From contig SUUI01000002.1 in the NCBI GenBank assembly GCA_015062605.1, forward strand, positions 124,001-188,000: a DNA stretch of 64,000 nucleotides, in the 5' to 3' direction. Shown here piece after piece: positions 1-64,000 of the stretch (position 1 is its first letter; each line of letters opens with the position of its first letter). The notes under the pieces were generated by a model, which worked only from the letters and a program-made list of their open reading frames with translations, was not told the DNA's origin and ran no database searches. The translations under genes were made by a program, and so were the position numbers. The DNA is from Eggerthellaceae bacterium. GTDB taxonomy: Bacteria; Actinomycetota; Coriobacteriia; Coriobacteriales; Eggerthellaceae.

Positions 1-242
1 AGCGGAACGGTGAACATGTTCTTCTTCGCGTCCTCGACGCCCTTCTTGATAGCGATCGGCACTTCTTGGGACTTGCCCATACCGACACCGACGTGGCCAT
101 TGCCGTCACCGACGACAACGAGCGCGGTCAGACCGAAACGACGACCGCCCTTGACAACCTTGGAAACGCGGTTGATGTAGACAACGCGCTCTTGGAGCTC
201 GGGAGCTCCGGCGTTTTCCTGCTGCTGCTGTTTACGAGCCAT
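1..242 (-). CDS. rpsE: 30S ribosomal protein S5, 3' part cut off by window edge
   Basis: The minus strand opens with ATG at 242 and reads MARKQQQENAG, then the S5 double-stranded-RNA-binding domain with VVKGGRRFG and [14 protein letters not shown]5 lies in the small-subunit body and takes part in decoding fidelity. About 80 residues are visible and the frame runs off position 1, so this is an edge truncation and not a broken gene. It follows rplR in the usual spc order with a 17-base gap. Confidence 0.96.
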
Positions 243-259
243 ATGCTTCCAACTCCTTC

Positions 260-628
260 TTAGAAAATAAGTCCGGCTTCGCGGGCAGCATCGCCCAGAG
301 CCTTGATACGGCCGTGATACAGGTTGCCACCGCGATCGAAGACGATCGTCGTGATGCCCTGCTCCTGGGCCTTCTTGCTGATGATAGTGCCGAGCTCAGC
401 AGCGCCCTCGACGGTCGCGCCGCTTTTACCCGTTGCCTTGAACTCCGGACCGAGCGTGGAAACGCCGCACAGGGTAACGCCCTTAACATCATCGATAACC
501 TGAGCATACAGGTTCGAGTTGCTACGGGTTACGCACAGGCGCGGACGATCAGCGGTGCCAGAAACCTTGCCGCGAACACGCGTGTGGCGACGAGCCAGAT
601 TTGCTTGCTTTTTCTTGAGTTTCTTCAT
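260..628 (-). CDS. rplR: 50S ribosomal protein L18
   Basis: This 122-residue protein has the basic L18 N-terminus ([23 protein letters not shown]) spread over residues 2-24, followed by [16 protein letters not shown] and the C-terminal [20 protein letters not shown] typical of L18. L18 binds 5S rRNA together with L5 in the central protuberance. The length is normal for the family. It sits between rplF and rpsE in canonical spc-operon order. Confidence 0.97.
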
Positions 629-649
629 TTCGTTACCTCACACCTTCGC

Positions 650-1192
650 TTAGTCGCCCTTGGCTGCCTTGCCGAGCTTGCGGCGGATAACCTCGTTCTC
701 ATAACGGATGCCCTTGCCCTTGTAAGGCTCAGGCTTGCGCCACTTGCGCACGTCGGCTGCGATTTGGCCGACCTGCTCCTTGCTGCAACCGGAGATGATG
801 ATCTCGGTCGGAGAAGGAACTTCGAACGTGATGCCCTCGGGGCACTCGACCTTGACAGGATGCGAGTAGCCGAGCTGCATCTCGAGATCCTTGCCCTTGA
901 GCGCTGCACGATAGCCGACGCCGACCATGACGAGCTTCTTGGAAAAGCCGGTCGAGACGCCGATGACCATGTTGTTCAAAAGCGAACGGGTAAGGCCGTG
1001 AATGCTCTTCGCCTCGCGGGAATCGTCAGGACGCTCGACAGTGATCGTGTCGCCATCCTGCTTAATCGTCATGAGCGCCGAGAAATCGCGGGTGAGCTCA
1101 CCCTTGGGGCCCTTGACGGTGACCGTGGTGCCGTCGACGGTCATTTCGACGCCGGCAGGAACGGTGATGGGCATCTTGCCAATACGTGACAT
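650..1192 (-). CDS. rplF: 50S ribosomal protein L6
   Basis: The start is ATG at 1192 (MSRIGKMPITVPAGV). A longer open frame reaches 1261, but the extra residues overlap rpsH and do not look like L6. The 180-residue product has the usual two-domain L6 layout and ends with the conserved stretch KPEPYKGKGIRYENE, which contacts 23S rRNA near the factor-binding site. It lies between rpsH and rplR in the spc order. Confidence 0.97.
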   Translation of the reverse strand: MSRIGKMPITVPAGVEMTVDGTTVTVKGPKGELTRDFSALMTIKQDGDTITVERPDDSREAKSIHGLTRSLLNNMVIGVSTGFSKKLVMVGVGYRAALKGKDLEMQLGYSHPVKVECPEGITFEVPSPTEIIISGCSKEQVGQIAADVRKWRKPEPYKGKGIRYENEVIRRKLGKAAKGD

Positions 1193-1211
1193 GATTCTAT
1201 CCCTCCCTTTC

Positions 1212-1610
1212 CTACCAGATAAAGGCGACGACCTCGCCGCCGATGCCCTTCTTGCGAGCATCGCGGTCGGTCATGACGCCGCTGCTTGTAGAGATGATGG
1301 CCGTGCCCAAGCCGCCCAGAACGCGGGGCAGCTCGTCCTTGCCGGCATAGATGCGCAGACCCGGCTTGGAAATGCGCTTGATGCCGCGGATGGTCTTGGC
1401 CTTCTTGTCGCCATACTTCAACGTGATCTCGAGCGTAGCACGCGGCTGGCCGTCGATCACCTCATAGCCCGCAATGTATCCTTCTTGATTCATGATGCGA
1501 GCGATTTCGACAAGCTTCTTGCTTGACGGCATGGAAACCGTCTGCTTGCCGGCAGAGTTTGCATTACGCACACGCGTAAGCATATCTGCAATAGGATCGG
1601 TCATGCTCAT
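1212..1610 (-). CDS. rpsH: 30S ribosomal protein S8
   Basis: The start is taken at ATG 1610, giving [17 protein letters not shown], the conserved S8 N-terminus. The second Met, two codons later, is an equally possible start. The 132-residue product ends with GGEVVAFIW, normal for S8, and carries the [19 protein letters not shown] signature. S8 binds the 16S central domain. In other bacteria S8 is the translational repressor of the spc operon; no target structure was established here. Confidence 0.96.
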
Positions 1611-1726
1611 TGTTGTTTTCTCCTTTGGTCCTTGATGAACCACTCGGCCGGTTCGAAAGGCGCCCTTAGCGTCTTCGCCTCCCCCGAGGGTACACCCATA
1701 AGCGTAATGACGTTAAGAATCGCGGA

Positions 1727-1912
1727 TTACCACGAAGACTTGGTCACGCCGGGGAGTTCGCCCTTGCTGGCAAGTTCGCGTACGCACACACGGCACAGAC
1801 CGAACTTGCGATAGTAGCCGCGGGGACGCCCGCAGCGGGTGCAACGGTTGTGCTGGCGCGTAGAGAACTTCGGCTCACGCTTTGCCTTGGCGATCATCGA
1901 TTTCTTAGCCAT
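1727..1912 (-). CDS. rpsN: 30S ribosomal protein S14, zinc-binding type
   Basis: This 61-residue protein is the short, zinc-containing form of S14. It has two CxxC pairs, CTRC and CRVC, with [12 protein letters not shown] between them. S14 sits in the 30S head. The length and four cysteines separate it from the roughly 100-residue cysteine-free form. It lies between rplE and rpsH, the normal position. Confidence 0.97.
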
Positions 1913-2005
1913 GCAATTCCTTCTTTCTTCTTTCCTAACCCGTTCCTTCTAAACGGATTTAAAAGCCATGCGGTTTACTCGATGCCCTTTAGGCATCAGG
2001 CGGTA

Positions 2006-2554
2006 CTACTTCGCCTTGAACGGGAAGCCGAGCTCGGTGAACAGAGCGAGGGCGGCCTCATCGTTGTCTGCCGTGGTGACGAACGTGATGTCCATACCAC
2101 GGGTGCGGTCGATCTTGTCATAGTCGATCTCGGCGAAGATCAGCTGCTCGGTGATGCCGAGCGAATAGTTGCCGCGACCATCGAAGCTCGTGCGCGGAAT
2201 GCCGCGGAAGTCGCGGACGCGCGGCAAGGCGGTCGACAGCAGACGATCCAAGAACTCCCACATGCGATCGCCACGCAGCGTGACCTTGCAGCCGATTGCC
2301 ATGCCTTCGCGGATCTTGAATCCAGCGATGGACTTACGGGCGCGGCAGATGCAGGGCTGCTGGCCGGTGATGATGCGCAGATCGTTCATGGCCGCATCGA
2401 GTTGCTTGGCGTCCTGCGCGGCAGCACCGACGCCCATGTTGACGACGATCTTCTCAAGACGGGGGACCTGGTTGACGTTGTCGACGCCGAGGTCCTGCTC
2501 CAACTTGGAGATGATCTCTGTCTGGTACTTTTCCTTCAAACGAGGAGTTGCCAT
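2006..2554 (-). CDS. rplE: 50S ribosomal protein L5
   Basis: The 182-residue product has the L5 signatures [11 protein letters not shown], the central [20 protein letters not shown], and the RDFRGIP loop that contacts 5S rRNA, followed by [16 protein letters not shown]5 anchors 5S rRNA in the central protuberance and bridges to the P-site tRNA. Length and ATG start are normal. It is flanked by rplX and rpsN. Confidence 0.97.
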
Positions 2555-2685
2555 TTAACTAACCTCTTTCCGATGATTTGAACGTAGGATTTCCGACCCT
2601 ACGTCCCCTTCCTTCTTGCGCATTCCGTAAGAATGAGGGGTCATGCTTCGCGTACCCTTTTCCCAGGGCACGCCTTACTTACTTA

Positions 2686-3009
2686 CTAGTCGATATCCTT
2701 GCCGCACTTCTTGCAGACGCGGACCTTCTTGCCCTCGGCGTTGCGACCGGCGTTCGTGCGGGTCGGCTGATTGCACTCGGGGCAGATGAGCATCACGTTG
2801 GAAGCATGGATAGGACCCTCGACCTTGGTGAGCCCGCCTTGCGGGTTGTTCTGGTTCGGACGGATGGTCTTGGTGATCATGTTGACCTTCTCGACGACGA
2901 CTCGCTGAGTCGACGGCATGGCGCGCAGGATCACGCCTTCCTTGCCCTTGTCCTTGCCGGACAGGACCTTGACCTTATCGCCCTTCTTCACATGTAACTT
3001 ATTAGCCAT
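2686..3009 (-). CDS. rplX: 50S ribosomal protein L24
   Basis: The start is ATG at 3009 ([20 protein letters not shown]). A Met three codons upstream would place extra residues between genes. The protein has a KOW-type N-terminal fold and a C-terminal part with cysteine pairs (CPEC near residue 71 and CKKC near 98). It ends after 106 residues. L24 starts 50S assembly by binding the 5' domain of 23S rRNA. The gene follows rplN in normal order. Confidence 0.96.
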
Positions 3010-3021
3010 TGCACACACCCC

Positions 3022-3390
3022 TTACAGCGTTTCCGGTGCCAGGGAGACGATCTTCATGTACTTCTTGTCACGAAGCTCGCGTGCAACTGGCCCAAAGATA
3101 CGGGTACCACGCGGTGCACCGGAGTTGTCGATGACCACGCAGGCGTTCTGATCGAAACGGATATAGCTTCCATCGGCGCGACGGATCGGCTTTTTCACGC
3201 GCACGATGACGCAGCGGACAACATCGCCCTTCTTAATGTTGGTGTTAGGCGTTGCTTCCTTGACGCTGCACACGATGACATCGCCCAGGCCCGCATAACG
3301 GCGATGAGAGCCGCCCAGGACCTTGATGCACTGCACCTTGCGAGCGCCCGAATTGTCGGCCACTGCGAGCATGGATTGCATTTGAATCAT
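3022..3390 (-). CDS. rplN: 50S ribosomal protein L14
   Basis: The 122-residue product begins [27 protein letters not shown], which is strongly diagnostic of L14, and contains [11 protein letters not shown] and the C-terminal [14 protein letters not shown]14 contacts 16S rRNA helix 14 and forms an intersubunit bridge. Length and position between rpsQ and rplX are standard. Confidence 0.98.
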
Positions 3391-3442
3391 AGCTGAACCT
3401 TACTTTCTTCTCGCGGGTTCTTATGCGCAAAGACGCACAGAA

Positions 3443-3703
3443 CTATTTGGCCTTCTCAACGATCTTCAAGAGACGCCAGCGCTTCATCTTGGACAGCGGA
3501 CGCGTCTCCATAATCTGAACGGTATCGCCTACGCCGGCTTCATTGAGCTCGTCGTGGGCATGGAATTTCTTGGTGGTGGTCATCATCTTCTTGTAGATCG
3601 GATGAGCCTTGCGCTCCTTCGTCTCGACGACGATGGTCTTGTCGTTGACCGCGCTGACCACGACACCCTGACGCACTTTGCGTGAATTACGTTGTTCTGT
3701 CAT
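3443..3703 (-). CDS. rpsQ: 30S ribosomal protein S17
   Basis: The 86-residue protein shows the S17 OB-fold motifs [30 protein letters not shown] and [21 protein letters not shown]17 binds the 5' domain of 16S rRNA early in 30S assembly. It follows rpmC directly in the S10/spc order and starts with ATG. Confidence 0.97.
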
Positions 3704-3727
3704 GTCTATACCTTACCTCTCCGAGCC

Positions 3728-3922
3728 TTAAGCACTCAGTTCACGAGCACGCATCTCGGTTTGGATACGAGCGATGTCTTTTTTAACCTGCTTCACACGC
3801 GCGGTGTTATCAAGCTGGCTGGTAGCCATTTGGAAACGCAGGTTGAACAACTCTGCACGCGCTTCCTTGAGCTTCGCCTGCAAGTCCTCGGCAGACAGCG
3901 AACGGATCTCTGCTGGTTTCAT
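3728..3922 (-). CDS. rpmC: 50S ribosomal protein L29
   Basis: The 64-residue alpha-helical protein has [18 protein letters not shown] and [15 protein letters not shown], the L29 signature. L29 surrounds the exit tunnel with L23 and forms part of the docking platform for trigger factor and SRP. Its start overlaps the last base of rplP, which suggests translational coupling. Confidence 0.97.
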
Positions 3923-4344
3923 TATTCCTGCGCCTCCATCTGCTTATTGACGATCTTGCACTTGATGGGCAGTTTATTGATAGCGAGGCGCAAAGCCTCC
4001 TTGGCAACTGCGTCATCAACACCGTCGATTTCGAACATGATGCGGCCGGGCTTCACAACTGCAACCCAACCTTCGGGATTGCCCTTGCCGGAACCCATAC
4101 GGGTCTCAGCGGGCTTCTGGGTGATCGGCTTATCCGGGAAGATGGTGATCCACACCTTGCCACCACGCTTCATCTCACGCGTCATAGCGATACGAGCAGC
4201 CTCGATCTGACGGTTCGTGATCCACGCCGGCTCGAGAGCCTTGATGCCCCAAGAGCCATGGTTCAGCTTGGTGTAGCCCTTCGCCTTGCCCTTCATAGAG
4301 CCGCGCTGCACCTTACGGTGCTTTACACGCTTAGGTACGAGCAT
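3922..4344 (-). CDS. rplP: 50S ribosomal protein L16
   Basis: The 140-residue product starts [15 protein letters not shown] and contains [20 protein letters not shown], then the conserved [12 protein letters not shown] and [18 protein letters not shown] blocks. L16 helps position the aminoacyl-tRNA near the A site. It starts immediately next to the rpsC stop (4345) and its own stop overlaps the rpmC start, so the three genes are tightly coupled. Confidence 0.98.
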
Positions 4345-5058
4345 TTACTTCGCCCCCCTCTCGTTGCGGTCATTGCGACGACCGCGCGTCGGACGGCTGC
4401 TACCCTCGAGAGCAGGCTGCGGAGCCTTCTGCCCGGGGAGCTTGTCGCCGTGATACACCCACACCTGCACGCCGATGGCGCCCATGGTGGTGTGGGCAGT
4501 AGAGAATCCATAATCGATCTTGGCACGCAGCGTATGCAGCGGCACGCGACCCTCGCGGTACCACTCGCGGCGGCTCATCTCAGCACCGCCGAGACGACCG
4601 GAGCACTGGACACGGATGCCCTTTGCGCCGCTCTTGGTGGCGGACTGGACAGCCTTGCGCATCGCGCGGCGGAATGCCACGCGGCCTTCGAGCTGCTCAG
4701 CAACAGACTGCGCGATGAGCGCTGCGTCGAGCTCAGGACGCTTGACCTCGATGACCTCGATGGACACGGTGCCATTGGCGACCTTCTCGAGCTTCTTACG
4801 CAGAGCATCGATCTCTGCGCCCTTCTTACCGATGACCACACCAGGGCGAGCCGTGGTGATGGAAACCTTGATCTTGCCACCCGCGCGCTCGATCTCGATC
4901 TTGGAGACAGCCGCACGAGCGAGCTCCTTGTCAAGGAACTTACGAATTGCCAAGTCGTTTTCCAGGTTCGTCGCATAATCCTTGCCAGCGTACCAGCGGC
5001 TACGCCAATCCTCGGTGACGCCCAGACGGAACCCAGTAGGATGAACTTTCTGACCCAT
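4345..5058 (-). CDS. rpsC: 30S ribosomal protein S3
   Basis: The 237-residue product begins [20 protein letters not shown], has a KH domain ([17 protein letters not shown]) and the C-terminal domain with [18 protein letters not shown]3 forms the mRNA entry site with S4 and S5. The last 20 residues are basic and Arg/Asn-rich. It lies between rplV and rplP with 5 bases to rplV. Confidence 0.98.
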
Positions 5059-5063
5059 GTGCT

Positions 5064-5405
5064 TTATGCCTCCTCTCGAGTTCCAACGATAACGGTGATA
5101 TGGCAGGTGCGCTTGCAGATGCGGGATGCAGAACCCTTAGCGCGCGGACGGAACCGCTTCAGCGTGGGACCCTCATCGACATAGCATGCCTTGATGACGA
5201 GCGCCTCAGGGCGCACATGATGCAGGTTCTCAGCGTTGGCAACGGCGGAGTCGAGCGTCTTGGCAACAGGCTCGGCAGCTGCACGGTTGATGAACTGCAG
5301 GGTTTCGCGGGCAGCCATAACGGACTTGCCGCGGATCTGGTCGACTACGATGCGAGCCTTACGAGGCGAGATGCGAACGTAGCGTGCGATTGCTTTTGCT
5401 TCCAT
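5064..5405 (-). CDS. rplV: 50S ribosomal protein L22
   Basis: The 113-residue protein has the L22 N-terminus ([22 protein letters not shown]) across residues 5-26 and the C-terminal [22 protein letters not shown], which spans the beta-hairpin lining the exit tunnel. L22 stabilises several 23S domains. The length is normal and the gene is 11 bases from rpsS. Confidence 0.97.
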
Positions 5406-5416
5406 CGTTCATCCCC

Positions 5417-5689
5417 CTACTTCTTCTTCTTATCGCCCGCATGGCCGCGGAAAGTACGCGTCGGAGCGAACTCCCCCAGCTTGTGGCCGACCATAGACTC
5501 GGTGATGTAGACCGGCACGTGCTTGCGACCATCATGAACAGCGATGGTGTGACCCACCATGTCCGGGAAGATGGTGCTGGAGCGCGACCAGGTCGTGATG
5601 ACTTCCTTCTCGCCGGCGGCGTTCATGGCAGCAATGCGGCCAAGCAGGCGCGGATCGACGAAAGGACCTTTTTTCAAACTTCTGCTCAC
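5417..5689 (-). CDS. rpsS: 30S ribosomal protein S19
   Basis: The 90-residue protein reads [16 protein letters not shown] and contains [23 protein letters not shown] and [17 protein letters not shown]. These are classic S19 motifs. S19 forms a complex with S13 in the 30S head that contacts the P-site tRNA. It lies between rplB and rplV. Confidence 0.98.
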
Positions 5690-5713
5690 TTACAATCTCC
5701 TAACGTTCACGCG

Positions 5714-6544
5714 CTACTTCTTGCGACGACGGATAATCAAGCGGGTCGAACCCTTCTTCTTGTTGCGGGTGCGATGGCCCTTAGTAGGCACGCCCCACGG
5801 AGAAACGGGATGACGACCAGCGGACTTGTTCTTGCCCTCGCCACCACCATGAGGATGGTCGACAGGATTCATGACGGTACCGCGAACGGTGGGGCGAATG
5901 CCCATCCAACGCGTGCGGCCGGCCTTGCCGATCTTGATGTTGGAATGCTCGGCATTGCCAACCTCGCCAATCGTCGCGCGGCAGGTCAAAAGAATGCGGC
6001 GCATTTCGGAAGAGGGCATGCGCACGATTGCGTATGCGCCTTCCTTGCCCATCAGCTGGATGCTGGTGCCAGCGGAGCGGGCGATTGCGGCACCCTTGCC
6101 AGGCTGGAATTCAACAGCATGGATCAAGGTACCGACGGGGATGCTCGAAAGCGGCATTGCATTGCCGGGCTTGATGTCGACACCGGCACCGCTCATCACG
6201 ACATCGCCAACCTTCAAACCCTTCGGATGGAGGATGTAGCGCTTCTCACCGTCTGCATAGTGCAGAAGGGCGATGCGTGCGGAACGGTTAGGATCATACT
6301 CGATCGTCGCAACCTTGGCGGGTACGCCATCCTTGTTGCGCTTGAAGTCGATGATACGATAACGGCGCTTGTTGCCGCCACCCTGATGACGGGTGGTGAT
6401 GCGACCGTAGTTGTTGCGCCCGGCCTTACGCGGACGAGGCGCAAGCAGGGACTTCTCGGGATACGAACGCGTGATCTCGGCAAAATCCGAAACCGTTTGG
6501 AAGCGGCGTCCCGGGGAAGTCGGCTTGTACTGCTTAACTCCCAT
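5714..6544 (-). CDS. rplB: 50S ribosomal protein L2
   Basis: The start is ATG at 6544 ([18 protein letters not shown]), preceded by AAAGGAAGGAAAAC as ribosome-binding site. The upstream extension of the frame is not L2-like. The 276-residue protein carries [15 protein letters not shown] and the peptidyl-transferase-proximal [14 protein letters not shown] with the conserved His. In most bacteria rplW lies directly upstream. Here the upstream neighbour is an intergenic region and a divergent gene, so L2 begins a separate transcription unit. Confidence 0.98.
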
Positions 6545-6944
6545 TGTTTTCCTTCCTTTTGGCAACTTCTCGCACCTTGAAACCATCCCCGCTTGGCTGC
6601 GTTTCTCAGGGAGCCCTTACCTTCCCCGCTAAACCGCCTGCGCTATAATGCCTTCTCGGCGTTTGAGGTTGCCCTCACATTGCGGACCTTCCATCGCATG
6701 CCTCTCCATACACCGAAGGTCCCCGACACTTCTTCGTGGCTCCGATTGCCCCATATGCCCTGTAGAGGCTGACATATGCGACGCCGGTCTACCACGCGTC
6801 CGGGCGTATCCATAACAAAGCCAGACGCAAACGAGAATATTACCGCAAATAGAGAAAAAGGGCAAGTGAAATGCCCGAATGGCGCTAAACGCAGTAGGAT
6901 GCTCCACTGGATGTTTCACACTGCGAATGCGCTAGGAGCACGCC
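6545..6944. promoter_or_regulatory. 400-bp divergent control region between rplB and an ATP-grasp-like gene
   Basis: No gene is visible here. On the minus strand a possible sigma-70 promoter for rplB reads TTGCCC (6862-6867 area), 17 bases, then TAATAT (about 6839-6844). The rplB leader would then be nearly 300 bases long. Downstream of it, at 6792-6816, lies a 25-bp sequence that is also found upstream of rpsL. On the plus strand a perfect TATAAT at 6644-6649 lacks a good -35. The positions are read by eye and the promoter assignment is tentative. Confidence 0.45.
6792..6816 (-). repeat. 25-bp element shared with the rpsL upstream region (copy 1)
   Basis: On the plus strand this copy starts CCACGCGTCCGGG and ends GTATCCATAAC. 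The copy at 19184-19208 differs at only three of 25 positions. On the transcribed minus strand both read GTTATGGATAC followed by a GC-rich CCCGG core. It could be a promoter core with a GC-rich discriminator, a regulator site or a leader structure. The sequence cannot decide between these. Confidence 0.7.
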
Positions 6945-8411
6945 ATGGAAACCGACATCAGACCAACTGCCGAACTGGCAAGCGATGCATACACTCGCGA
7001 ATACCTCGACCTTCTCGATTCTTCGGGGACGGATGAGGCGGACAGACGAAACGCATGGCGCTTCGCCGAGCAAAGCGGTGTCTATTGGCAGGGCCATCCT
7101 TCATACATTGGTTTCCTCCCCCGTCTCTATAGCACCGAAATGCGAAAACGTTTCGCCTCTGCTGCAGAGATGGCATACAACATCGTCACGAAGGTCATGG
7201 ACCATTTCGTAGGCGATCCGGAATACCGTAACGAGTTTTGCTTCGACCCGCGCGTCGTGGAGCTCATCATGCTGCCGCGCAGCTATTCCGAACCCCTTCC
7301 GCTCGCCCGCATCGACTTCTTCTACGATGAGAGAAACGATACGGTGCGGTTCTGCGAGTTCAACGCCGATGCATCGAGCGGTATGGAGGAGAGCTTTGTT
7401 GCACGCGAGGCCATCCGCTCATGCGCAGCATGCCAAGCGTTCGAAAAGGCACACAAGGTATCCGATGATTTCGATATGCTCTACGAAGGATGGGTGCGCA
7501 CGTTCCTGGATATCTATCGCGAAGCGAAGGAGACGCGCGAGACGATCCGCGATAAGGTCGAAGAGCATATGGCCATCGCCGTCTGCTTCGATAGCCCCGA
7601 CCCTGAGTTCGTCGAGCTTGAACGCTATCGTAAGCTGTTCGAAGCGGCTGGGATGCCCTGCTCGATTTTCGATGTGCGCGAATTGGCATATGAAGATGGC
7701 AGGCTCGTCGGGCATAAAGCGCTCTCGGGTGAGGGCAACGTGACCATCACCTGCGTATGGCGTTATTGCATCATGGTGGATCTTCTGGAGCATTGGGACG
7801 AAGTCGGATCGTTTTTGGATGCCATCAGAAACGCTGCCGCGGTGATGATCGGAAGCTTCGCAACGCATCTGGTGCATGACAAGCAGCTATTCGCAGTGCT
7901 GCGATCACCCGCTACAAACGCCTTCCTTACCGAACAGGAGCGCGCCTTCGTCAAGGCAAGCGTCCCATTCACCGCATTCCTCGATGACGCCTCCCTCGAC
8001 CTCGAAGCGATTAAGAAGAACCCGAGCGCCTGGATCATCAAGCCAACCGATTGGTATAGCAGCATCAACGTCCATGCAGGTGCCGATTACGATGAGAGCT
8101 CCTGGGCAGAGCTGGTCGATCGATGCGTGGAAGCAAGCTATGCATCGCGTGCTCAGGGAAGCATCCACGATGCCAACGCGGGATCCCCATTTATCTTGCA
8201 AGAGTTCTGCACGCCGTATCGCACCCCGGCCATCCCCCTCTACGGACGTGAGGAGGACTACACTTCCCCACCAAAGATGTACGGGAACCTCTTGGGGGCA
8301 TACATGTTCGCTGGGCATTTCGCCGGCATGCTCTCACGCCTCGGACCGAACCCGATCATCACGGAAGCGCATGGGGGTACGACGACACCGACCCTTTGGG
8401 TAGCTGGATAA
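6945..8411 (+). CDS. Glutathionylspermidine synthase-like, circularly permuted ATP-grasp protein
   Basis: The 488-residue protein shows features of the glutathionylspermidine synthase / circularly permuted ATP-grasp group. RIDFFYD followed by FCEFNADASSGMEES (residues 122-150) looks like the metal- and substrate-binding block, and E138/N140 are likely metal ligands. HDK (311-313) and WIIKPTDWYSS (363-373, with K366) look like nucleotide-binding elements, and FILQEFC follows near 419. Such enzymes join a carboxylate to an amine using ATP, but the substrate cannot be told. No signal peptide is seen. It is transcribed away from rplB and ends at a strong hairpin shared with the rhomboid gene. The family call is from motif pattern only. 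Confidence 0.55.
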   Translation: METDIRPTAELASDAYTREYLDLLDSSGTDEADRRNAWRFAEQSGVYWQGHPSYIGFLPRLYSTEMRKRFASAAEMAYNIVTKVMDHFVGDPEYRNEFCFDPRVVELIMLPRSYSEPLPLARIDFFYDERNDTVRFCEFNADASSGMEESFVAREAIRSCAACQAFEKAHKVSDDFDMLYEGWVRTFLDIYREAKETRETIRDKVEEHMAIAVCFDSPDPEFVELERYRKLFEAAGMPCSIFDVRELAYEDGRLVGHKALSGEGNVTITCVWRYCIMVDLLEHWDEVGSFLDAIRNAAAVMIGSFATHLVHDKQLFAVLRSPATNAFLTEQERAFVKASVPFTAFLDDASLDLEAIKKNPSAWIIKPTDWYSSINVHAGADYDESSWAELVDRCVEASYASRAQGSIHDANAGSPFILQEFCTPYRTPAIPLYGREEDYTSPPKMYGNLLGAYMFAGHFAGMLSRLGPNPIITEAHGGTTTPTLWVAG

Positions 8412-8420
8412 CCTAATCAT

Positions 8421-8453
8421 CTCTTGGCAGGAACCCCCTGCCAAGAGTCTTTA
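8421..8453. terminator. Bidirectional terminator between convergent genes
   Basis: A perfect 11-bp stem (CTCTTGGCAGG at 8421-8431, CCTGCCAAGAG at 8437-8447) has a 5-base loop and TCTTT on the plus side. It separates the ATP-grasp-like gene from the rhomboid gene, which converge here. Confidence 0.85.
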
Positions 8454-9131
8454 CGAAGCCGTTTTATGCCTCGGTTTCCTGCTTAGCACGAAACCGAAGA
8501 TACCGCCGATAAGGCCACCGATGATGTGCGCCATATTCGAGATGTTGTCACTTACCGTAATGCCCATGAATACTTGCTGTCCCACGAAGACGAGGAACAC
8601 CAAAATGAACGTCAGGGGAATCTCGCCTTCACGGGCGTTGGTCACCGAGCTCATGATGATGAACGCGAAAACGACTCCGCTTGCGCCACATAATGCCGTC
8701 GTTGGGAACAGAAGCGCATTGATCAGACCAGTCACCACACCTGTGCACACGATGACGAGTATGAGGGTCTTGCCACCGTACTTCTCCTCCAAAAGCGGTC
8801 CGAGCAAAAGGATGTACACCATATTGCCTGTGAAATGATCCCAGCCGCCATGACCGAATACATGCGTCACCAAACGCAGATAGAACATCGGGTCTAAAAA
8901 CGATGTCAGATACGTTGCGAAGAACGCGGTCGTAATCTGATTGGCCGTCATCGTCCCCGCAAACGTGACGATCGCGCATATCACCACGAAACACAGGGTC
9001 ACGGGCGCATTGAACGAGATGCGCCAACCACGTTTCTTCTTTTCGCTTGTCGTGCCCTCAGCTGGGGTGGCGATAACAGGATCATCGAAGGTATCGAACC
9101 GCTCAAGAGAGTCGAATGTCGAATCTTTCAT
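8451..9131 (-). CDS. Rhomboid-family intramembrane serine protease
   Basis: The 226-residue protein has a polar N-terminus of about 40 residues and then about six membrane segments. The rhomboid elements are in order: HFTGN (H99, N103) in helix 2, the nucleophile motif GASG with S151, and the catalytic His in NMAHIIGGLIGG (H202). Rhomboids cleave single-pass membrane proteins within the bilayer; the substrate is unknown. The gene is on the minus strand with the zinc-ribbon gene upstream, separated by about 107 bases, so the two may be cotranscribed. Confidence 0.9.
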   Translation of the reverse strand: MKDSTFDSLERFDTFDDPVIATPAEGTTSEKKKRGWRISFNAPVTLCFVVICAIVTFAGTMTANQITTAFFATYLTSFLDPMFYLRLVTHVFGHGGWDHFTGNMVYILLLGPLLEEKYGGKTLILVIVCTGVVTGLINALLFPTTALCGASGVVFAFIIMSSVTNAREGEIPLTFILVFLVFVGQQVFMGITVSDNISNMAHIIGGLIGGIFGFVLSRKPRHKTAS

Positions 9132-9238
9132 GGCGTTTCCTTCTCACGTAGCCGACATATCCGGATGGTTCTTGTTGGTTGAATCCTTTTGACAGCCTTA
9201 AGCGCCTGCTGTCTGAACGCTATCTTTCCAAGCACTCC

Positions 9239-9784
9239 CTACTGCTCTTCGGAGGCGACCGCCTCGGCAGCTTGCTCGACCTCTTCGATAAGCTCTTGCT
9301 TCGCGCCGCACACCATGCAGAAGCGATCGCCTTCGGAAAGCGTCGCCCCGCATACCGAACACGTCAATGAGTCAGCAGGCTCGGGAGCAGCATATGCTGC
9401 CTTCACTTCTTCGATGGAGATGCCGCACGTGCTGCAGAACATATCGCCTGACGAGACATCAGCTCCACATGAAGGGCACTTGAACGTCATGGACGAGGCA
9501 CGCTGCGCCTCGATCTGCGCCTCGATCTCGGCGATCTCCTCATCTATCCTGGCACGCTTTTGGTCGATGTCCTCGATGCTGGCGAACAATGGCTCACGGC
9601 TCTCGCGCAATTCGGGTATCTCCTTCACAGTTTCGTATAAGCTCGCACCGAGTTGGGCAGTCAGGTCGCGACGTTGACGCAATAGATCGTTCGCCTGGAG
9701 CCGAAGCTGAGCCAAACGTCCTGTACGCTTTGCGGACGCGGTACCTTTATTGAATGCGGAGGTGACAGTATCTAGAAATCCCAT
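9239..9784 (-). CDS. Coiled-coil protein with two zinc ribbons
   Basis: The 181-residue protein starts with a basic, probably helical segment. Residues 60-98 form a Glu/Arg-rich coiled coil. Two zinc ribbons follow: C103/C106 with C117/C120 (CPSC, CSTC) and C142/C145 with C156/C159 (CSVC, CMVC). The tail is acidic and alanine-rich. This is a zinc-ribbon family protein of unknown function. There is no signal peptide or membrane segment. It lies upstream of the rhomboid gene on the same strand. Confidence 0.8.
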   Translation of the reverse strand: MGFLDTVTSAFNKGTASAKRTGRLAQLRLQANDLLRQRRDLTAQLGASLYETVKEIPELRESREPLFASIEDIDQKRARIDEEIAEIEAQIEAQRASSMTFKCPSCGADVSSGDMFCSTCGISIEEVKAAYAAPEPADSLTCSVCGATLSEGDRFCMVCGAKQELIEEVEQAAEAVASEEQ

Positions 9785-9867
9785 CGGTGAGCTCCTTTCA
9801 AGCGCATGTGTGACGGCACAGAAACTTCCATGAAATCGATACTTGGGATTATACGCCTTACTCGCAC

Positions 9868-9895
9868 GTTTGAGAGAAGGTGCTTGCGATATACT
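9868..9895 (+). promoter_or_regulatory. Possible promoter for tgt
   Basis: TATACT at 9890-9895 is a good -10. A weak -35 (GTTTGA, 9868-9873) lies 16 bases upstream. The transcript would have a leader of roughly 100 bases that contains an imperfect inverted repeat (CTCGAAACAGG near 9903 with CCTGTTGTTCGAG near 9968). I could not match this leader to a known preQ1 riboswitch. Confidence 0.4.
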
Positions 9896-9956
9896 ACAGT
9901 GTGCTCGAAACAGGTAAGAAACCCTTCTGCCCTTCGAGCAGGGATAACGGGCATAA

Positions 9957-11147
<1,191 letters not shown>

Positions 11148-11166
11148 TCCAAACCGAGGATACCCC

Positions 11167-12540
11167 ATGGCTCGAACAGCAAAGCTCAACGATCGATTCG
11201 ATGCGGAAATCGAGCGCTATCTGAAAGACCATTGGGATCAGATTCTCGATGACCTGCGCACCCTCGTGCGCATCGAAAGCGTTGATGGAAGCCCTTCAGC
11301 ATCTAAAGGCGCTCCGTATGGGCCCGGTCCACGAGAAGCACTCGATGCCATCATCGAAATCGCAGATCGCATGGGCTTTGAAACCCACGATCTTAACGGA
11401 TTTATCGCCTACGCCGATTGGCCTGGCGAAACCGAAACCCAGCTCGGCATCATCTGCCATGTCGATGTCGTGCCCGCAGGCCCAGGCTGGACGTTCCACC
11501 CCTTCGAGCTCACCGAGCATGAAGGCTACCTTGTCGGCCGCGGAGTAGCCGACGATAAGGGTCCTCTCGTCATCTGCTTGCACGCACTCAAGTTCTGGAA
11601 GGATTCGGGCGCACGCTTCCCCTACTCCATCCGATTCCTTTTCGGGGCGGACGAGGAAGTGGGCATGCACGATGTCGCATACTATCGTGCGCACCACCCC
11701 GATCCGGCGTTTCTGTTCACGCCCGATGCGGAGTTCCCCGTTTGCTACGGGGAGAAGGGCATCTACCAAGCGACCGCGAAAAGCAAGCCCGTGCACACGC
11801 GAGCCATCGAGAGTATCGAAGGAGGCATGACGGTCAATGCGGTTCCCGGTGAAGCGCATGCGTCATTTCTCGATACATCAAGAGACGACATCGTCGCCAA
11901 GGGGCGCACGGCACATGCCTCGACCCCGGATCTCGGCGTGAACGCAATCGGCCTGCTCGTAGGCGAATTGCTTGACAAAAACCTCGCTTCCGACGAAGAG
12001 CGCGTCTTCTTAGAGTTCGCGCGAAGGCTTTGCGGGAGCACGGATGGCAGCGCGTTTGGCATCGCGTGCGCTGATGACGATTTCGGAGCGCTTACGATCT
12101 GCGGTGGCATGATCAGATATGCCGACGGCGTCTTCACGCAAACCATCGATATCCGCTACCCCACGGCAATAAGCTCCCAACAGATCACAGATGCGCTCGT
12201 CTCTAAGTTGGATCCTCTCGGCATCGAGCTTATCGTCGACAATGACAAGGAACCGTTCCTGATCGACTCGAATAGCCCTGCAGTACGTGCGCTTACTGAT
12301 TCTTACGAGCATGCGACCGAATGCGAGGCGAAGCCGTTCACCATGGGCGGGGGAACCTATGCGAGGGAGTTTGAGCGGGCGGCCAGCTTCGGTATGGAGA
12401 AAACCGGCATCGAGCGTCCCAAATGGGTCGGCGGCATGCATGCTCCCAATGAGGCGATCAGCATTGCGGAATACAAGGATGCGTTCAGAATCTACGCCTA
12501 CGCGATCGCCAAGCTCATGGAGGCTGACATCACTGCATAA
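11167..12540 (+). CDS. M20-family dipeptidase (PepV/Sapep-like)
   Basis: The 457-residue protein has the di-metal M20 layout: H98 in ICHVDVVPAG, the aspartate in GRGVADDKGP (D129/D130), the catalytic Glu pair in FLFGADEEVG (E163/E164), D187 in FTPDAEFPV, and the final His in GGMHAPNEAI. The lid-domain insertion and the length match PepV/Sapep dipeptidases that cleave unusual or beta-Ala dipeptides. It is cytoplasmic and has no signal peptide. It is probably cotranscribed with tgt and ends at the hairpin at 12543-12568. Confidence 0.9.
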   Translation: MARTAKLNDRFDAEIERYLKDHWDQILDDLRTLVRIESVDGSPSASKGAPYGPGPREALDAIIEIADRMGFETHDLNGFIAYADWPGETETQLGIICHVDVVPAGPGWTFHPFELTEHEGYLVGRGVADDKGPLVICLHALKFWKDSGARFPYSIRFLFGADEEVGMHDVAYYRAHHPDPAFLFTPDAEFPVCYGEKGIYQATAKSKPVHTRAIESIEGGMTVNAVPGEAHASFLDTSRDDIVAKGRTAHASTPDLGVNAIGLLVGELLDKNLASDEERVFLEFARRLCGSTDGSAFGIACADDDFGALTICGGMIRYADGVFTQTIDIRYPTAISSQQITDALVSKLDPLGIELIVDNDKEPFLIDSNSPAVRALTDSYEHATECEAKPFTMGGGTYAREFERAASFGMEKTGIERPKWVGGMHAPNEAISIAEYKDAFRIYAYAIAKLMEADITA

Positions 12541-12542
12541 GG

Positions 12543-12568
12543 AAAGGCACCGCATCGGCGGTGCCTTT
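12543..12568. terminator. Bidirectional terminator between dipeptidase and trigger-factor-like gene
   Basis: The perfect 11-bp stem AAAGGCACCGC / GCGGTGCCTTT has a 4-base loop (ATCG). It separates the plus-strand dipeptidase from the minus-strand trigger-factor-like gene. It would also mark the 3' end of the rpsL-to-rplW transcript. Confidence 0.85.
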
Positions 12569-12591
12569 CAGATTATCAGATGGTGGTAAGG

Positions 12592-13938
12592 CTACTCGGC
12601 CTCAGAAGCAGGCTTATCAGCCTCATTCGCCTTCAGGTCCTCGACCTCGGAAGGATCCTTGATGATCGCGTGGTCGACTACCCACTTGGTCGCGCGCAAG
12701 CGCTCAGCGCTCTCGCGCAAAATATAGCCGTTGCCGCTCTCCTCGAACTGTTTACGTGCTTGAGCTGGGCTCTGCGGATTGGTCATGAAGCAGATCTCTT
12801 CGATGTCCTCATCGGTGACGACAAGGCCCTCATGACGGAACACGGCATCGAGCGCATAACCCTTCACGAGGGTTTCGCGAATCTGCATCATCATCATCAT
12901 GCTGAACTGCTGCTGACCGCCGTTGCGCTCGACATACTGCTCATAGGTCATGCCTTGGCGCTGCAGGTTGCGACGCAGATCGGACATCATGTTCTTCTGC
13001 ATGCTCTCGTATACGGGATTCTCGATGCTGCCCTTGAAGCGCTTGGCGAGCTCGCCGGCTGCGACTTCTCGGACCTGCATGTCGTAATTCATGCGCGCTT
13101 CGCGCTCGAGCTGCTCTGTAAGCGCCGCGCGGAAGCCTGCGAGATCCTTGTACATCGGCATGTTCATACGCACCCACTCGTCATTGATGGTGGGGATAAC
13201 CTCATGCTGGTTCGCGATAACCGTAACCGTGCAATCGATGGTCTCGGTGATCTCGTTGCCGTCATCATCGATGTTGGGACCTTCGAACGAGAACGTCTTC
13301 GTCTCGCCCGGCACCATGCCGATGATCTGGGAATCGAATCCTTCGGGCATATAGCCCTCGCCTGCCGTATACGTACGGGAATCGCAGCACAGACCCGTCA
13401 GACGCTCGCCGTCCTTGCTGGCCTCGATGCTCACGAGCACATGGTCGCCCTTCGCGACGGGATGGGAGCCATCGTCTTGCTCGTAAGTCGGCCAATGGGA
13501 AGCCATCTCGGACATCTGCTTGTCGACCAAGGTCTCGTCCATCGTGAACGGAGGAACCACGATGGTCACCGGCTCATACGAGCTCAGTTCGTAATCGGGC
13601 CTTGGGGTCACGATCAAGCGGAACGAGAAGTCCTTGCCCTGCTTCATGGCGGAAGTAGGCATGGCAGTCGGCGGGTATGCGGGCATAAGACCCGATTTGT
13701 CGATCGCATACGGAACGAGGTTCTCGATCGCCTGCGTCTCGACGACGGAGGCGAGGTCCTTGATGCCCATGGTCTCATTAGCGATCTCCGCGATGGTCTT
13801 GCCCTTCTTCGGAGTAAGATTCATCTGCGAAGCGAACACACGCTGCGCCTGATATTGCGCACGTGCAACATCATCGGCATCTGCAACCACATCGAGCTGC
13901 ACACGGCCATCTTCGAGCTTCTTCTTCTTAACCTTCAT
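12592..13938 (-). CDS. Trigger-factor-like chaperone lacking the usual ribosome-binding signature
   Basis: The 448-residue protein follows the trigger-factor plan. The N-terminal domain covers about residues 1-115. A PPIase-like domain runs from GDHVLVSIEAS through GYMPEGFDSQIIGMVPGET, which matches the FKBP pattern of a GFE..I.GM.pGE loop. A helical C-terminal domain follows. The N-terminal ribosome-docking signature GFRxGxxP is absent; the equivalent region reads NLTPKKGKTIAEI. It lies 54 bases downstream of rplW on the same strand, so it is probably cotranscribed with ribosomal genes. It could be a diverged trigger factor or a paralogue with another client range. A canonical tig elsewhere cannot be excluded. 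Confidence 0.75.
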   Translation of the reverse strand: MKVKKKKLEDGRVQLDVVADADDVARAQYQAQRVFASQMNLTPKKGKTIAEIANETMGIKDLASVVETQAIENLVPYAIDKSGLMPAYPPTAMPTSAMKQGKDFSFRLIVTPRPDYELSSYEPVTIVVPPFTMDETLVDKQMSEMASHWPTYEQDDGSHPVAKGDHVLVSIEASKDGERLTGLCCDSRTYTAGEGYMPEGFDSQIIGMVPGETKTFSFEGPNIDDDGNEITETIDCTVTVIANQHEVIPTINDEWVRMNMPMYKDLAGFRAALTEQLEREARMNYDMQVREVAAGELAKRFKGSIENPVYESMQKNMMSDLRRNLQRQGMTYEQYVERNGGQQQFSMMMMMQIRETLVKGYALDAVFRHEGLVVTDEDIEEICFMTNPQSPAQARKQFEESGNGYILRESAERLRATKWVVDHAIIKDPSEVEDLKANEADKPASEAE

Positions 13939-13992
13939 GTCTTTCTCTCCCTATCTGCAATGCGTCTTTTCAAAGCACTGATAAGGTAGCGA

Positions 13993-14286
13993 TTAGGAAG
14001 CGAAGAGCTCGATGGTGTCGCCGTCAGCCAGAGTGACCATGGCCTTCTTCCACGTACGGGTCTTGCCGGCCACATAGCGCTGGCGCTTCGGCTTCGCCTT
14101 CACGTTCAGCGTGTTGACCTTCACGACCTTCACGTTGAAGATCTCCTCGACCGCGCGGGCGATCTCGATCTTGTTGGAATCCTTAGCGACCTCGAACGTA
14201 TAGGTGTTCTTCTCCATCATGTCGTAGCTATGCTCGGTGATGACGGGGCGAATGATAACTTCGCGAGGATCTTTGTTCATTGCCAT
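13993..14286 (-). CDS. rplW: 50S ribosomal protein L23
   Basis: The 97-residue protein has DPREVIIRPVITEHSYDMME, the L23 N-terminus, and VKVNTLNVKAKPKRQRY, the extended loop next to the exit tunnel. L23 is the main trigger-factor and SRP docking site. The start (ATG at 14286, with a second Met two codons on) overlaps the rplD stop as TAATG. Normally rplB follows; here a trigger-factor-like gene does. Confidence 0.97.
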   Translation of the reverse strand: MAMNKDPREVIIRPVITEHSYDMMEKNTYTFEVAKDSNKIEIARAVEEIFNVKVVKVNTLNVKAKPKRQRYVAGKTRTWKKAMVTLADGDTIELFAS

Positions 14287-14912
14287 TATGCAAGCACCTC
14301 CTCGATGTAAGCGAGTGCTTCCTCGGTCACCACGAGAGCCTTGTTGTCAAGCAGTTCGTAGGTGTTGATCTCGGCAACGGGGAACACGTTGACCAGAGGA
14401 AGGTTGCGGAACGAGAGGAAGGTCTCGACGTCGGAGTTGCCGACGATCAAGGTCACGCGGCGATCATCGAGTCCCAAAGCCTTCAGGATCTTGACGGCTT
14501 CCTTCGTCTTCGGTGTCTCGATACCGAAATCCTTGACGACGAAGAATTGGCCATCAGCAAGCTTCGCGGAGAGCGCGGAGCGCATCGCGAGCTTGATCTC
14601 CTTGCGATTCACCTTGAACGCATAGGAACGGGGATGCGGTCCGAAAACGGTGCCGCCGCCCCTGAATTGGGGTGCGCGGATGGTGCCTTGACGAGCACGG
14701 CCCGTGCCCTTTTGACGGAACGGCTTACGGCCACCGCCGCTAACCATACCACGCGTGCGGGTGTTGGAAGTACCCTGACGCCAGGAGGCACGCTGCATGC
14801 GTACGACCTGATGCATCACCGGCACGTTCGGTTCGACGCCGAAGACGGTCGCTGAAAGCTCAGCGGTACCTGCCGTCTTACCCGCGGCATCTTTGATATC
14901 AATCGTTGCCAT
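14286..14912 (-). CDS. rplD: 50S ribosomal protein L4
   Basis: The 208-residue protein has MHQVVRMQRASWRQGTSNTRTRG and GRKPFRQKGTGRARQGTIRAPQ, the conserved L4 extended loop lining the exit tunnel, followed by the globular domain with NLPLVNVFPVAEINTYELL. In enterobacteria L4 represses the S10 operon at its leader; no such leader was recognised here. The stop overlaps the rplW start. Confidence 0.97.
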   Translation of the reverse strand: MATIDIKDAAGKTAGTAELSATVFGVEPNVPVMHQVVRMQRASWRQGTSNTRTRGMVSGGGRKPFRQKGTGRARQGTIRAPQFRGGGTVFGPHPRSYAFKVNRKEIKLAMRSALSAKLADGQFFVVKDFGIETPKTKEAVKILKALGLDDRRVTLIVGNSDVETFLSFRNLPLVNVFPVAEINTYELLDNKALVVTEEALAYIEEVLA

Positions 14913-14945
14913 AGTGTAAGCTCCTTAATTGCTCAGTTAAGTCTG

Positions 14946-15566
14946 TTAGGCCATACGTACGCGGACGATGCCATTCTTGCCACCGGGTACAGCACCGCGG
15001 ACCAAGATCAGACCCTGCTCCTCGTCGATGCGGACGAGCTTCAGGTTCTTGACCGTGACGGTGTCGCAACCCATTTGACCGGGAAGACGGACGCCCTTGA
15101 AAACGCGCGACGGAGAGGCGCACTGGCCGATGGAACCAGGAGCGCGATGGAAGTGCGCACCATGGCCACCCGGGCCACCACCGAAGCCGTGACGCTTGAT
15201 GACGCCAGCGAAGCCCTTGCCCTTGGACGTGCCAGTGACGTCAACCTTCGCAACATCGGCGAAAGAGGCGACGGTCACGGTATCGCCTAAGGCGTACTCG
15301 CTCGCATCCTCAACGCGAACCTCGCGCAGATAGCGCTTCGGCTCAACACCCTGTGCCTCGAAATGGCCGGCCATGGGCTTATTCACTTTGTTCGGCTTGA
15401 TGGCGCCGAAGCCCAACTGCACTGCCTCATAACCATCGGTTGCAGCAGTCTTGATCTGGCAGATCTGATTCGGCTCTGCTTGGATGACGGTCACGGGAAC
15501 GACGGTTCCGTCATCTTCGAAGAGCTGCGTCATGCCGATCTTCTTTCCGAAAATAGCGTTGATCAT
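14946..15566 (-). CDS. rplC: 50S ribosomal protein L3
   Basis: The start is ATG at 15566 ([20 protein letters not shown]). The longer frame adds 19 residues without L3 similarity. The 206-residue protein has the L3 loop [22 protein letters not shown] and [15 protein letters not shown], whose tip reaches the peptidyl-transferase centre. It follows rpsJ after 16 bases. Confidence 0.97.
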
Positions 15567-15582
15567 ATCTATCACCGCCCCT

Positions 15583-15891
15583 TTACAGCTTGATCTCGAT
15601 GTCCACGCCAGCGGGCAGATCAAGACGCATCAGGGAATCGACCGTGTTCGGGGTCGGCTCCAAGATGTCGATCAAACGCTTGTGCGTGCGCATTTCGAAT
15701 TGCTCGCGCGAGTCCTTATTCACGTGCGGCGAACGGATGACGCAATACAGGTTGCGCTCCGTGGGCAGCGGAATCGGACCGGATACCTTTGCACCCGTCT
15801 TGAGAGCGGTATCAACGATGAGCTTCGTGGACTGATCCACGATCTCATGGTCGTAGCCCTTCATGCGAATGCGAATCTTTTGATTAGCCAC
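15583..15891 (-). CDS. rpsJ: 30S ribosomal protein S10
   Basis: The 102-residue protein reads [18 protein letters not shown] and contains [19 protein letters not shown] and [18 protein letters not shown], all S10 signatures. S10 sits in the 30S head and in transcription complexes acts as NusE with NusB. In many bacteria tuf precedes rpsJ; here fusA does, 46 bases upstream. Confidence 0.98.
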
Positions 15892-15937
15892 TTACCTTAC
15901 CTCCATCATGCTTTGTGCATGCATGCCCGAAAAGGGC

Positions 15938-18055
15938 TTATGCATTACCGCCAGCTTTGCTGATAATCTCTGTTGCCACGCTCTTCGGAACAGGCTCGTA
16001 GGACGCGAACTGCATCGTGTAGGATGCACGGCCCTGCGTGCCGCTGCGAAGATCGGTGGCGTATCCGAACATATTGCTCAGTGGAACCTTCGCGCTGATG
16101 ATAGCGGCGTTTCCACGTTTATCCTGACCTTGGATCATGCCACGGCGCGATGGGATGTCGCCCATGACGAAGCCCATGTACTCCTCAGGGGTCTCGACCT
16201 CAACGGCCATGACCGGCTCCAGAAGCGTGGGATCGGACTTGCGAAGCGCTTCTTTGATGGCCATGGAACCAGCCACCTTGAACGCTGCTTCGGATGAGTC
16301 GACTTCGTGATAGGAACCATCGACGAGCTCGACGCGAACGCCCTCGACAGGATAGCCAGCGAGGATGCCGGAATTGAGCGCTTCCTGGATGCCCTTGTCG
16401 ATCGCGGGGATGTATTCCTTGGGGATCACACCGCCAACGATCTTGTTCTCGAACTCGTAGCCCTTGCCACCTTCTTGCGGGTACATGTTGATGACCGCAT
16501 GGCCATACTGGCCGTGACCGCCGGACTGGCGGACGAACTTGCCTTCGGCGCCCATGACCGGCTTCGTCGCAGTCTCGCGATAGGCGACCTGCGGCTTGCC
16601 GACATTTGCCTCGACTTTGAACTCGCGCATCAAGCGATCGATGATGATCTCGAGATGCAGCTCGCCCATGCCGGCGATGATCGTCTGGCCGGTCTCATGG
16701 TTGGTGGATACGCGGAACGTCGGATCCTCCTCCGCGAGCTTCTGCAACGCAACGCTCATCTTCTCCTGCTCGGCTTTCGTCTTCGGCTCGACAGCGATGT
16801 CGATGACCGGCTCGGCGAAGTCCATGGACTCGAGCACGATGGGATGCTTCTCGTCGCACAGCGTATCGCCCGTAGTGGTGTTCTTAAGTCCCACGACGGC
16901 GACGATATCGCCAGCGCTGCACGTATCCAGATCGAGACGCTGGTTCGAATGCATCTGCAGAAGACGGCCGATGCGCTCCTTCTTGTCCTTGCATGCGTTG
17001 AGCACGTAAGAACCGGAATCGAGCTTGCCGGAATACACGCGCAGATACGTGAGCTTGCCGACATACGGATCGGTCATGATCTTGAATGCAAGAGCCGCAA
17101 ACGGCGCCTTGACGTCGCTAGGACGCTCCTCTTCCGCATCGGTCTTGGGATTGATGCCCTTGATGGCGGCGATGTCAACGGGAGACGGCATGTACTCGAC
17201 GACGGCGTCGAGTAATTCCTGCACACCCTTGTTCTTATATGCAGAGCCCACAAAGACCGGGTTGAGCTGGCACGCGATAACGCCCTTGCGGATGGCTGCC
17301 TTGAATTCCTCGATGGAGATCTCCTCTTCCATGAGGACCTTTTCCAAAAGCTCATCATCGCAGTCGGCGGCTGCCTCGAGCAGCTCCTGACGACGGATCT
17401 CCGCCTCATCGGCGTACTCCTCGGGAATCGCATCGAGCGGCTCGGGATACGTCATGCCCTTCTCATCGGGCTTAAAGTCCCAAGCGGTCATCGTGACCAG
17501 GTCGATGACGCCCCAGAATCCGTCTTCCGCACCCATGGGGATCTGTGCAGCCACAGCAGGCGCACCCAAACGATCCTTCATGGTTTCGATGGCATGGAAG
17601 TAATCCGCGCCAACACGGTCGTATTTGTTGATGAATGCGATACGCGGAACGCCGTAGTGCTCAGCCTGACGCCACACCGTTTCGGACTGCGGTTGCACGC
17701 CTGCAACGGCATCGAACACGGCAACTGCGCCATCGAGCACGCGAAGCGAGCGCTCAACCTCGGCGGTGAAATCCACATGGCCCGGGGTGTCGATGATTTG
17801 GAAGCGATAGGGCTTTCCGCCTTCCTCGCCGCCAGGATAGTTCCAAAAACAGGTGGTTGCGGCGGAGGTGATGGTCACACCGCGCTCCTGCTCCTGGATC
17901 ATCCAGTCCATCGTCGCTGCGCCGTCATGGACTTCGCCGACCTTGTGCGTTTTACCCGTATAGTACAGAATGCGCTCGGTCGTCGTTGTCTTACCGGCAT
18001 CGATGTGGGCCATGATGCCGATATTGCGCGTATCTTTTAAAGAGACGTTAGACAC
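15938..18055 (-). CDS. fusA: Translation elongation factor G
   Basis: The start is best placed at GTG 18055, giving [19 protein letters not shown]. It is preceded by AGAGGCGG as Shine-Dalgarno, 16 bases after rpsG. The longer frame to 18184 overlaps rpsG. The 705-residue GTPase has G1 AHIDAGKTT, the switch region [11 protein letters not shown]3 DTPGHVDF and G4 NKYD, followed by the EF-G domains III-V. EF-G drives translocation and, with RRF, ribosome recycling. Length is normal. No tuf follows it. Confidence 0.98.
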
Positions 18056-18071
18056 TTGGTTTTCCGCCTCT

Positions 18072-18542
18072 CTAGAACCTGTAATGGGAGAATGCGCGGT
18101 TGGACTCTGCCATCTTGTACAGATCCTCGCGCCTCTTAACGGATGCGCCCGTGTTCTCGGATGCATCAAGGATTTCAGCTGCAAGACGTTCCTTCATGGT
18201 GCGCTCCTTGCGCTTGCGGCTGTAGTCGACGATCCAGCGGATCGCGAGCTGCGTTGCGCGACGGGAGTTCACTTCCATAGGAACCTGATAGGTTGCGCCA
18301 CCGACGCGCTTCGGCTTAACCTCGAGCGTCGGGCGGACATTGTCCATAGCCTTCTTGAAGATGGCCAGCGGGTCAGAGTTGGTCTTCTTCTCGATGATAT
18401 CGAAAGCGCCATAGACGATGTCTTCGGCGAGGGACTTCTTGCCATCAAGCAAGATCTTGTTCGTGAGCTGGGTCACGAGACGATTGTTGTATTTAGCGTC
18501 CGGCTGTACTTCGCGCCGTACTGCTGCTGCTCTACGCGGCAT
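18072..18542 (-). CDS. rpsG: 30S ribosomal protein S7
   Basis: The 156-residue protein starts [20 protein letters not shown] and contains [20 protein letters not shown], the S7 signature, and the helical tail ending SHYRF. S7 nucleates assembly of the 30S head and binds near the E site. In enterobacteria it is the translational repressor of the str operon. It is 99 bases downstream of rpsL. Confidence 0.98.
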
Positions 18543-18641
18543 AAAGGGTTCTCCTTCTTCTCGTGCGCGCTTCGGGGCTTATTCTTGCCCATTAGATCGC
18601 TTCGCATTGTGCGACACGCGACCCGCGCGACTTACTCATTG

Positions 18642-19013
18642 TTACTTAGGACGCTTAGCTCCATAGCGGCTACGTGCCTGACGACGCTTGTCAACGGAAG
18701 CGCAGTCGAGCGTGCCGCGGATAACCTTATAGCGAACACCGGGGAGGTCGCGAACACGACCGCCGCGGATGAGCACCATGCTGTGCTCCTGAAGGTTGTG
18801 GCCTTCACCGGGAATGTAAGCGGTAACTTCGATACCGTTTACGAGGCGAACACGGCAAACCTTACGAAGTGCCGAATTCGGCTTCTTGGGCGTGGTGGTA
18901 TACACACGCGTGCAAACACCGCGTTTCTGCGGGTTGCTCTTCAGCGCCGGCGTCTTCTTCTTATCTGCCGTGCGCAAGCGTCCCTTACGGACGAGCTGAT
19001 TAATGGTAGGCAA
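18642..19013 (-). CDS. rpsL: 30S ribosomal protein S12 (TTG start)
   Basis: The usual S12 N-terminus ([11 protein letters not shown]) appears without a preceding ATG. The codon before it is TTG at 19013, with a strong AAAGGAGGG six to eight bases upstream, so TTG is the likely start and gives 123 residues, the family length. An ATG at 19082 would add 23 atypical residues. The decoding loop [17 protein letters not shown] carries the lysine altered in streptomycin resistance (wild type here). The second loop reads [10 protein letters not shown]. Confidence 0.97.
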
Positions 19014-19151
19014 ATCGCCCTCCTTTACCCTAGTCTCGGTTTTCCCTTGTGACCCACGGGAAAACCCTTGCAAACTGAACATCCTTTCGGTTAACCTCGC
19101 TCATGTGATTTGAGCGCAGCAAACCATACGCCTCGAAAGACGCGAAAGTGC

Positions 19152-19180
19152 ATACTAATCCTGCAATCGCAGCTTGTCAA
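19152..19180 (-). promoter_or_regulatory. Sigma-70 promoter of the rpsL (str/S10) operon
   Basis: On the minus strand a consensus -35 TTGACA (19175-19180) is followed by exactly 17 bases and TAGTAT (19152-19157). This is the best promoter match in the ribosomal region and sits just downstream of the shared 25-bp element. Confidence 0.8.
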
Positions 19181-19183
19181 ACG

Positions 19184-19208
19184 CCACGCACCCGGGTGTA
19201 TCCATAAC
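19184..19208 (-). repeat. 25-bp element shared with the rplB upstream region (copy 2)
   Basis: This copy starts CCACGCACCCGGG on the plus strand and ends GTATCCATAAC, with 22 of 25 positions identical to 6792-6816. Here it includes a perfect CACCCGGGTG palindrome and ends four bases before the -35 of the rpsL promoter, where an activator or UP-like element could sit. A promoter within the element itself (TTTGAG, 17 bases, TATGGA) is an alternative. Confidence 0.7.
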
Positions 19209-19287
19209 CCCGCTATTCGGTCGCTCAAACGTGGTTTCAGGTACAGCAAACGCGCTGTTTCACTGTGATCAGCATGCCCTCACATGA

Positions 19288-19313
19288 AAGCGGGAGCCAA
19301 AAGGCTCCCGCTT
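19288..19313 (-). terminator. Intrinsic terminator downstream of rpmE
   Basis: An 11-bp perfect stem (AAGCGGGAGCC / GGCTCCCGCTT) with a 4-base loop lies 26 bases past the rpmE stop and is followed on the minus strand by TTTCATG. Confidence 0.8.
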
Positions 19314-19339
19314 CGATTCCAAGCATTGCGTACAAGGCA

Positions 19340-19807
19340 TTATGCCTCGACAGCGGCCTCCAGGATCTCGGCATCGAGCTCGGCGGCAGCAGCGGCGTCA
19401 ACGATATCCTCGACAGCCTCGGGAGCAGCCTCGGTGGCAGCAGCTGCCTTGGCAGCCTCAGCCTCGGCCTTGGCAGCGAACGCAGCAGCACGCTCTGCCT
19501 TAGCAGCGGCCTTCGCCTCACGCTCCGCCTTCTTAGCGGCTTCGCGCTCGGCAACCTGAGCGGCACGAGCGGCCTTCTTGGCAGCCTCGCGCTCGGCAAC
19601 GAGATCGACGGCGGAACCGAACTTGTCAGCAAAGCGCTGAACGCGTCCGCCCGTATCAACGAACTTCTGCTGGCCCGTGTAGAAGGGGTGGCAGACGTTG
19701 CAGATGTCGACTTTGAGTTCTTTCTTGGTGGAACGAGTGGTAAAGGTGTTGCCGCAGCTGCAGCGCACGGTGCACTCGACGTAATCCGGATGGATTCCCT
19801 GCTTCAT
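19340..19807 (-). CDS. rpmE: 50S ribosomal protein L31 with long alanine-rich tail
   Basis: The start is ATG at 19807 ([16 protein letters not shown]). Residues 1-65 are normal L31 of the zinc type, with cysteines in CTVRCSCGN and [10 protein letters not shown]. About 90 further residues follow, low-complexity and alanine/lysine/glutamate-rich, ending in an acidic alanine tail. L31 usually has 66-90 residues, so the tail is an extension. It starts basic (EREAAKKA repeats) and ends acidic. It has its own promoter and terminator. Confidence 0.95.
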
Positions 19808-19862
19808 GGTTCTCTCCTTTTCATATGCCTTGGTTTCCGACCAAAGCGAGACAAGCTTAGCT

Positions 19863-19890
19863 ATGATATCACAACCAGACCGTCCGTCAA
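19863..19890 (-). promoter_or_regulatory. Promoter of rpmE
   Basis: On the minus strand TTGACG (19885-19890), 16 bases and TATCAT (19863-19868) form a good sigma-70 promoter about 55 bases before the rpmE start. Confidence 0.75.
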
Positions 19891-20025
19891 GGAAAACACT
19901 TTGGGAATTGATTCTAAATCGACAAAGATGGAGCCATAAGCCCAAGGATGGTCCTTGCGGCGGCAAGCATCACTTCGCCTGTTCTGCTATGCTTTATCCA
20001 TCAGAATCTTTCGGAAGGAGACGCG

Positions 20026-20394
20026 ATGGCAGACGTGTTGTTCTTGGAATACCCGAAATGCTCCACGTGCAGAAAGGCACGCGCATGGCTTGAGAGCAAA
20101 GGCGTTAGCTTCCATGCGCGGCATATCGTCGAGGACAATCCGACCGTAGAAGAGCTCAAGACGTGGCATGAGATGAGCGGATTGCCCGTGCGTCGCTTTT
20201 TCAATACGTCCGGCATGCTGTATCGCGAACTCGATGTGAAGGCAAAACTCGATGCGGGCATGACCGATGATGAGGCTTATCGGCTTCTCGCTTCGAATGG
20301 CATGCTTGTGAAGCGACCGCTGCTCATCATCGACGGCAAACCGACTACGCCAGGCTTCAAAGAGGCCGATTGGACAAGGGCGCTCGGGTTGTAA
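20026..20394 (+). CDS. ArsC/Spx-family protein with CxxC motif
   Basis: The start is ATG at 20026 after GGAAGGAG. The 122-residue product begins MADVLFLEYPKCSTCRKARAW, where CSTC (residues 12-15) is the thioredoxin-fold redox motif of the ArsC/Spx/YffB family. VKRPLLIIDGKPTTPGF is the family's C-terminal block. Members are either arsenate reductases or transcription-associated redox proteins. Without the extra cysteines of true arsenate reductases or an ars context, the role is unclear. It is transcribed alone, divergent from rpmE. Confidence 0.85.
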   Translation: MADVLFLEYPKCSTCRKARAWLESKGVSFHARHIVEDNPTVEELKTWHEMSGLPVRRFFNTSGMLYRELDVKAKLDAGMTDDEAYRLLASNGMLVKRPLLIIDGKPTTPGFKEADWTRALGL

Positions 20395-20398
20395 TCCC

Positions 20399-21229
20399 CT
20401 ATTCTTCGGGTAAAACCGCTTGCCCCTCTTGAGGGCGTTTCGTACGATGCGCGTATATGAGGAAGCATATTCCCGCAATGAGCACGGGAACGGAAAGCAC
20501 CATGCCCGTCGTCAGCCAATCCCCGTACAAATATCCGATCTGAGGTTCGGGAATGCGGATGAATTCGACAGCGCAACGGAAAATGGCATAAAGCACCATG
20601 AACACTCCCGCAAACGTGCCCCGGCAATATGGTGGATACTTGCGGGATAAGATATAGAGCACCAAAAAGATCACTATACCCTCGAGGATCGCCTCATAGA
20701 GCTGCGAGGGATGCCGCATGATCATGCCGGCCTCTCCTCCGAACATAACACCCCATGGCAAATCGGTCGGAGCGCCCCACAGCTCGCCGTTGATGAAGTT
20801 GGCGCAGCGCCCGAAGAACAATCCGATGGGAGCGCCGATGGCGCTCAGATCGCCGAGAGTGAGAAGCGGCATCTTGATAAGGCGGGAGCAAACGAAAAGG
20901 CCCAATACACCCCCGATGAGCCCGCCATGAAAGCTCATGCCGCCCTGGCTGAACGCGAAGATCTCGGCAGGATGGCTTAAATAATAGCCGCCACCATAGA
21001 AGATCACATGTCCGAGCCGCGCACCCAAGATGACGCCAACCATGACGCAGATCAGCATTTCGAGAAGCGCATCGAACGTAAACGTAATCTTCCATCGTTT
21101 CGCCGTCCTGTACATGATCGCGGCATAGCAGATGAATCCGAGCACGTATGCCACGCCATACCAGCGCACTTCGAAAGGACCTATGCTGAAAATGACAGGA
21201 TCGATGGCCCAGTAGATGGAGTTCAGCAT
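20399..21229 (-). CDS. lgt: Prolipoprotein diacylglyceryl transferase
   Basis: The 276-residue integral membrane enzyme transfers diacylglycerol to the lipobox cysteine of prolipoproteins. The Lgt signature is present as GRCANFINGELWG, together with VRWYGVAYVLGF, HGGLIGG and RHPSQLYEAILEG. About seven membrane segments are predicted by hydrophobicity. It follows the Cys-rich small gene after about 67 bases on the same strand. Confidence 0.96.
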   Translation of the reverse strand: MLNSIYWAIDPVIFSIGPFEVRWYGVAYVLGFICYAAIMYRTAKRWKITFTFDALLEMLICVMVGVILGARLGHVIFYGGGYYLSHPAEIFAFSQGGMSFHGGLIGGVLGLFVCSRLIKMPLLTLGDLSAIGAPIGLFFGRCANFINGELWGAPTDLPWGVMFGGEAGMIMRHPSQLYEAILEGIVIFLVLYILSRKYPPYCRGTFAGVFMVLYAIFRCAVEFIRIPEPQIGYLYGDWLTTGMVLSVPVLIAGICFLIYAHRTKRPQEGQAVLPEE

Positions 21230-21296
21230 GCTTGGCTTACCCCTCTCCTACTCGGCAATATAGCCAAAACGCGCAAACTGCAACGATCATCACAAC

Positions 21297-21587
21297 CTAC
21301 AGTAAGAACCGATTTGGATTGCCTTGGCGACGGACGCTCGGATCCACCGTCGACAAATCAGGCCCGTTTTTAAGGAAATGCTCGCACACCCGGCATACCT
21401 CCTTAACCGAGGCATCGTAGTTCAAGTCGGGATTCAAAAGTATGGAGATGTCGCTTGCCACCTTATGAGTGGGGCGTGAGCATGCGGCATAATGGCATTC
21501 GGCCGGGCATGGCTCGCCAGGGATATTGTGAGGACAACGCGATTGCATCTCCTCATCGCATCCGCGCATTTCCCAGCACACCGCCAT
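21297..21587 (-). CDS. Small cysteine-rich protein with CWExxxC motif
   Basis: The 96-residue protein has cysteines in CWEMRGC (residues 4-10), CPHN, CPAEC, an ACS and CRVCEHFL. The CWExxxC...CPA pattern occurs in small domains of anaerobes and near some sensors, where it probably binds a metal or Fe-S cluster. No membrane segment is seen. It lies between the NifU-like gene and lgt, which fits a role in metal or redox handling, but function is not known. Confidence 0.7.
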   Translation of the reverse strand: MAVCWEMRGCDEEMQSRCPHNIPGEPCPAECHYAACSRPTHKVASDISILLNPDLNYDASVKEVCRVCEHFLKNGPDLSTVDPSVRRQGNPNRFLL

Positions 21588-21642
21588 GGACCCGACCGTT
21601 TCGCGAAAATGGATGATTGATTTGAAGAAAGCTTCTTGTCGA

Positions 21643-21891
21643 TTAGTCTACGTACTCGACCATATCGGCTGGAACGACCTGCGTGACGCCCGGGACGCGC
21701 TCCTTCAAGATGCGCTCGACGCCGTTCGCCAAAGTCAATTGGCTCATCGGGCAACCCTTGCACGCACCCTGAAGCTCGACGATGACAACGCCTTCCTCAA
21801 GCACGTCGACAAGCTTCACGTCGCCGCCATCGGCTTGCAGGCTCGGACGGATAAGATCAAGTACTGCTTGCACATCTTCTTTGTTGATCAT
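21643..21891 (-). CDS. NifU C-terminal-domain Fe-S scaffold protein
   Basis: The 82-residue protein consists only of the NifU C-terminal domain: VLDLIRPSLQADGGDVKLVDV and then GACKGCPMSQLTL with the CxxC that holds a transient Fe-S cluster. The domain delivers clusters to apoproteins. It has its own promoter just upstream and is the first gene of the run toward lgt. Confidence 0.93.
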   Translation of the reverse strand: MINKEDVQAVLDLIRPSLQADGGDVKLVDVLEEGVVIVELQGACKGCPMSQLTLANGVERILKERVPGVTQVVPADMVEYVD

Positions 21892-21927
21892 GAGGTTTCC
21901 TCTCTCGTATGTGTGGATTACCGTGCG

Positions 21928-21936
21928 ATTATATCA
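21928..21936 (-). promoter_or_regulatory. Extended -10 promoter for the NifU-like gene
   Basis: On the minus strand TGATATAAT (TG, one base, consensus TATAAT at 21928-21933) forms an extended -10. A TTGCAC lies 19 bases upstream. It starts about 37 bases before the NifU-like ATG and faces the trmO promoter. Confidence 0.65.
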
Positions 21937-21980
21937 CAGCATCCGCTTGTGCGTGCAATACGCGCGCTACAATACCTGAT

Positions 21981-22655
21981 ATGGAGCCTATCGCACACAT
22001 AGAAGCACCATTCCCCCAGAAATTCGGCATACCGCGTCAAAGCGGGCTTGCCGATACGCTCGCTGCCATCCGATTCGAGCCCAAATATGCGGACGCGGAT
22101 GCCGTCAAAGGACTTGATGGTTTCAGCCATATTTGGCTCATTTGGGAATTCCAAGACACAGGGGATGCGTGGTCGCCCACCGTGCGCCCACCCCTGCTTG
22201 GCGGTAACAAGCATATGGGCGTATTCGCGACGAGATCGCCGTTTCGTCCGAACCCCATCGGCCTATCGAGCGTCGAACTGACCCGCATCGAATACACAGA
22301 AGAGGGGCCTGTCCTTTTCGTTAGAGGCGCTGATCTGCGCGATGGGACGCCGATTCTGGATATCAAGCCCTACTTGGCATATACCGACAGCCATCCAGAG
22401 GCAACGGGTGGTTTCACCGACGAGGTTGAATGGCAAACGCTCGACATACGAATCGACGATTCCGCCACGGATGCTTTCGAAAAGATTGCTACAGACACAA
22501 AAGATGAGCTTCTGCAGATACTTGCGCAAGACCCCAGGCCTGCACGCCAACGGAACCTTGCGAAGGATTTCACGATCACGTACGCGAATGTCAACGTGAC
22601 GTTTCGCGTAGAGGGCGACATCGCAACCATCACGCGCATCGAGCATCTAGGCTAG
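21981..22655 (+). CDS. trmO: TrmO/TsaA-family tRNA methyltransferase, probably leaderless
   Basis: The 224-residue protein shows the TsaA/TrmO domain: GLDGFSHIWLIWEF, GVFATRSPFRPNPIGLSSVEL and GTPILDIKPYLAYTD. A C-terminal domain follows. TrmO methylates N6-threonylcarbamoyladenosine-37 in some tRNAs using SAM. The ATG at 21981 lies seven bases after a TACAAT -10 (21968-21973) and has no Shine-Dalgarno, which suggests a leaderless message. A longer frame to 21909 would overlap that promoter. Confidence 0.9.
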   Translation: MEPIAHIEAPFPQKFGIPRQSGLADTLAAIRFEPKYADADAVKGLDGFSHIWLIWEFQDTGDAWSPTVRPPLLGGNKHMGVFATRSPFRPNPIGLSSVELTRIEYTEEGPVLFVRGADLRDGTPILDIKPYLAYTDSHPEATGGFTDEVEWQTLDIRIDDSATDAFEKIATDTKDELLQILAQDPRPARQRNLAKDFTITYANVNVTFRVEGDIATITRIEHLG

Positions 22656-22659
22656 GCAC

Positions 22660-24171
22660 TTAAGATGCCTTGCGGTCGCCTCCGATGATGAGGAGCACAT
22701 CCGTTTCGAACGAATAGAAGCCGTCCGATGGGATGACGCGGCCGATGTATATGACCTCGCGGATGCTCTCCGCAGCCGCCTTATACGCTTCATCGTTGTA
22801 GATGATGAGCGTCTCATCGAACGATGGCGATTCGGTATTGCCCGTCTCTTCCACTACGTAGCCCAGGCTCTCCAGATATGCCTTGTATTCGCCAGCAAGA
22901 CCCGTGATGGTCGTACCGTTTCGCACGGTGATGGTGAAGCTTCCCGGATCGATGCCCGATGTATCGATTTTAAGCGGAGAGCGCGGGTCGGCGCCGACTT
23001 CGACAGCGGACATGACAGCCTGCCAATCCAAGGTGAACGGAGTGAACGTCGAAGATGTCCCGCGGATCGTCTCGTAACCGGGAACGTATCCGATCTTGAA
23101 ATCCGCCGCTTTCATCTCTGCGAACACATCGCCGAGGTCCGATAGCTGGCCTACCGTCCAATCGGTCTTCAGGTTCCCGGCGATGTTGTCGATCATGCTC
23201 AAGCGTCCGAACGATGTTGCGCTCAGGGCATTCTCGCACATGAGCGTCGCATAGCTGCACTGGTTTATAGCACGGGTGCTCACGCCTTCCGTGAAGTTCG
23301 ATGCCTTCAAGTAAGTGATCACCTCGGCATCCGTCAAGACGCGTTCGCCCGTCGGGATGTAGGTAGGACCTGCATTCGGGTCATCGATCTCCTCGGTGAT
23401 GTTCACGGTAATCGGATCGATGGAGCTGCGCATCTTCAAGAAGCCCTCTCGATTGATCTTCGCGTAATGGCTGATGCTGACGCCTGCGAAGTTGCTCACC
23501 GCCTTCACGAGGGCATCATCGCCGTCCATCGAGACGGCATCTGCCAAATCATGATAAGCGCCATCCGATAGCTTCACCTGCAGGTTCGCCGGGATGGACA
23601 CAAGCGTGCATGCCTTATTCTCCTCATCGATGCGCGCCAAGAGAAGTATGTCAGGCTTTTCCGTGGGATTCTGTTTATTAACCTCATCGAGATTCGCCGT
23701 GAAAAGCGCGTAATACGGACCTGACGCAGGTTGCTCGGCGAGCGCCTTCTTGAGGTTCTCGTTTTCAATTGAAAGCTTGTGGTTCGTCGACGTATGGAAA
23801 ACGAACACGCCAACGCCGATGCCTATTCCTGCAAGGAGGGCAACGGCAAGAACGCCTACGATGATGCGCTGGACAAGCGCCCTGCGCCTAACCGCCTCAG
23901 GTCCGGTTTGGCGTTTCTGCCGGCGTGCAAACTGCGCGTTGCTCTCGCGCGTCTTCGCCTGCGGAACGATATGGTCGACTTCTCCCCTCGTTGCACGGCG
24001 CTGACGACGACCGTTCGAAAAGCGCACCGAGCTCGCGTTCATCTTCTGATCGCGATTCGCACCAATGGGACCATCCGATGCATTCAGGTTACCGACCGTC
24101 GATTCACGAGCACCGCGTGACATCTTCTTCACGCGGAACGTCGAATAGCCGTTCCTGAATCGCTCAAACAC
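22660..24171 (-). CDS. LCP-like membrane protein with LytR C-terminal domain
   Basis: The start is GTG at 24171 after AGGAG. The 503-residue protein has a long basic N-terminus, one membrane helix at 101-126, and an extracytoplasmic region resembling LytR-CpsA-Psr proteins, with the LytR_C module (VRNGTTITGLAGEY) near residue 405. In active LCP enzymes the core motif contains SIPRD, whose Arg and Asp bind the pyrophosphate and metal; here it reads SIPAN (192-196). The protein may therefore be catalytically inactive. It is 22 bases downstream of murA, probably in one operon. Confidence 0.7.
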   Translation of the reverse strand: MFERFRNGYSTFRVKKMSRGARESTVGNLNASDGPIGANRDQKMNASSVRFSNGRRQRRATRGEVDHIVPQAKTRESNAQFARRQKRQTGPEAVRRRALVQRIIVGVLAVALLAGIGIGVGVFVFHTSTNHKLSIENENLKKALAEQPASGPYYALFTANLDEVNKQNPTEKPDILLLARIDEENKACTLVSIPANLQVKLSDGAYHDLADAVSMDGDDALVKAVSNFAGVSISHYAKINREGFLKMRSSIDPITVNITEEIDDPNAGPTYIPTGERVLTDAEVITYLKASNFTEGVSTRAINQCSYATLMCENALSATSFGRLSMIDNIAGNLKTDWTVGQLSDLGDVFAEMKAADFKIGYVPGYETIRGTSSTFTPFTLDWQAVMSAVEVGADPRSPLKIDTSGIDPGSFTITVRNGTTITGLAGEYKAYLESLGYVVEETGNTESPSFDETLIIYNDEAYKAAAESIREVIYIGRVIPSDGFYSFETDVLLIIGGDRKAS

Positions 24172-24193
24172 GTCGAACTCCTAGAAAAGCCGC

Positions 24194-25462
24194 CTAGATG
24201 CGCTCACGACGCACGGACGCTCCGAGACCCTGCAATTTGCCAACGTAATCCTCGTAACCGCGGTCGATGTGCTCGACAGCATGCACATACGTCTCGCCTT
24301 CGGCAACGATTCCCGCTAAGACTAAAGCTGCGCCAGCACGCAAATCGGTAGAGGAGACGGGGGCACCCTGCAACGCAGGTACGCCGCGCACGAAAGCGTG
24401 ATGACCATCGAGGAAGATGTCAGCGCCCATGCGCAGAAGCTCAGACGCGAACATGAATCGGTTTTCGAACACGTTCTCGGTGATGACAGAATTACCCTGT
24501 GCAAGAGATGCGAGCAACATGAACTGAGCCTGAAGGTCAGTTGGGAAACCGGGATGCGGCAGGGTTTGGATGTCGGTTGGCATAATCGGCTCGCTCCTTG
24601 ACACGCGAATCCAGTCTTCGCCCGTCTCGACCTCGCAACCCATTGTCCTAAGCTTCATCAGCGCCATGCGCAGGAAACTCGGGTCGATACCGCGCACGGT
24701 GAGCGGACCTCCCGTAAGCGCGCCACCGACTAAAAACGTTCCCGCCTCGATGCGGTCACCCACGGTCGTATGCTCGCACGGATGCATGCTTTCGATAGGG
24801 ACGCCCGTCACCTCGATGCTGCTCGAACCGGCACCTTCGATATGCGCACCCATCTCATTGAGCATGTTGCATAGATCGACGATCTCGGGTTCACGGGCAG
24901 CGTTATCAATGATGCTGTCGCCCTTTGCGACGACGGAAGCCATGAGCAGGTTCTCAGTCGCACCGACGCTCGGGAACTCGAGCGATACCTGGGCACCGTG
25001 CAGCCCATGGGGCGTAGATGCCTCGAGGACGCCATGGTTGACCTTGAATTCCACGCCCAACTCCTGGAGACCCAGGATATGCATGTCGATCTTTCGGGCA
25101 CCGATCTGGCAGCCGCCGGGCATGGCGACACGCGCACGGCCATGACGACCGATGAGCGGACCGAGCGCGGAAATGCTTGCACGCATCTTCGAGACGAGCT
25201 CATAGGGAGCCTCGATGCCATCCGCCTCGCTCGTATCGACGAGCAGCGAATGGCCCGTACGCTCGACGCGCGCGCCGAGCCTGCGCAGCACCTCGGACAT
25301 GACCTCGATGTCGGAGATGAGCGGAACATTATGGATGACGCTTGCACCTTGCCCAAGCAAGGCTGCAGCAATCAGTTTAAGCGCCGAGTTCTTCGCCCCC
25401 GACACTGCGACTTCACCAGAAAGCGTGGATGTGCCTTCGACCACGATGACCTCTTCGGCCAT
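24194..25462 (-). CDS. murA: UDP-N-acetylglucosamine 1-carboxyvinyltransferase
   Basis: The start is ATG at 25462, preceded by GAGGTGATC. MurA adds enolpyruvate to UDP-GlcNAc in the first committed step of peptidoglycan synthesis. The 422-residue protein has SGAKNSALK (K24/N25), MPGGCQIGARKID with the catalytic C118 attacked by fosfomycin, and the C-terminal HIDRGYEDYVGKL. Length is normal. The LCP-like gene follows in the same direction. Confidence 0.96.
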   Translation of the reverse strand: MAEEVIVVEGTSTLSGEVAVSGAKNSALKLIAAALLGQGASVIHNVPLISDIEVMSEVLRRLGARVERTGHSLLVDTSEADGIEAPYELVSKMRASISALGPLIGRHGRARVAMPGGCQIGARKIDMHILGLQELGVEFKVNHGVLEASTPHGLHGAQVSLEFPSVGATENLLMASVVAKGDSIIDNAAREPEIVDLCNMLNEMGAHIEGAGSSSIEVTGVPIESMHPCEHTTVGDRIEAGTFLVGGALTGGPLTVRGIDPSFLRMALMKLRTMGCEVETGEDWIRVSRSEPIMPTDIQTLPHPGFPTDLQAQFMLLASLAQGNSVITENVFENRFMFASELLRMGADIFLDGHHAFVRGVPALQGAPVSSTDLRAGAALVLAGIVAEGETYVHAVEHIDRGYEDYVGKLQGLGASVRRERI

Positions 25463-25624
25463 AGATTGATCACCTCGCTTGCCCCTCAAACCAGATGCGG
25501 CATATGCGCATCACCTCGCGTTACGTTCCGTCAAGATTGCGATATGTTGAAATCCGTCAATCCTCAGGGAACATAAAGCTTGCAGGCACGCAAACAAGCC
25601 CGATAGCCGGGCCGTATGTGGGAA

Positions 25625-25655
25625 GGGGGCCGCCCCTATACGGAAAGCGGCCCCC
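25625..25655. terminator. Hairpin terminator downstream of tsf
   Basis: A 9-bp G/C stem (GGGGGCCGC at 25625-25633, GCGGCCCCC at 25647-25655) lies 12 bases beyond the tsf stop. A TTTT run is on the plus side only, so minus-strand termination is supported mainly by the stem. Confidence 0.65.
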
Positions 25656-25666
25656 TTTTCGAATAA

Positions 25667-26527
25667 TTACTCTCCGAGCAGGAAACGCACGAAGCCAGCG
25701 ATCTTGATGGATCCGCCAAGCTGCTTGGCAACGCCATTGACATACTGGAGAACCGTGATGTCGTTGTCCTTGACGAAGGTTTGCTCTGCAAGGCACTGCT
25801 CCTTGAAGAACTTCTCAAGGCGGCCAGTAGCGATCTTCTCTTGGATAGCCTCGGGCTTGCCGGACTCGGCAGCCTGAGCCTTGTAGATCTCCATCTCATG
25901 CGCGATGACGGCCTCGTCGACGGCCTCGCGGTTCGCAGCGATCGGAGACATGGCGACAGCCTGCATGGCGACGTCGCGACCGCATGTCTGGAACTCGGCA
26001 GACGTCGGATCGATGCCCTCGAGATCGAACAGCACGAGCACGGCCTTCTTGCCATCGGTGTGGACGTAGGACGCGATGCCATCGGCCTGAACGGTGGCGA
26101 CGCGAGCAAGCTGGATGTTCTCGCCCATCACATGGATGGCATCGGTCAACACGGCTTCAACGGTCTCGCCATCGGCATCGGCGGCCTTGCAGGCCTCGAC
26201 GTCGTTCGCGCCAGCCGCGAGAGCAGCACGGGCGATTTTCTCAGCATATGCCTTGAACTTCTCGTTGATGGCGACGAAGTCGGTCTCGCAGTCGAGCTCG
26301 ATGATGGCGCCAGCGGTAGCGTCATCGGAAACGATGGCCAGGATGGCACCCTCATTGGTGGCGCGACCGGCCTTCTTGGCAACGGCGGCAAGGCCGCGGG
26401 TGCGCAGAACGTCGATAGCCTTATCGAGATCGCCCTCAGCCTCAACGAGGGCCTTCTTGCATTCCATCATACCTGCGCCGGTGATCTCGCGCAGTTCCTT
26501 TACCTGAGCAGCAGTAATCTGAGCCAC
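25667..26527 (-). CDS. tsf: Translation elongation factor Ts (GTG start)
   Basis: No ATG precedes the conserved N-terminus. The likely start is GTG at 26527 (VAQITAAQVKELREITGAGMM) after AAAGGA. EF-Ts exchanges GDP on EF-Tu. The 286-residue protein has the family core TGAGMMECKKAL, GRATNEGAI, and the Tdv-loop-like DCETDFVA. Length is normal. It follows rpsB after about 68 bases. Confidence 0.97.
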   Translation of the reverse strand: MAQITAAQVKELREITGAGMMECKKALVEAEGDLDKAIDVLRTRGLAAVAKKAGRATNEGAILAIVSDDATAGAIIELDCETDFVAINEKFKAYAEKIARAALAAGANDVEACKAADADGETVEAVLTDAIHVMGENIQLARVATVQADGIASYVHTDGKKAVLVLFDLEGIDPTSAEFQTCGRDVAMQAVAMSPIAANREAVDEAVIAHEMEIYKAQAAESGKPEAIQEKIATGRLEKFFKEQCLAEQTFVKDNDITVLQYVNGVAKQLGGSIKIAGFVRFLLGE

Positions 26528-26595
26528 GGTAGTTCCTTTCTCGCAAATAATCCACGTGCTCATCGGCACGTATGAACTAATCCTTCGATACGGTC

Positions 26596-27426
26596 TTACT
26601 CGGCAACAGCAGCGGCCTCGGCGGCCTTCTGCGCCTCAACTTCGGCGACGACCTTGTCGACGGCAACCTCGACCTCGGCGACAGCCTCGGCAACCATTGC
26701 CTCGACCTTTGCGTCATCAGCGGTCATTTCCTCGACGGAGACCGGAGCTCCGGTACCGGCGATGACGGCATCGGCGATGAAGTCCGCCATCATGCGGACT
26801 GCACGGATGGCATCGTCATTGGTCGGAATGCCATAATCGACGTCATCGGGATCGCAATTGGTATCGAGCGTACCGACAACCGGGATGCGCAGACGACGTG
26901 CCTCGCGGATGGCGATCTCCTCGCGATTGGTATCGATGACGAAGATGGCGTCAGGAGTGCGCTTCATGTTGCGGATACCATTCAGGTTGGCCTGCAGCTT
27001 GGCAAGCTCCTTGCGAAGGGAGATCTGCTCCTTCTTCGGCAGAAGCGCCATACGGCCATCGGCCTCCATGGCCTCAAGGTTCTCCATGTAAGTCACGCGG
27101 CTGCGGATGGTCACGAAGTTGGTGAGCATACCGCCGAGCCAACGTGCGTTGACATACGGCATACCGCAACGGTTCGCGGCATCAGCAACGGCTTCCTGAG
27201 CCTGCTTCTTGGTGCCGACGAACAGAATCGAGCCACCCTTGCGGGCAAGGTTCGAAACGAACGTGTACGCGGCATCGAGGCCATACAGGGTTTCTTTAAG
27301 GTCGATGATGTAGATGTCCCCACGGCTACCGAAGATATACGGCTTCATCTTGGGGTTCCAACGGCGCGTTTGATGGCCGAAGTGTGCGCCTGCATCGAGC
27401 AGCGCGGCAATGCTGACTTTCGTCAT
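26596..27426 (-). CDS. rpsB: 30S ribosomal protein S2 with Ala/Glu-rich tail
   Basis: The start is ATG at 27426 (MTKVSIAALLDAGAHFGHQ), preceded by GGAGAGGAC. The 276-residue protein contains WNPKMKPYIFGSRGDIYIIDL and PDAIFVIDTNREEIAIREA, S2 signatures. The last 45 residues are a valine/alanine/glutamate-rich extension beyond the usual C-terminus. It has a promoter at 27540-27568 and probably shares a transcript with tsf. Confidence 0.97.
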   Translation of the reverse strand: MTKVSIAALLDAGAHFGHQTRRWNPKMKPYIFGSRGDIYIIDLKETLYGLDAAYTFVSNLARKGGSILFVGTKKQAQEAVADAANRCGMPYVNARWLGGMLTNFVTIRSRVTYMENLEAMEADGRMALLPKKEQISLRKELAKLQANLNGIRNMKRTPDAIFVIDTNREEIAIREARRLRIPVVGTLDTNCDPDDVDYGIPTNDDAIRAVRMMADFIADAVIAGTGAPVSVEEMTADDAKVEAMVAEAVAEVEVAVDKVVAEVEAQKAAEAAAVAE

Positions 27427-27539
27427 GTCCTCTCCATTCGTTAGTCCTCTGCCTGCGGTCTTCCCAGTAATCCGCAGCCTTTTTCGGGTGGCCACTGGCG
27501 GAACTGGTCGCACAGGCATGTGTGATTAGAAACTCAAGC

Positions 27540-27575
27540 ATGATAGCGCATATTCCGCATAGATACAAGCGGAAT
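27540..27575 (-). promoter_or_regulatory. rpsB promoter with inverted repeat over the -35
   Basis: On the minus strand TTGTAT (27563-27568), 17 bases and TATCAT (27540-27545) form a promoter. A perfect 7-bp inverted repeat, ATTCCGC at 27552-27558 and GCGGAAT at 27569-27575, overlaps the spacer and flanks the -35 hexamer. This could be an operator. Confidence 0.7.
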
Positions 27576-27619
27576 GCGCAGAATAAATCCTCTCGCACGC
27601 AAGCGGGCACGAAAAGCTA

Positions 27620-29653
27620 TTACTTGTATTGGCTTGGATGCTTCTTGAAGAAATCGAAGCGCGGCGGGAGCTCCACAAGCTCATGCCAACCGATTTCCGC
27701 TTCTTCGAGCGTGCACAACTCGTCCATGCCCTCGAAGTCGTAATCCCAGCTGAACAGCACGTCGGGGGCAATCGCGAGCTTCTCGCAGATGAGCTCGCAA
27801 CCGCCCGGCACGATCGGGTGCATCAGAAGCGTCGCCACACGTAAAAGGAAAAACGAATCCGCAAGCACCTGGCGGCGCGCGGTCATGTCGTCGGCTTCGT
27901 TCGCACGGCCGATGCCGTCGGACCAATGCTTGTTCGCATCGCGGATAAACGTATCCATCAGCGCCATGACGCTATGCAGCTCGACCTTATGCATGAGCGC
28001 GTCGTACTCGGCAAGCGCCTTCTGCGCGAGTTCGATCGCCTCACCCGAGATCGCGCCCAAAGGCATGCGACCTGAGAAGTTCTTCTGCGCCTCATAGAAG
28101 CAGCTGCGTGCAAGGCGGTTGAACACGTTGGTGAGCAGCGCGCCCTCTTTAAGCGCCGGATCAGCCACACGCGGATCGGTGCGCTTCTTCTCATCCGGGT
28201 CGAAGGGCTTTGGGGAAAACGCCACGGACTTCTGGTCCAAACCAAGCGCTAGGAAGTGCGCCCTCAGCTGCTCGGGCGTGTAATAATCCAGCAAGTCATC
28301 GGCACTCGGCGGCTTGATGGCTCCCGACGAGGATGCCTTCGTCTTGCCGAAGAGCACGTGATGGTTCGCGATGAGGCGGGACTGGCGCAAATACTCCCCC
28401 TCTTTCGCCTCATCGTTGCCACGCAATGCGACACCTGGTTGCAACGCTTCCCACATTGCCGGCTGGGCGATGCCATAGAAGTAGAGGTTGTCTTGTCCGA
28501 TGAATTGGTAAACGCATGCATCTTCGCTGCACCAATAATCACGCCAGCTCTCGCGCGGCAGACCACGGTAATCGTTAACAGCCATCGTGAAGGAGATCGG
28601 CGCCCACAGGCTTTCAGGCCAGCACCATACCGTGAGACCCTCGACGCCCTCGATGACCGGGGCTTTCACGCCCCACTCGATGTTGCCGGTGATGCGGAAC
28701 GGAACAAGTGCCTTGCCTGTTCGATAGCGGATGTTAGCCGCACCGAGCACGCTGCGCGCCGCATCGCGATCGGCTACGTTCTTGAACTCGAGTTCGAAGC
28801 TCTGCTTGTTGCCCTCTGCAGGTCTGTATGTATGCTCGGGCAGTTGATCTGCGATGGCGGCATACGCATCGTAAAGCTCATTCTTGATATACGTGATCGG
28901 CGCGCCTAAAAACTCCTTAAGCGTTGTGGGCACGATGTCGCGAAGCTCGGGATCGCGCTCGAGCTCTTTCTCGTATTCACGCAAGAACTCGGTGAACGCC
29001 GGCAGATCGAAGTACCAGTTCTCCACGGGACGCATCTCGGGAACCGTGCCCGAGAGCGATGATATCGGCCCGATCAGGTCTTCAGGAGCGAACTGATGAC
29101 CCAAGTCGCATTCATCGGCGTATGCTTTCTCGGATTTGCAACCCTGCACGGGGCAATGCCCCATAACTTGACGGCCATTCAAGAACGTTCCTACGAGCGC
29201 ATCGTAGAATTGGAGTGTGGATTCACGGATGAGCCAACCGTGCTCGTACAACATCGTGATCAGGCGCTCTGTGGTTTCCTGATGCACCTCTCCGCAATGA
29301 CCGAGCGCACTTCCCTCGTAGATGTCGAGGCTGATGTCATAGGCATCAAGCGTCTTTTTCTGTGCATCATGGTTACGTTGCACGTAATCGGCGATAGAAC
29401 CAGTGAATTCGCCTGCTTCGACAAGCTTGCGATAGCCCTCGTTGATTGGCGAACCGTAGCAGTCCGTGCCGCACACGAAGCGCACGTTCTCGGCACCGAT
29501 ACGGTCACGCAAGAAACGTGCGAATGCGTCTGCGGGAACGAACACGCCTGCCACGTGCCCGAAATGCAGGGGCTTGTTGCCATATGGCATGCCCGATGTC
29601 ACGACCGCACGTTGCGGCCATGCGGGGTGTTTTGATTCAGAGAAACGGCTCAT
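27620..29653 (-). CDS. metG: Methionyl-tRNA synthetase-like class I enzyme with degenerate KMSKS motif
   Basis: The 677-residue protein has the HIGH-type motif PYGNKPLHFGH (HFGH at 30-33), FVCGTDCYGSPI, zinc cysteines in CPVQGCKSEK and EC (C167, C172, C182), and a WxxYW segment as in MetRS. The KMSKS position reads FGKTKASSSG (435-444), which departs from consensus. It charges tRNA-Met if active. It is the last gene of tal-rho-sppA-metG and overlaps sppA by four bases. Whether a second metG exists is unknown. Confidence 0.85.
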   Translation of the reverse strand: MSRFSESKHPAWPQRAVVTSGMPYGNKPLHFGHVAGVFVPADAFARFLRDRIGAENVRFVCGTDCYGSPINEGYRKLVEAGEFTGSIADYVQRNHDAQKKTLDAYDISLDIYEGSALGHCGEVHQETTERLITMLYEHGWLIRESTLQFYDALVGTFLNGRQVMGHCPVQGCKSEKAYADECDLGHQFAPEDLIGPISSLSGTVPEMRPVENWYFDLPAFTEFLREYEKELERDPELRDIVPTTLKEFLGAPITYIKNELYDAYAAIADQLPEHTYRPAEGNKQSFELEFKNVADRDAARSVLGAANIRYRTGKALVPFRITGNIEWGVKAPVIEGVEGLTVWCWPESLWAPISFTMAVNDYRGLPRESWRDYWCSEDACVYQFIGQDNLYFYGIAQPAMWEALQPGVALRGNDEAKEGEYLRQSRLIANHHVLFGKTKASSSGAIKPPSADDLLDYYTPEQLRAHFLALGLDQKSVAFSPKPFDPDEKKRTDPRVADPALKEGALLTNVFNRLARSCFYEAQKNFSGRMPLGAISGEAIELAQKALAEYDALMHKVELHSVMALMDTFIRDANKHWSDGIGRANEADDMTARRQVLADSFFLLRVATLLMHPIVPGGCELICEKLAIAPDVLFSWDYDFEGMDELCTLEEAEIGWHELVELPPRFDFFKKHPSQYK

Positions 29654-30681
29654 AAGTGCAGAAACTCCTTTGCCCTGATCGCCTTGCTGCTAACATCGGC
29701 GTTCGTCGATCCGAGCAGATACGAGAGCACATCCATGCTCGCATCCCTCGGCAGGCTCAAGTCATATGTATCGTAATCGGTCATTCCCGCAAGCTCGGCC
29801 GCCTTGGCGATGGCGTCCTCGAGCGTACCGAGCTCGTCCGCCAAACCGTTACCGATCGAATCGAGGCCTGTGAACGTGAGGCCGGTGGCAAGCCCCCTGA
29901 CCTCGTCAGCGCTCATGTTGCGACCCTCGGCGACAGTCTGGATGAACGTATCGTTGATCTGGGTGATCATCCTTTGATAATACTCACGCTCTTCGTCGGT
30001 GAGAGGACGATTGCCATAGCTTGCATCCTTGCTGTCGGCCGAAGTGATCGTCTCGAAACTGATGCCGAGCTTCTCGTAAAGACCTGACAGGTCGACGAAT
30101 TCGATCGCGGTGCCGATGCTTCCGATCGCGGTGGATTTCGCGACGAAGATGTAATCGGCCTGCGAAGAGATCTCGTAAGCAGCCGATGCGTTGATCGATG
30201 CGCTCGAAACCACGATGGGAAGCTTGCACTGCTTGACGTACGTCGCCATCTCCTCGCCTGCGGTTGCAGTGCCGCCACCGGAATCAACGCGCAACACGAT
30301 GGCCTTGATGTGGGTGTTCTTCTCCGCTGCATCGAGAAGCATCTTCAATCCCTCGGGACTGCACTCGGAATTGTCATAGGCGATTTCACCGGTAAGGTGG
30401 ATGATAGCGACCGTATCGGTCTTTATCTCGCTTGCGGCGATATTGCCATAGCCGAGTGCGCTATCAAGGTTATCGCTGAGCATCTTCGTGCAGGAAAACG
30501 TAGCGAACATCATCCAGACGAACAGAAGGATTACGAAGACAAGCGCAACGATCCAGCCGCGCTTCTTCGGCGCAGGCGGAGTCGCCACATACGCGCCTTG
30601 CATATACTCGCCCGGAACGCCGTAATTAGGCGCGCCAGCGTTTGCGTAAGGCTCGTTGTAGGAAGCGCCTTGAGCGGTCAC
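29650..30681 (-). CDS. sppA: Signal peptide peptidase SppA (S49 family)
   Basis: The 343-residue protein has a Pro/Ala/Tyr-rich cytoplasmic N-terminus, one membrane helix at 43-65 and an S49 domain outside. VDSGGGTATAGEEM precedes the nucleophile region INASAAYEISSQAD (S166). GSIG and then DSKDASYGNRPLT follow, with K218 as likely general base. The nucleophile context SAAY replaces the usual SGGY. SppA degrades cleaved signal peptides in the membrane. Its stop overlaps the metG start as ATGA. Confidence 0.87.
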   Translation of the reverse strand: MTAQGASYNEPYANAGAPNYGVPGEYMQGAYVATPPAPKKRGWIVALVFVILLFVWMMFATFSCTKMLSDNLDSALGYGNIAASEIKTDTVAIIHLTGEIAYDNSECSPEGLKMLLDAAEKNTHIKAIVLRVDSGGGTATAGEEMATYVKQCKLPIVVSSASINASAAYEISSQADYIFVAKSTAIGSIGTAIEFVDLSGLYEKLGISFETITSADSKDASYGNRPLTDEEREYYQRMITQINDTFIQTVAEGRNMSADEVRGLATGLTFTGLDSIGNGLADELGTLEDAIAKAAELAGMTDYDTYDLSLPRDASMDVLSYLLGSTNADVSSKAIRAKEFLHL

Positions 30682-30715
30682 GAACTATCCTCCCCTTCGC
30701 TGCTCGCCGAAATCT

Positions 30716-32137
30716 CTAGAGCTCGACGCTGTCATCGAATTTTGCCGACTGGGCCTTCTTGGCAGTGCGGATCAAGAACTCTTGGTTGGTCTGCGTCTGC
30801 TTCAGCGATTTGATGAGCATGTCCATGGCGCGCTCGGTGTTGTTCATATTCGCTAGGATGCGACGCACCGCCCAAATAAGCGGGGCTTCCTGGTTGTCGA
30901 GCAGAAGCTCTTCTTTGCGCGTGCCGGAGGCAACCGGATCGATAGCCGGGAAAATACGGCGATCGGAAAGGTTGCGATCGAGCTTGAGCTCCATATTGCC
31001 CGTACCCTTGAATTCCTCGAAGATGACCTCATCCATCTTGGAACCCGTATCGATAAGAGCACTCGCCAGGATGGTCAGGCTACCGCCGTTCTCGATGTTG
31101 CGTGCAGCGCCTAAGAAGCGCTTCGGCGGATAGAGCGCCGTGCTATCGACGCCGCCCGAAAGGATGCGCCCGCTTGCTGGCTGCGCCAAGTTGTAGGCAC
31201 GCGCAAGACGCGTGATGGAATCGAGCAGGATGACGACATCCTTCCCGCTCTCGACCAAGCGCTTCGCGCGCTCGATTACAAGCTCAGCCACCGCGATGTG
31301 GTTCTGGCACGGCATGTCGAATGTCGACGAGATGACTTCGCCATGGATGGAGCGCTCCATATCGGTGACTTCCTCGGGACGCTCGTCCACGAGCAAGCAC
31401 ATCAGGTGCACTTCGGGATTATTCGCGTGAATCGCAGCGGCGATATCCTTTAAGATCGTGGTCTTGCCAGCCTTAGGAGGCGAAACGATCAGCCCTCGTT
31501 GGCCCTTACCGATAGGTGCGACGAGATCGATGACGCGTGCCGTGATCGCATTCTTGCCGTGCTCCATGAGCAAACGGTCATCAGGATAGATGGGCGTCAG
31601 GTCTGCGAATTTGGGACGCGGCTTGAGCTCTTCGAATGGAACGCCATTGACCGAAACGATCTTCTGGATGGCGGCATACTTCTCGTTCTCACGTGCTGGA
31701 CGGGTCTGCCCGACGACGTAATCGCCCTTGCGCAGGCCGTTGCGCCTGATAAGCGATAAGCCCACATAGGTATCGGACTCACTTGGCAGATACCCTTGCG
31801 TACGCAAGAACCCATAGCCTTCCGCAAGGATGTCAAGTACGCCAGCCGACTCGACGAAGCCCTCTGCCTTCGCGCTGCCGTCGAAGACGAGCTCCACAAG
31901 CTCGGCCTTCTTCAGCCCAGCGGATTCAAGGCCTAGTTCTTCGGCTTTCGCACGGAGTTCGGCAACCTTCAGTTTCGCGAGCTCCTCGCGGGATACGCTT
32001 GGCATTACTTCCTTCGGTTGCTGAGTGGTATGGGAGCGGCGGCGCTGGCGTCCGCTCTGCTTCTGACCTTGAGACTTGTTGCCCGCGTTCTGCTTATTGC
32101 TGGCTGCCTGCTTTTGGCCTTGCTGCTTGGCGCTCAT
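30716..32137 (-). CDS. rho: Transcription termination factor Rho
   Basis: The start is ATG at 32137, overlapping the tal stop as ATGA. The 473-residue protein has a Gln/Lys/Arg-rich low-complexity N-terminus of about 45 residues, a Rho_N domain (EELAKLKVAELRAKAEELG), an RNA-binding cold-shock domain (GVLDILAEGYGFLR), and the hexameric ATPase with Walker A PPKAGKTT, VDERPEEVTDM and LDSITRLARAYN. Basic N-terminal extensions are common in Actinobacteria-related lineages. Confidence 0.97.
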   Translation of the reverse strand: MSAKQQGQKQAASNKQNAGNKSQGQKQSGRQRRRSHTTQQPKEVMPSVSREELAKLKVAELRAKAEELGLESAGLKKAELVELVFDGSAKAEGFVESAGVLDILAEGYGFLRTQGYLPSESDTYVGLSLIRRNGLRKGDYVVGQTRPARENEKYAAIQKIVSVNGVPFEELKPRPKFADLTPIYPDDRLLMEHGKNAITARVIDLVAPIGKGQRGLIVSPPKAGKTTILKDIAAAIHANNPEVHLMCLLVDERPEEVTDMERSIHGEVISSTFDMPCQNHIAVAELVIERAKRLVESGKDVVILLDSITRLARAYNLAQPASGRILSGGVDSTALYPPKRFLGAARNIENGGSLTILASALIDTGSKMDEVIFEEFKGTGNMELKLDRNLSDRRIFPAIDPVASGTRKEELLLDNQEAPLIWAVRRILANMNNTERAMDMLIKSLKQTQTNQEFLIRTAKKAQSAKFDDSVEL

Positions 32138-32808
32138 TGAACCTTCTCCCAATCCTTCAAAAACGTCTCGAGGCCGCGATCGGTCAACGGATGTTGAACG
32201 CACTTCTTGAGCGTGGCGAACGGCACGGTGGCGATGTCGGCGCCCATGAGGGCGGCTTGAGCGACATGGTTCGCGCTGCGCACAGAAGCGGCGATGATCT
32301 CGATCTTCTCGCCGTTGACCGTATGGTCCGTGAAATCGTAGTTACCGATGGCTTGGACCACGTCGGCGAACTGGGCAAGACCGTCCTCGGAGATATCATC
32401 GAAACGCCCGATGAAGGGGCTGATGTAGCGAGCGCCAGAGCGGGCTGCCATGATGGCTTGCGGCACCGTGAAGCACAAAGTCATGTTGACGGGGATGCCC
32501 TCGGCGGCAAGCGCCTTCGTGGCAGCGAGACCCTCGATCATCGTGGGAACCTTCACCACGACATTCGGGGCGATGGCCGCAAGCTCGCGACCGTCGCGGA
32601 TGATCTCATCGCGCGTCATAGCGACGCTCTCGGCCGAAACCGGGCCATCAACCATGTCACAGATCTTCTTGATGTGATTCGGAAAGTCAGCGAGCTTGCC
32701 GCCGATTCGGGAATAAAGGGTGGGATTGGTCGTCACGCCTGCCAGCACGCCCCAACTGGCTGCTTCCTCGATTTCCGCAAGGTCGGCGGTATCCAAGAAA
32801 AATTTCAC
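32134..32808 (-). CDS. tal: Transaldolase / fructose-6-phosphate aldolase, small type
   Basis: The 224-residue protein begins MKFFLDTADLAEIEEAASWG and has GVTTNPTL, VVVKVPTM with the Schiff-base lysine, TLCFTVPQAIMAARSGA and YISPFIGR. These are the short (TalC/Fsa) form of the transaldolase family. It acts in the pentose phosphate pathway or cleaves fructose-6-phosphate; the substrate cannot be told. It is first in the transcription unit with rho, sppA and metG. Confidence 0.93.
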   Translation of the reverse strand: MKFFLDTADLAEIEEAASWGVLAGVTTNPTLYSRIGGKLADFPNHIKKICDMVDGPVSAESVAMTRDEIIRDGRELAAIAPNVVVKVPTMIEGLAATKALAAEGIPVNMTLCFTVPQAIMAARSGARYISPFIGRFDDISEDGLAQFADVVQAIGNYDFTDHTVNGEKIEIIAASVRSANHVAQAALMGADIATVPFATLKKCVQHPLTDRGLETFLKDWEKVQ

Positions 32809-32925
32809 TGATTTCCTCCTTTAAACGACTGGATTGCCCTTCGGGATTCTCCGCACCGGGCACAGGAAAGGCATTCTTGGACACATATGCGGAGGATGAA
32901 GGAATTGTTGCTCTGGATTGACAAT

Positions 32926-32942
32926 TTCACGGGACCCGTGAA
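32926..32942 (-). promoter_or_regulatory. 17-bp perfect palindrome just after the tal-rho promoter
   Basis: TTCACGGG-A-CCCGTGAA is a perfect inverted repeat with one central base, and it starts about where transcription from the promoter at 32952-32980 would begin. It could be a repressor operator for the tal-rho-sppA-metG unit or a 5' hairpin in the message. Confidence 0.7.
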
Positions 32943-32951
32943 TACACGCAC

Positions 32952-32980
32952 ATGGTAACGCAAGCCCTACGCGCGCGCAA
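32952..32980 (-). promoter_or_regulatory. Promoter of tal-rho-sppA-metG
   Basis: On the minus strand TTGCGC (32975-32980), exactly 17 bases and TACCAT (32952-32957) make a plausible sigma-70 promoter. The leader to the tal ATG would be about 140 bases. Confidence 0.65.
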
Positions 32981-33012
32981 GGCATGTGCGCGAAAAGCGC
33001 CACTTGATGCGC

Positions 33013-33046
33013 AAACGGAAGCGCCGCGTCGGCGGCGCTTCCGTTT
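33013..33046. terminator. Strong terminator after gatB
   Basis: A perfect 15-bp stem (AAACGGAAGCGCCGC at 33013-33027, its complement at 33032-33046) with loop GTCG lies 39 bases beyond the gatB stop. The minus-strand tail is not T-rich, but the stem is very stable. Confidence 0.85.
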
Positions 33047-33084
33047 CAACGATTACTCCGTCACGTTTTATTGTCTCTTACTTG

Positions 33085-34662
33085 CTACGCATCCAGTTTC
33101 GAACTCAACATCTCGTTGATGAGCTTCGGATTGCCTTGGCCGCGCATCTGCTTCATGCATTGTCCGACGAAGAAGCCGATCAATCCTTTCTTGCCGCCAC
33201 GGTATTGCTCGACCTTGTCGGGGAATTCCGCTAAAACAGAGTCGACGACCGCTTCGATGGCACCTGTGTCGGACACCTGCTTCATACCACGCGCTTCCAC
33301 GATGGACGCGGGATCCGCATCCTCCTCCAACACGGCTTGGAACACCTCTTTGCCCTGCTTGGACGAGATGGCCTCCTCCGCGAGCAAGCGCACCAATTCA
33401 AGCGCGCGAACAGGCGTAAGCGCGCAGTCCGCTAAAGCTGTCTCAGGATTCGCGTTCAAGTATGCCGCGATATCGTTGATGGCGAGATTCGCAAGCGGCT
33501 TGGCGAGTTTGGCGGCATCGCCTTTGGCACAGGCCATGCATTCTTCGAAGAAGGTAGCGATATCGGGATTGTCGACAAGATGCTGCGAGTCGTATGCGCT
33601 CAGTCCGAAATCGGTTGCGAAACGGGCAGCCTTCTGGTCGGGCAGCTCGGGCAGCTTCGCGCGCACTGACTCGATGAACTCATCGGTCAAATCGTACGGC
33701 GCGAGATCAGGGTCGGGGAACATGCGGTAGTCATCCGCAGTCTCCTTGACGCGCATGACGATCGTGCGCTTTTTCGCAGGATCCCAATGTCGCGTTTCCT
33801 GATAGATGACACCGCCCTCTTCAAGCACCTCGGCCTGACGGCAGATCTCGTATGCAAGCCCATCATGCAAGCTCTTGAAGCTGTTGATATTCTTGAGCTC
33901 GGTTTTCGTGCCGAATTTCGTGGTGCCACGGCGACGTAAGGAAATGTTGCCATCGGCACGTAGGCTTCCCTCTTCCATGGAGCAATCGGAGATGCCGAGC
34001 GCCAAGAAGATGCTGCGGAGCTTCTGCATGAACTGGCGCGCCTCTTCCGGCGTACGCAGATCGGGTTCAGTGACCAGCTCGATGAGCGGTGTGCCTGCGC
34101 GGTTGTAATCCACCAGCGAATGCGTGGCGCCCGCGATACGGCCTTCCTCACCACCGATGTGCACCATCTTGCCAGCGTCTTCTTCCATATGGATGCGTGT
34201 GATGCCCACATGCGCAACATAGCCATCGGCTGTGCGCGTCATGTTCTCGGACACTTCGCCTTGATCGAGGTCCTTCCAGAACAGCCTTTCATCAGCGCCG
34301 CGGCCATCCATGGAAAGGTCGAGGTGACCGCGCATGCAGAAGGCTTTCGGGCCCTGCGTGGTCTGGAAGTTCTTCGCCATATCGGGATACATGTAACCCT
34401 TGCGATAGAACATCGTGTGCTTCTCGATTTCGCAGTTGGTAGCGAGACCGGCCAATACGATATTCTCGATGGCGGCACGATTCGGAACGGGCAGAGCGCC
34501 TGGCAGGCCCAAACATACTGGACAGGTATGCGTATTAGGCTCGGCACCGAACTCCAACTTGCAACCGCAGAACATCTTCGTCTCAAGCTTCGTGAGCTCG
34601 CAATGCACCTCGAGACCGATAACGGCCTCCCAGTCCTTTAATACTTGCTCCATCGTCTTCAT
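33085..34662 (-). CDS. gatB: Asp/Glu-tRNA(Asn/Gln) amidotransferase subunit B
   Basis: The start is ATG at 34662 (MKTMEQVLKDWEAVIGLEVH). The longer frame overlaps gatA. The 525-residue protein has IGLEVHCELTKLETKMFCGC, CPVCLGLPGALPVPN, the IQxTHG-equivalent region and the C-terminal GatB/Yqey domain (GLIGFFVGQCMK). GatB holds the mischarged tRNA and the kinase site of GatCAB. It starts one base after the gatA stop. Confidence 0.97.
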   Translation of the reverse strand: MKTMEQVLKDWEAVIGLEVHCELTKLETKMFCGCKLEFGAEPNTHTCPVCLGLPGALPVPNRAAIENIVLAGLATNCEIEKHTMFYRKGYMYPDMAKNFQTTQGPKAFCMRGHLDLSMDGRGADERLFWKDLDQGEVSENMTRTADGYVAHVGITRIHMEEDAGKMVHIGGEEGRIAGATHSLVDYNRAGTPLIELVTEPDLRTPEEARQFMQKLRSIFLALGISDCSMEEGSLRADGNISLRRRGTTKFGTKTELKNINSFKSLHDGLAYEICRQAEVLEEGGVIYQETRHWDPAKKRTIVMRVKETADDYRMFPDPDLAPYDLTDEFIESVRAKLPELPDQKAARFATDFGLSAYDSQHLVDNPDIATFFEECMACAKGDAAKLAKPLANLAINDIAAYLNANPETALADCALTPVRALELVRLLAEEAISSKQGKEVFQAVLEEDADPASIVEARGMKQVSDTGAIEAVVDSVLAEFPDKVEQYRGGKKGLIGFFVGQCMKQMRGQGNPKLINEMLSSKLDA

Positions 34663-34663
34663 G

Positions 34664-36163
34664 CTACTCACCTGCGCTTTCTGCGTAACGTGGCGCAATG
34701 GGCGCTTTGCCGTAGATGAGCTCGAGTGCAGCAGCGGCACGGAACATGTTCTCGTCTTTGAATTGCGGTGCTTGGAGCTGCGCGCCGATGGGCAGGTTCG
34801 TATCTTTGCCCAAACCAACCGGCATCGACATGCCACCATTGCCGGCTATGTTGAGCGAAATGGTGAACATATCGGATAAATACATGCTCGTCGGATCGGA
34901 GATCTCTCCGAATTTGAACGCGGTACGCGGGCTTGACGGCATGAGGATCACATCGCATTTCTCATAGGCACGCGTGTAATCCTCGGTGATAAGCGTACGC
35001 ACCTGCTGCGCCGGGTAGTAGTACTTGTCGTACACGCCTGCCGAGAGCAGATAGCTGCCCAACATGATACGGCGACGCGCCTCGGGACCGAAACCCTCGG
35101 CACGCGAGGCCTCGTACTGGCCGCCTAAGTCCGCATGGCCGGGATCGCGATAGCCGTAGCGCACGGAATCAAAACGGGAGAGATTGGAGAATGCCTCGCA
35201 TGGACCGAGCACGTAATACGCGCTCATCGCGGCTTGCGCATGGGGAAGATCGACTTCGACAAGCGAAGCGCCTGCCGATTTCAGCGCATTGGCGACTTCA
35301 GCCATCTTCTCACGTACCTCGTTCGAGAGGCCTTCGGCTTCCATGAATGCAGGAACGACGCCGATGCGCATGCCAAAAGCGCCTTCGGCAAGATTCGCCG
35401 TGAAGTCCGTGGAAACAGGTTGGCTCGTGCAATCAAGTGGATCATGGCCAGCGATGGCGTTCATAACATAAGCCGCATCCTCGACGCTGCGAGCAAACGG
35501 ACCCACCTGGTCGAGCGAAGAGCCGAATGCCACGATGCCGTAGCGTGAGACGACGCCATAGGTCGGCTTCACGCCGACAACGCCGCAGAAGCTTGCGGGT
35601 TGGCGGATCGAACCACCCGTATCGCTGCCAAGCGTAGCAGGCAGTAGGCCTGCCGCAACGGCTGCAGCGCTACCACCAGAGCTTCCACCCGGAACACGTT
35701 CGAGGTCCCATGGGTTGCGCGTGGGACCGAAAGCCGATGTCTCGGTGGAAGACCCGAATGCGAATTCGTCCATGTTGAGCTTGCCGAAAGGCACTGCGCC
35801 CGCATCGAGCGTGCGTTGCACACATGTGGCAGTGTACATGCTTTCGTAATTCTCAAGCATGCGCGAACCGCAGGTTGTGCGCGTACCGAGCAGGTTCATA
35901 TTGTCCTTATAGGCCATCGGGATGCCCGCAAGCGGACCGATGTCGGTCAGAGAGTCGCCTTTAGCAAGGCGCGCATCCACTTTTGCTGCCGCTTCGCGGG
36001 CGACCTCAGGTGTGAATTCCAAAAACGCGTTCACGCCACCCTGCTCGTAGTCAATCTCTTCGATGCGCTTAGCGGTCGCTTCTGCAAGTTCAAGCGCAGA
36101 AAACTCCCCCGCCGCGAGGCCTGCACGGATCTCGCAGATTCCCATAGTTGCAAGTTCTGCCAT
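34664..36163 (-). CDS. gatA: Asp/Glu-tRNA(Asn/Gln) amidotransferase subunit A
   Basis: The start is ATG at 36163, overlapping the gatC stop as TAATG. The 499-residue amidase has the Ser-cisSer-Lys triad context: GIPMAYKDN (Lys), GSSGGSAAAVAAG and LGSDTGGSIRQPASFCG. GatA hydrolyses glutamine and delivers ammonia to GatB. Presence of GatCAB implies that Gln-tRNA or Asn-tRNA is made by transamidation in this organism. Confidence 0.97.
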   Translation of the reverse strand: MAELATMGICEIRAGLAAGEFSALELAEATAKRIEEIDYEQGGVNAFLEFTPEVAREAAAKVDARLAKGDSLTDIGPLAGIPMAYKDNMNLLGTRTTCGSRMLENYESMYTATCVQRTLDAGAVPFGKLNMDEFAFGSSTETSAFGPTRNPWDLERVPGGSSGGSAAAVAAGLLPATLGSDTGGSIRQPASFCGVVGVKPTYGVVSRYGIVAFGSSLDQVGPFARSVEDAAYVMNAIAGHDPLDCTSQPVSTDFTANLAEGAFGMRIGVVPAFMEAEGLSNEVREKMAEVANALKSAGASLVEVDLPHAQAAMSAYYVLGPCEAFSNLSRFDSVRYGYRDPGHADLGGQYEASRAEGFGPEARRRIMLGSYLLSAGVYDKYYYPAQQVRTLITEDYTRAYEKCDVILMPSSPRTAFKFGEISDPTSMYLSDMFTISLNIAGNGGMSMPVGLGKDTNLPIGAQLQAPQFKDENMFRAAAALELIYGKAPIAPRYAESAGE

Positions 36164-36474
36164 TACCGATCGCCTCCTTCGCCTAGAATCGACGGAATGA
36201 GGAAGCAACCGTCCTGCTGAGCAGGCGCATTGGAAAGCGCATAATCCTGCGTGAAGCTTTCGCGCTCGATGTCCTCGCGCATTACGTTGGAAAGGCTTCC
36301 GATGGGATGGAATGTGGGAACCACGCCTTCGAGATCGTATTCGGTGATGGGGGCCAAGCTGTCGATGATGCTATTCAGATCGATCGTCATCTGGCTTATC
36401 TCATCGTCGTTCAAGCGGATGCGCGTGTATTCCGCGATATCGCGCACATCACGCTCGGTAACGTGTTGAGCCAT
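36163..36474 (-). CDS. gatC: Asp/Glu-tRNA(Asn/Gln) amidotransferase subunit C
   Basis: The 103-residue protein has TERDVRDIAEYTRIRLNDDE, MTIDLNSIIDSLAPITEYD and GVVPTFHP, typical of GatC, which tethers GatA and GatB. It is first in the gatC-gatA-gatB operon and is preceded by GAAAGG. Confidence 0.95.
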   Translation of the reverse strand: MAQHVTERDVRDIAEYTRIRLNDDEISQMTIDLNSIIDSLAPITEYDLEGVVPTFHPIGSLSNVMREDIERESFTQDYALSNAPAQQDGCFLIPSILGEGGDR

Positions 36475-36510
36475 TCGTGCTTACCTTTCTTTGACTCTGT
36501 TTTTGGGATT

Positions 36511-36544
36511 GCGCGCCCGCCAAAGATCTACCTTGCGGGCGCGC
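36511..36544 (-). terminator. Hairpin after the large membrane protein gene
   Basis: A perfect 10-bp G/C stem (GCGCGCCCGC at 36511-36520, GCGGGCGCGC at 36535-36544) lies eight bases past the stop of the upstream gene and before gatC. The T-tract is weak, so readthrough into gatC is possible. Confidence 0.65.
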
Positions 36545-36552
36545 GAAAAAGC

Positions 36553-38535
36553 TTAGCTTCCTGAGATGCCCACCTTCGGAGCACTCGAGTCAGTAATGGA
36601 ATTCGCCGTGTAGATGCCGTTCTTCTCCGTATAGGTGAAGCTGATGGAATCACCGGGTGCATAGGCCACGATTTGCAACAATCCCGGCAACGCGAAATCG
36701 TACACAGCCGAATCGCCTTCGATGATGACGTAGTAATGCGTGTTGCCATTCATGACCGCCACATTCATGGCTTTGATCTTGCCGGACGTCTCATTGGCAC
36801 CAGCTATCACCACATCCGAGGACGTATCGATGCCGTTGGTTGCCAACAACGCCAGATACGATTTCTGGGTATCGGCAACCGTATCACCAACCGCAACGTT
36901 CTGGTAGCGCTGGATATCGATCATGGCGAATTGCTTCACCAAGCCGGCAGCGTCCTTAAGCGCCATGAAATAGGTCGGCTGGTTCGCCACATTGATAAGG
37001 ATCGGGAATGTGGACGTGTAGCGCAGGTGCTGGACCTGGCCTTCGGCAGAGCCCATCGCGGAGGTCTCGGTCGCACCTGATACCGAATAGAAGTGCGACT
37101 CAGCGGTACGCTGGTTGATCAACACGAAGCCGACGATGGAGCTATCGGAGGTCGCGGAGGTCACGCCAGTGTAGACCCACACGTCATCGCCCTTCGCGAT
37201 ATAGTTGTAACCGAGGTTCGAAGCCGAGCTGCCCGGGGTGGTCTGAACCACGCCCGCCTGGCCGAGCCATGAGTTGAACCAACCGCTCGCATACTTGCCG
37301 CTCCAGTTGTACTGGGTAATCAGAAGGTCTGCAGGATACACGCGGTCAACCCACTGGGGGCATTCCTCGACAGCATAATCGAAGCATTCACCCGAAACGG
37401 CATCGCACAGAACCACACGGTAGATGTTCGTACCGCCGAACAGACCGATCTCACGCGTCTGCACCGGGCAGATCCACCACGGATGACCATCCTCGTCGAT
37501 TTCGAACGACAGCTCGTCGAACATGTAGAACGGATAGCTCAGCTGCACGTGGCGATCGATGTTGCGCACGAGCGGCTCGGATTGCGAGTATTTGATGCCT
37601 TCGCCCGTCGTTCCGTCGACATCGCTGATACGCACGATGGCAGCATCCTGCGTCGTCATGTCGATAAGACAGTAGGCCGGAATACCCTCGCTTCTGTTCG
37701 TGAGCCACTTGAACAGGTCGGCGTAATTGAGCGGGCTCACGCGCACGGGCTTATTCTGGTAGTTGATCTGGCTGTACAGGTCATCGACCTCGAACTGGCT
37801 GACATAGTCGGCGATGGTACCCATTTCCTTGTTGCCAAGGACGATGGCGGTATCGCGGTCGATGATGGGAATCTCGGTATAGTTGACTTCCTGGATATCC
37901 TGTGCGAAATCGAGGCTCTCGGTTTGCAGGATGTTCGCGTACTTCTTCGCGTTACCCGGAATGAACGACAGCGAAAGCAACGCACCGACAAGACCGATGA
38001 TTACCACGATAATCGGAACGAAGCTCAGGTACTTGAACGTTTTCGCTTTGGCAGTGTTGGGTTCGACCTTCTTGCCTGTCGTGTACTTCACATGTTTGCT
38101 CGAGAACACGAGGAACAACGGCAACAAGATGAAAATGGCGCCGAACATCCATGTATCGGTTGAGTGGATGTTAATGGGCGGATGGAACCACCAGTATGCG
38201 CCCGCCAACACGACGATAAGCACGATGATGGCGATGATGAGCGCCTTCTTGCCCCATTCGGACATCCTGCTGACGAAGCTTGTACCATCGCCCGCATTGC
38301 CGCCCATACCGCCGAAGTTTCCGAACCCACCGAAGGGCGATCTACCCCCCTGCGAAGATGAATCGTTCGCATCCACATACGCCTGAGCTTCATCAGCGAC
38401 GCTTTCTGCGCCATCGGAAGCCTGCCCTTGAGTTGCCTGACCGAACGGATTGAATCCGCCAGCTTGACCGCCCTGAGCAGCCTGTGCACGCTTCATCTCC
38501 TCGATGAGCCTGTCGAAATTGAAGAGTCCAGCCAC
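36553..38535 (-). CDS. Large membrane-anchored protein of unknown function
   Basis: The start is chosen at GTG 38535, five bases after AAGGAGG. The ATG at 38550 lies within the Shine-Dalgarno region. The 660-residue product has a Gly/Gln-rich N-terminus (about residues 20-85), membrane segments near 98-116, 127-145 and 173-194, and then about 450 extracytoplasmic residues with no motif I recognise. Tryptophan- and tyrosine-rich stretches (GHPWWICPV, WSGKYASGWFNSWLG) suggest a beta-rich surface domain. It is not part of any pathway evident from neighbours. Confidence 0.75.
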   Translation of the reverse strand: MAGLFNFDRLIEEMKRAQAAQGGQAGGFNPFGQATQGQASDGAESVADEAQAYVDANDSSSQGGRSPFGGFGNFGGMGGNAGDGTSFVSRMSEWGKKALIIAIIVLIVVLAGAYWWFHPPINIHSTDTWMFGAIFILLPLFLVFSSKHVKYTTGKKVEPNTAKAKTFKYLSFVPIIVVIIGLVGALLSLSFIPGNAKKYANILQTESLDFAQDIQEVNYTEIPIIDRDTAIVLGNKEMGTIADYVSQFEVDDLYSQINYQNKPVRVSPLNYADLFKWLTNRSEGIPAYCLIDMTTQDAAIVRISDVDGTTGEGIKYSQSEPLVRNIDRHVQLSYPFYMFDELSFEIDEDGHPWWICPVQTREIGLFGGTNIYRVVLCDAVSGECFDYAVEECPQWVDRVYPADLLITQYNWSGKYASGWFNSWLGQAGVVQTTPGSSASNLGYNYIAKGDDVWVYTGVTSATSDSSIVGFVLINQRTAESHFYSVSGATETSAMGSAEGQVQHLRYTSTFPILINVANQPTYFMALKDAAGLVKQFAMIDIQRYQNVAVGDTVADTQKSYLALLATNGIDTSSDVVIAGANETSGKIKAMNVAVMNGNTHYYVIIEGDSAVYDFALPGLLQIVAYAPGDSISFTYTEKNGIYTANSITDSSAPKVGISGS

Positions 38536-38573
38536 AATAGCCTCCTTCAAAGGTTTTTGTTTCCAAATGAGGA

Positions 38574-38607
38574 ATTATACCTGCAATTCGCGCATACGCG
38601 CTATGCG
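38574..38607 (-). promoter_or_regulatory. Promoter region with palindrome for the large membrane protein
   Basis: On the minus strand a perfect TATAAT (38574-38579) lies 38 bases before the GTG start. The -35 position is poor (AGCGCG) but falls inside the palindrome CGCATA-GCGCG-TATGCG (38591-38607). A protein binding this repeat could activate or repress. Confidence 0.55.
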
Positions 38608-38668
38608 GTTCGGCTATTTACAGCGCAACTACACCGTTATGGCGATTTAATCGCATGCTTTCTTGGGC

Positions 38669-39808
38669 TTAATCGGATACATCCACGTCGGGGACTATCT
38701 GCAGGAGATAGTCCGGATAAGCGGGCTCAAGCTCTTGACGCAAAATTGCCAGAGCCTCTTTGTGGTCGATATCGAAGCTCATGACCACGTCGAAACGCAA
38801 GATCTTAGCCTCGCGATCGAAGTAGAAGCCGTGCATCTGCAACGCCCATTCATGGGATAGGACCACATTACGGACTTCGTCCTCGATCTTTTTCGCTTCA
38901 TCGTCGGTCGTGTTATGCGAGTACACGCCGACACCGGTCAGGATAATACCAGTCTCGCTGTACACCTTTGCCTGCAAACGGCGCGTGAGGGCATCCACCT
39001 CGCTTACGATCATGGTGTCGGGAAGCTCCAAATGCACCGTTGCATACCGTTTGTTCGGACCATAATCGTGCAGAATCAAATCGTATGCGCCCCTGACCAA
39101 GGGCTCCTCGCATAAAAGGTGCTTGATTTCGATAATGAGGTTTGCATCCTCACGCTTTCCGAGAATGTCGTCGAGCGTGTCAATCATCATCTCGATACCT
39201 GCTTTGATGATGACGATGGAGATGACGACACCCACATAAGCCTCAAGTGAGATACCTGTGAGCAGATAGATGATGGCGCTAGCCAAGACAGATGCCGACA
39301 GTATCGCGTCAAATGTGGCATCCGAGCCCGATGCGATAAGCGCACCGGAGTTCACCTTCTGACCCTGCTTTTTCACATATGCGCCCAAAACGAGCTTCAC
39401 CACGATGGCGACCGCAATGATGATAAGCGAGATGATGCCATAGTCAGCGGCTTCCGGCTCGATGATCTTCTTCGCAGACTCGATCACCGACGTGATGCCC
39501 GCGTATAAGACGATAGCCGCGACAATCATCGAACTCAAGTATTCAATACGGCCGTAGCCGAGTGGGTGTTTCTTGTCCGGCGCTTTCGAACCGAGCTTCG
39601 CACCGATAATCGTGATGACGGAGGACAGGGCATCGGATAGATTGTTGACCGCATCCAAAATGACGGCAATGGAATTGGAAAGGAAACCAACGCCTGCCTT
39701 GAACGCGACAAGCAGCACGTTGGTCACGATGCCGATTACGCTAGTCCTAACGATTGTTTTCTCGCGGCTGGCAGCGATATCGGCGATACCGTTGGTTTCC
39801 TTTTCCAT
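38669..39808 (-). CDS. Cation diffusion facilitator, probably Mn(II) type
   Basis: The 379-residue protein has about six membrane segments and a cytoplasmic C-terminal domain extended by about 80 residues beyond the minimal family length. Metal-site motifs are NNLSD in the second helix (NxxxD) and SDATFD in the fifth (DxxxD). This N-D-D-D pattern is known from manganese exporters of the MntE group, whereas zinc exporters have His at one position. HPLGYGRIEYLSSM lies between them. The substrate is inferred from these residues only. Confidence 0.87.
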   Translation of the reverse strand: MEKETNGIADIAASREKTIVRTSVIGIVTNVLLVAFKAGVGFLSNSIAVILDAVNNLSDALSSVITIIGAKLGSKAPDKKHPLGYGRIEYLSSMIVAAIVLYAGITSVIESAKKIIEPEAADYGIISLIIIAVAIVVKLVLGAYVKKQGQKVNSGALIASGSDATFDAILSASVLASAIIYLLTGISLEAYVGVVISIVIIKAGIEMMIDTLDDILGKREDANLIIEIKHLLCEEPLVRGAYDLILHDYGPNKRYATVHLELPDTMIVSEVDALTRRLQAKVYSETGIILTGVGVYSHNTTDDEAKKIEDEVRNVVLSHEWALQMHGFYFDREAKILRFDVVMSFDIDHKEALAILRQELEPAYPDYLLQIVPDVDVSD

Positions 39809-39861
39809 GATGCCTTCCTCAGTTGATGACCCGCCAATTCAATGCGATTTTTTGGGACGTA

Positions 39862-40407
39862 CTACAGCGCCGCCACGACAGCTTTCTTAACCTCGTCCAT
39901 ATCGCATGTAGGCTCAAAACGGGTTATTACGTTTCCTTCTCGGTCGACAAGAAACTTCGTGAAATTCCATTTGATGTACGCCTTATCGCCGAATTCCTTG
40001 TTGTTCATGGTCGAGAATTTCTCAAGCGCTTTGTTCTTGAGGCCTTTCCCAAAACCCGCAAACGGCTTCTCAGTGGCCAGAAAAGCGAACAGCGGATCGG
40101 CGGTCTCCCCGTTTACGTCGATCTTGGCGAACTGCGGAAACTCCGTGCCGAATTTTACCGTGCAAAAAGTATGGATGTCCTCATCGCTACCAGGTGCTTG
40201 GTTGGCGAACTGGTTGCACGGGAAATCGAGGATCTCGAAGCCTTGGTCACGCAGCTCTGAATACATCGCCTCGAGTGGCTCGTAATGCGGCGTGAACCCG
40301 CAGCCCGTCGCCGTGTTGACGATGAGCAGCACCTTGCCTGCATACTGCGAAAGGCTCACATCGTTACCCTGCATGTCCTTTACCGTGAAATCATAAACTG
40401 TTGCCAT
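39862..40407 (-). CDS. Glutathione peroxidase-family thiol peroxidase
   Basis: The 181-residue protein has the peroxidatic Cys in NTATGCGFTPHY, the Gln in FPCNQFANQ and the Trp in IKWNFTKFLVD, the family's catalytic tetrad elements. Cysteine replaces selenocysteine. It reduces hydrogen or organic peroxides, probably with thioredoxin. It follows the OhrR-like regulator after 32 bases on the same strand, which suggests peroxide-responsive control. Confidence 0.93.
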   Translation of the reverse strand: MATVYDFTVKDMQGNDVSLSQYAGKVLLIVNTATGCGFTPHYEPLEAMYSELRDQGFEILDFPCNQFANQAPGSDEDIHTFCTVKFGTEFPQFAKIDVNGETADPLFAFLATEKPFAGFGKGLKNKALEKFSTMNNKEFGDKAYIKWNFTKFLVDREGNVITRFEPTCDMDEVKKAVVAAL

Positions 40408-40439
40408 GATCGTAATCCTTTCCGTCTTGACTGTATTAC

Positions 40440-40910
40440 TTATTCCTTTGGTTCCTTTTGATTGCGAAGCAGCTCATGTAAAAGCCCATAGAGCATCTCA
40501 GCCTTCTCAGGTGGCAAGTCGATGCATTGCGCGACCTGTAAGGGAACATCCTTGGCCCGCTCTTGCAGAGCACGTCCTTTGTCAGTAAGCGTGACGATAA
40601 CGACGCGATCGTCTTGATCGCTACGCGTTTTTACGATATACCCCGACTGCTGCATCTTCTTCAGCAAGGGCGACAGCGTGCCGCTGTCAAGCAATAGCTG
40701 TTCGCATATCTCGCCGATTGAGATGCCGTCGTGCTCCCATAAGACCAAAAAGACGATGTATTGCGTATACGTGAGCCCTAAAGGCTTGAGATACGGTGTA
40801 TACAGACTTGTCATGTTGCGCGCTGCAGCATACAAAGGAAAGCATAACTGGTTCGATAGCCTCATGGCTTCCTTGAAATCGTATTCAGTATTGCGATTAC
40901 TGTCTGACAT
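40440..40910 (-). CDS. OhrR-type MarR-family peroxide-sensing repressor
   Basis: The start is ATG at 40910 (MSDSNRNTEYDF) after AAGGTGGGG. The 156-residue winged-helix protein has NQLCFPLYAAAR, with the N-terminal Cys that OhrR oxidises, then GLTYTQYIVFLVLWE and LDSGTLSPLLKKMQ, the OhrR recognition-helix region. Oxidation by organic peroxide would release DNA. It lies upstream of the peroxidase gene, so the two probably form one peroxide-inducible operon. Confidence 0.9.
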   Translation of the reverse strand: MSDSNRNTEYDFKEAMRLSNQLCFPLYAAARNMTSLYTPYLKPLGLTYTQYIVFLVLWEHDGISIGEICEQLLLDSGTLSPLLKKMQQSGYIVKTRSDQDDRVVIVTLTDKGRALQERAKDVPLQVAQCIDLPPEKAEMLYGLLHELLRNQKEPKE

Positions 40911-40946
40911 GTTCCCCACCTTGATGCTTATAGCGTTGCGCATTGA

Positions 40947-40976
40947 TTTATATTTTATACAATTATATTTTATCAA
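40947..40976 (-). promoter_or_regulatory. A+T-rich promoter and likely operator of the ohrR-peroxidase pair
   Basis: On the minus strand TTGATA (40971-40976), 18 bases and TATAAA (40947-40952) form a promoter in an A+T-rich island. The spacer contains ATATAATTGTAT, which resembles part of the OhrR operator known from Bacillus (half-site AATTGTA). Confidence 0.6.
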
Positions 40977-41184
40977 ATCTTTTTTATGCGTCAAGCGTGT
41001 TCTTTATCGATCCCCGCACCTCATCACATATCGGAACAAAGCCACATTCGGATTGATTTGCAAAAAAGATGCATGGGCCTTATCCAAGATGGACTTCTCT
41101 CCTCTCGATATAATGCGATACAATGCTCGGGTTGTCTTCGACGACCTATTGCTTTGAATGAGCACTCTATTAAGGAGATGTTTG

Positions 41185-42573
41185 ATGAATAAGGGAAATC
41201 CTGCAGCATTACTGCCCATCCTTGTGTTTCTGGTCCTCTATCTTGGACTGGGCATCGTATTGGAATACGTTCTGCACATCGAAATGGGTTTCTATAACAT
41301 TCCCATCGTCGTCATCTTCCTTATCGCGCTTGCAGTCGCGTGCGTGCAGAACAGGAAAATGTCGCTTGATGACAAGATAATCGCCATGGGTGAAGGCGTT
41401 GGAACCAAAACCATCATTTACATGATCTTGATCTTCATGGCTGCGGGCATCTTCGTCGGCGTCGTCGGAAGGGGCTCGGCTGAAAGCTGCGCGTATTGGC
41501 TTTTATCCATTGTTCCCGCTGAGTACGCACTCGGCGTCATGTTCGTCGTCGCATGCTTCGTGTCTATTTCAATGGGAACATCCGTCGGCACCATCACGCT
41601 ATTAACCCCCATCGGCTTCGCCGTAAGCCAAGCAACGGGCTTCAGCCTGCCTCTGTGCGTGGGCACCATTATGGGCGGCGCCATGTTCGGTGACAACTTA
41701 AGCTTCATCTCGGACACCACGATTGCCGCTTGCATCGGACAGGACTGCCAGATGTCCGACAAATTCAAGGAGAATTTCAAGATTGCCTTGCCGGCAGCAC
41801 TTGTCACGCTGGTCATCGTTATGGTCTTGAGCTTTTCCTCCGGCATCTCCGGCACCATCGATGAGCCATACAGCCTCATACAGATCATTCCGTATCTGCT
41901 CGTCTTCATAGGCGGTATCGCAGGAATCAACGTGTTCGTCGTACTGATCATCGGCATCGTATCGGGAGCCATCATCATGCTCGCCACGGGAGCAACCGCG
42001 CCGATCGATCTGCTCGGCAATATGGGCAATGGAGCGGCAGGCATGTTCGAAACCACGATGGTCGCCATCCTCGTCAGCTGCATCGGCGCGCTTGTACGCG
42101 CTTATGGCGGCTTCGATGCGCTCATGTACGCGCTGCGCATGCTGTTCAAGGGTCGTAAGGCCGGGCAACTCGGCATGGGACTGCTCGTCGGCTGTATGGA
42201 CATCGCCACAGCAAACAACACGGTCGCTATCGTCATCGCAAATCCGATTGCAACGGAGATGGCGCATCATTACGGCATTTCAAAACGCAAAACGGCATCC
42301 ATCCTTGATACGTTCAGCTGCGTCTTCCAGGGCATCTTACCGTATGGTGCCCAGATGCTCGTCGCGATAAGTGCTGTCGTAACCCTCGGCGGAACCGTGA
42401 GCGCTTTTCAAATCCTTCCTTGCCTTATCTATCCATTCGCGTTGTGCATAAGCTGTTTGCTCTTCATCTTCATCATCCCCGATAAAAAAGAACAGGAACG
42501 CGCCGCATTAGAAGCGGAGGAGCGTGCGAAGGATGAATCTATCACGCAGCCGATCGAAACTATCTCCGAATAA
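41185..42573 (+). CDS. Na+/H+ antiporter, NhaC family
   Basis: The start is ATG at 41185 after AAGGAG. The 462-residue protein has about 11-12 membrane segments and the NhaC-family core GGAMFGDNLSFISDTTIAA, together with GMGLLVGCMDIATANNTVA. It exchanges Na+ for H+, or in some members amino acids. It is transcribed alone. Its stop codon abuts a minus-strand terminator and the cobalamin riboswitch region. Confidence 0.87.
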   Translation: MNKGNPAALLPILVFLVLYLGLGIVLEYVLHIEMGFYNIPIVVIFLIALAVACVQNRKMSLDDKIIAMGEGVGTKTIIYMILIFMAAGIFVGVVGRGSAESCAYWLLSIVPAEYALGVMFVVACFVSISMGTSVGTITLLTPIGFAVSQATGFSLPLCVGTIMGGAMFGDNLSFISDTTIAACIGQDCQMSDKFKENFKIALPAALVTLVIVMVLSFSSGISGTIDEPYSLIQIIPYLLVFIGGIAGINVFVVLIIGIVSGAIIMLATGATAPIDLLGNMGNGAAGMFETTMVAILVSCIGALVRAYGGFDALMYALRMLFKGRKAGQLGMGLLVGCMDIATANNTVAIVIANPIATEMAHHYGISKRKTASILDTFSCVFQGILPYGAQMLVAISAVVTLGGTVSAFQILPCLIYPFALCISCLLFIFIIPDKKEQERAALEAEERAKDESITQPIETISE

Positions 42574-42577
42574 AAGA

Positions 42578-42612
42578 AGCGCCGCCCTGCGCTAAGGAGT
42601 ACGCAGGACGGC
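42578..42612 (-). terminator. Terminator downstream of the orphan cobalamin riboswitch
   Basis: On the minus strand GCCGTCCTGCG (42602-42612) pairs with CGCAGGGCGGC (42581-42591) with one G-T pair, and GCTTCTTTTATT follows. The T-run overlaps the nhaC stop codon. The plus strand has no T-run, so this hairpin serves the minus strand. Confidence 0.75.
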
Positions 42613-42749
42613 TCGAATGTACAGAAGAAGGACCAACGAGCTTAAGCCGCGCGAAGGAGGGCGCTTGGACTTCCGCTCGCCACGTAAAGCCTGAAGCTGG
42701 AAGCTTCGGACTGGGTTTGCAGTACATCGCTACAAAGAACCAGTACGTT

Positions 42750-42841
42750 TTCCGACGGGCGATCTGACTCGCGGTTGAGGGGCAACCGAATCACAGTGGC
42801 GGTACCGTGCGGGATTTGCACCCGCTTCTCCCAGTTCGGAA
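42750..42841 (-). ncRNA. Cobalamin riboswitch without an obvious downstream gene
   Basis: On the minus strand the B12-box elements appear in order: GGTGCAAATCC, then ACCGCCACTGTGA, then GTCAGATCGCCCGTC. The closing stem is TTCCGA (42836-42841) with TCGGAA (42750-42755). These are the conserved core of the cobalamin aptamer (RF00174-like). A promoter-like TATAGT (42866-42871) with TTTCTT 17 bases upstream precedes it. The only downstream sequence on this strand before the terminator is noncoding and is convergent with nhaC. Confidence 0.85.
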
Positions 42842-43023
42842 TCGTCTTTCTTCCTCTAACGAAATACTATACGGAAAAATGCGCACATAAGAAAGCGGGT
42901 ATCTTTAACGGGCATGGATTATCTTGCGCACTTTTTAGGATTTCTGCGCAAAAAACACCAAGTCAGATACGAAATCTATTCATTTTCCCGTTATACGCCC
43001 GATATCTGGTGAAACGTGATTCC

Positions 43024-43989
43024 TTACAGTTCGTTTACGAATGCTTCACGCTGCATATCGATGAGATGCTGATGCTCTTCGCGCGTACCAGATATAAACT
43101 CCCACACAAGGTATTCTGGGTCGATGCGTGAAACCAGTTTCCCGATGCCTGGCGTGCACCACGGTTGATGACCGTCGACTTTGAACGCATGCCCGAAGGA
43201 TTGCCAATATCGATCGGTATACGATTCCGGAAGCACGGGCGGATTGGCTTGGGTTTGCTTGCAATACTCCCCCGTCAGCGATTGATGGAAGTGCACGCCG
43301 CGGATATACGGAATGATGTCCTCGTTTCGATCGAGCACCTCGTTGACGTAGTCGAGCGCCTCCGCTTGCGTTGCAAGATCGAAGTTCGTATGCATCAGGT
43401 GGCCCGTATCGAGCATGAAGCCCTTGTTGGGATACTTCACGCCATCGAGCAAGCGCTTTGCGATCTCGGGACGCGTAAACGTAAGCCCCGATTGCCACTG
43501 ATTCTCCATCAATAGCGCAATGCTGCCGTCCTCGTCTGCGAATACCTCGTTCAAGATCTCTGCTGCGGCATCTACGATTTCCTCGTCTGTGTGCTTGTAG
43601 TTAAACGTGTAGTTCTCGAAAAGGCCGCTTTCGCTGACATGAAACACCACGTACTCGGCCCCCATCTTGTGTGCGAATTCCATGTCGTGCTTGAAACGAT
43701 CGACGATGATGTGCGGATCGCTGCCGCGCATCTGCGCATACGCTTCCTCGAGGCTGCCGTACTCCTCAATCATCCCCTTTTCATCGCCACGCCAGAAATC
43801 GTACCAGGTGATGTAATACCCCAGATGCACGCCAACAATCAAATCAGCCGGGATGATACCGCGTTCGTCTGAACCGTACTCCATCACTTCAGCGCCATCG
43901 AAATCCTTCGAGAACTCGCGGAAATCCGCCTCATCGGTGTAACGATCGGTATCCTCGAAGCAGGTTGTCGTATTGAATAGGGTCTTCAT
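43024..43989 (-). CDS. TIM-barrel protein of the AP endonuclease 2 superfamily, candidate CbiR-type cobamide remodelling enzyme
   Basis: The start is ATG at 43989 (MKTLFNTTTCFEDTDRY). The 321-residue protein has the xylose isomerase-like TIM-barrel pattern: VVFHVSES, LLMENQW, GFMLDTGHLMHTN and IRGVHFHQSL, with acidic and histidine residues suited to metal binding. CbiR of Akkermansia, which cleaves the cobamide nucleotide loop, belongs to the same superfamily. Position as last gene in a cobTUS operon favours that role, but the family is broad and the sequence alone does not prove it. Confidence 0.6.
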   Translation of the reverse strand: MKTLFNTTTCFEDTDRYTDEADFREFSKDFDGAEVMEYGSDERGIIPADLIVGVHLGYYITWYDFWRGDEKGMIEEYGSLEEAYAQMRGSDPHIIVDRFKHDMEFAHKMGAEYVVFHVSESGLFENYTFNYKHTDEEIVDAAAEILNEVFADEDGSIALLMENQWQSGLTFTRPEIAKRLLDGVKYPNKGFMLDTGHLMHTNFDLATQAEALDYVNEVLDRNEDIIPYIRGVHFHQSLTGEYCKQTQANPPVLPESYTDRYWQSFGHAFKVDGHQPWCTPGIGKLVSRIDPEYLVWEFISGTREEHQHLIDMQREAFVNEL

Positions 43990-44021
43990 CTCGTTGCGCT
44001 CCCCTTTTTTTGAAAAACTTG

Positions 44022-45020
44022 CTATTGTTTCGATGCCAAGTGCATGAGCGAATCGCTCATGCCGCCTTCGATGTCCACATCGCATACCGTCCAGCTCACC
44101 ATATCGCAGCGGGCCTTGACGGCAACGCAATTCTGCACGTGCCATTCGAAATAGCTCTTCTCCGAATCCACAAGAGCGTCCATCACGCACATGATGGTTC
44201 CGCCGTGACCCACGATGATGCATTCGGGAAGGCCCATCTCGCACGCCTGCGTAACCGCGGACTTGAAAGCTCTAACAACCCGATCCATGAAGATTGCACG
44301 GCTCTCCCCATTCGGGCACACATCCTCAGCACCGGAATTGACCCACGCAATGTAGGCATCATCGGTGATCATCTCACACGCCGTGCGTCCTTCGAAGTCG
44401 CCGAAATCCATCTCCTGCAGACCATCCACCACGATTTGGCGTGCCCTTGGATACAGGATGGATGCCGTCTGGCGTGCACGCAAAAGCGGGCTTACGAACA
44501 CCACGGGGGTCTCGCATTTCGCAAAGACATCGCGCACAGAGGCTTCGCGGGCACACTCCTCGCCTTCCTCGCAAAGCGGTTCATCGGTGCTGCCGTTGTA
44601 ACGCTTCTCGAGATTCCCCTGAGTCTTCCCATGCCTTACAAGCGTCACGCGCATGATGCGCTTGAGCGTTTGGGGAATACCCCAGACCATGCGGATGACT
44701 TCATCGGCGTGCAGCGCCAATTCATTGGTCAACCTGCCCGCGGTTTCACGGAAAAGGCGATCGGTGTATTCGAGGGGAATGACGCCACTGCCCACCTCGG
44801 TCGTGATGACAACGTCGCGGTTCAGAAGAAGCGGCATAAGCTCATCGAGAGCTGCCTGCTTATCGGGATTATTCGCAAGGAATGCACGAACGGCTTCTTG
44901 CACATCGTAAATGACCGGGCTATCGGAATGCACGTCCGCAGACATTTGCTCGACCGTATAACCGAGCTTTTCCGTATACGTCCGCTTTCCGGAAGCAACG
45001 GGGCCAGTGATGAGTATCAC
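44022..45020 (-). CDS. CobU-like domain fused to CobC-type alpha-ribazole phosphatase
   Basis: The 332-residue protein has two parts. Residues 1-120 resemble CobU: P-loop GPVASGKRT (6-14) and the C-terminal half TTEVGSGVIPLEYTDRLF with AGRLTNELALHADEV. The central section with the guanylylated His is missing. Residues 122-320 are a histidine phosphatase: VTLVRHGKTQGN (RHG 129-131) and VGHGGTIM. CobC removes phosphate from alpha-ribazole-5'-phosphate in cobamide assembly. The gene overlaps cobS by four bases and lies upstream of the TIM-barrel gene. Confidence 0.82.
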   Translation of the reverse strand: MILITGPVASGKRTYTEKLGYTVEQMSADVHSDSPVIYDVQEAVRAFLANNPDKQAALDELMPLLLNRDVVITTEVGSGVIPLEYTDRLFRETAGRLTNELALHADEVIRMVWGIPQTLKRIMRVTLVRHGKTQGNLEKRYNGSTDEPLCEEGEECAREASVRDVFAKCETPVVFVSPLLRARQTASILYPRARQIVVDGLQEMDFGDFEGRTACEMITDDAYIAWVNSGAEDVCPNGESRAIFMDRVVRAFKSAVTQACEMGLPECIIVGHGGTIMCVMDALVDSEKSYFEWHVQNCVAVKARCDMVSWTVCDVDIEGGMSDSLMHLASKQ

Positions 45021-45796
45021 AGGAAGAGCACCACCTTTTGAGCAACGAGCAAGGCGATAATCATAGCAAGCTCGGCGATTTGCAGGAAGAATCCCGACAA
45101 GTCACCGCTCATACCGCCAAATTGCTTTCGAGCTGTTACATACAGATACACCACGGCTATCGCGGCGGCGATTACGGCGAATATGGCGCTGACCCAGTCA
45201 AGCAGCACCATGCAAACAACGCAAACAACGAAGATAATGGCAAGCACAAGCATCGAAGCTTGTTCGGACGCTTCGCGAGAAAATGTCGCGAGCATGCCCT
45301 TATCGCTCGATTTCGGGAACATGAGCGCGCACATGCCGCTCAAAGCGCGCTCGAATACATAGATGCAGGCAATAAGCCCTATGGTCGGCAACGTGATGTC
45401 GAGCTCGAAAAGCACCGCGCAGTAGACGAGCAGATAGAGAACCGTGCAGATGATTGCGAACGCACCGACATGGGGGTCGGCGAGGATCTTGCGCTTTTTC
45501 GCGGGAGATGCATGACTCGAGATCGCATCGCACACGTCGACGAATCCATCCATATGGATAGCGCCCGCAACGAGAAACGGCACACATGCAAAACCCACTG
45601 CGCGCAACAAAGCAGAGAGCTCCAAGACGCCGCACAGCCACCACCATAGAAGGGCGATTGCCCCAATGAATACCCCAACCAGAGGGAACGCTGCGAGGAT
45701 GTATCGCATATCGTCTTCTGACAGATTCAGCGAACGCGGAATCGGCACGCGTGAGAACATTGCAAGCGAGCATGCTATGTAACGGAGCACCTTCAA
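45017..45796 (-). CDS. cobS: Adenosylcobinamide-GDP ribazoletransferase
   Basis: The 259-residue membrane enzyme joins alpha-ribazole to AdoCbi-GDP. MFSRVPIP near the N-terminus, GAIHMDGFVDVCDA with the acidic motif, and the C-terminal GGMSGDLSGFF are CobS signatures. About six hydrophobic segments are visible. It follows cobU after 12 bases and overlaps the fusion gene at its end. Confidence 0.95.
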   Translation of the reverse strand: MKVLRYIACSLAMFSRVPIPRSLNLSEDDMRYILAAFPLVGVFIGAIALLWWWLCGVLELSALLRAVGFACVPFLVAGAIHMDGFVDVCDAISSHASPAKKRKILADPHVGAFAIICTVLYLLVYCAVLFELDITLPTIGLIACIYVFERALSGMCALMFPKSSDKGMLATFSREASEQASMLVLAIIFVVCVVCMVLLDWVSAIFAVIAAAIAVVYLYVTARKQFGGMSGDLSGFFLQIAELAMIIALLVAQKVVLFL

Positions 45797-45808
45797 AGGC
45801 TTACCTGA

Positions 45809-46381
45809 TTATCCTTTCACCATGGTGGGGATGCCCGCCGCGAAATCGAACACGGCATCCGCCTTCGCCGCAATACGGCAATTCAACGTGCCCAAGGCAC
45901 GCACATATTCGTCAGTCGGAGCAGGATACCCTATGCCATCGCTGCCAACATCGTTCGTCACGATAACGAGCTGGCTGCATTGCGCTGCAAGCGTATCGAC
46001 GCCTCGCTCAATGCGCTTTACAGCAGCATACGCATCTTGCCACCCGGCCCGCTCATCATAGCATTCATCGCTCAACAGATTGCCGAGGCACTCCAGCAGT
46101 ACGACCGAGCCCTCTGAAACACGAAGTTTTTCAAGCGCTCCGTAGCACTCGATGGTGGTAAAGCCCTTGTCTGCACGCTGCTTGCGGTGCTTGTCGATCT
46201 TGGCAAGTTCTTCAGCTCCATAGGGCTTCATGGTTGCGATGTAGACACGAGGGCATTCGGCGCGCATGCAAAGCGCTTCACCAAACGTGCTTTTCCCGCA
46301 CGCGCTGCCACCGGCAAGGAGCACTATATGCGCCTGCTGCGCCTTATCGAATGCGTTGTCGCGATAACTTTCTACCATCAC
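45809..46381 (-). CDS. cobU: Adenosylcobinamide kinase / guanylyltransferase
   Basis: The 190-residue protein has the P-loop GGSACGKSTFGE, YIATMKPYGAEELAKIDKHRKQR with the guanylylation His, LLECLGNLLSDE and TNDVGSDGIGYPAPTDEYVR, matching bifunctional CobU. It phosphorylates and guanylylates adenosylcobinamide. The start overlaps the cobT stop by four bases. This is the full-length copy; the fusion protein downstream has only part of the fold. Confidence 0.92.
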   Translation of the reverse strand: MMVESYRDNAFDKAQQAHIVLLAGGSACGKSTFGEALCMRAECPRVYIATMKPYGAEELAKIDKHRKQRADKGFTTIECYGALEKLRVSEGSVVLLECLGNLLSDECYDERAGWQDAYAAVKRIERGVDTLAAQCSQLVIVTNDVGSDGIGYPAPTDEYVRALGTLNCRIAAKADAVFDFAAGIPTMVKG

Positions 46382-47436
46382 ACCAAATCCGTATCGTACG
46401 CATCGATTCCCAATCCCGAGAACGAGGTGCCGTCATACACGCGCAACGCCATATCGAGCAATGGGAAAAGGCACACAGCGCCCGTTCCCTCTCCAAGACG
46501 CATATCAGCATGAATCGGAGCACGCAGCCCAATGGCCTCAAGCACCGCCTTCACCGCTGGCTCTGCAGAAGCATGAGACGAGAGCATCGCATCCTTGGCT
46601 TTGGGAAACATCCGTATGGCGATTAGTGCCGCAACAGCGCTGATGAATCCATCGATGACCACGGGAATGCGAGCTTCCGCAGCGCCCAGATATACTCCGA
46701 CGAGACCTGCGATATCGAGCCCACCGACCTTTGAAAGCACGTCGAGCGGATCTGTTGCATCGGGCTCGTTTACCGCGATTGCACGCTTGATAGCACCTAC
46801 CTTGCGCATAAGGCCCTCATCTGAAAGCCCCGCTCCCTTGCCTGTCACTACGCTGGGGTCCATATCGAGCAGCACCGATGCCAGCGCGGAGCTCGTCGTT
46901 GTGTTCCCGATGCCCATCTCGCCCGTTGCGAACATGCGATAGCCTTGCGATACGAGCTCGCGCACGACATTAACGCCCGTCCAAATCGCCTGCGCCGCCT
47001 GCTCGCGGCTCATCGCAGGACCTTTCGTCATATTATTCGTACCATCCATGACCCTGCAATCGCGTACATTCGGAGCAGGGAACGCCATTCCGATGTTTAT
47101 CGGGAACACTTTCGCGCCTGCTACAGCGCCCATACGACACACGCTGCTCTGCGCACGCGCCATGTTCTCGGCAACGAGAGCGGTAACTTCCTGACCAGTC
47201 TGCGTAACGCCTTCCTCGACAACGCCGTTGTCAGCGCACATGGCGATGACCGCGCGTTGCGAGATATCGATATCGGCACTGCCCGTGCATGCGGCGATGC
47301 GCTCGATGGCCGTCTCGAGCAAGCCGAGGCTGCCAATAGGCTTTGCAACGGCATTCCATCTCTCGCGCGCATCCGCCCGCGCTTGCTCATCAGCACCGGG
47401 GATCTGCAGTGCAAGGATTCTCTCTTCGTAGCTCAT
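46378..47436 (-). CDS. cobT: Nicotinate-nucleotide:dimethylbenzimidazole phosphoribosyltransferase
   Basis: The 352-residue protein has KPIGSLGLLE near the N-terminus, MCADNGVVEEGVTQTG, GEMGIGNTTTSSAL, GKGAGLSD and the C-terminal DMRLGEGTGA with the catalytic Glu. CobT activates the lower-ligand base of cobamides. It is first in the five-gene operon cobT-cobU-cobS-(cobU/cobC)-TIM barrel. Confidence 0.96.
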   Translation of the reverse strand: MSYEERILALQIPGADEQARADARERWNAVAKPIGSLGLLETAIERIAACTGSADIDISQRAVIAMCADNGVVEEGVTQTGQEVTALVAENMARAQSSVCRMGAVAGAKVFPINIGMAFPAPNVRDCRVMDGTNNMTKGPAMSREQAAQAIWTGVNVVRELVSQGYRMFATGEMGIGNTTTSSALASVLLDMDPSVVTGKGAGLSDEGLMRKVGAIKRAIAVNEPDATDPLDVLSKVGGLDIAGLVGVYLGAAEARIPVVIDGFISAVAALIAIRMFPKAKDAMLSSHASAEPAVKAVLEAIGLRAPIHADMRLGEGTGAVCLFPLLDMALRVYDGTSFSGLGIDAYDTDLV

Positions 47437-47780
47437 GCGCTTCCCGCTTTCGCAAATGAAATCCTATGGCCACAACACGCAATCATGTAGCATGCAGGCC
47501 GTTATAGTCCAACCAAAAAGAATAGCACAGCGATACCCATTTGCCCCATTTTGAGCAAAAAAGGGCAAGTCCTTTCGTGTAATCGTTTGACAACCGAAAG
47601 CGCATAGCACACGTTCGCCGAAAGAAGCAAAAAAGCATCTTGACGCATGCACGGTCGCACCCTAGAATCCCACGAAGGTTCAAAAGAAAGGTACGCATGA
47701 CGTTTTTTGCACATACCATGAGCAAGAACAGTGAAGTCGCAAGCGGCTTCGCCATGCATGCGTATTATCGATATATCTAG

Positions 47781-47883
47781 CACACGACCCGCTCGTTGAG
47801 CAGGAACTTGAGCGCACTTTCCAAGCCTGCCTCCGATAAACGGTTCGTGTGCGAAACCCGATGCCCCACCCGGGCATCTTTTA
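47781..47883 (+). ncRNA. Structured leader ending in an intrinsic terminator, candidate riboswitch
   Basis: A 7-bp closing stem (CACACGA at 47781-47787, TCGTGTG at 47845-47851) encloses three small hairpins: GCTC/GAGC (47791-47801), CAGG-AA-CTTG with CAAGCCTG (47801-47829), and CCG/CGG (47833-47843). Directly after it is a terminator, GATGCCC/GGGCATC (47860-47878) with TTTTATT. CGGTTCG (47841-47847) could instead pair with CGAAACCCG, breaking the closing stem. This matches no riboswitch class I can name. The symporter gene starts 84 bases later. Confidence 0.6.
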
Positions 47884-47907
47884 TTGTACGAAGCTTTTCC
47901 CGCACCT

Positions 47908-47941
47908 GATTCGCCCGGCAACCAAATAAATGAGGCGAATC
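47908..47941 (+). repeat. Inverted repeat before the symporter ribosome-binding site
   Basis: GATTCGCC (47908-47915) and GGCGAATC (47934-47941) are perfect 8-bp complements separated by 18 bases, just upstream of the Shine-Dalgarno AGGAAG near 47954. A hairpin here could affect translation initiation of the symporter. Confidence 0.6.
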
Positions 47942-47966
47942 CCGACAAAGAAGACAGGAAGAAACG

Positions 47967-49562
47967 ATGGTTATAAAAATAGTATTGATGATCGTGTTCA
48001 TCGCCGTCATCATCTCAATCGGCATCATGGAGCGTCGACATGCGCGAAGCGTCGACGGCTACATCCTAGGAGGCCGTAACGTCGGCCCTTGGCTCTCAGC
48101 ATTCGCGTTCGGCACGAGCTACTTCTCCGCCGTTATCTTCATCGGCTATGCTGGACAGTTCGGATGGAAATTCGGCGTCGCCGCAACGTGGATCGGCATC
48201 GGCAACGCTGTCATAGGCTCTCTGCTTGCTTGGTGGATCTTAGGCTCCCGCACACGTGAGATGACCCAGCGCCTCAAGGCATCGACGATGCCCGAGTTTT
48301 TGGGCTTGCGCTTCAACAGCAAGGCCATTCGCATCGCAGCCGCTCTCATCATCTTCGTGTTCATGATTCCCTACACCGCATCGGTCTACAACGGACTATC
48401 CCGTCTCTTCGAGATGGCGTTCGGCATCCCATATGAATTCTGCATCATCGGCATGGCCGTCGTAACCTGCATCTATGTCGTTGTCGGCGGATACATGGCA
48501 ACCGTTATGAACGACTTCGTTCAGGGCATCATCATGCTCATCGGCATCATCGCGGTCATCGCGGCTGTCCTAAACGGCGCCGGCGGCTTCTCCGAGGCCA
48601 TCCTCGACCTTTCGCACATCGAAGCGGAGGGAACGACACTAAGCGGTGCATTCGTATCGTTCTTCGGACCAGCACCGCTCGACCTCCTCTCCGTCATCAT
48701 CTTAACGTCGCTCGGCACTTGGGGCCTGCCGCAGATGGTGACCAAGTTCTATGCAATCAAGCAGGGCCCGGCCATCAAGCAAGGCGCCATCATCTCGACG
48801 ATCTTCGCCATCGTCGTCGCGGGAGGAAGCTACTTCCTCGGCGGCTTCGGTCGCCTGTTCGGCGATAGCGTCGCCATGAATGCGAATGGCACGCCGGTAT
48901 ATGACTCCATCATCCCGACGATGCTCTCGTCGCTTCCCGACATCCTCGTCGGCATCGTGGTCGTGCTGGTGCTCTCCGCCTCCATGTCCACGCTCTCCTC
49001 GCTCGTTTTGACCTCGTCCTCTACGCTGACGCTCGACCTCGTCGACAAGAACTTCGTTAAGGACGGCCTGAATGAGAAGTCCAAGGTCAAGTGGATGCGC
49101 GCGTTCGTCATCGTGTTCGTCGCCATCAGCGCGGCGCTGGCGCTTTTGCAGTACAACTCCTCGATCAACTTCATCGCCCAGCTCATGGGCATCTCCTGGG
49201 GTGCTCTTGCCGGTGCGTTCCTCGGCCCGTTCTTCTGGGGTCTGTTCAGCGGGCGCATCTCCAAGGCGGCCGTCTGGGCGAGCTTCATCTTCGCCGTGGG
49301 CCTGACCACTTCTAACATGGTCTTCGGCTTCATTGGCTCTCCGATCGTCGCCGGTGCTATCGCCATCGTCGCCTCGCTGATCATCGTGCCGATCGTCTCG
49401 CTCGTCACCCCTGCCGTGCCGTTCGACATCAAGCCGCCGCAACAGCTCGGCGCCATCGACCGCGAGTACCTGCATGAGCTCGAGGAAGAGGAACTCGCCG
49501 AAGAGGCGGCAGAAAGCACTGCCACCCAAGTCCAAGCGGATATCTCTGCTACTATGAGCTAG
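47967..49562 (+). CDS. Sodium:solute symporter (SSS family)
   Basis: The 531-residue membrane protein has about 13 hydrophobic segments with SSS features: GRNVGPWLSAFAFGTSYFSA and the later GYMATVMNDFVQGIIM and LSASMSTLSSLVLTSSSTL blocks, which include the likely sodium site. The last 45 residues are a charged Glu-rich cytoplasmic tail. The substrate is unknown; pantothenate, proline and acetate carriers are in this family. It has a structured leader with terminator, and is followed after 35 bases by an aldo/keto reductase gene. Confidence 0.9.
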   Translation: MVIKIVLMIVFIAVIISIGIMERRHARSVDGYILGGRNVGPWLSAFAFGTSYFSAVIFIGYAGQFGWKFGVAATWIGIGNAVIGSLLAWWILGSRTREMTQRLKASTMPEFLGLRFNSKAIRIAAALIIFVFMIPYTASVYNGLSRLFEMAFGIPYEFCIIGMAVVTCIYVVVGGYMATVMNDFVQGIIMLIGIIAVIAAVLNGAGGFSEAILDLSHIEAEGTTLSGAFVSFFGPAPLDLLSVIILTSLGTWGLPQMVTKFYAIKQGPAIKQGAIISTIFAIVVAGGSYFLGGFGRLFGDSVAMNANGTPVYDSIIPTMLSSLPDILVGIVVVLVLSASMSTLSSLVLTSSSTLTLDLVDKNFVKDGLNEKSKVKWMRAFVIVFVAISAALALLQYNSSINFIAQLMGISWGALAGAFLGPFFWGLFSGRISKAAVWASFIFAVGLTTSNMVFGFIGSPIVAGAIAIVASLIIVPIVSLVTPAVPFDIKPPQQLGAIDREYLHELEEEELAEEAAESTATQVQADISATMS

Positions 49563-49597
49563 GCGGTTTTTTACAACACGCAACTAAGGAGGAGCGT

Positions 49598-50803
49598 ATG
49601 CAGTACCGCGGCACCGAGAAGATCACCGAGAAGATCTCGCTCTTAGGCTACGGCTGCATGCGCTTCTCGCGTAAGGCAGGATTCATCGATCAGGAAAAAG
49701 CCGAGCGTGAATTAAACCTCGCAATCGAACGAGGCGTCACATATTTCGATACCGCCTACACCTACGGGGGCTCGGAAGAAGCGCTGGGCAAGTACATCAC
49801 GCACAGCGGCAATCGAGAGCGGATGCTCATCGCAACCAAAGTACCCCACTACACCTGCACATCGATCGATGATTTTGAGCGCATCTTCAATGAGCAGCTC
49901 GCACGCCTGAATACCGATTACGTCGATTTCTACCTTATGCATATGCTCACGAGCCTCGAAAGCTGGGAGCGTTGCGTGAGGATCGGTGTGCCCGAATGGA
50001 TTGCGCAGAAGAAAGAGTCCGGGCAAATCAGGCATTTCGGCTTCTCGTACCATGGAGGACGCGAGGACTTCATCAAGATCATCGATGCATATGATTGGGA
50101 CATAGCCCAGATCCAGCTCAATTACCTCGATGCCGGATCGCAAGCCGGGCTCGATGGACTGTTCTATGCCGCAGCACGCGGCATAGGCATCATCATCATG
50201 GAACCGCTGCGCGGTGGCAAGTTGGCGAACAACCTGCCACCAGGAGCGAAGCATGTTTTCCAACAAGCTAACAAAGCACGCGCTCAAGCTGGAAAGCAAG
50301 GGCTTTCGTTCGCGCAATGGGGCCTGCAGTGGCTCTTCGACCTCCCTGAAGTCACATGCGTGCTCTCGGGTATGAACAGCATCGAGCAGATTGAGGAGAA
50401 TTGCTTCATCGCAGAGAGCACCCTCCCCCATTCGTTGAGCGCCGCGGACGATGCAGCCTATGATGCCGCAATCACGAAGATCCGCGAGGTCGATAAGATT
50501 CCGTGCACAGGCTGCGGCTACTGCATGCCCTGCGTTAAAGGCATCGACATTCCGACGTGCTTCCGCAATTACAACCAGCGTTTCTCCGAGGGATGGTTCT
50601 CGGGATTCTCCGCGCATATCATGACAGTCGGCTTGGCAGCCGACCCGAAAAGCGCCAGCAACTGCATCAAGTGCGGCAAGTGCGCCAAACGTTGCCCGCA
50701 GTACATCGACATCCCAACTGAGATGGAGAACGTGGCAAAGATGTACGAGGGCATCATCTATCGCGGCGTGCAGCGTTTCAAAGGTTTGTACTGGAAATCG
50801 TAA
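49598..50803 (+). CDS. Aldo/keto reductase with C-terminal 4Fe-4S motifs
   Basis: The 401-residue protein has an NAD(P)H-dependent aldo/keto reductase barrel: LGYGCMRF, FDTAYTYGGSE with the catalytic Tyr, and DFYLMHML. After residue 290 come CTGCGYCMPC and CIKCGKCAKRCP, a 4Fe-4S domain. Such Fe-S aldo/keto reductases are typical of anaerobes. The substrate is unknown. It lies in an apparent operon with the symporter, so it may act on the imported compound, which is an inference. Confidence 0.93.
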   Translation: MQYRGTEKITEKISLLGYGCMRFSRKAGFIDQEKAERELNLAIERGVTYFDTAYTYGGSEEALGKYITHSGNRERMLIATKVPHYTCTSIDDFERIFNEQLARLNTDYVDFYLMHMLTSLESWERCVRIGVPEWIAQKKESGQIRHFGFSYHGGREDFIKIIDAYDWDIAQIQLNYLDAGSQAGLDGLFYAAARGIGIIIMEPLRGGKLANNLPPGAKHVFQQANKARAQAGKQGLSFAQWGLQWLFDLPEVTCVLSGMNSIEQIEENCFIAESTLPHSLSAADDAAYDAAITKIREVDKIPCTGCGYCMPCVKGIDIPTCFRNYNQRFSEGWFSGFSAHIMTVGLAADPKSASNCIKCGKCAKRCPQYIDIPTEMENVAKMYEGIIYRGVQRFKGLYWKS

Positions 50804-50840
50804 GCATCCTCGATTGCGCAAATGGCTCATTAATGAACAA

Positions 50841-50866
50841 CATGGCCGCCTCGAAAGGCGGCCATG
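50841..50866. terminator. Bidirectional terminator between reductase genes
   Basis: The 11-bp perfect stem CATGGCCGCCT / AGGCGGCCATG with loop CGAA separates the plus-strand aldo/keto reductase from the minus-strand flavin reductase, which converge. Confidence 0.85.
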
Positions 50867-50894
50867 CATTGATTGCAGCTAGCAGATAAGCGCG

Positions 50895-52877
50895 CTAGAT
50901 ATTGCTGGCTAATTCGTAGGCACTCCAGATAGCGTTCAAGATGTTCGCCACACCGGCAGCATCGCCGATCTGATACGGCTTCGCCTTGCCATAGCGCAGA
51001 GCCTCGAACAAATCGCCATTCGGCGCGTAGCCTACGCACTCGACCACGTTATCGGCCTTGATGCGCACTTCGCCATCGGGCGTATCGGCAACCAGACAAC
51101 CATCCTCGTAGCCCTTCGCCATCGCGCTGCAAACCAGATCGATCTTGCGATCATCGAGCAGCAGGCGAAGCATCTGCATGTTCGCGAAGCACAGCGGACC
51201 GTTGAGCTTCAGGATATCGTCGAGCGCCTCGACGATCGTAACCTTGCGTCCTTCGTTCGCGAGCCAAAGCGCCAGCTCGCAACCAACCAGGCCGCCACCG
51301 ATGACGACGACATCCTGACCAACCGAATCGATATCCATCAGCACTTCTTCGGCAACCTGGATCTTGGCTTCGCCGAGCGGGAAGCGTTTCGGACGTGAGC
51401 CGGTCGCTACGATGACGTCATCGAAGTCGCCTGCTTCAACCATCTCGGCCGTGACTTCGGTGTTCAGGCGGACATCGACATCAAGACGACGCAGCTGCTC
51501 CTCATACCATGCGATGAGCGCATGATCGTCTTCCTTGAAATCAGGCATGCCACCGGGAATGAGGTTGCCGCCTAATCTTCCGCCTTTCTCGCACAGAATC
51601 GGCTTATGGCCGCGAAGGGCGAGGACGCGCGCAGCCTCCATGCCACCGGGGCCACCGCCGGCAATGAGAACCTTGCGCTGCTTAAGCGCGGGGACAAGGC
51701 GCGTATAACGCTCGCGAGCGCACGTGGGATTCACGGCGCAGCTGATGTTCTTGTACTTCTGCATACGACCAAGACAGCCCTCATGGCAGCTCAGGCACGG
51801 ACGGATGCCCGCAACGTCATCTTGACGCAGCTTGTTGACGTAGTCAGGATCTGCCAGGAGCGGACGGGCCAGACCGATGATGTCGCAGGTGCCATCCGCG
51901 ATTGCCTCGGTAGCCATATCGGGATTGTCCATACGGCCGGCGCAGATGACGGGAACGTCCACGACCTCCTTCACCATCTTGGCATACTCGCGATACAGAC
52001 CCTTCTCCTGATACATCGGCGGATGATTCCAGAACCACGCATCGTAGCAGCCAACGTCGACGTCCATGACGTCGTAACCGTAGCTGACAAGGAGCTTCGC
52101 AGCCTCGATGCCTTCCTCGAGATCTCGGCCCATCTCTTCGAATTCCTCACCTGGCAGCGCGCCCTCGCGGAAGCCCTTCATGAAGTGCTTCGGGCTGTAA
52201 CGCAGTGCCACGGGGAAATCATCGCCACATGCCTTCTTGATCTCCTCGACGACCTCGCGAGCGAAACGCAGGCGATTCTCGAGGCTTCCACCGTACTCGT
52301 CATCGCGCTCGTTGAAGTACTCCGTTGCGAATTGGTCGAGCAAGTATCCCTCGTGCACCGCATGGACCTGGATGCCATCGAAACCCGCCTGCTTGGCGAT
52401 CTTCGCGGCCTCGCCCATCTGACGGACGATGTCGTGGATCTCATCAACCGTCAACGGACGGCACATCACGTCGAACCAACGGTTCATCCTGGCTGATGGG
52501 GCGATTGGCGTATCGTTTCCGAACTCGGCGAATACGCGGCCGAAACCCGCGGACAATTGCAGGAAGATGTAGGATCCATACGAATGGATGCGCTCAGTCA
52601 TCTCACGCGACGTACGGATGAACCATTCGGGATTGACTGTTGGCGAAGGAGCCGAGGGGCTGCGGTGCTTCTCGATGTTGTTCGCCGCATGCGTTACGCC
52701 CGTGATGATAAGGCCCGTACCGCCCTTTGCGCGCTCGACATAGTAATCGACACCGCGCTGATTGAACCCGCCTGCGCAATCGCCGAGGCCGATTGGGCCC
52801 ATGGCGCACATGGCGAAACGATTCGGAAGCGTCAGGCGACCGATCTTTACTGGCTCGAATAAGGTTTTGTATTTCAT
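50895..52877 (-). CDS. FMN/4Fe-4S/FAD reductase of the 2,4-dienoyl-CoA reductase (old yellow enzyme) family
   Basis: The start is ATG at 52877 (MKYKTLFEPVKIGRL) after AAAGGA. The 660-residue protein has an FMN-binding TIM barrel (residues 1 to about 340: RFAMCAMGPIG, GFDGIQVHAVHEGYL), four cysteines for a 4Fe-4S cluster (CLSCHEGC and an extra C), then an FAD site (VLIAGGGPGGMEAARVLAL) and an NAD(P) site (VVVIGGGLVGCELALWLA). Members include 2,4-dienoyl-CoA reductase, 2-enoate reductase and bile-acid BaiCD/BaiH enzymes. The substrate cannot be assigned. Confidence 0.93.
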   Translation of the reverse strand: MKYKTLFEPVKIGRLTLPNRFAMCAMGPIGLGDCAGGFNQRGVDYYVERAKGGTGLIITGVTHAANNIEKHRSPSAPSPTVNPEWFIRTSREMTERIHSYGSYIFLQLSAGFGRVFAEFGNDTPIAPSARMNRWFDVMCRPLTVDEIHDIVRQMGEAAKIAKQAGFDGIQVHAVHEGYLLDQFATEYFNERDDEYGGSLENRLRFAREVVEEIKKACGDDFPVALRYSPKHFMKGFREGALPGEEFEEMGRDLEEGIEAAKLLVSYGYDVMDVDVGCYDAWFWNHPPMYQEKGLYREYAKMVKEVVDVPVICAGRMDNPDMATEAIADGTCDIIGLARPLLADPDYVNKLRQDDVAGIRPCLSCHEGCLGRMQKYKNISCAVNPTCARERYTRLVPALKQRKVLIAGGGPGGMEAARVLALRGHKPILCEKGGRLGGNLIPGGMPDFKEDDHALIAWYEEQLRRLDVDVRLNTEVTAEMVEAGDFDDVIVATGSRPKRFPLGEAKIQVAEEVLMDIDSVGQDVVVIGGGLVGCELALWLANEGRKVTIVEALDDILKLNGPLCFANMQMLRLLLDDRKIDLVCSAMAKGYEDGCLVADTPDGEVRIKADNVVECVGYAPNGDLFEALRYGKAKPYQIGDAAGVANILNAIWSAYELASNI

Positions 52878-52974
52878 TGGCATCCTTTCTTCTTCTCTGG
52901 AATTTCGCATACCGTATCCATTGTAATGCAAACCTGTCAGACGCTACAGTCACGAATGCCGTTTTCTCACGCAC

Positions 52975-52980
52975 TAGAAT
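52975..52980 (+). promoter_or_regulatory. -10 box giving a leaderless MFS transcript
   Basis: TAGAAT at 52975-52980 lies six bases before the ATG at 52987. There is no Shine-Dalgarno between them. Transcription would therefore begin at or next to the start codon. No clear -35 is seen. Confidence 0.5.
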
Positions 52981-52986
52981 ACACAT

Positions 52987-54225
52987 ATGGCAAAGCGTTT
53001 CGACATCAGCGTATACGCGAAGATATTGAGCGTACGCAAGGCGTATCCTTTTGATTTCGCCTTGCTTGTCATGCGCTTTTTCACATTCTCGTACACCATT
53101 GGGAACGTCGCGATGCTCACCCTGGCCGGTTTTCCATTCCTCCAAGCCGGCGCAGTCGCGTCCGTACTTGCGATTTCGGTATTGGCGCTCGGACCGATCG
53201 TCTCACGCGAGATCGATCGCCATGGCCAATCGAAGATTTTGCCCATAGCGTGCAGCATCGTCGTCGCTGGATCAATCATCATCATCGCTGACGTCCTTTT
53301 CGATGGGCCTTTAGCGCTGTTGTACCTCGGAGCCGTCCTGATGGGATGCACCCCCACACCTGGTGCACTTGCCCGTACACGCTGGACCTATCTGATTGAA
53401 ACGGATGATGACGTAGCATCCACGGTGGACCTGCAAAGCGTTTACGCCTACGAAGGCATCCTGGATGACCTGGGATTCACGCTCGGACCGCCCATTTCCA
53501 TCGCCATCGCCGCCGTTTCCGTTCCTGTTGCCGGCGCAGCCACATCGACCATATGCTATGCGCTGGGTGCTATCATCCTTATCCGTTCGAAAGACTCGGA
53601 GCCCAGCATCGGCTGGGGCATCGAAGCGAAAACCGAGCAGGCTACGCAAAAAAGGAGCGCCTTCACGCTCTCCGCACTCGTGCGCATCGTGTTCTTCCTG
53701 ATGCTGTGCGTAGGTGCCTTCTTCGGTATTTTCGACAGCGCCACACTCGCACTCGCACAGCAAACCGATGAAACCGCTCTCGCAAGCTTGTATCTGACGC
53801 TTTCAGGCGTGGTCTCCATGGCGGGTGGATTCGTGTTCGGTATGATACGCAATACACCGTCGAAAGCCAAGCTGCTCATCATCACTGCAATTCTTCTCGG
53901 CGCGACCTATGCGTGCATGGTGTTCGTGGATTCGATGCTCACCCTGTTCATCTTCGGACTTGTCGCCTCAATATTCTATGCGCCGTTCCTCATCTCCGAG
54001 AACGCCGCAATAGAGAGCGCCGTGCCTTCAACGCATCTGACCGAAGCACTTACATGGATCACCACAGGAGCGAACTGCGGTTTGGCATTCGGCCCGACTT
54101 TGGCAGGATTCCTTGTCGACGAATTCGGCGTTACGGTCGCGTTCTCGTGCGGCGCGCTCTTCGCCATCTGCATTCCGATTATCGTGCTGCTATTCAGACA
54201 GATCGTCTATCGCGATGTCCACTAG
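52987..54225 (+). CDS. MFS transporter
   Basis: The 412-residue protein has about 12 membrane segments, a DRHGQSK loop like the MFS motif A, and a central cytoplasmic loop near residues 200-225. Substrate is unknown. The start is leaderless as judged by the nearby -10. It converges with another MFS gene, whose stop is four bases away, and no terminator lies between them. Confidence 0.88.
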   Translation: MAKRFDISVYAKILSVRKAYPFDFALLVMRFFTFSYTIGNVAMLTLAGFPFLQAGAVASVLAISVLALGPIVSREIDRHGQSKILPIACSIVVAGSIIIIADVLFDGPLALLYLGAVLMGCTPTPGALARTRWTYLIETDDDVASTVDLQSVYAYEGILDDLGFTLGPPISIAIAAVSVPVAGAATSTICYALGAIILIRSKDSEPSIGWGIEAKTEQATQKRSAFTLSALVRIVFFLMLCVGAFFGIFDSATLALAQQTDETALASLYLTLSGVVSMAGGFVFGMIRNTPSKAKLLIITAILLGATYACMVFVDSMLTLFIFGLVASIFYAPFLISENAAIESAVPSTHLTEALTWITTGANCGLAFGPTLAGFLVDEFGVTVAFSCGALFAICIPIIVLLFRQIVYRDVH

Positions 54226-54229
54226 ATAG

Positions 54230-55468
54230 TTATTCCGCGCTTCCGCTTTCCCCTTGCGCTAGTTCTTTATCCTGCGCTTTCCTGACCAGATAATACGCAA
54301 TAAACATCACTAATACCGAAGCTGCCGAGATGAGGAATACCCCGCTATAGCCCACAGACGGCACAAAAGCTCCCATGATGGGAACACCGATGGTATTGCC
54401 GATATCATTGATGATCAGATAGGTTGAAAGCGCCATCGGAAGACGATGGGGCGCAACGTTGCGGGTAATGATGACCTGGCCGCAGCTCGATAGGCAACCC
54501 TGTCCGAAGGCCATGAGCACTGCGGACAGGTACAGCATGACGGCATTCGTGCTGTATGCGAGCACCACGAGCGCGATGATGAACAAGAAGAACGCGGGAT
54601 ACACGATGACATTGTCGCCATGGCGGTCCATGATCTTACCCGTAATCGGACGTATGACGACCAATACGACGGTATACACCGCGAAGTACCATGCCGCGAA
54701 CTCAACCATGTCGAACTGCTCCGCGAAGGGGGTAAGGAAGCTCGGAACCGATATGTAGCACAGGCTCACGACCAAGCCCATGACCAATGCCATCGGAACG
54801 CTCTTCGGCTCGATGAACTGGTTGACGTGGACACCCTTCGTAAGCTCGGCACGTTGCTTGTCGGTGAGTTCAACCTCGGGGATCTTCAGGAAGGTCACGA
54901 TCAACAACACCGAGATGACGATGGCAAGCGCCACACCGAACAGCTTGTAATACGGAGCGGTATCGATAAGCAGGATGTTCATGCCGATGAGCGGACCTAA
55001 GGCAGCAGCGATGGTGATGGAAAGGCTGAAGTAGTTCAGGCCTTCGCTGTAACGCGATTTCGGAATCATCGAGATTCCCACTGCCGAAATCGTATTGGCG
55101 AACACCCCCATGCACACGCCATGCAGAAAGCGCATGACCATAAAAAGCCAAATGCTTACGGGGAAGAAATATGAGACGACTACGACAAGCGCACCGACGC
55201 TTAAGATCATCATCATGCGCTTACGGCCTACGATGTCGATATAGCGAGTGACGAGAAGACGACCTGCGAGCTTGCCGAATGCGTAGATGCCGATGACCAC
55301 ACCGGCAAGCCATGGCTCAGCCTGGTACACATCGTAGACGACAATAACAAGCGTGGTCGCCAGCAGATAGTAGGTCATAGTATTGACCGTACGCGCAAAG
55401 AACAGGAAGATGAATTCCTTTGTCCATAAGCGTTGACCTTCGCCTTGTTGCACGGGCTTGGCGGCCAC
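54230..55468 (-). CDS. MFS transporter
   Basis: The start is placed at GTG 55468 after AAGGAAGG. An in-frame ATG 12 codons upstream lies before the Shine-Dalgarno. The 412-residue protein has about 12 membrane segments with a motif-A-like loop (RYIDIVGRKRMM) between helices 2 and 3 and a second copy (KIMDRHGDN). The substrate is unknown. Its gene converges head-on with the other MFS gene. Confidence 0.88.
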   Translation of the reverse strand: MAAKPVQQGEGQRLWTKEFIFLFFARTVNTMTYYLLATTLVIVVYDVYQAEPWLAGVVIGIYAFGKLAGRLLVTRYIDIVGRKRMMMILSVGALVVVVSYFFPVSIWLFMVMRFLHGVCMGVFANTISAVGISMIPKSRYSEGLNYFSLSITIAAALGPLIGMNILLIDTAPYYKLFGVALAIVISVLLIVTFLKIPEVELTDKQRAELTKGVHVNQFIEPKSVPMALVMGLVVSLCYISVPSFLTPFAEQFDMVEFAAWYFAVYTVVLVVIRPITGKIMDRHGDNVIVYPAFFLFIIALVVLAYSTNAVMLYLSAVLMAFGQGCLSSCGQVIITRNVAPHRLPMALSTYLIINDIGNTIGVPIMGAFVPSVGYSGVFLISAASVLVMFIAYYLVRKAQDKELAQGESGSAE

Positions 55469-55510
55469 GACCCTTCCTTTCCTGCTGCATCGGTTGGCGC
55501 ACAAATACTA

Positions 55511-55730
55511 CGCATTGTACGTTGCAAAGCGGCTAGGAACGGTATAGCACAAAACGGCAGACGGAAAGCGCAGGTTTACGCCTTGGCCGCATTGAGGCTG
55601 GGAATTGCAGCATCTCGATCGGCACGGCCTTTCGCATCGCAGAGGCACTCGATGTGACATCCTTCAACCTGTTGAGGCAACTACCCGAATCGTTCCAAGA
55701 CCGATACCCCGGCAATCGGATCCATGCGTA
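55511..55730 (+). pseudogene. Frameshifted remnant of an XRE-family HTH regulator
   Basis: Two frames read parts of one small helix-turn-helix protein. Frame A (from about 55511) gives ILRIVRCKAARNGIAQNG. Frame B (from about 55540) gives SAGLRLGRIEAGNCSISI, then GTAFRIAEALDVTSFNLLRQL, the classic third-to-fifth helices of an XRE domain. A frameshift near 55555-55575 separates them. No single ATG-initiated frame covers both parts, so the gene looks inactive. A sequencing error is an alternative. Confidence 0.55.
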
Positions 55731-55731
55731 C

Positions 55732-55755
55732 GCAAGCCCGCTTCCGCGGGCTTGC
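55732..55755. terminator. Terminator between HTH remnant and DUF2130 gene
   Basis: The 10-bp perfect stem GCAAGCCCGC / GCGGGCTTGC with loop TTCC lies beyond the DUF2130 stop (55788) on the minus strand and at the end of the HTH remnant on the plus strand. Confidence 0.75.
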
Positions 55756-55787
55756 TTCATGGTATCGCGCATTATTGTTCCTCGCCG

Positions 55788-57155
55788 TCACTTTTCGTCA
55801 TCGGCGTGCAGCGCATCGAACATCGCTTTCATTGTGGGGTTCTTACGTACGAGCCTCTTCACCGTAAGGTCTTCGGCTTTCTGGTTCGCCAGACGCAGGT
55901 TGTTTTCCGACCCCAGCAGGTCCGCCTTCGTTTTCTCCAACATGCGGATGGTTTTGTCGATTTCCTCGATAGCCTTAGCGAACTTCTCGCTTGCGAGGCG
56001 GTAGTTGCGTCCGAACTTCTCCTTGAAGTCCTCCAGCTCCTGCTCAAAATGCGTCACATCGATGTTCTGCTGACGCACGAGGACGAGCTCGGCCTTCGCT
56101 TCGGCGGCATTGCGCGCAGCGTTGCGGAGAATAGTGATCATGGGGATGAAGAACTGCGGTCGGATGACGTACATTTTCTCGTACTCGTACGAGACATCCG
56201 CGATGCCGGTATTGTAGAACTCGTTGTCCGGCTCAAGCAGCGACACGAGCACCGCATACTCACATCCCTTGTCGCGACGGTCCTTGTCCAGTTTCTTGAA
56301 AAAGTCCGCGTTCTTCTTATGGTACGTGGCACCCTCCTCTTCGTTCTTCATATCGAACATGATGGAGATGAGCTCGACACCATTCTCGTCTTTTTCGCGG
56401 TAGATGTAATCGCCCTTTGTACCGTCCGCAGGAATGGTGTCCTTCCTGAATTCGGCGTTCTGGAATGCTGTAGCTCGCAGCTGGTTGAACGAGACCTCGC
56501 AGTGCTGCTCCAACGTTTCGCCCAGCAACTTCGTGTTCAGCTTGGCCTTCATGTCGCGCACGCGCTCCAATTGCTCGCGCACTTCAGCCAGTTGGGCCTC
56601 CTTCGCCTTCACCCGCTCCTCGGCCAGCTTCTGCTGTTCGAGCTCGACCCGCTTGGTCTCGGCCTTCTGAATGTCAATCTGCGCCTTCGCTTCATCGAGC
56701 TGGCGCTGCAGCTGAATCGCCTGCTCCCTCAGAACATCCTGTGCTTCCTTCACTGCCAACTGTTTCTGAGCCTCAAACGAGGATGCCTGGCCTTCCAGAC
56801 GCTCTTTCAACGATGCCACCTGCGTCTGGAGTTCGGCCTGCGCTTCCTTGGCCTCTGCGGCTGCCCGTTGGGCCTGCAACTCCAAATCAGCCGCCGCCTG
56901 CTTCGCTTGACCGGCCAGTTCGGCCTCGAGCTGGGTGATGCGGGCATCTTTTAAGGCAAGTTCCTGCTGCGACCGACCTTCCGCGTCGCTCACTGCGAGA
57001 GCCTTCTCCTTCTCGCTCAGTTCCTTCGCCAGTCGCTCGCGTTCGGCCAGCTCACGCGTGAATTCCTTGTCGCGCACCTGTCGGACGATATCCGCATAGT
57101 CGCTTTCGTCAATCGTGAAAGGGGTTCCGCAATTCGGGCACTTGATCTCATTCAT
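55788..57155 (-). CDS. DUF2130 coiled-coil protein with nuclease-like domain
   Basis: The 455-residue protein starts with CPNCG, a short zinc-knuckle-like element. Residues 30-215 form a long Glu/Ala/Gln coiled coil. The C-terminal part contains [12 protein letters not shown] and [12 protein letters not shown], then [21 protein letters not shown]. The D-x-K-like core (FDMKNE) has been compared with restriction-type nucleases in DUF2130 proteins. Function is unknown. No partner genes for a defence system are adjacent; only the HTH remnant lies nearby. Confidence 0.85.
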
Positions 57156-57215
57156 GTACGCTCCTCTAACTCAACTGGCCTCCGCATATGGCGGCTTACG
57201 CTGTATTGAACGAAA

Positions 57216-57229
57216 CCATGATATCATGG
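57216..57229 (-). promoter_or_regulatory. Extended -10 promoter within a palindrome for the DUF2130 gene
   Basis: CCATGATATCATGG is a perfect 14-bp palindrome. On the minus strand it contains TGATATCAT, a TG-extended -10, 61 bases before the DUF2130 start. A second inverted repeat, GTCCC/GGGAC (57245-57260), lies upstream. The pair may form an operator. Confidence 0.55.
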
Positions 57230-57288
57230 GCGTTTCACTCGACAGTCCCACAAACGGGACATGCCTCCAGACTCCTCCTTCAAGATAA

Positions 57289-57312
57289 TCGGGGCCGCTT
57301 CCGCGGCCCCGA
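57289..57312 (-). terminator. Terminator of the groES-groEL operon
   Basis: A 10-bp stem (TCGGGGCCGC / GCGGCCCCGA) with loop TTCC lies 31 bases past the groEL stop on the minus strand, followed by ATTATCTT. Confidence 0.8.
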
Positions 57313-57342
57313 CTTGAATGCATATGTAGCAGCTTCTTCGGC

Positions 57343-59001
<1,659 letters not shown>

Positions 59002-59289
59002 TTATGCGAAAACGGCATACAGATCGTCGGCGCGCAGAATCATGACTTCCTCGCCATCGACGGTCACTTCGGTGCCGCCATACTTGCCATACAGGACCTT
59101 GTCGCCCACCTTGACGGGCATCGGGTAGATGTTGCCGTCCTTGCTGCGCTTGCCTTCGCCAACAGCTAAGACGATGCCGGTCTGCGGCTTTTCCTTGGCA
59201 TCGTGAGCCAAGATCAGACCGCCAGCCGTGGTCTCCTCGGCCTCATCCTGCTTGATGATCACGCGATCACCCAATGGTTTGAGATTCAT
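59002..59289 (-). CDS. groES: Co-chaperonin GroES
   Basis: The 95-residue protein has MNLKPLGDRVIIKQDEAEE, the mobile-loop TTAGGLIL, and the C-terminal GDKVLYGKYGGTEV. It caps GroEL. It is preceded by AAAGGATGAGATATG and is the first gene of the CIRCE-controlled operon. Confidence 0.98.
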   Translation of the reverse strand: MNLKPLGDRVIIKQDEAEETTAGGLILAHDAKEKPQTGIVLAVGEGKRSKDGNIYPMPVKVGDKVLYGKYGGTEVTVDGEEVMILRADDLYAVFA

Positions 59290-59371
59290 ATCTCATCCTT
59301 TCACTCATCTTCCGTGCGCATGTGCAACCGGAATCAGTACTACTGCAATCAACAACCAGATGGTTGAATGA

Positions 59372-59398
59372 CTAGCACTCGAAAAGGGCGAGTGCTAA
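59372..59398 (-). promoter_or_regulatory. CIRCE operator of groES-groEL
   Basis: The plus strand reads CTAGCACTC-N9-GAGTGCTAA, differing from the consensus (TTAGCACTC-N9-GAGTGCTAA) at one base. HrcA binds this repeat and represses the operon until heat stress. It sits right after the expected transcription start. Confidence 0.95.
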
Positions 59399-59409
59399 AA
59401 GCCTACGCC

Positions 59410-59437
59410 ATCATACCACCCGAGCCTGACAATGCAA
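59410..59437 (-). promoter_or_regulatory. Promoter of groES-groEL
   Basis: On the minus strand TTGCAT (59432-59437), 16 bases and TATGAT (59410-59415) form a sigma-70 promoter. The start point would fall within or just before the CIRCE element. Confidence 0.75.
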
Positions 59438-59489
59438 GGGGAAACGGGCATACGGCGATTGATTACACAAATGGTGCAGAATGAGATTC

Positions 59490-60392
59490 TTAGTAACTCC
59501 ACGCTGAGCCTTCAGCGCCTTCAGCGTAGAACTCGTATTGTGATGTAGGTGCATACAGGGCCTGTTTGAACGCACTCGCGGCAAGCTTCTTCAAGACAAG
59601 GTCGACATCTTCTTGCGTAAAGCCCGCTTCCACGAGCGCCTCCGCATCTTTCCCGCGCTCGAGGTGCGCGACCAAGATGTTGTCAAGTACGGCATACTCG
59701 ATGCCGAGGGAATCCTCATCCGTCTGATCGGGAGCGAGTTCGGCGCTTGCCGGCTTGTTGATGACATGACGAGGAATCGGCTGCTTTTTCAAAGGTTCCA
59801 AGCCAAGCATGGTCTGGTTATACAACGCCGCATGGGCCTGCCCAAGCGCATAAGCAGCCTGCTCGTTGCGCCAACGGCACAACAGGTACACATCTGTCTT
59901 GTATAAGCCGCCGATCGGCGCATAAGCTCCTGCCATATCGCCATAAAGCGTGGCATATCCCATCGCGGCCTCGCTCTTGTTGCCCGTATTGAGCAAAAGC
60001 CATCCGTGTGCATTCGAGAGCGCCATCAGGCAGATCATGCGGCAACGCGCTTGGATGTTCTGCGAAGTCGTGCCATCAAAAGCTTCACCGCACACATCCT
60101 TAAGTTCAGCAGCGAAGGCATCGTACGCCCCCTTGATCGAAAGCGTCATCGTATCGATGCCGAGATTGTCGGCAAGGGCCAAGGCATCTGCGCTTGCATG
60201 GTCGGTCGAATACGGACCGGGAAGCAGTACGCCATGCACATGGGCGGGCCCGAATGCATCGACCGCCATCGTGGCGACGAGCGAGCTGTCCACGCCTCCC
60301 GACAAACCGATGACCACATCGGTTGCCCCAGTTGCTTCGACGAACTTCTTCAAGTCAGACACGCAAGCGATGTACTTGAGATGGCTATCCAT
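59490..60392 (-). CDS. nadE: NAD+ synthase
   Basis: The 300-residue protein has the P-loop GLSGGVDSSL, LLPGPYSTDH with the adenylate-binding region, NTGNKSEAAMGYATLYGDMAG and GGLYKTDVY. It lacks a glutaminase domain, so it is of the ammonia-using type. It makes NAD+ from deamido-NAD+. It lies 62 bases downstream of hypB and starts after AAGGAGG. Confidence 0.95.
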   Translation of the reverse strand: MDSHLKYIACVSDLKKFVEATGATDVVIGLSGGVDSSLVATMAVDAFGPAHVHGVLLPGPYSTDHASADALALADNLGIDTMTLSIKGAYDAFAAELKDVCGEAFDGTTSQNIQARCRMICLMALSNAHGWLLLNTGNKSEAAMGYATLYGDMAGAYAPIGGLYKTDVYLLCRWRNEQAAYALGQAHAALYNQTMLGLEPLKKQPIPRHVINKPASAELAPDQTDEDSLGIEYAVLDNILVAHLERGKDAEALVEAGFTQEDVDLVLKKLAASAFKQALYAPTSQYEFYAEGAEGSAWSY

Positions 60393-60454
60393 GCTTTCTC
60401 CTCCTTATATGCGCCCTCGTTTCGGGCGATTCTTTCACCTAAAGCGTATTGCCG

Positions 60455-61105
60455 TTACGCTTGACGGATACGCTCCGCGAGCCATTCCGCCCATTCTTCA
60501 ACGCCTTCTCCGCGCGTTGCAGCGACATGGAATATCGGTGCCTGCGGATTAAGGCGCTTAACCGATGAGGTAAAGGCCTCAACATCGAAATCGAACACGG
60601 GCAATGTATCGACCTTGTTGAGGATGATGGCTTGCGCAACCTGGAACACACCCGGGTACTTCAGCGGCTTGTCGTCTCCCTCGGGCACCGACAAGATCAT
60701 GACCTTGACATTCTCGCCGAGGTCGAAATCTGTCGGGCACACCAGATTGCCGACGTTCTCGATGATGATAAGGTCGAGCCGTTCTAAATCGAGGACATCG
60801 ATTGCCCGCTTGACCATGTCGCTTTCGAGATGGCATGCGCCGCCTGTATTGATTTGCACGGCCGCGATGCCCTGAGCCTTGATACGCTCGGCATCGACGC
60901 TGCTCGCGATGTCGCCCTCGATGATCGCGATGTTGAATTCGTCGCGCAAGGCATCGATTGTTGCAAGGATCGTGGATGTCTTCCCCGACCCCGGGCTTGC
61001 GAGCAAATCGACCACGTATACGTGGTTTTGCGCGAAGCGCTCGCGAAGCTCGCTCGCTATGCGATCGTTCTTCTCAAGAATCGGTTGCTTCAAATCAATC
61101 TGCAT
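60455..61105 (-). CDS. hypB: Hydrogenase nickel-insertion GTPase HypB
   Basis: The 216-residue GTPase has G1 ASPGSGKTS, the metal-binding INTGGACHLESDM with Cys-His, G3-like IENVGNLVCP, and G4 NKVD. The N-terminal His-rich nickel-storage tail found in some HypB is missing. It delivers nickel to NiFe hydrogenase with HypA. It follows hypA after 59 bases. Confidence 0.95.
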   Translation of the reverse strand: MQIDLKQPILEKNDRIASELRERFAQNHVYVVDLLASPGSGKTSTILATIDALRDEFNIAIIEGDIASSVDAERIKAQGIAAVQINTGGACHLESDMVKRAIDVLDLERLDLIIIENVGNLVCPTDFDLGENVKVMILSVPEGDDKPLKYPGVFQVAQAIILNKVDTLPVFDFDVEAFTSSVKRLNPQAPIFHVAATRGEGVEEWAEWLAERIRQA

Positions 61106-61164
61106 CGATCCCCCTTCGTTTTCTGTGAGGCGGCTTTATGCCGCATCGGCTCTAATACTGCCCG

Positions 61165-61524
61165 TTAGTCGGGCAGGTCGACTTCCATCGAGTCGATTTC
61201 AAGTTCACGACCCGCAATCAGCTTCGTCGCGAAACTCCCGCATTTCGGGCACAGCATGTCGAAACGGTCGTGCTCGTACGAGATACCGCATTCGAGGCAT
61301 TCGCTTTTAGGACGCACCATCTCGATGACGAGCTGTGCATCCTTGCATAAACTGTATTCAGGCAGATCGCGAAGAGCCTCGAACGCGAATACGAGCGCAT
61401 CCTCGATTGCCTCTGTCATCTCTCCGATCTTCAAATTGACTTTGATGACGCGCGTAGCGCCCGCATCGGTCGCAGCATTCTCGACCGCATCGAGCACACT
61501 CGTCATGATGCCAAGCTCATGCAT
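61165..61524 (-). CDS. hypA: Hydrogenase nickel-incorporation protein HypA
   Basis: The 119-residue protein begins MHELGIMTSVLDAVE with the nickel-binding His2, and has zinc cysteines in CLECGISYE and CPKCGS. It works with HypB to load nickel into NiFe hydrogenase. It starts after the tatC stop with a 5-base gap. Confidence 0.95.
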   Translation of the reverse strand: MHELGIMTSVLDAVENAATDAGATRVIKVNLKIGEMTEAIEDALVFAFEALRDLPEYSLCKDAQLVIEMVRPKSECLECGISYEHDRFDMLCPKCGSFATKLIAGRELEIDSMEVDLPD

Positions 61525-61529
61525 TCGCG

Positions 61530-62327
61530 CTATTCCTCCAGCCCGAGTTCTTTGAGATCTTCGAGTTCCTCTTCCTTCTCGCGCTCGATACGACGACGAA
61601 GCGCGATGCGCGCGATGAGCAAACTGATTTCATAAAGCGCGACAAGAGCCGCGAACATGAGCAGCATCGTCACGGGAGATGCATCCGGCGTGACCATCGC
61701 AGAGATGACCAAGAGGACCACGTACACGGTACGCCAGGCACCACGAATCTTCTTGTACGGAACGACATCGAAGATGACGAGATAGAACACGATGAGCGGC
61801 AATTCGAATGCGAAGCCGAACCCAAGCTCGAACTTGATGATCATGTCGATGTAGGTGCTCATGCGCGCCTCGATCGTGCCAAGCCCCGCTGCCTGGTCGG
61901 TCAAAAATACGAACGCTGGATGCAAGATGACAAGGTAGCAGAAGATCGTGCCCAAAATGAACAGGGCAACCGCAGCCGCAAATGTCGGAATGAACCACTT
62001 TCGCTCATTCGGTTTGAGCGCTGGCAGGAAGAACGCAAGTATCTGCCAGAGGATGATGGGTGCGCATGCGACGAACGATGTCCACAGCGCGATGATGAAG
62101 CGCGTCGAGAACGCTTCGAATGGGTCAAGCGCTACCAAATCGCCGAAACCCTCGGCATCGGTTGGGATGCAGTCCGCAATAGGTAAAAGCAAGAATTGAC
62201 CGATAGTCGGTGTTGCCAGATAGAAGACGCAGATCGAAACGAACAGTACGACGACGATGCGCACGAGACGCATACGCAATTCGCCCAAATGGTCCATCAG
62301 AGGCATGCGCGCTGGTCCGATAGGCAT
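61530..62327 (-). CDS. tatC: Sec-independent protein translocase TatC
   Basis: The 265-residue membrane protein has MDHLGELRMRLVRI, the conserved TatC N-terminal motif, six membrane segments and FELGFGFAFELPLIVFY with the Glu needed for twin-arginine recognition. The C-terminus is unusually long and charged. It forms the receptor complex with TatA/B. It starts three bases after the tatA/B stop. The neighbouring hydrogenase maturation genes fit, since hydrogenase small subunits are Tat substrates. Confidence 0.96.
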   Translation of the reverse strand: MPIGPARMPLMDHLGELRMRLVRIVVVLFVSICVFYLATPTIGQFLLLPIADCIPTDAEGFGDLVALDPFEAFSTRFIIALWTSFVACAPIILWQILAFFLPALKPNERKWFIPTFAAAVALFILGTIFCYLVILHPAFVFLTDQAAGLGTIEARMSTYIDMIIKFELGFGFAFELPLIVFYLVIFDVVPYKKIRGAWRTVYVVLLVISAMVTPDASPVTMLLMFAALVALYEISLLIARIALRRRIEREKEEELEDLKELGLEE

Positions 62328-62330
62328 CGC

Positions 62331-62939
62331 TTAGGCCTCCTCGTCCGCATCGGCAATGACCTCGACGAGGCTGGATGCCTCGATGGTCGCCTCTTCGTCT
62401 TCTGCTTCATTCGTTTCGGCACTGATTTCGTCGCTTATCGCGCTGGCTTGATCAACGGGTTTCATGGTATAGAGCTCTTCGATGGAAACACCTGCGATGG
62501 AAGATTCTGCGGCCTTCTTGGAAGCATTCCCTTCGGCTTCATCTGTCACAGCATCTGCGGAAGCCTCCTTCTCGGAGGCATCGGCAGCCTCGGATGCGGC
62601 CTTCTTCTGCTCGGCTTTCTCCCGCTCGCGTTTCTCGCGCTCGGCTTTTTCCTGTTCGTACCGTGCCTTACGAGCAGCGAAGCTCTCGTCCGCGACGGTC
62701 TTCTTCGATCCCGATGTCGATTTGCCCGTGAGGGAATCGAGCACATCCGCGGCAGTCTCCCCTGTCTCAGGGTCGATGACTTCCTGCTTGAGCGCAGAGG
62801 ATACCTCTTGTTCCGCCTCGCGGAACTTCACGAGAGCTTTTCTCAACGTTTTCAGGAATGCGGGTATCTTCTCAGGGCCGAACAGCATGAACGCGAACAG
62901 CACGATGAGAAAGAGCTCGAATCCTCCGATACCGAACAT
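62331..62939 (-). CDS. Tat translocase TatA/TatB-family protein with long acidic tail
   Basis: The 202-residue protein begins MFGIGGFELFLIVLFAFMLFGPEKIPAF, one membrane helix and the amphipathic hinge FGPEKIP of the TatA/B family. LRKALVKFREAEQEVSS follows. The remaining 140 residues are a Lys/Glu-rich and then acidic low-complexity tail. TatA usually has 60-90 residues and TatB up to about 170, so this is long and nearer to TatB. It lies just upstream of tatC. Confidence 0.88.
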   Translation of the reverse strand: MFGIGGFELFLIVLFAFMLFGPEKIPAFLKTLRKALVKFREAEQEVSSALKQEVIDPETGETAADVLDSLTGKSTSGSKKTVADESFAARKARYEQEKAEREKREREKAEQKKAASEAADASEKEASADAVTDEAEGNASKKAAESSIAGVSIEELYTMKPVDQASAISDEISAETNEAEDEEATIEASSLVEVIADADEEA

Positions 62940-62958
62940 CGCTTACGTCAAGCCTTCC

Positions 62959-63156
62959 TTACGAAGCGCCGAACACTGCGATGGCCATGGTGGGAATGCC
63001 AAGGGCAAGGACCAAGATCACGCAGACGACGATCGTGAAGATCTGCTTACGGCGCGATTCCTTCTCCTTCTTGGCTTGCGCGCGCTCTTCGCGCTCCTTT
63101 GCGGCCTGAACACGGGCCGCACGCTGCTTTGCAGTGAGTTTCTTGGTTTTCGACAT
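62959..63156 (-). CDS. Small single-span membrane protein
   Basis: The 65-residue protein has a strongly basic N-terminal half (KKLTAKQRAARVQAAKE...) and one hydrophobic segment (IFTIVVCVILVLALGIPT) near the C-terminus. GAGG lies about ten bases before the ATG. It fills the gap between the amidohydrolase and the tatA/B gene and is probably cotranscribed. No function is suggested. Confidence 0.65.
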   Translation of the reverse strand: MSKTKKLTAKQRAARVQAAKEREERAQAKKEKESRRKQIFTIVVCVILVLALGIPTMAIAVFGAS

Positions 63157-63160
63157 TGCT

Positions 63161-64000
63161 TTACATCCTCAACTTATTACGTATTTCGATGACACGCGCG
63201 ATAATGCGTGCGACCTCAACGTCAACTTCCCAGTGGTTCTTCTCGTACAGCTTCTTCCCATCGACCATCGTCATCAGGATATCGGACCCATTGCAGGTAT
63301 TCACGATGCTCTGCGCAGGATTGAGGTTAGACGATTGACCCGCACCCGAAAGATCGATGGCGATGATGTCGGCACGCTTGCCAATCTCGATGGAACCGAT
63401 GATGGCATCCATGCGCAAGGCTTGCGCGGCCCCGATTGTCGCCTGAGCAAGCATGTCCTCCGCCTCGACGAAGTCACCGACGTTGATGGAGCGCTGCAGA
63501 AGCGTTGCGAAACGGACCTCGCCAATCAAATCGGCAGACGAAAGAGCCGTCGAAGCAGCGGATCCGAAACCGAAGCGGATGCCTGCGCGGCGAAGCTCGC
63601 CCATCGGCGTCACGCCCATACCGAGCTGCGCAGCGCTGCGCGGGCATACCGCCACAGAGACATCGTATTCTTTGAGCTTCTTGATATCCTCTTCGTCCAC
63701 ATGGATACAATGGATCGCCATGACGTTGGAAGGCTCGAATGCGTCCCAATTGAGCGCATATCGTACTGGAGAACACCCAGCCGGCATCCACGGTGGCACT
63801 TCGACGAAGCCGATGCGATCCTCCATCTGATGCAGGGAGAGAGCATCGGAACCGTACCTCACGAAATTGTATTCCTCATGGCTCCCCGCCAAATGCATGG
63901 CAACGGGCAGATCCTCGGCTAGTGCTAACTCGGAAACGCGCGCATATACGAGAGGATGGCAGATATATGTGGGAGCAGGAGCGATGCCAGCGGTAACGCG
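63161..64000 (-). CDS. Amidohydrolase of the chlorohydrolase/deaminase family, N-terminal part outside window, active-site residues unusual
   Basis: The frame runs in from beyond 64000, so this is an edge truncation. About 280 residues are visible, with MHLAGSHEEYNF, IHCIHVDEED, SVAVCPRSAAQLGMGVTPM and the C-terminal IGKRADIIAIDLSG. In active members the motif is HLAE and the later metal ligand is GTD; here they read HLAG and GSA. This suggests a changed or lost catalytic function. The N-terminal HxH motif lies outside the window. Confidence 0.72.
   Translation of the reverse strand, partial: RVTAGIAPAPTYICHPLVYARVSELALAEDLPVAMHLAGSHEEYNFVRYGSDALSLHQMEDRIGFVEVPPWMPAGCSPVRYALNWDAFEPSNVMAIHCIHVDEEDIKKLKEYDVSVAVCPRSAAQLGMGVTPMGELRRAGIRFGFGSAASTALSSADLIGEVRFATLLQRSINVGDFVEAEDMLAQATIGAAQALRMDAIIGSIEIGKRADIIAIDLSGAGQSSNLNPAQSIVNTCNGSDILMTMVDGKKLYEKNHWEVDVEVARIIARVIEIRNKLRM

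Follow-up and report, generated by a model that had tools for sequence, protein, structure and literature searches.

Downstream of a cobamide operon in the window (the whole stretch of DNA that was analysed, 64,000 nucleotides, from an Eggerthellaceae gut bacterium that is uncultured), we found an AdoCbl riboswitch that ends in a strong terminator and precedes no gene. We tentatively propose that it forms a stand-alone AdoCbl-sensing small RNA (sRNA) of about 285 nt (~42859 to 42574, minus strand) that came from a surface-protein leader and probably blocks ribosome-binding sites in trans. An earlier note on this DNA had suggested an orphan B12 riboswitch that makes a noncoding RNA, and the features legible in the sequence support this: an aptamer, a dedicated terminator, the absence of a gene, conservation, compensatory changes that keep the structure in a sister genome, and a position as the exception among the riboswitches of the family. 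The genome that contains the window (G000) was compared with two sisters, G001 and G002, which are MAGs of the same genus, one of them from goat jejunum.

A riboswitch without a gene between a cobamide operon and nhaC

The match to RF01482 spans the aptamer end to end (model positions 1-149) and scores 51.1 bits against a gathering threshold of 50, indicating that the cobalamin riboswitch with a conserved core named in the earlier note is a genuine AdoCbl aptamer. The orphan is assigned to the AdoCbl riboswitch family by its aptamer alone, and AdoCbl is the predicted ligand. Riboswitches are commonly taken to act on the next gene, and control of a downstream gene in cis is usual for RF01482, though not required; here no minus-strand gene lies between the aptamer and the terminator or after the terminator, as had been claimed, and the convergent gene nhaC faces the RNA from the other strand, with marR-GPx genes on the minus strand beyond it. 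The elements of the locus are as follows.

42866-42871, minus strand: -10 element TATAGT, common to the three genomes and at the -10 position of the other leaders of its class (see below)
42848-42860, minus strand: 5' leader GUUAGAGGAAGAA, predicted 5' strand of the long-range closing helix P0
42857-42711, minus strand: AdoCbl riboswitch aptamer (RF01482), 51.1 bits, E 1.9e-6 for the 64-kb window
42693-42707, minus strand: tail hairpin 1 of the predicted fold, 5 bp, loop UUCCA (UUUUU in G001)
42635-42681, minus strand: tail hairpin 2 of the predicted fold, loop CCUCCUUC (42660-42653), complementary to Shine-Dalgarno sequences
42619-42630, minus strand: CUUCUUCUGUAC, predicted 3' strand of P0 and counterpart of the pyrimidine element that precedes the ribosome-binding site in gene-linked leaders
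42569-42612, minus strand: intrinsic terminator with a 12-pair stem (42612-42581), loop ACUCCUUA (42600-42593) and U-tract (42579-42569)
41185-42573, plus strand: nhaC, Na+/H+ antiporter gene (PF03553, E 1.9e-16), convergent, its stop codon beneath the U-tract

Upstream on the same strand lies a cobT-cobU-cobS-CobC-like phosphatase-TIM-barrel gene series that ends at 43024, which agrees with the earlier placement of the riboswitch downstream of a cobamide operon. One open frame (44022-45020, minus strand) contains the C-terminal part of a CobU domain and, after it, a histidine-phosphatase (CobC-like) domain. An inverted repeat, TTGCGCA...TGCGCAA, occurs at 42924-42951 between the TIM-barrel gene and the riboswitch promoter; it has no T-run, is largely conserved in the three genomes, and may be a regulator site or the 3' end of the operon. 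Elsewhere in the window, an L31-Coriobacteria ribosomal protein leader (RF03128, 42.9 bits) was found at 19814-19847 on the minus strand.

The promoter-like sequence that the earlier note had placed upstream of the aptamer was borne out in part, by a putative -10 element. TATAGT stands at the class -10 position, where a match of at least 4/6 is found in 19 of 27 leaders versus 12% of background windows, and it predicts a transcription start at ~42859 from which the RNA would be transcribed as a unit. The remainder of a promoter was not recovered: the -35 is poor (3/6), and a generic promoter scan gave no promoter upstream of the orphan aptamer. At the 5' end of the predicted RNA, the predicted folds of both G000 and G001 give a pairing probability close to one for GGAAG of the leader with the CUUCUUCU element.

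At the other end, the terminator stem is followed by GCTTCTTTTATT, with a T-run that overlaps the stop codon of nhaC (TAA 42571-42573), just as the earlier note had described. This was the only strong terminator 3' of the aptamer in the terminator scan, and if it works, the RNA overlaps nhaC by a few bases only. The tail fold is stabler than that of shuffled sequences (z -2.9). In the terminator stem, a U.G pair of G000 is a C-G pair in G001, a change in which the pair survives only if the RNA is the minus strand. We rejected a plus-strand RNA or a terminator of nhaC, since the T-run is on the minus strand only and the U.G pair of G000, if read from the plus strand, would turn into an A.C mismatch. 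A hidden small protein was likewise rejected: of the open frames after the aptamer, one (~55 codons) starts inside P13 and the other, a GTG frame of 13 codons, has no ribosome-binding site, and the substitutions in them track stem pairing, not codons.

The RNA is conserved within the genus

The orphan RNA is retained in both G001 and G002. Between G000 and G001 the aptamer is identical at 147/147 positions, compared with 85% average identity for the coding sequence of the shared block (94.6% in the best 147-nt window of the flanking coding block) and 70% for the intergenic sequence on the upstream side of the promoter. In these two genomes, gene-linked aptamers match at 128/137 (93.4%) and 165/219 (75.3%) positions. 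By sequence identity, the orphan is the best-conserved B12 sensor among those compared in the genus, which suggests that it probably acts as an RNA in its own right.

The 137-nt tail differs from that of G001 by 13 changes, and every pair of the shared fold survives them; two pairs are altered on both sides and two others on a single side. When these 13 changes are placed at random, an equally good result arises in ~0.1% of trials. The stem of hairpin 1 is kept, with the differences confined to its loop, and hairpin 2 contains two pairs changed on both sides and one changed on one side, with none broken. The compensatory changes are supportive of a maintained structure and not conclusive, because only two distinct tail sequences are available, both sisters are assembled from metagenomes, the tested structure was derived from those same sequences, and a pair-count shuffle control on the two rows was not significant (122/500).

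The whole RNA is identical between G000 and G002 (293/293). We dropped this identity as proof of constraint, as it is confounded by a low-diversity tract (41949-42881) that includes half of nhaC and has 4 differences between the two genomes, while its neighbours differ by 5-10%. The tract ends sharply at the riboswitch promoter and may represent a recombination tract or selection. The nhaC gene is retained and directly convergent in G000 and G002; in G001, an assembly 89% complete that keeps the RNA, no nhaC ortholog was seen. Only two bases of the G001 contig remain beyond the matched terminator, and therefore a gene could follow there.

Other AdoCbl aptamers of the family precede genes

For every aptamer found among 138 genomes of the family and a sample of 299 genomes of the order, we read the sequence that follows. 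In this survey, which is incomplete because weak matches escape the models when large sets are scanned, about 45 other AdoCbl aptamers precede genes, and the orphan is the exception. A long open frame begins within ~300 bases of nearly all of them and of the orphan not at all; in L011, and in L010 with its partial match, the start of the gene is more distant or less clear. The G000 genome has four RF01482 aptamers including the orphan, and the other three stand before a lipoprotein gene with cbiD, before a cbiK-like gene, and before the gene of a 2,356-aa protein. This last, secreted-looking protein (L071:2375-9445, minus strand; G000:C13) carries a CbiK cobalt-chelatase domain and several ricin-type lectin domains. 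A weak fifth cobalamin-riboswitch match (G000:C1:5888-6007; RF00174, 20.9 bits) lies ~900 bases before a large surface-protein match, and a similar pair is present in G002 (C45).

The full tail is restricted to this genus and present in three of its three genomes. Outside the genus we found no copy: three family matches were weak and near chance score, two of them mainly over the terminator, and the only one inspected (L079) was rejected as a copy, being an unremarkable terminator-like hairpin that follows a regulator gene. The exact aptamer core was absent from viral contigs, and a search of GTDB contigs for further members of the genus returned only the same two MAGs.

The orphan RNA appears to derive from a surface-protein leader

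Sequence resemblance suggests that the orphan RNA descends from the class of leaders that precede CbiK-type surface-protein genes. The post-aptamer GGCTTTACGTGGCGA of the orphan, and GGTCCTTCTTCTG further on, have similar counterparts in the CbiK/lectin leader, GGCTTTTACGTAGCGAATACGGG and GGCCCTTCTTCTG, and the orphan shares with the AdoCbl leaders of CbiK/lectin surface proteins in Eggerthellaceae (e.g., L003) the promoter position, the aptamer, the 5' leader and a downstream pyrimidine element. Those leaders go on to an antiterminator/terminator pair, a ribosome-binding site that the pyrimidine element would mask, and a gene, whereas in the orphan the hairpin differs, the terminator comes later and the gene is missing. 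The orphan also lacks the class motif GCGAATACGGGCTGCG, the predicted antiterminator sequence, and has a different conserved hairpin and another terminator instead.

Across the class, the stretch just 5' of the aptamer tends to complement the pyrimidine element, with a leader's own pairs being longer than swapped pairs (permutation p 0.007). This swap test was used in place of a test of leader-tail duplex energy, which did not discriminate real leaders from shuffles at most loci. In leaders L003, L020-L022, L026-L033, L041 and L044, the pre-aptamer stretch is often complementary to the pyrimidine element after the terminator, and this pairing may represent a long-range helix not previously described for these B12 riboswitches.

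Two tail loops complement Shine-Dalgarno sequences

The motif CUCCUU, the complement of AAGGAG, occurs in two of the three tail loops, those of hairpin 2 and the terminator, and two such sites in the tail are unexpected in dinucleotide shuffles (p 0.008). Both loops are unpaired in the predicted fold of G000; in G001 the terminator loop is also unpaired, and full-length folding leaves the hairpin-2 loop only partly open. Among the 58 genes of the window, matches of at least 7 nt were found for 8/58 with the hairpin-2 probe and 5/58 with the terminator-loop probe, including the Shine-Dalgarno sequence of nhaC (7 nt). Matches of 10 nt lie 5' of the genes at 34664-36208 and 18642-19082. The three genes behind the other G000 riboswitches had no strong match to the loop probes. 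CUCCUU pairs with many Shine-Dalgarno sites, and for this reason no specific target is singled out.

Under the proposed mechanism, a leader of the CbiK-type surface-protein class would have kept its promoter, aptamer and post-aptamer pyrimidine element when the gene was lost, and the strong terminator would close the gene-less RNA. The CUCCUU loops of hairpin 2 and the terminator would then pair with Shine-Dalgarno sequences of candidate targets and block translation in trans, while AdoCbl binding, in whichever direction the response to B12 might run, would set the fold or the amount of active RNA. In its fullest form, a former mRNA leader would have become a trans-acting sRNA with the AdoCbl aptamer as its own sensor and two anti-Shine-Dalgarno loops that repress several mRNAs, with no gene in cis, joining a riboswitch and 6C/B11-like logic in one molecule; we regard this complete version as possible but doubtful.

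The orphan RNA compared with known RNAs

We know of few noncoding RNAs headed by a riboswitch, the B12 cases being in Listeria and Enterococcus. As in the orphan, an AdoCbl aptamer heads a noncoding RNA in Rli55 and EutX (Listeria, Enterococcus), which carry ANTAR-binding twin hairpins that sequester EutV. The twin hairpins of Rli55 and EutX have hexaloops, whereas the three tail hairpins of the orphan have loops of 5, 8 and 8 nt. We rejected an ANTAR sponge on this loop form, and sequestration of the kind known from Listeria and Enterococcus, whose B12-controlled small RNAs the earlier note had cited as precedents, finds no support here. A search with PF03861 (ANTAR) gave no match in the genome, but none in control genomes either.

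The action proposed for the orphan, that of a terminated riboswitch RNA working in trans, has a parallel in the Listeria SAM riboswitches SreA and SreB (PMC8079631); SreA senses SAM, still controls its downstream operon and pairs with the prfA 5' UTR, whereas the orphan has an AdoCbl aptamer and no gene. The mycobacterial 6C/B11 sRNA has two C-rich loops that complement ribosome-binding sites, either of which can repress (PMC10470900). The orphan is predicted from its sequence to have two such complementary hairpin loops; they contain CUCCUU and follow an AdoCbl aptamer, while 6C/B11 has loops that are runs of C and no aptamer. No 6C/B11 match was found in 42560-42960 up to E 10, and a known Rfam sRNA was rejected, with only sub-threshold chance matches in that interval.

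Alternative explanations for the orphan RNA

The riboswitch might be a relic that still folds, its B12-regulated gene having disappeared when nhaC became the downstream neighbor. The likeness of the tail to the expression platform of CbiK-type surface-protein leaders would fit such a history, as would the low-diversity tract that G000 and G002 have in common here; moreover, a gene may persist in G001 past its contig end, and of the G001 copy of the CbiK surface gene just the C-terminal part was found, its leader not being seen. Nevertheless, a relic looks unlikely because the aptamer is fully identical and the tail changes break no pair, a judgement that rests on what lies beyond the G001 contig. 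The orphan aptamer is also more conserved than the gene-linked B12 aptamers compared, the tail hairpin appears to be maintained by compensatory changes, the terminator change suits a minus-strand RNA only, there are no remnants of a gene, and GCGAATACGGGCTGCG has been replaced. An attenuator, which we consider quite unlikely, would stop near 42574 with AdoCbl and read through without it, giving a transcript antisense to nhaC that might extend into the same-strand marR-GPx genes as an excludon. Its layout would be that of Listeria AspocR, whose B12 riboswitch yields a terminated RNA of 230 nt when B12 is present and a 1,400-nt RNA antisense to pocR when it is absent (PMC8079631). AspocR/Rli39 of Listeria monocytogenes resembles the orphan in having a B12 riboswitch without a coding gene, an adjoining gene on the opposite strand and a short terminated RNA (PMC8079631); it is a long antisense under attenuation control with a target, pocR, connected to the use of B12, whereas the orphan ends at the stop codon of an antiporter gene and has no apparent antiterminator. 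The direct convergence of nhaC in G000 and G002 and the single strong terminator after the aptamer agree with attenuation. However, the 5' arm of the terminator had no alternative upstream partner in the nascent folds of two sequences and paired only locally, and the terminator sits ~100 nt from the aptamer with a separate conserved hairpin between them. NhaC has, to our knowledge, no link to B12, G001 keeps the RNA and shows no nhaC ortholog, and nhaC orthologs elsewhere in the family do not lie beside an AdoCbl aptamer found in this survey. The antisense RNA acting on nhaC that the earlier note had offered is thus weak, as the terminated RNA reaches the stop codon only, and it is possible only by terminator read-through.

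A 3'-UTR riboswitch would end the cobT-cobU-cobS-cobC-TIM mRNA and let AdoCbl tune termination or stability of the operon. The riboswitch lies on the same strand directly 3' of the operon, the scan found no terminator between 43024 and the riboswitch, and the Listeria LysRS acts as a terminator for its upstream gene (PMC8079631). Against this, the -10 element at the class position suggests an independent start, and the inverted repeat at 42924-42951 intervenes. We know of no B12 riboswitch that tunes the termination or stability of an upstream operon in this way, and we judge this explanation to be very improbable. If the stand-alone sRNA that we tentatively favor is real, a gene-less B12 riboswitch in Actinomycetota would show how a cis-acting leader becomes a metabolite-sensing regulatory RNA.
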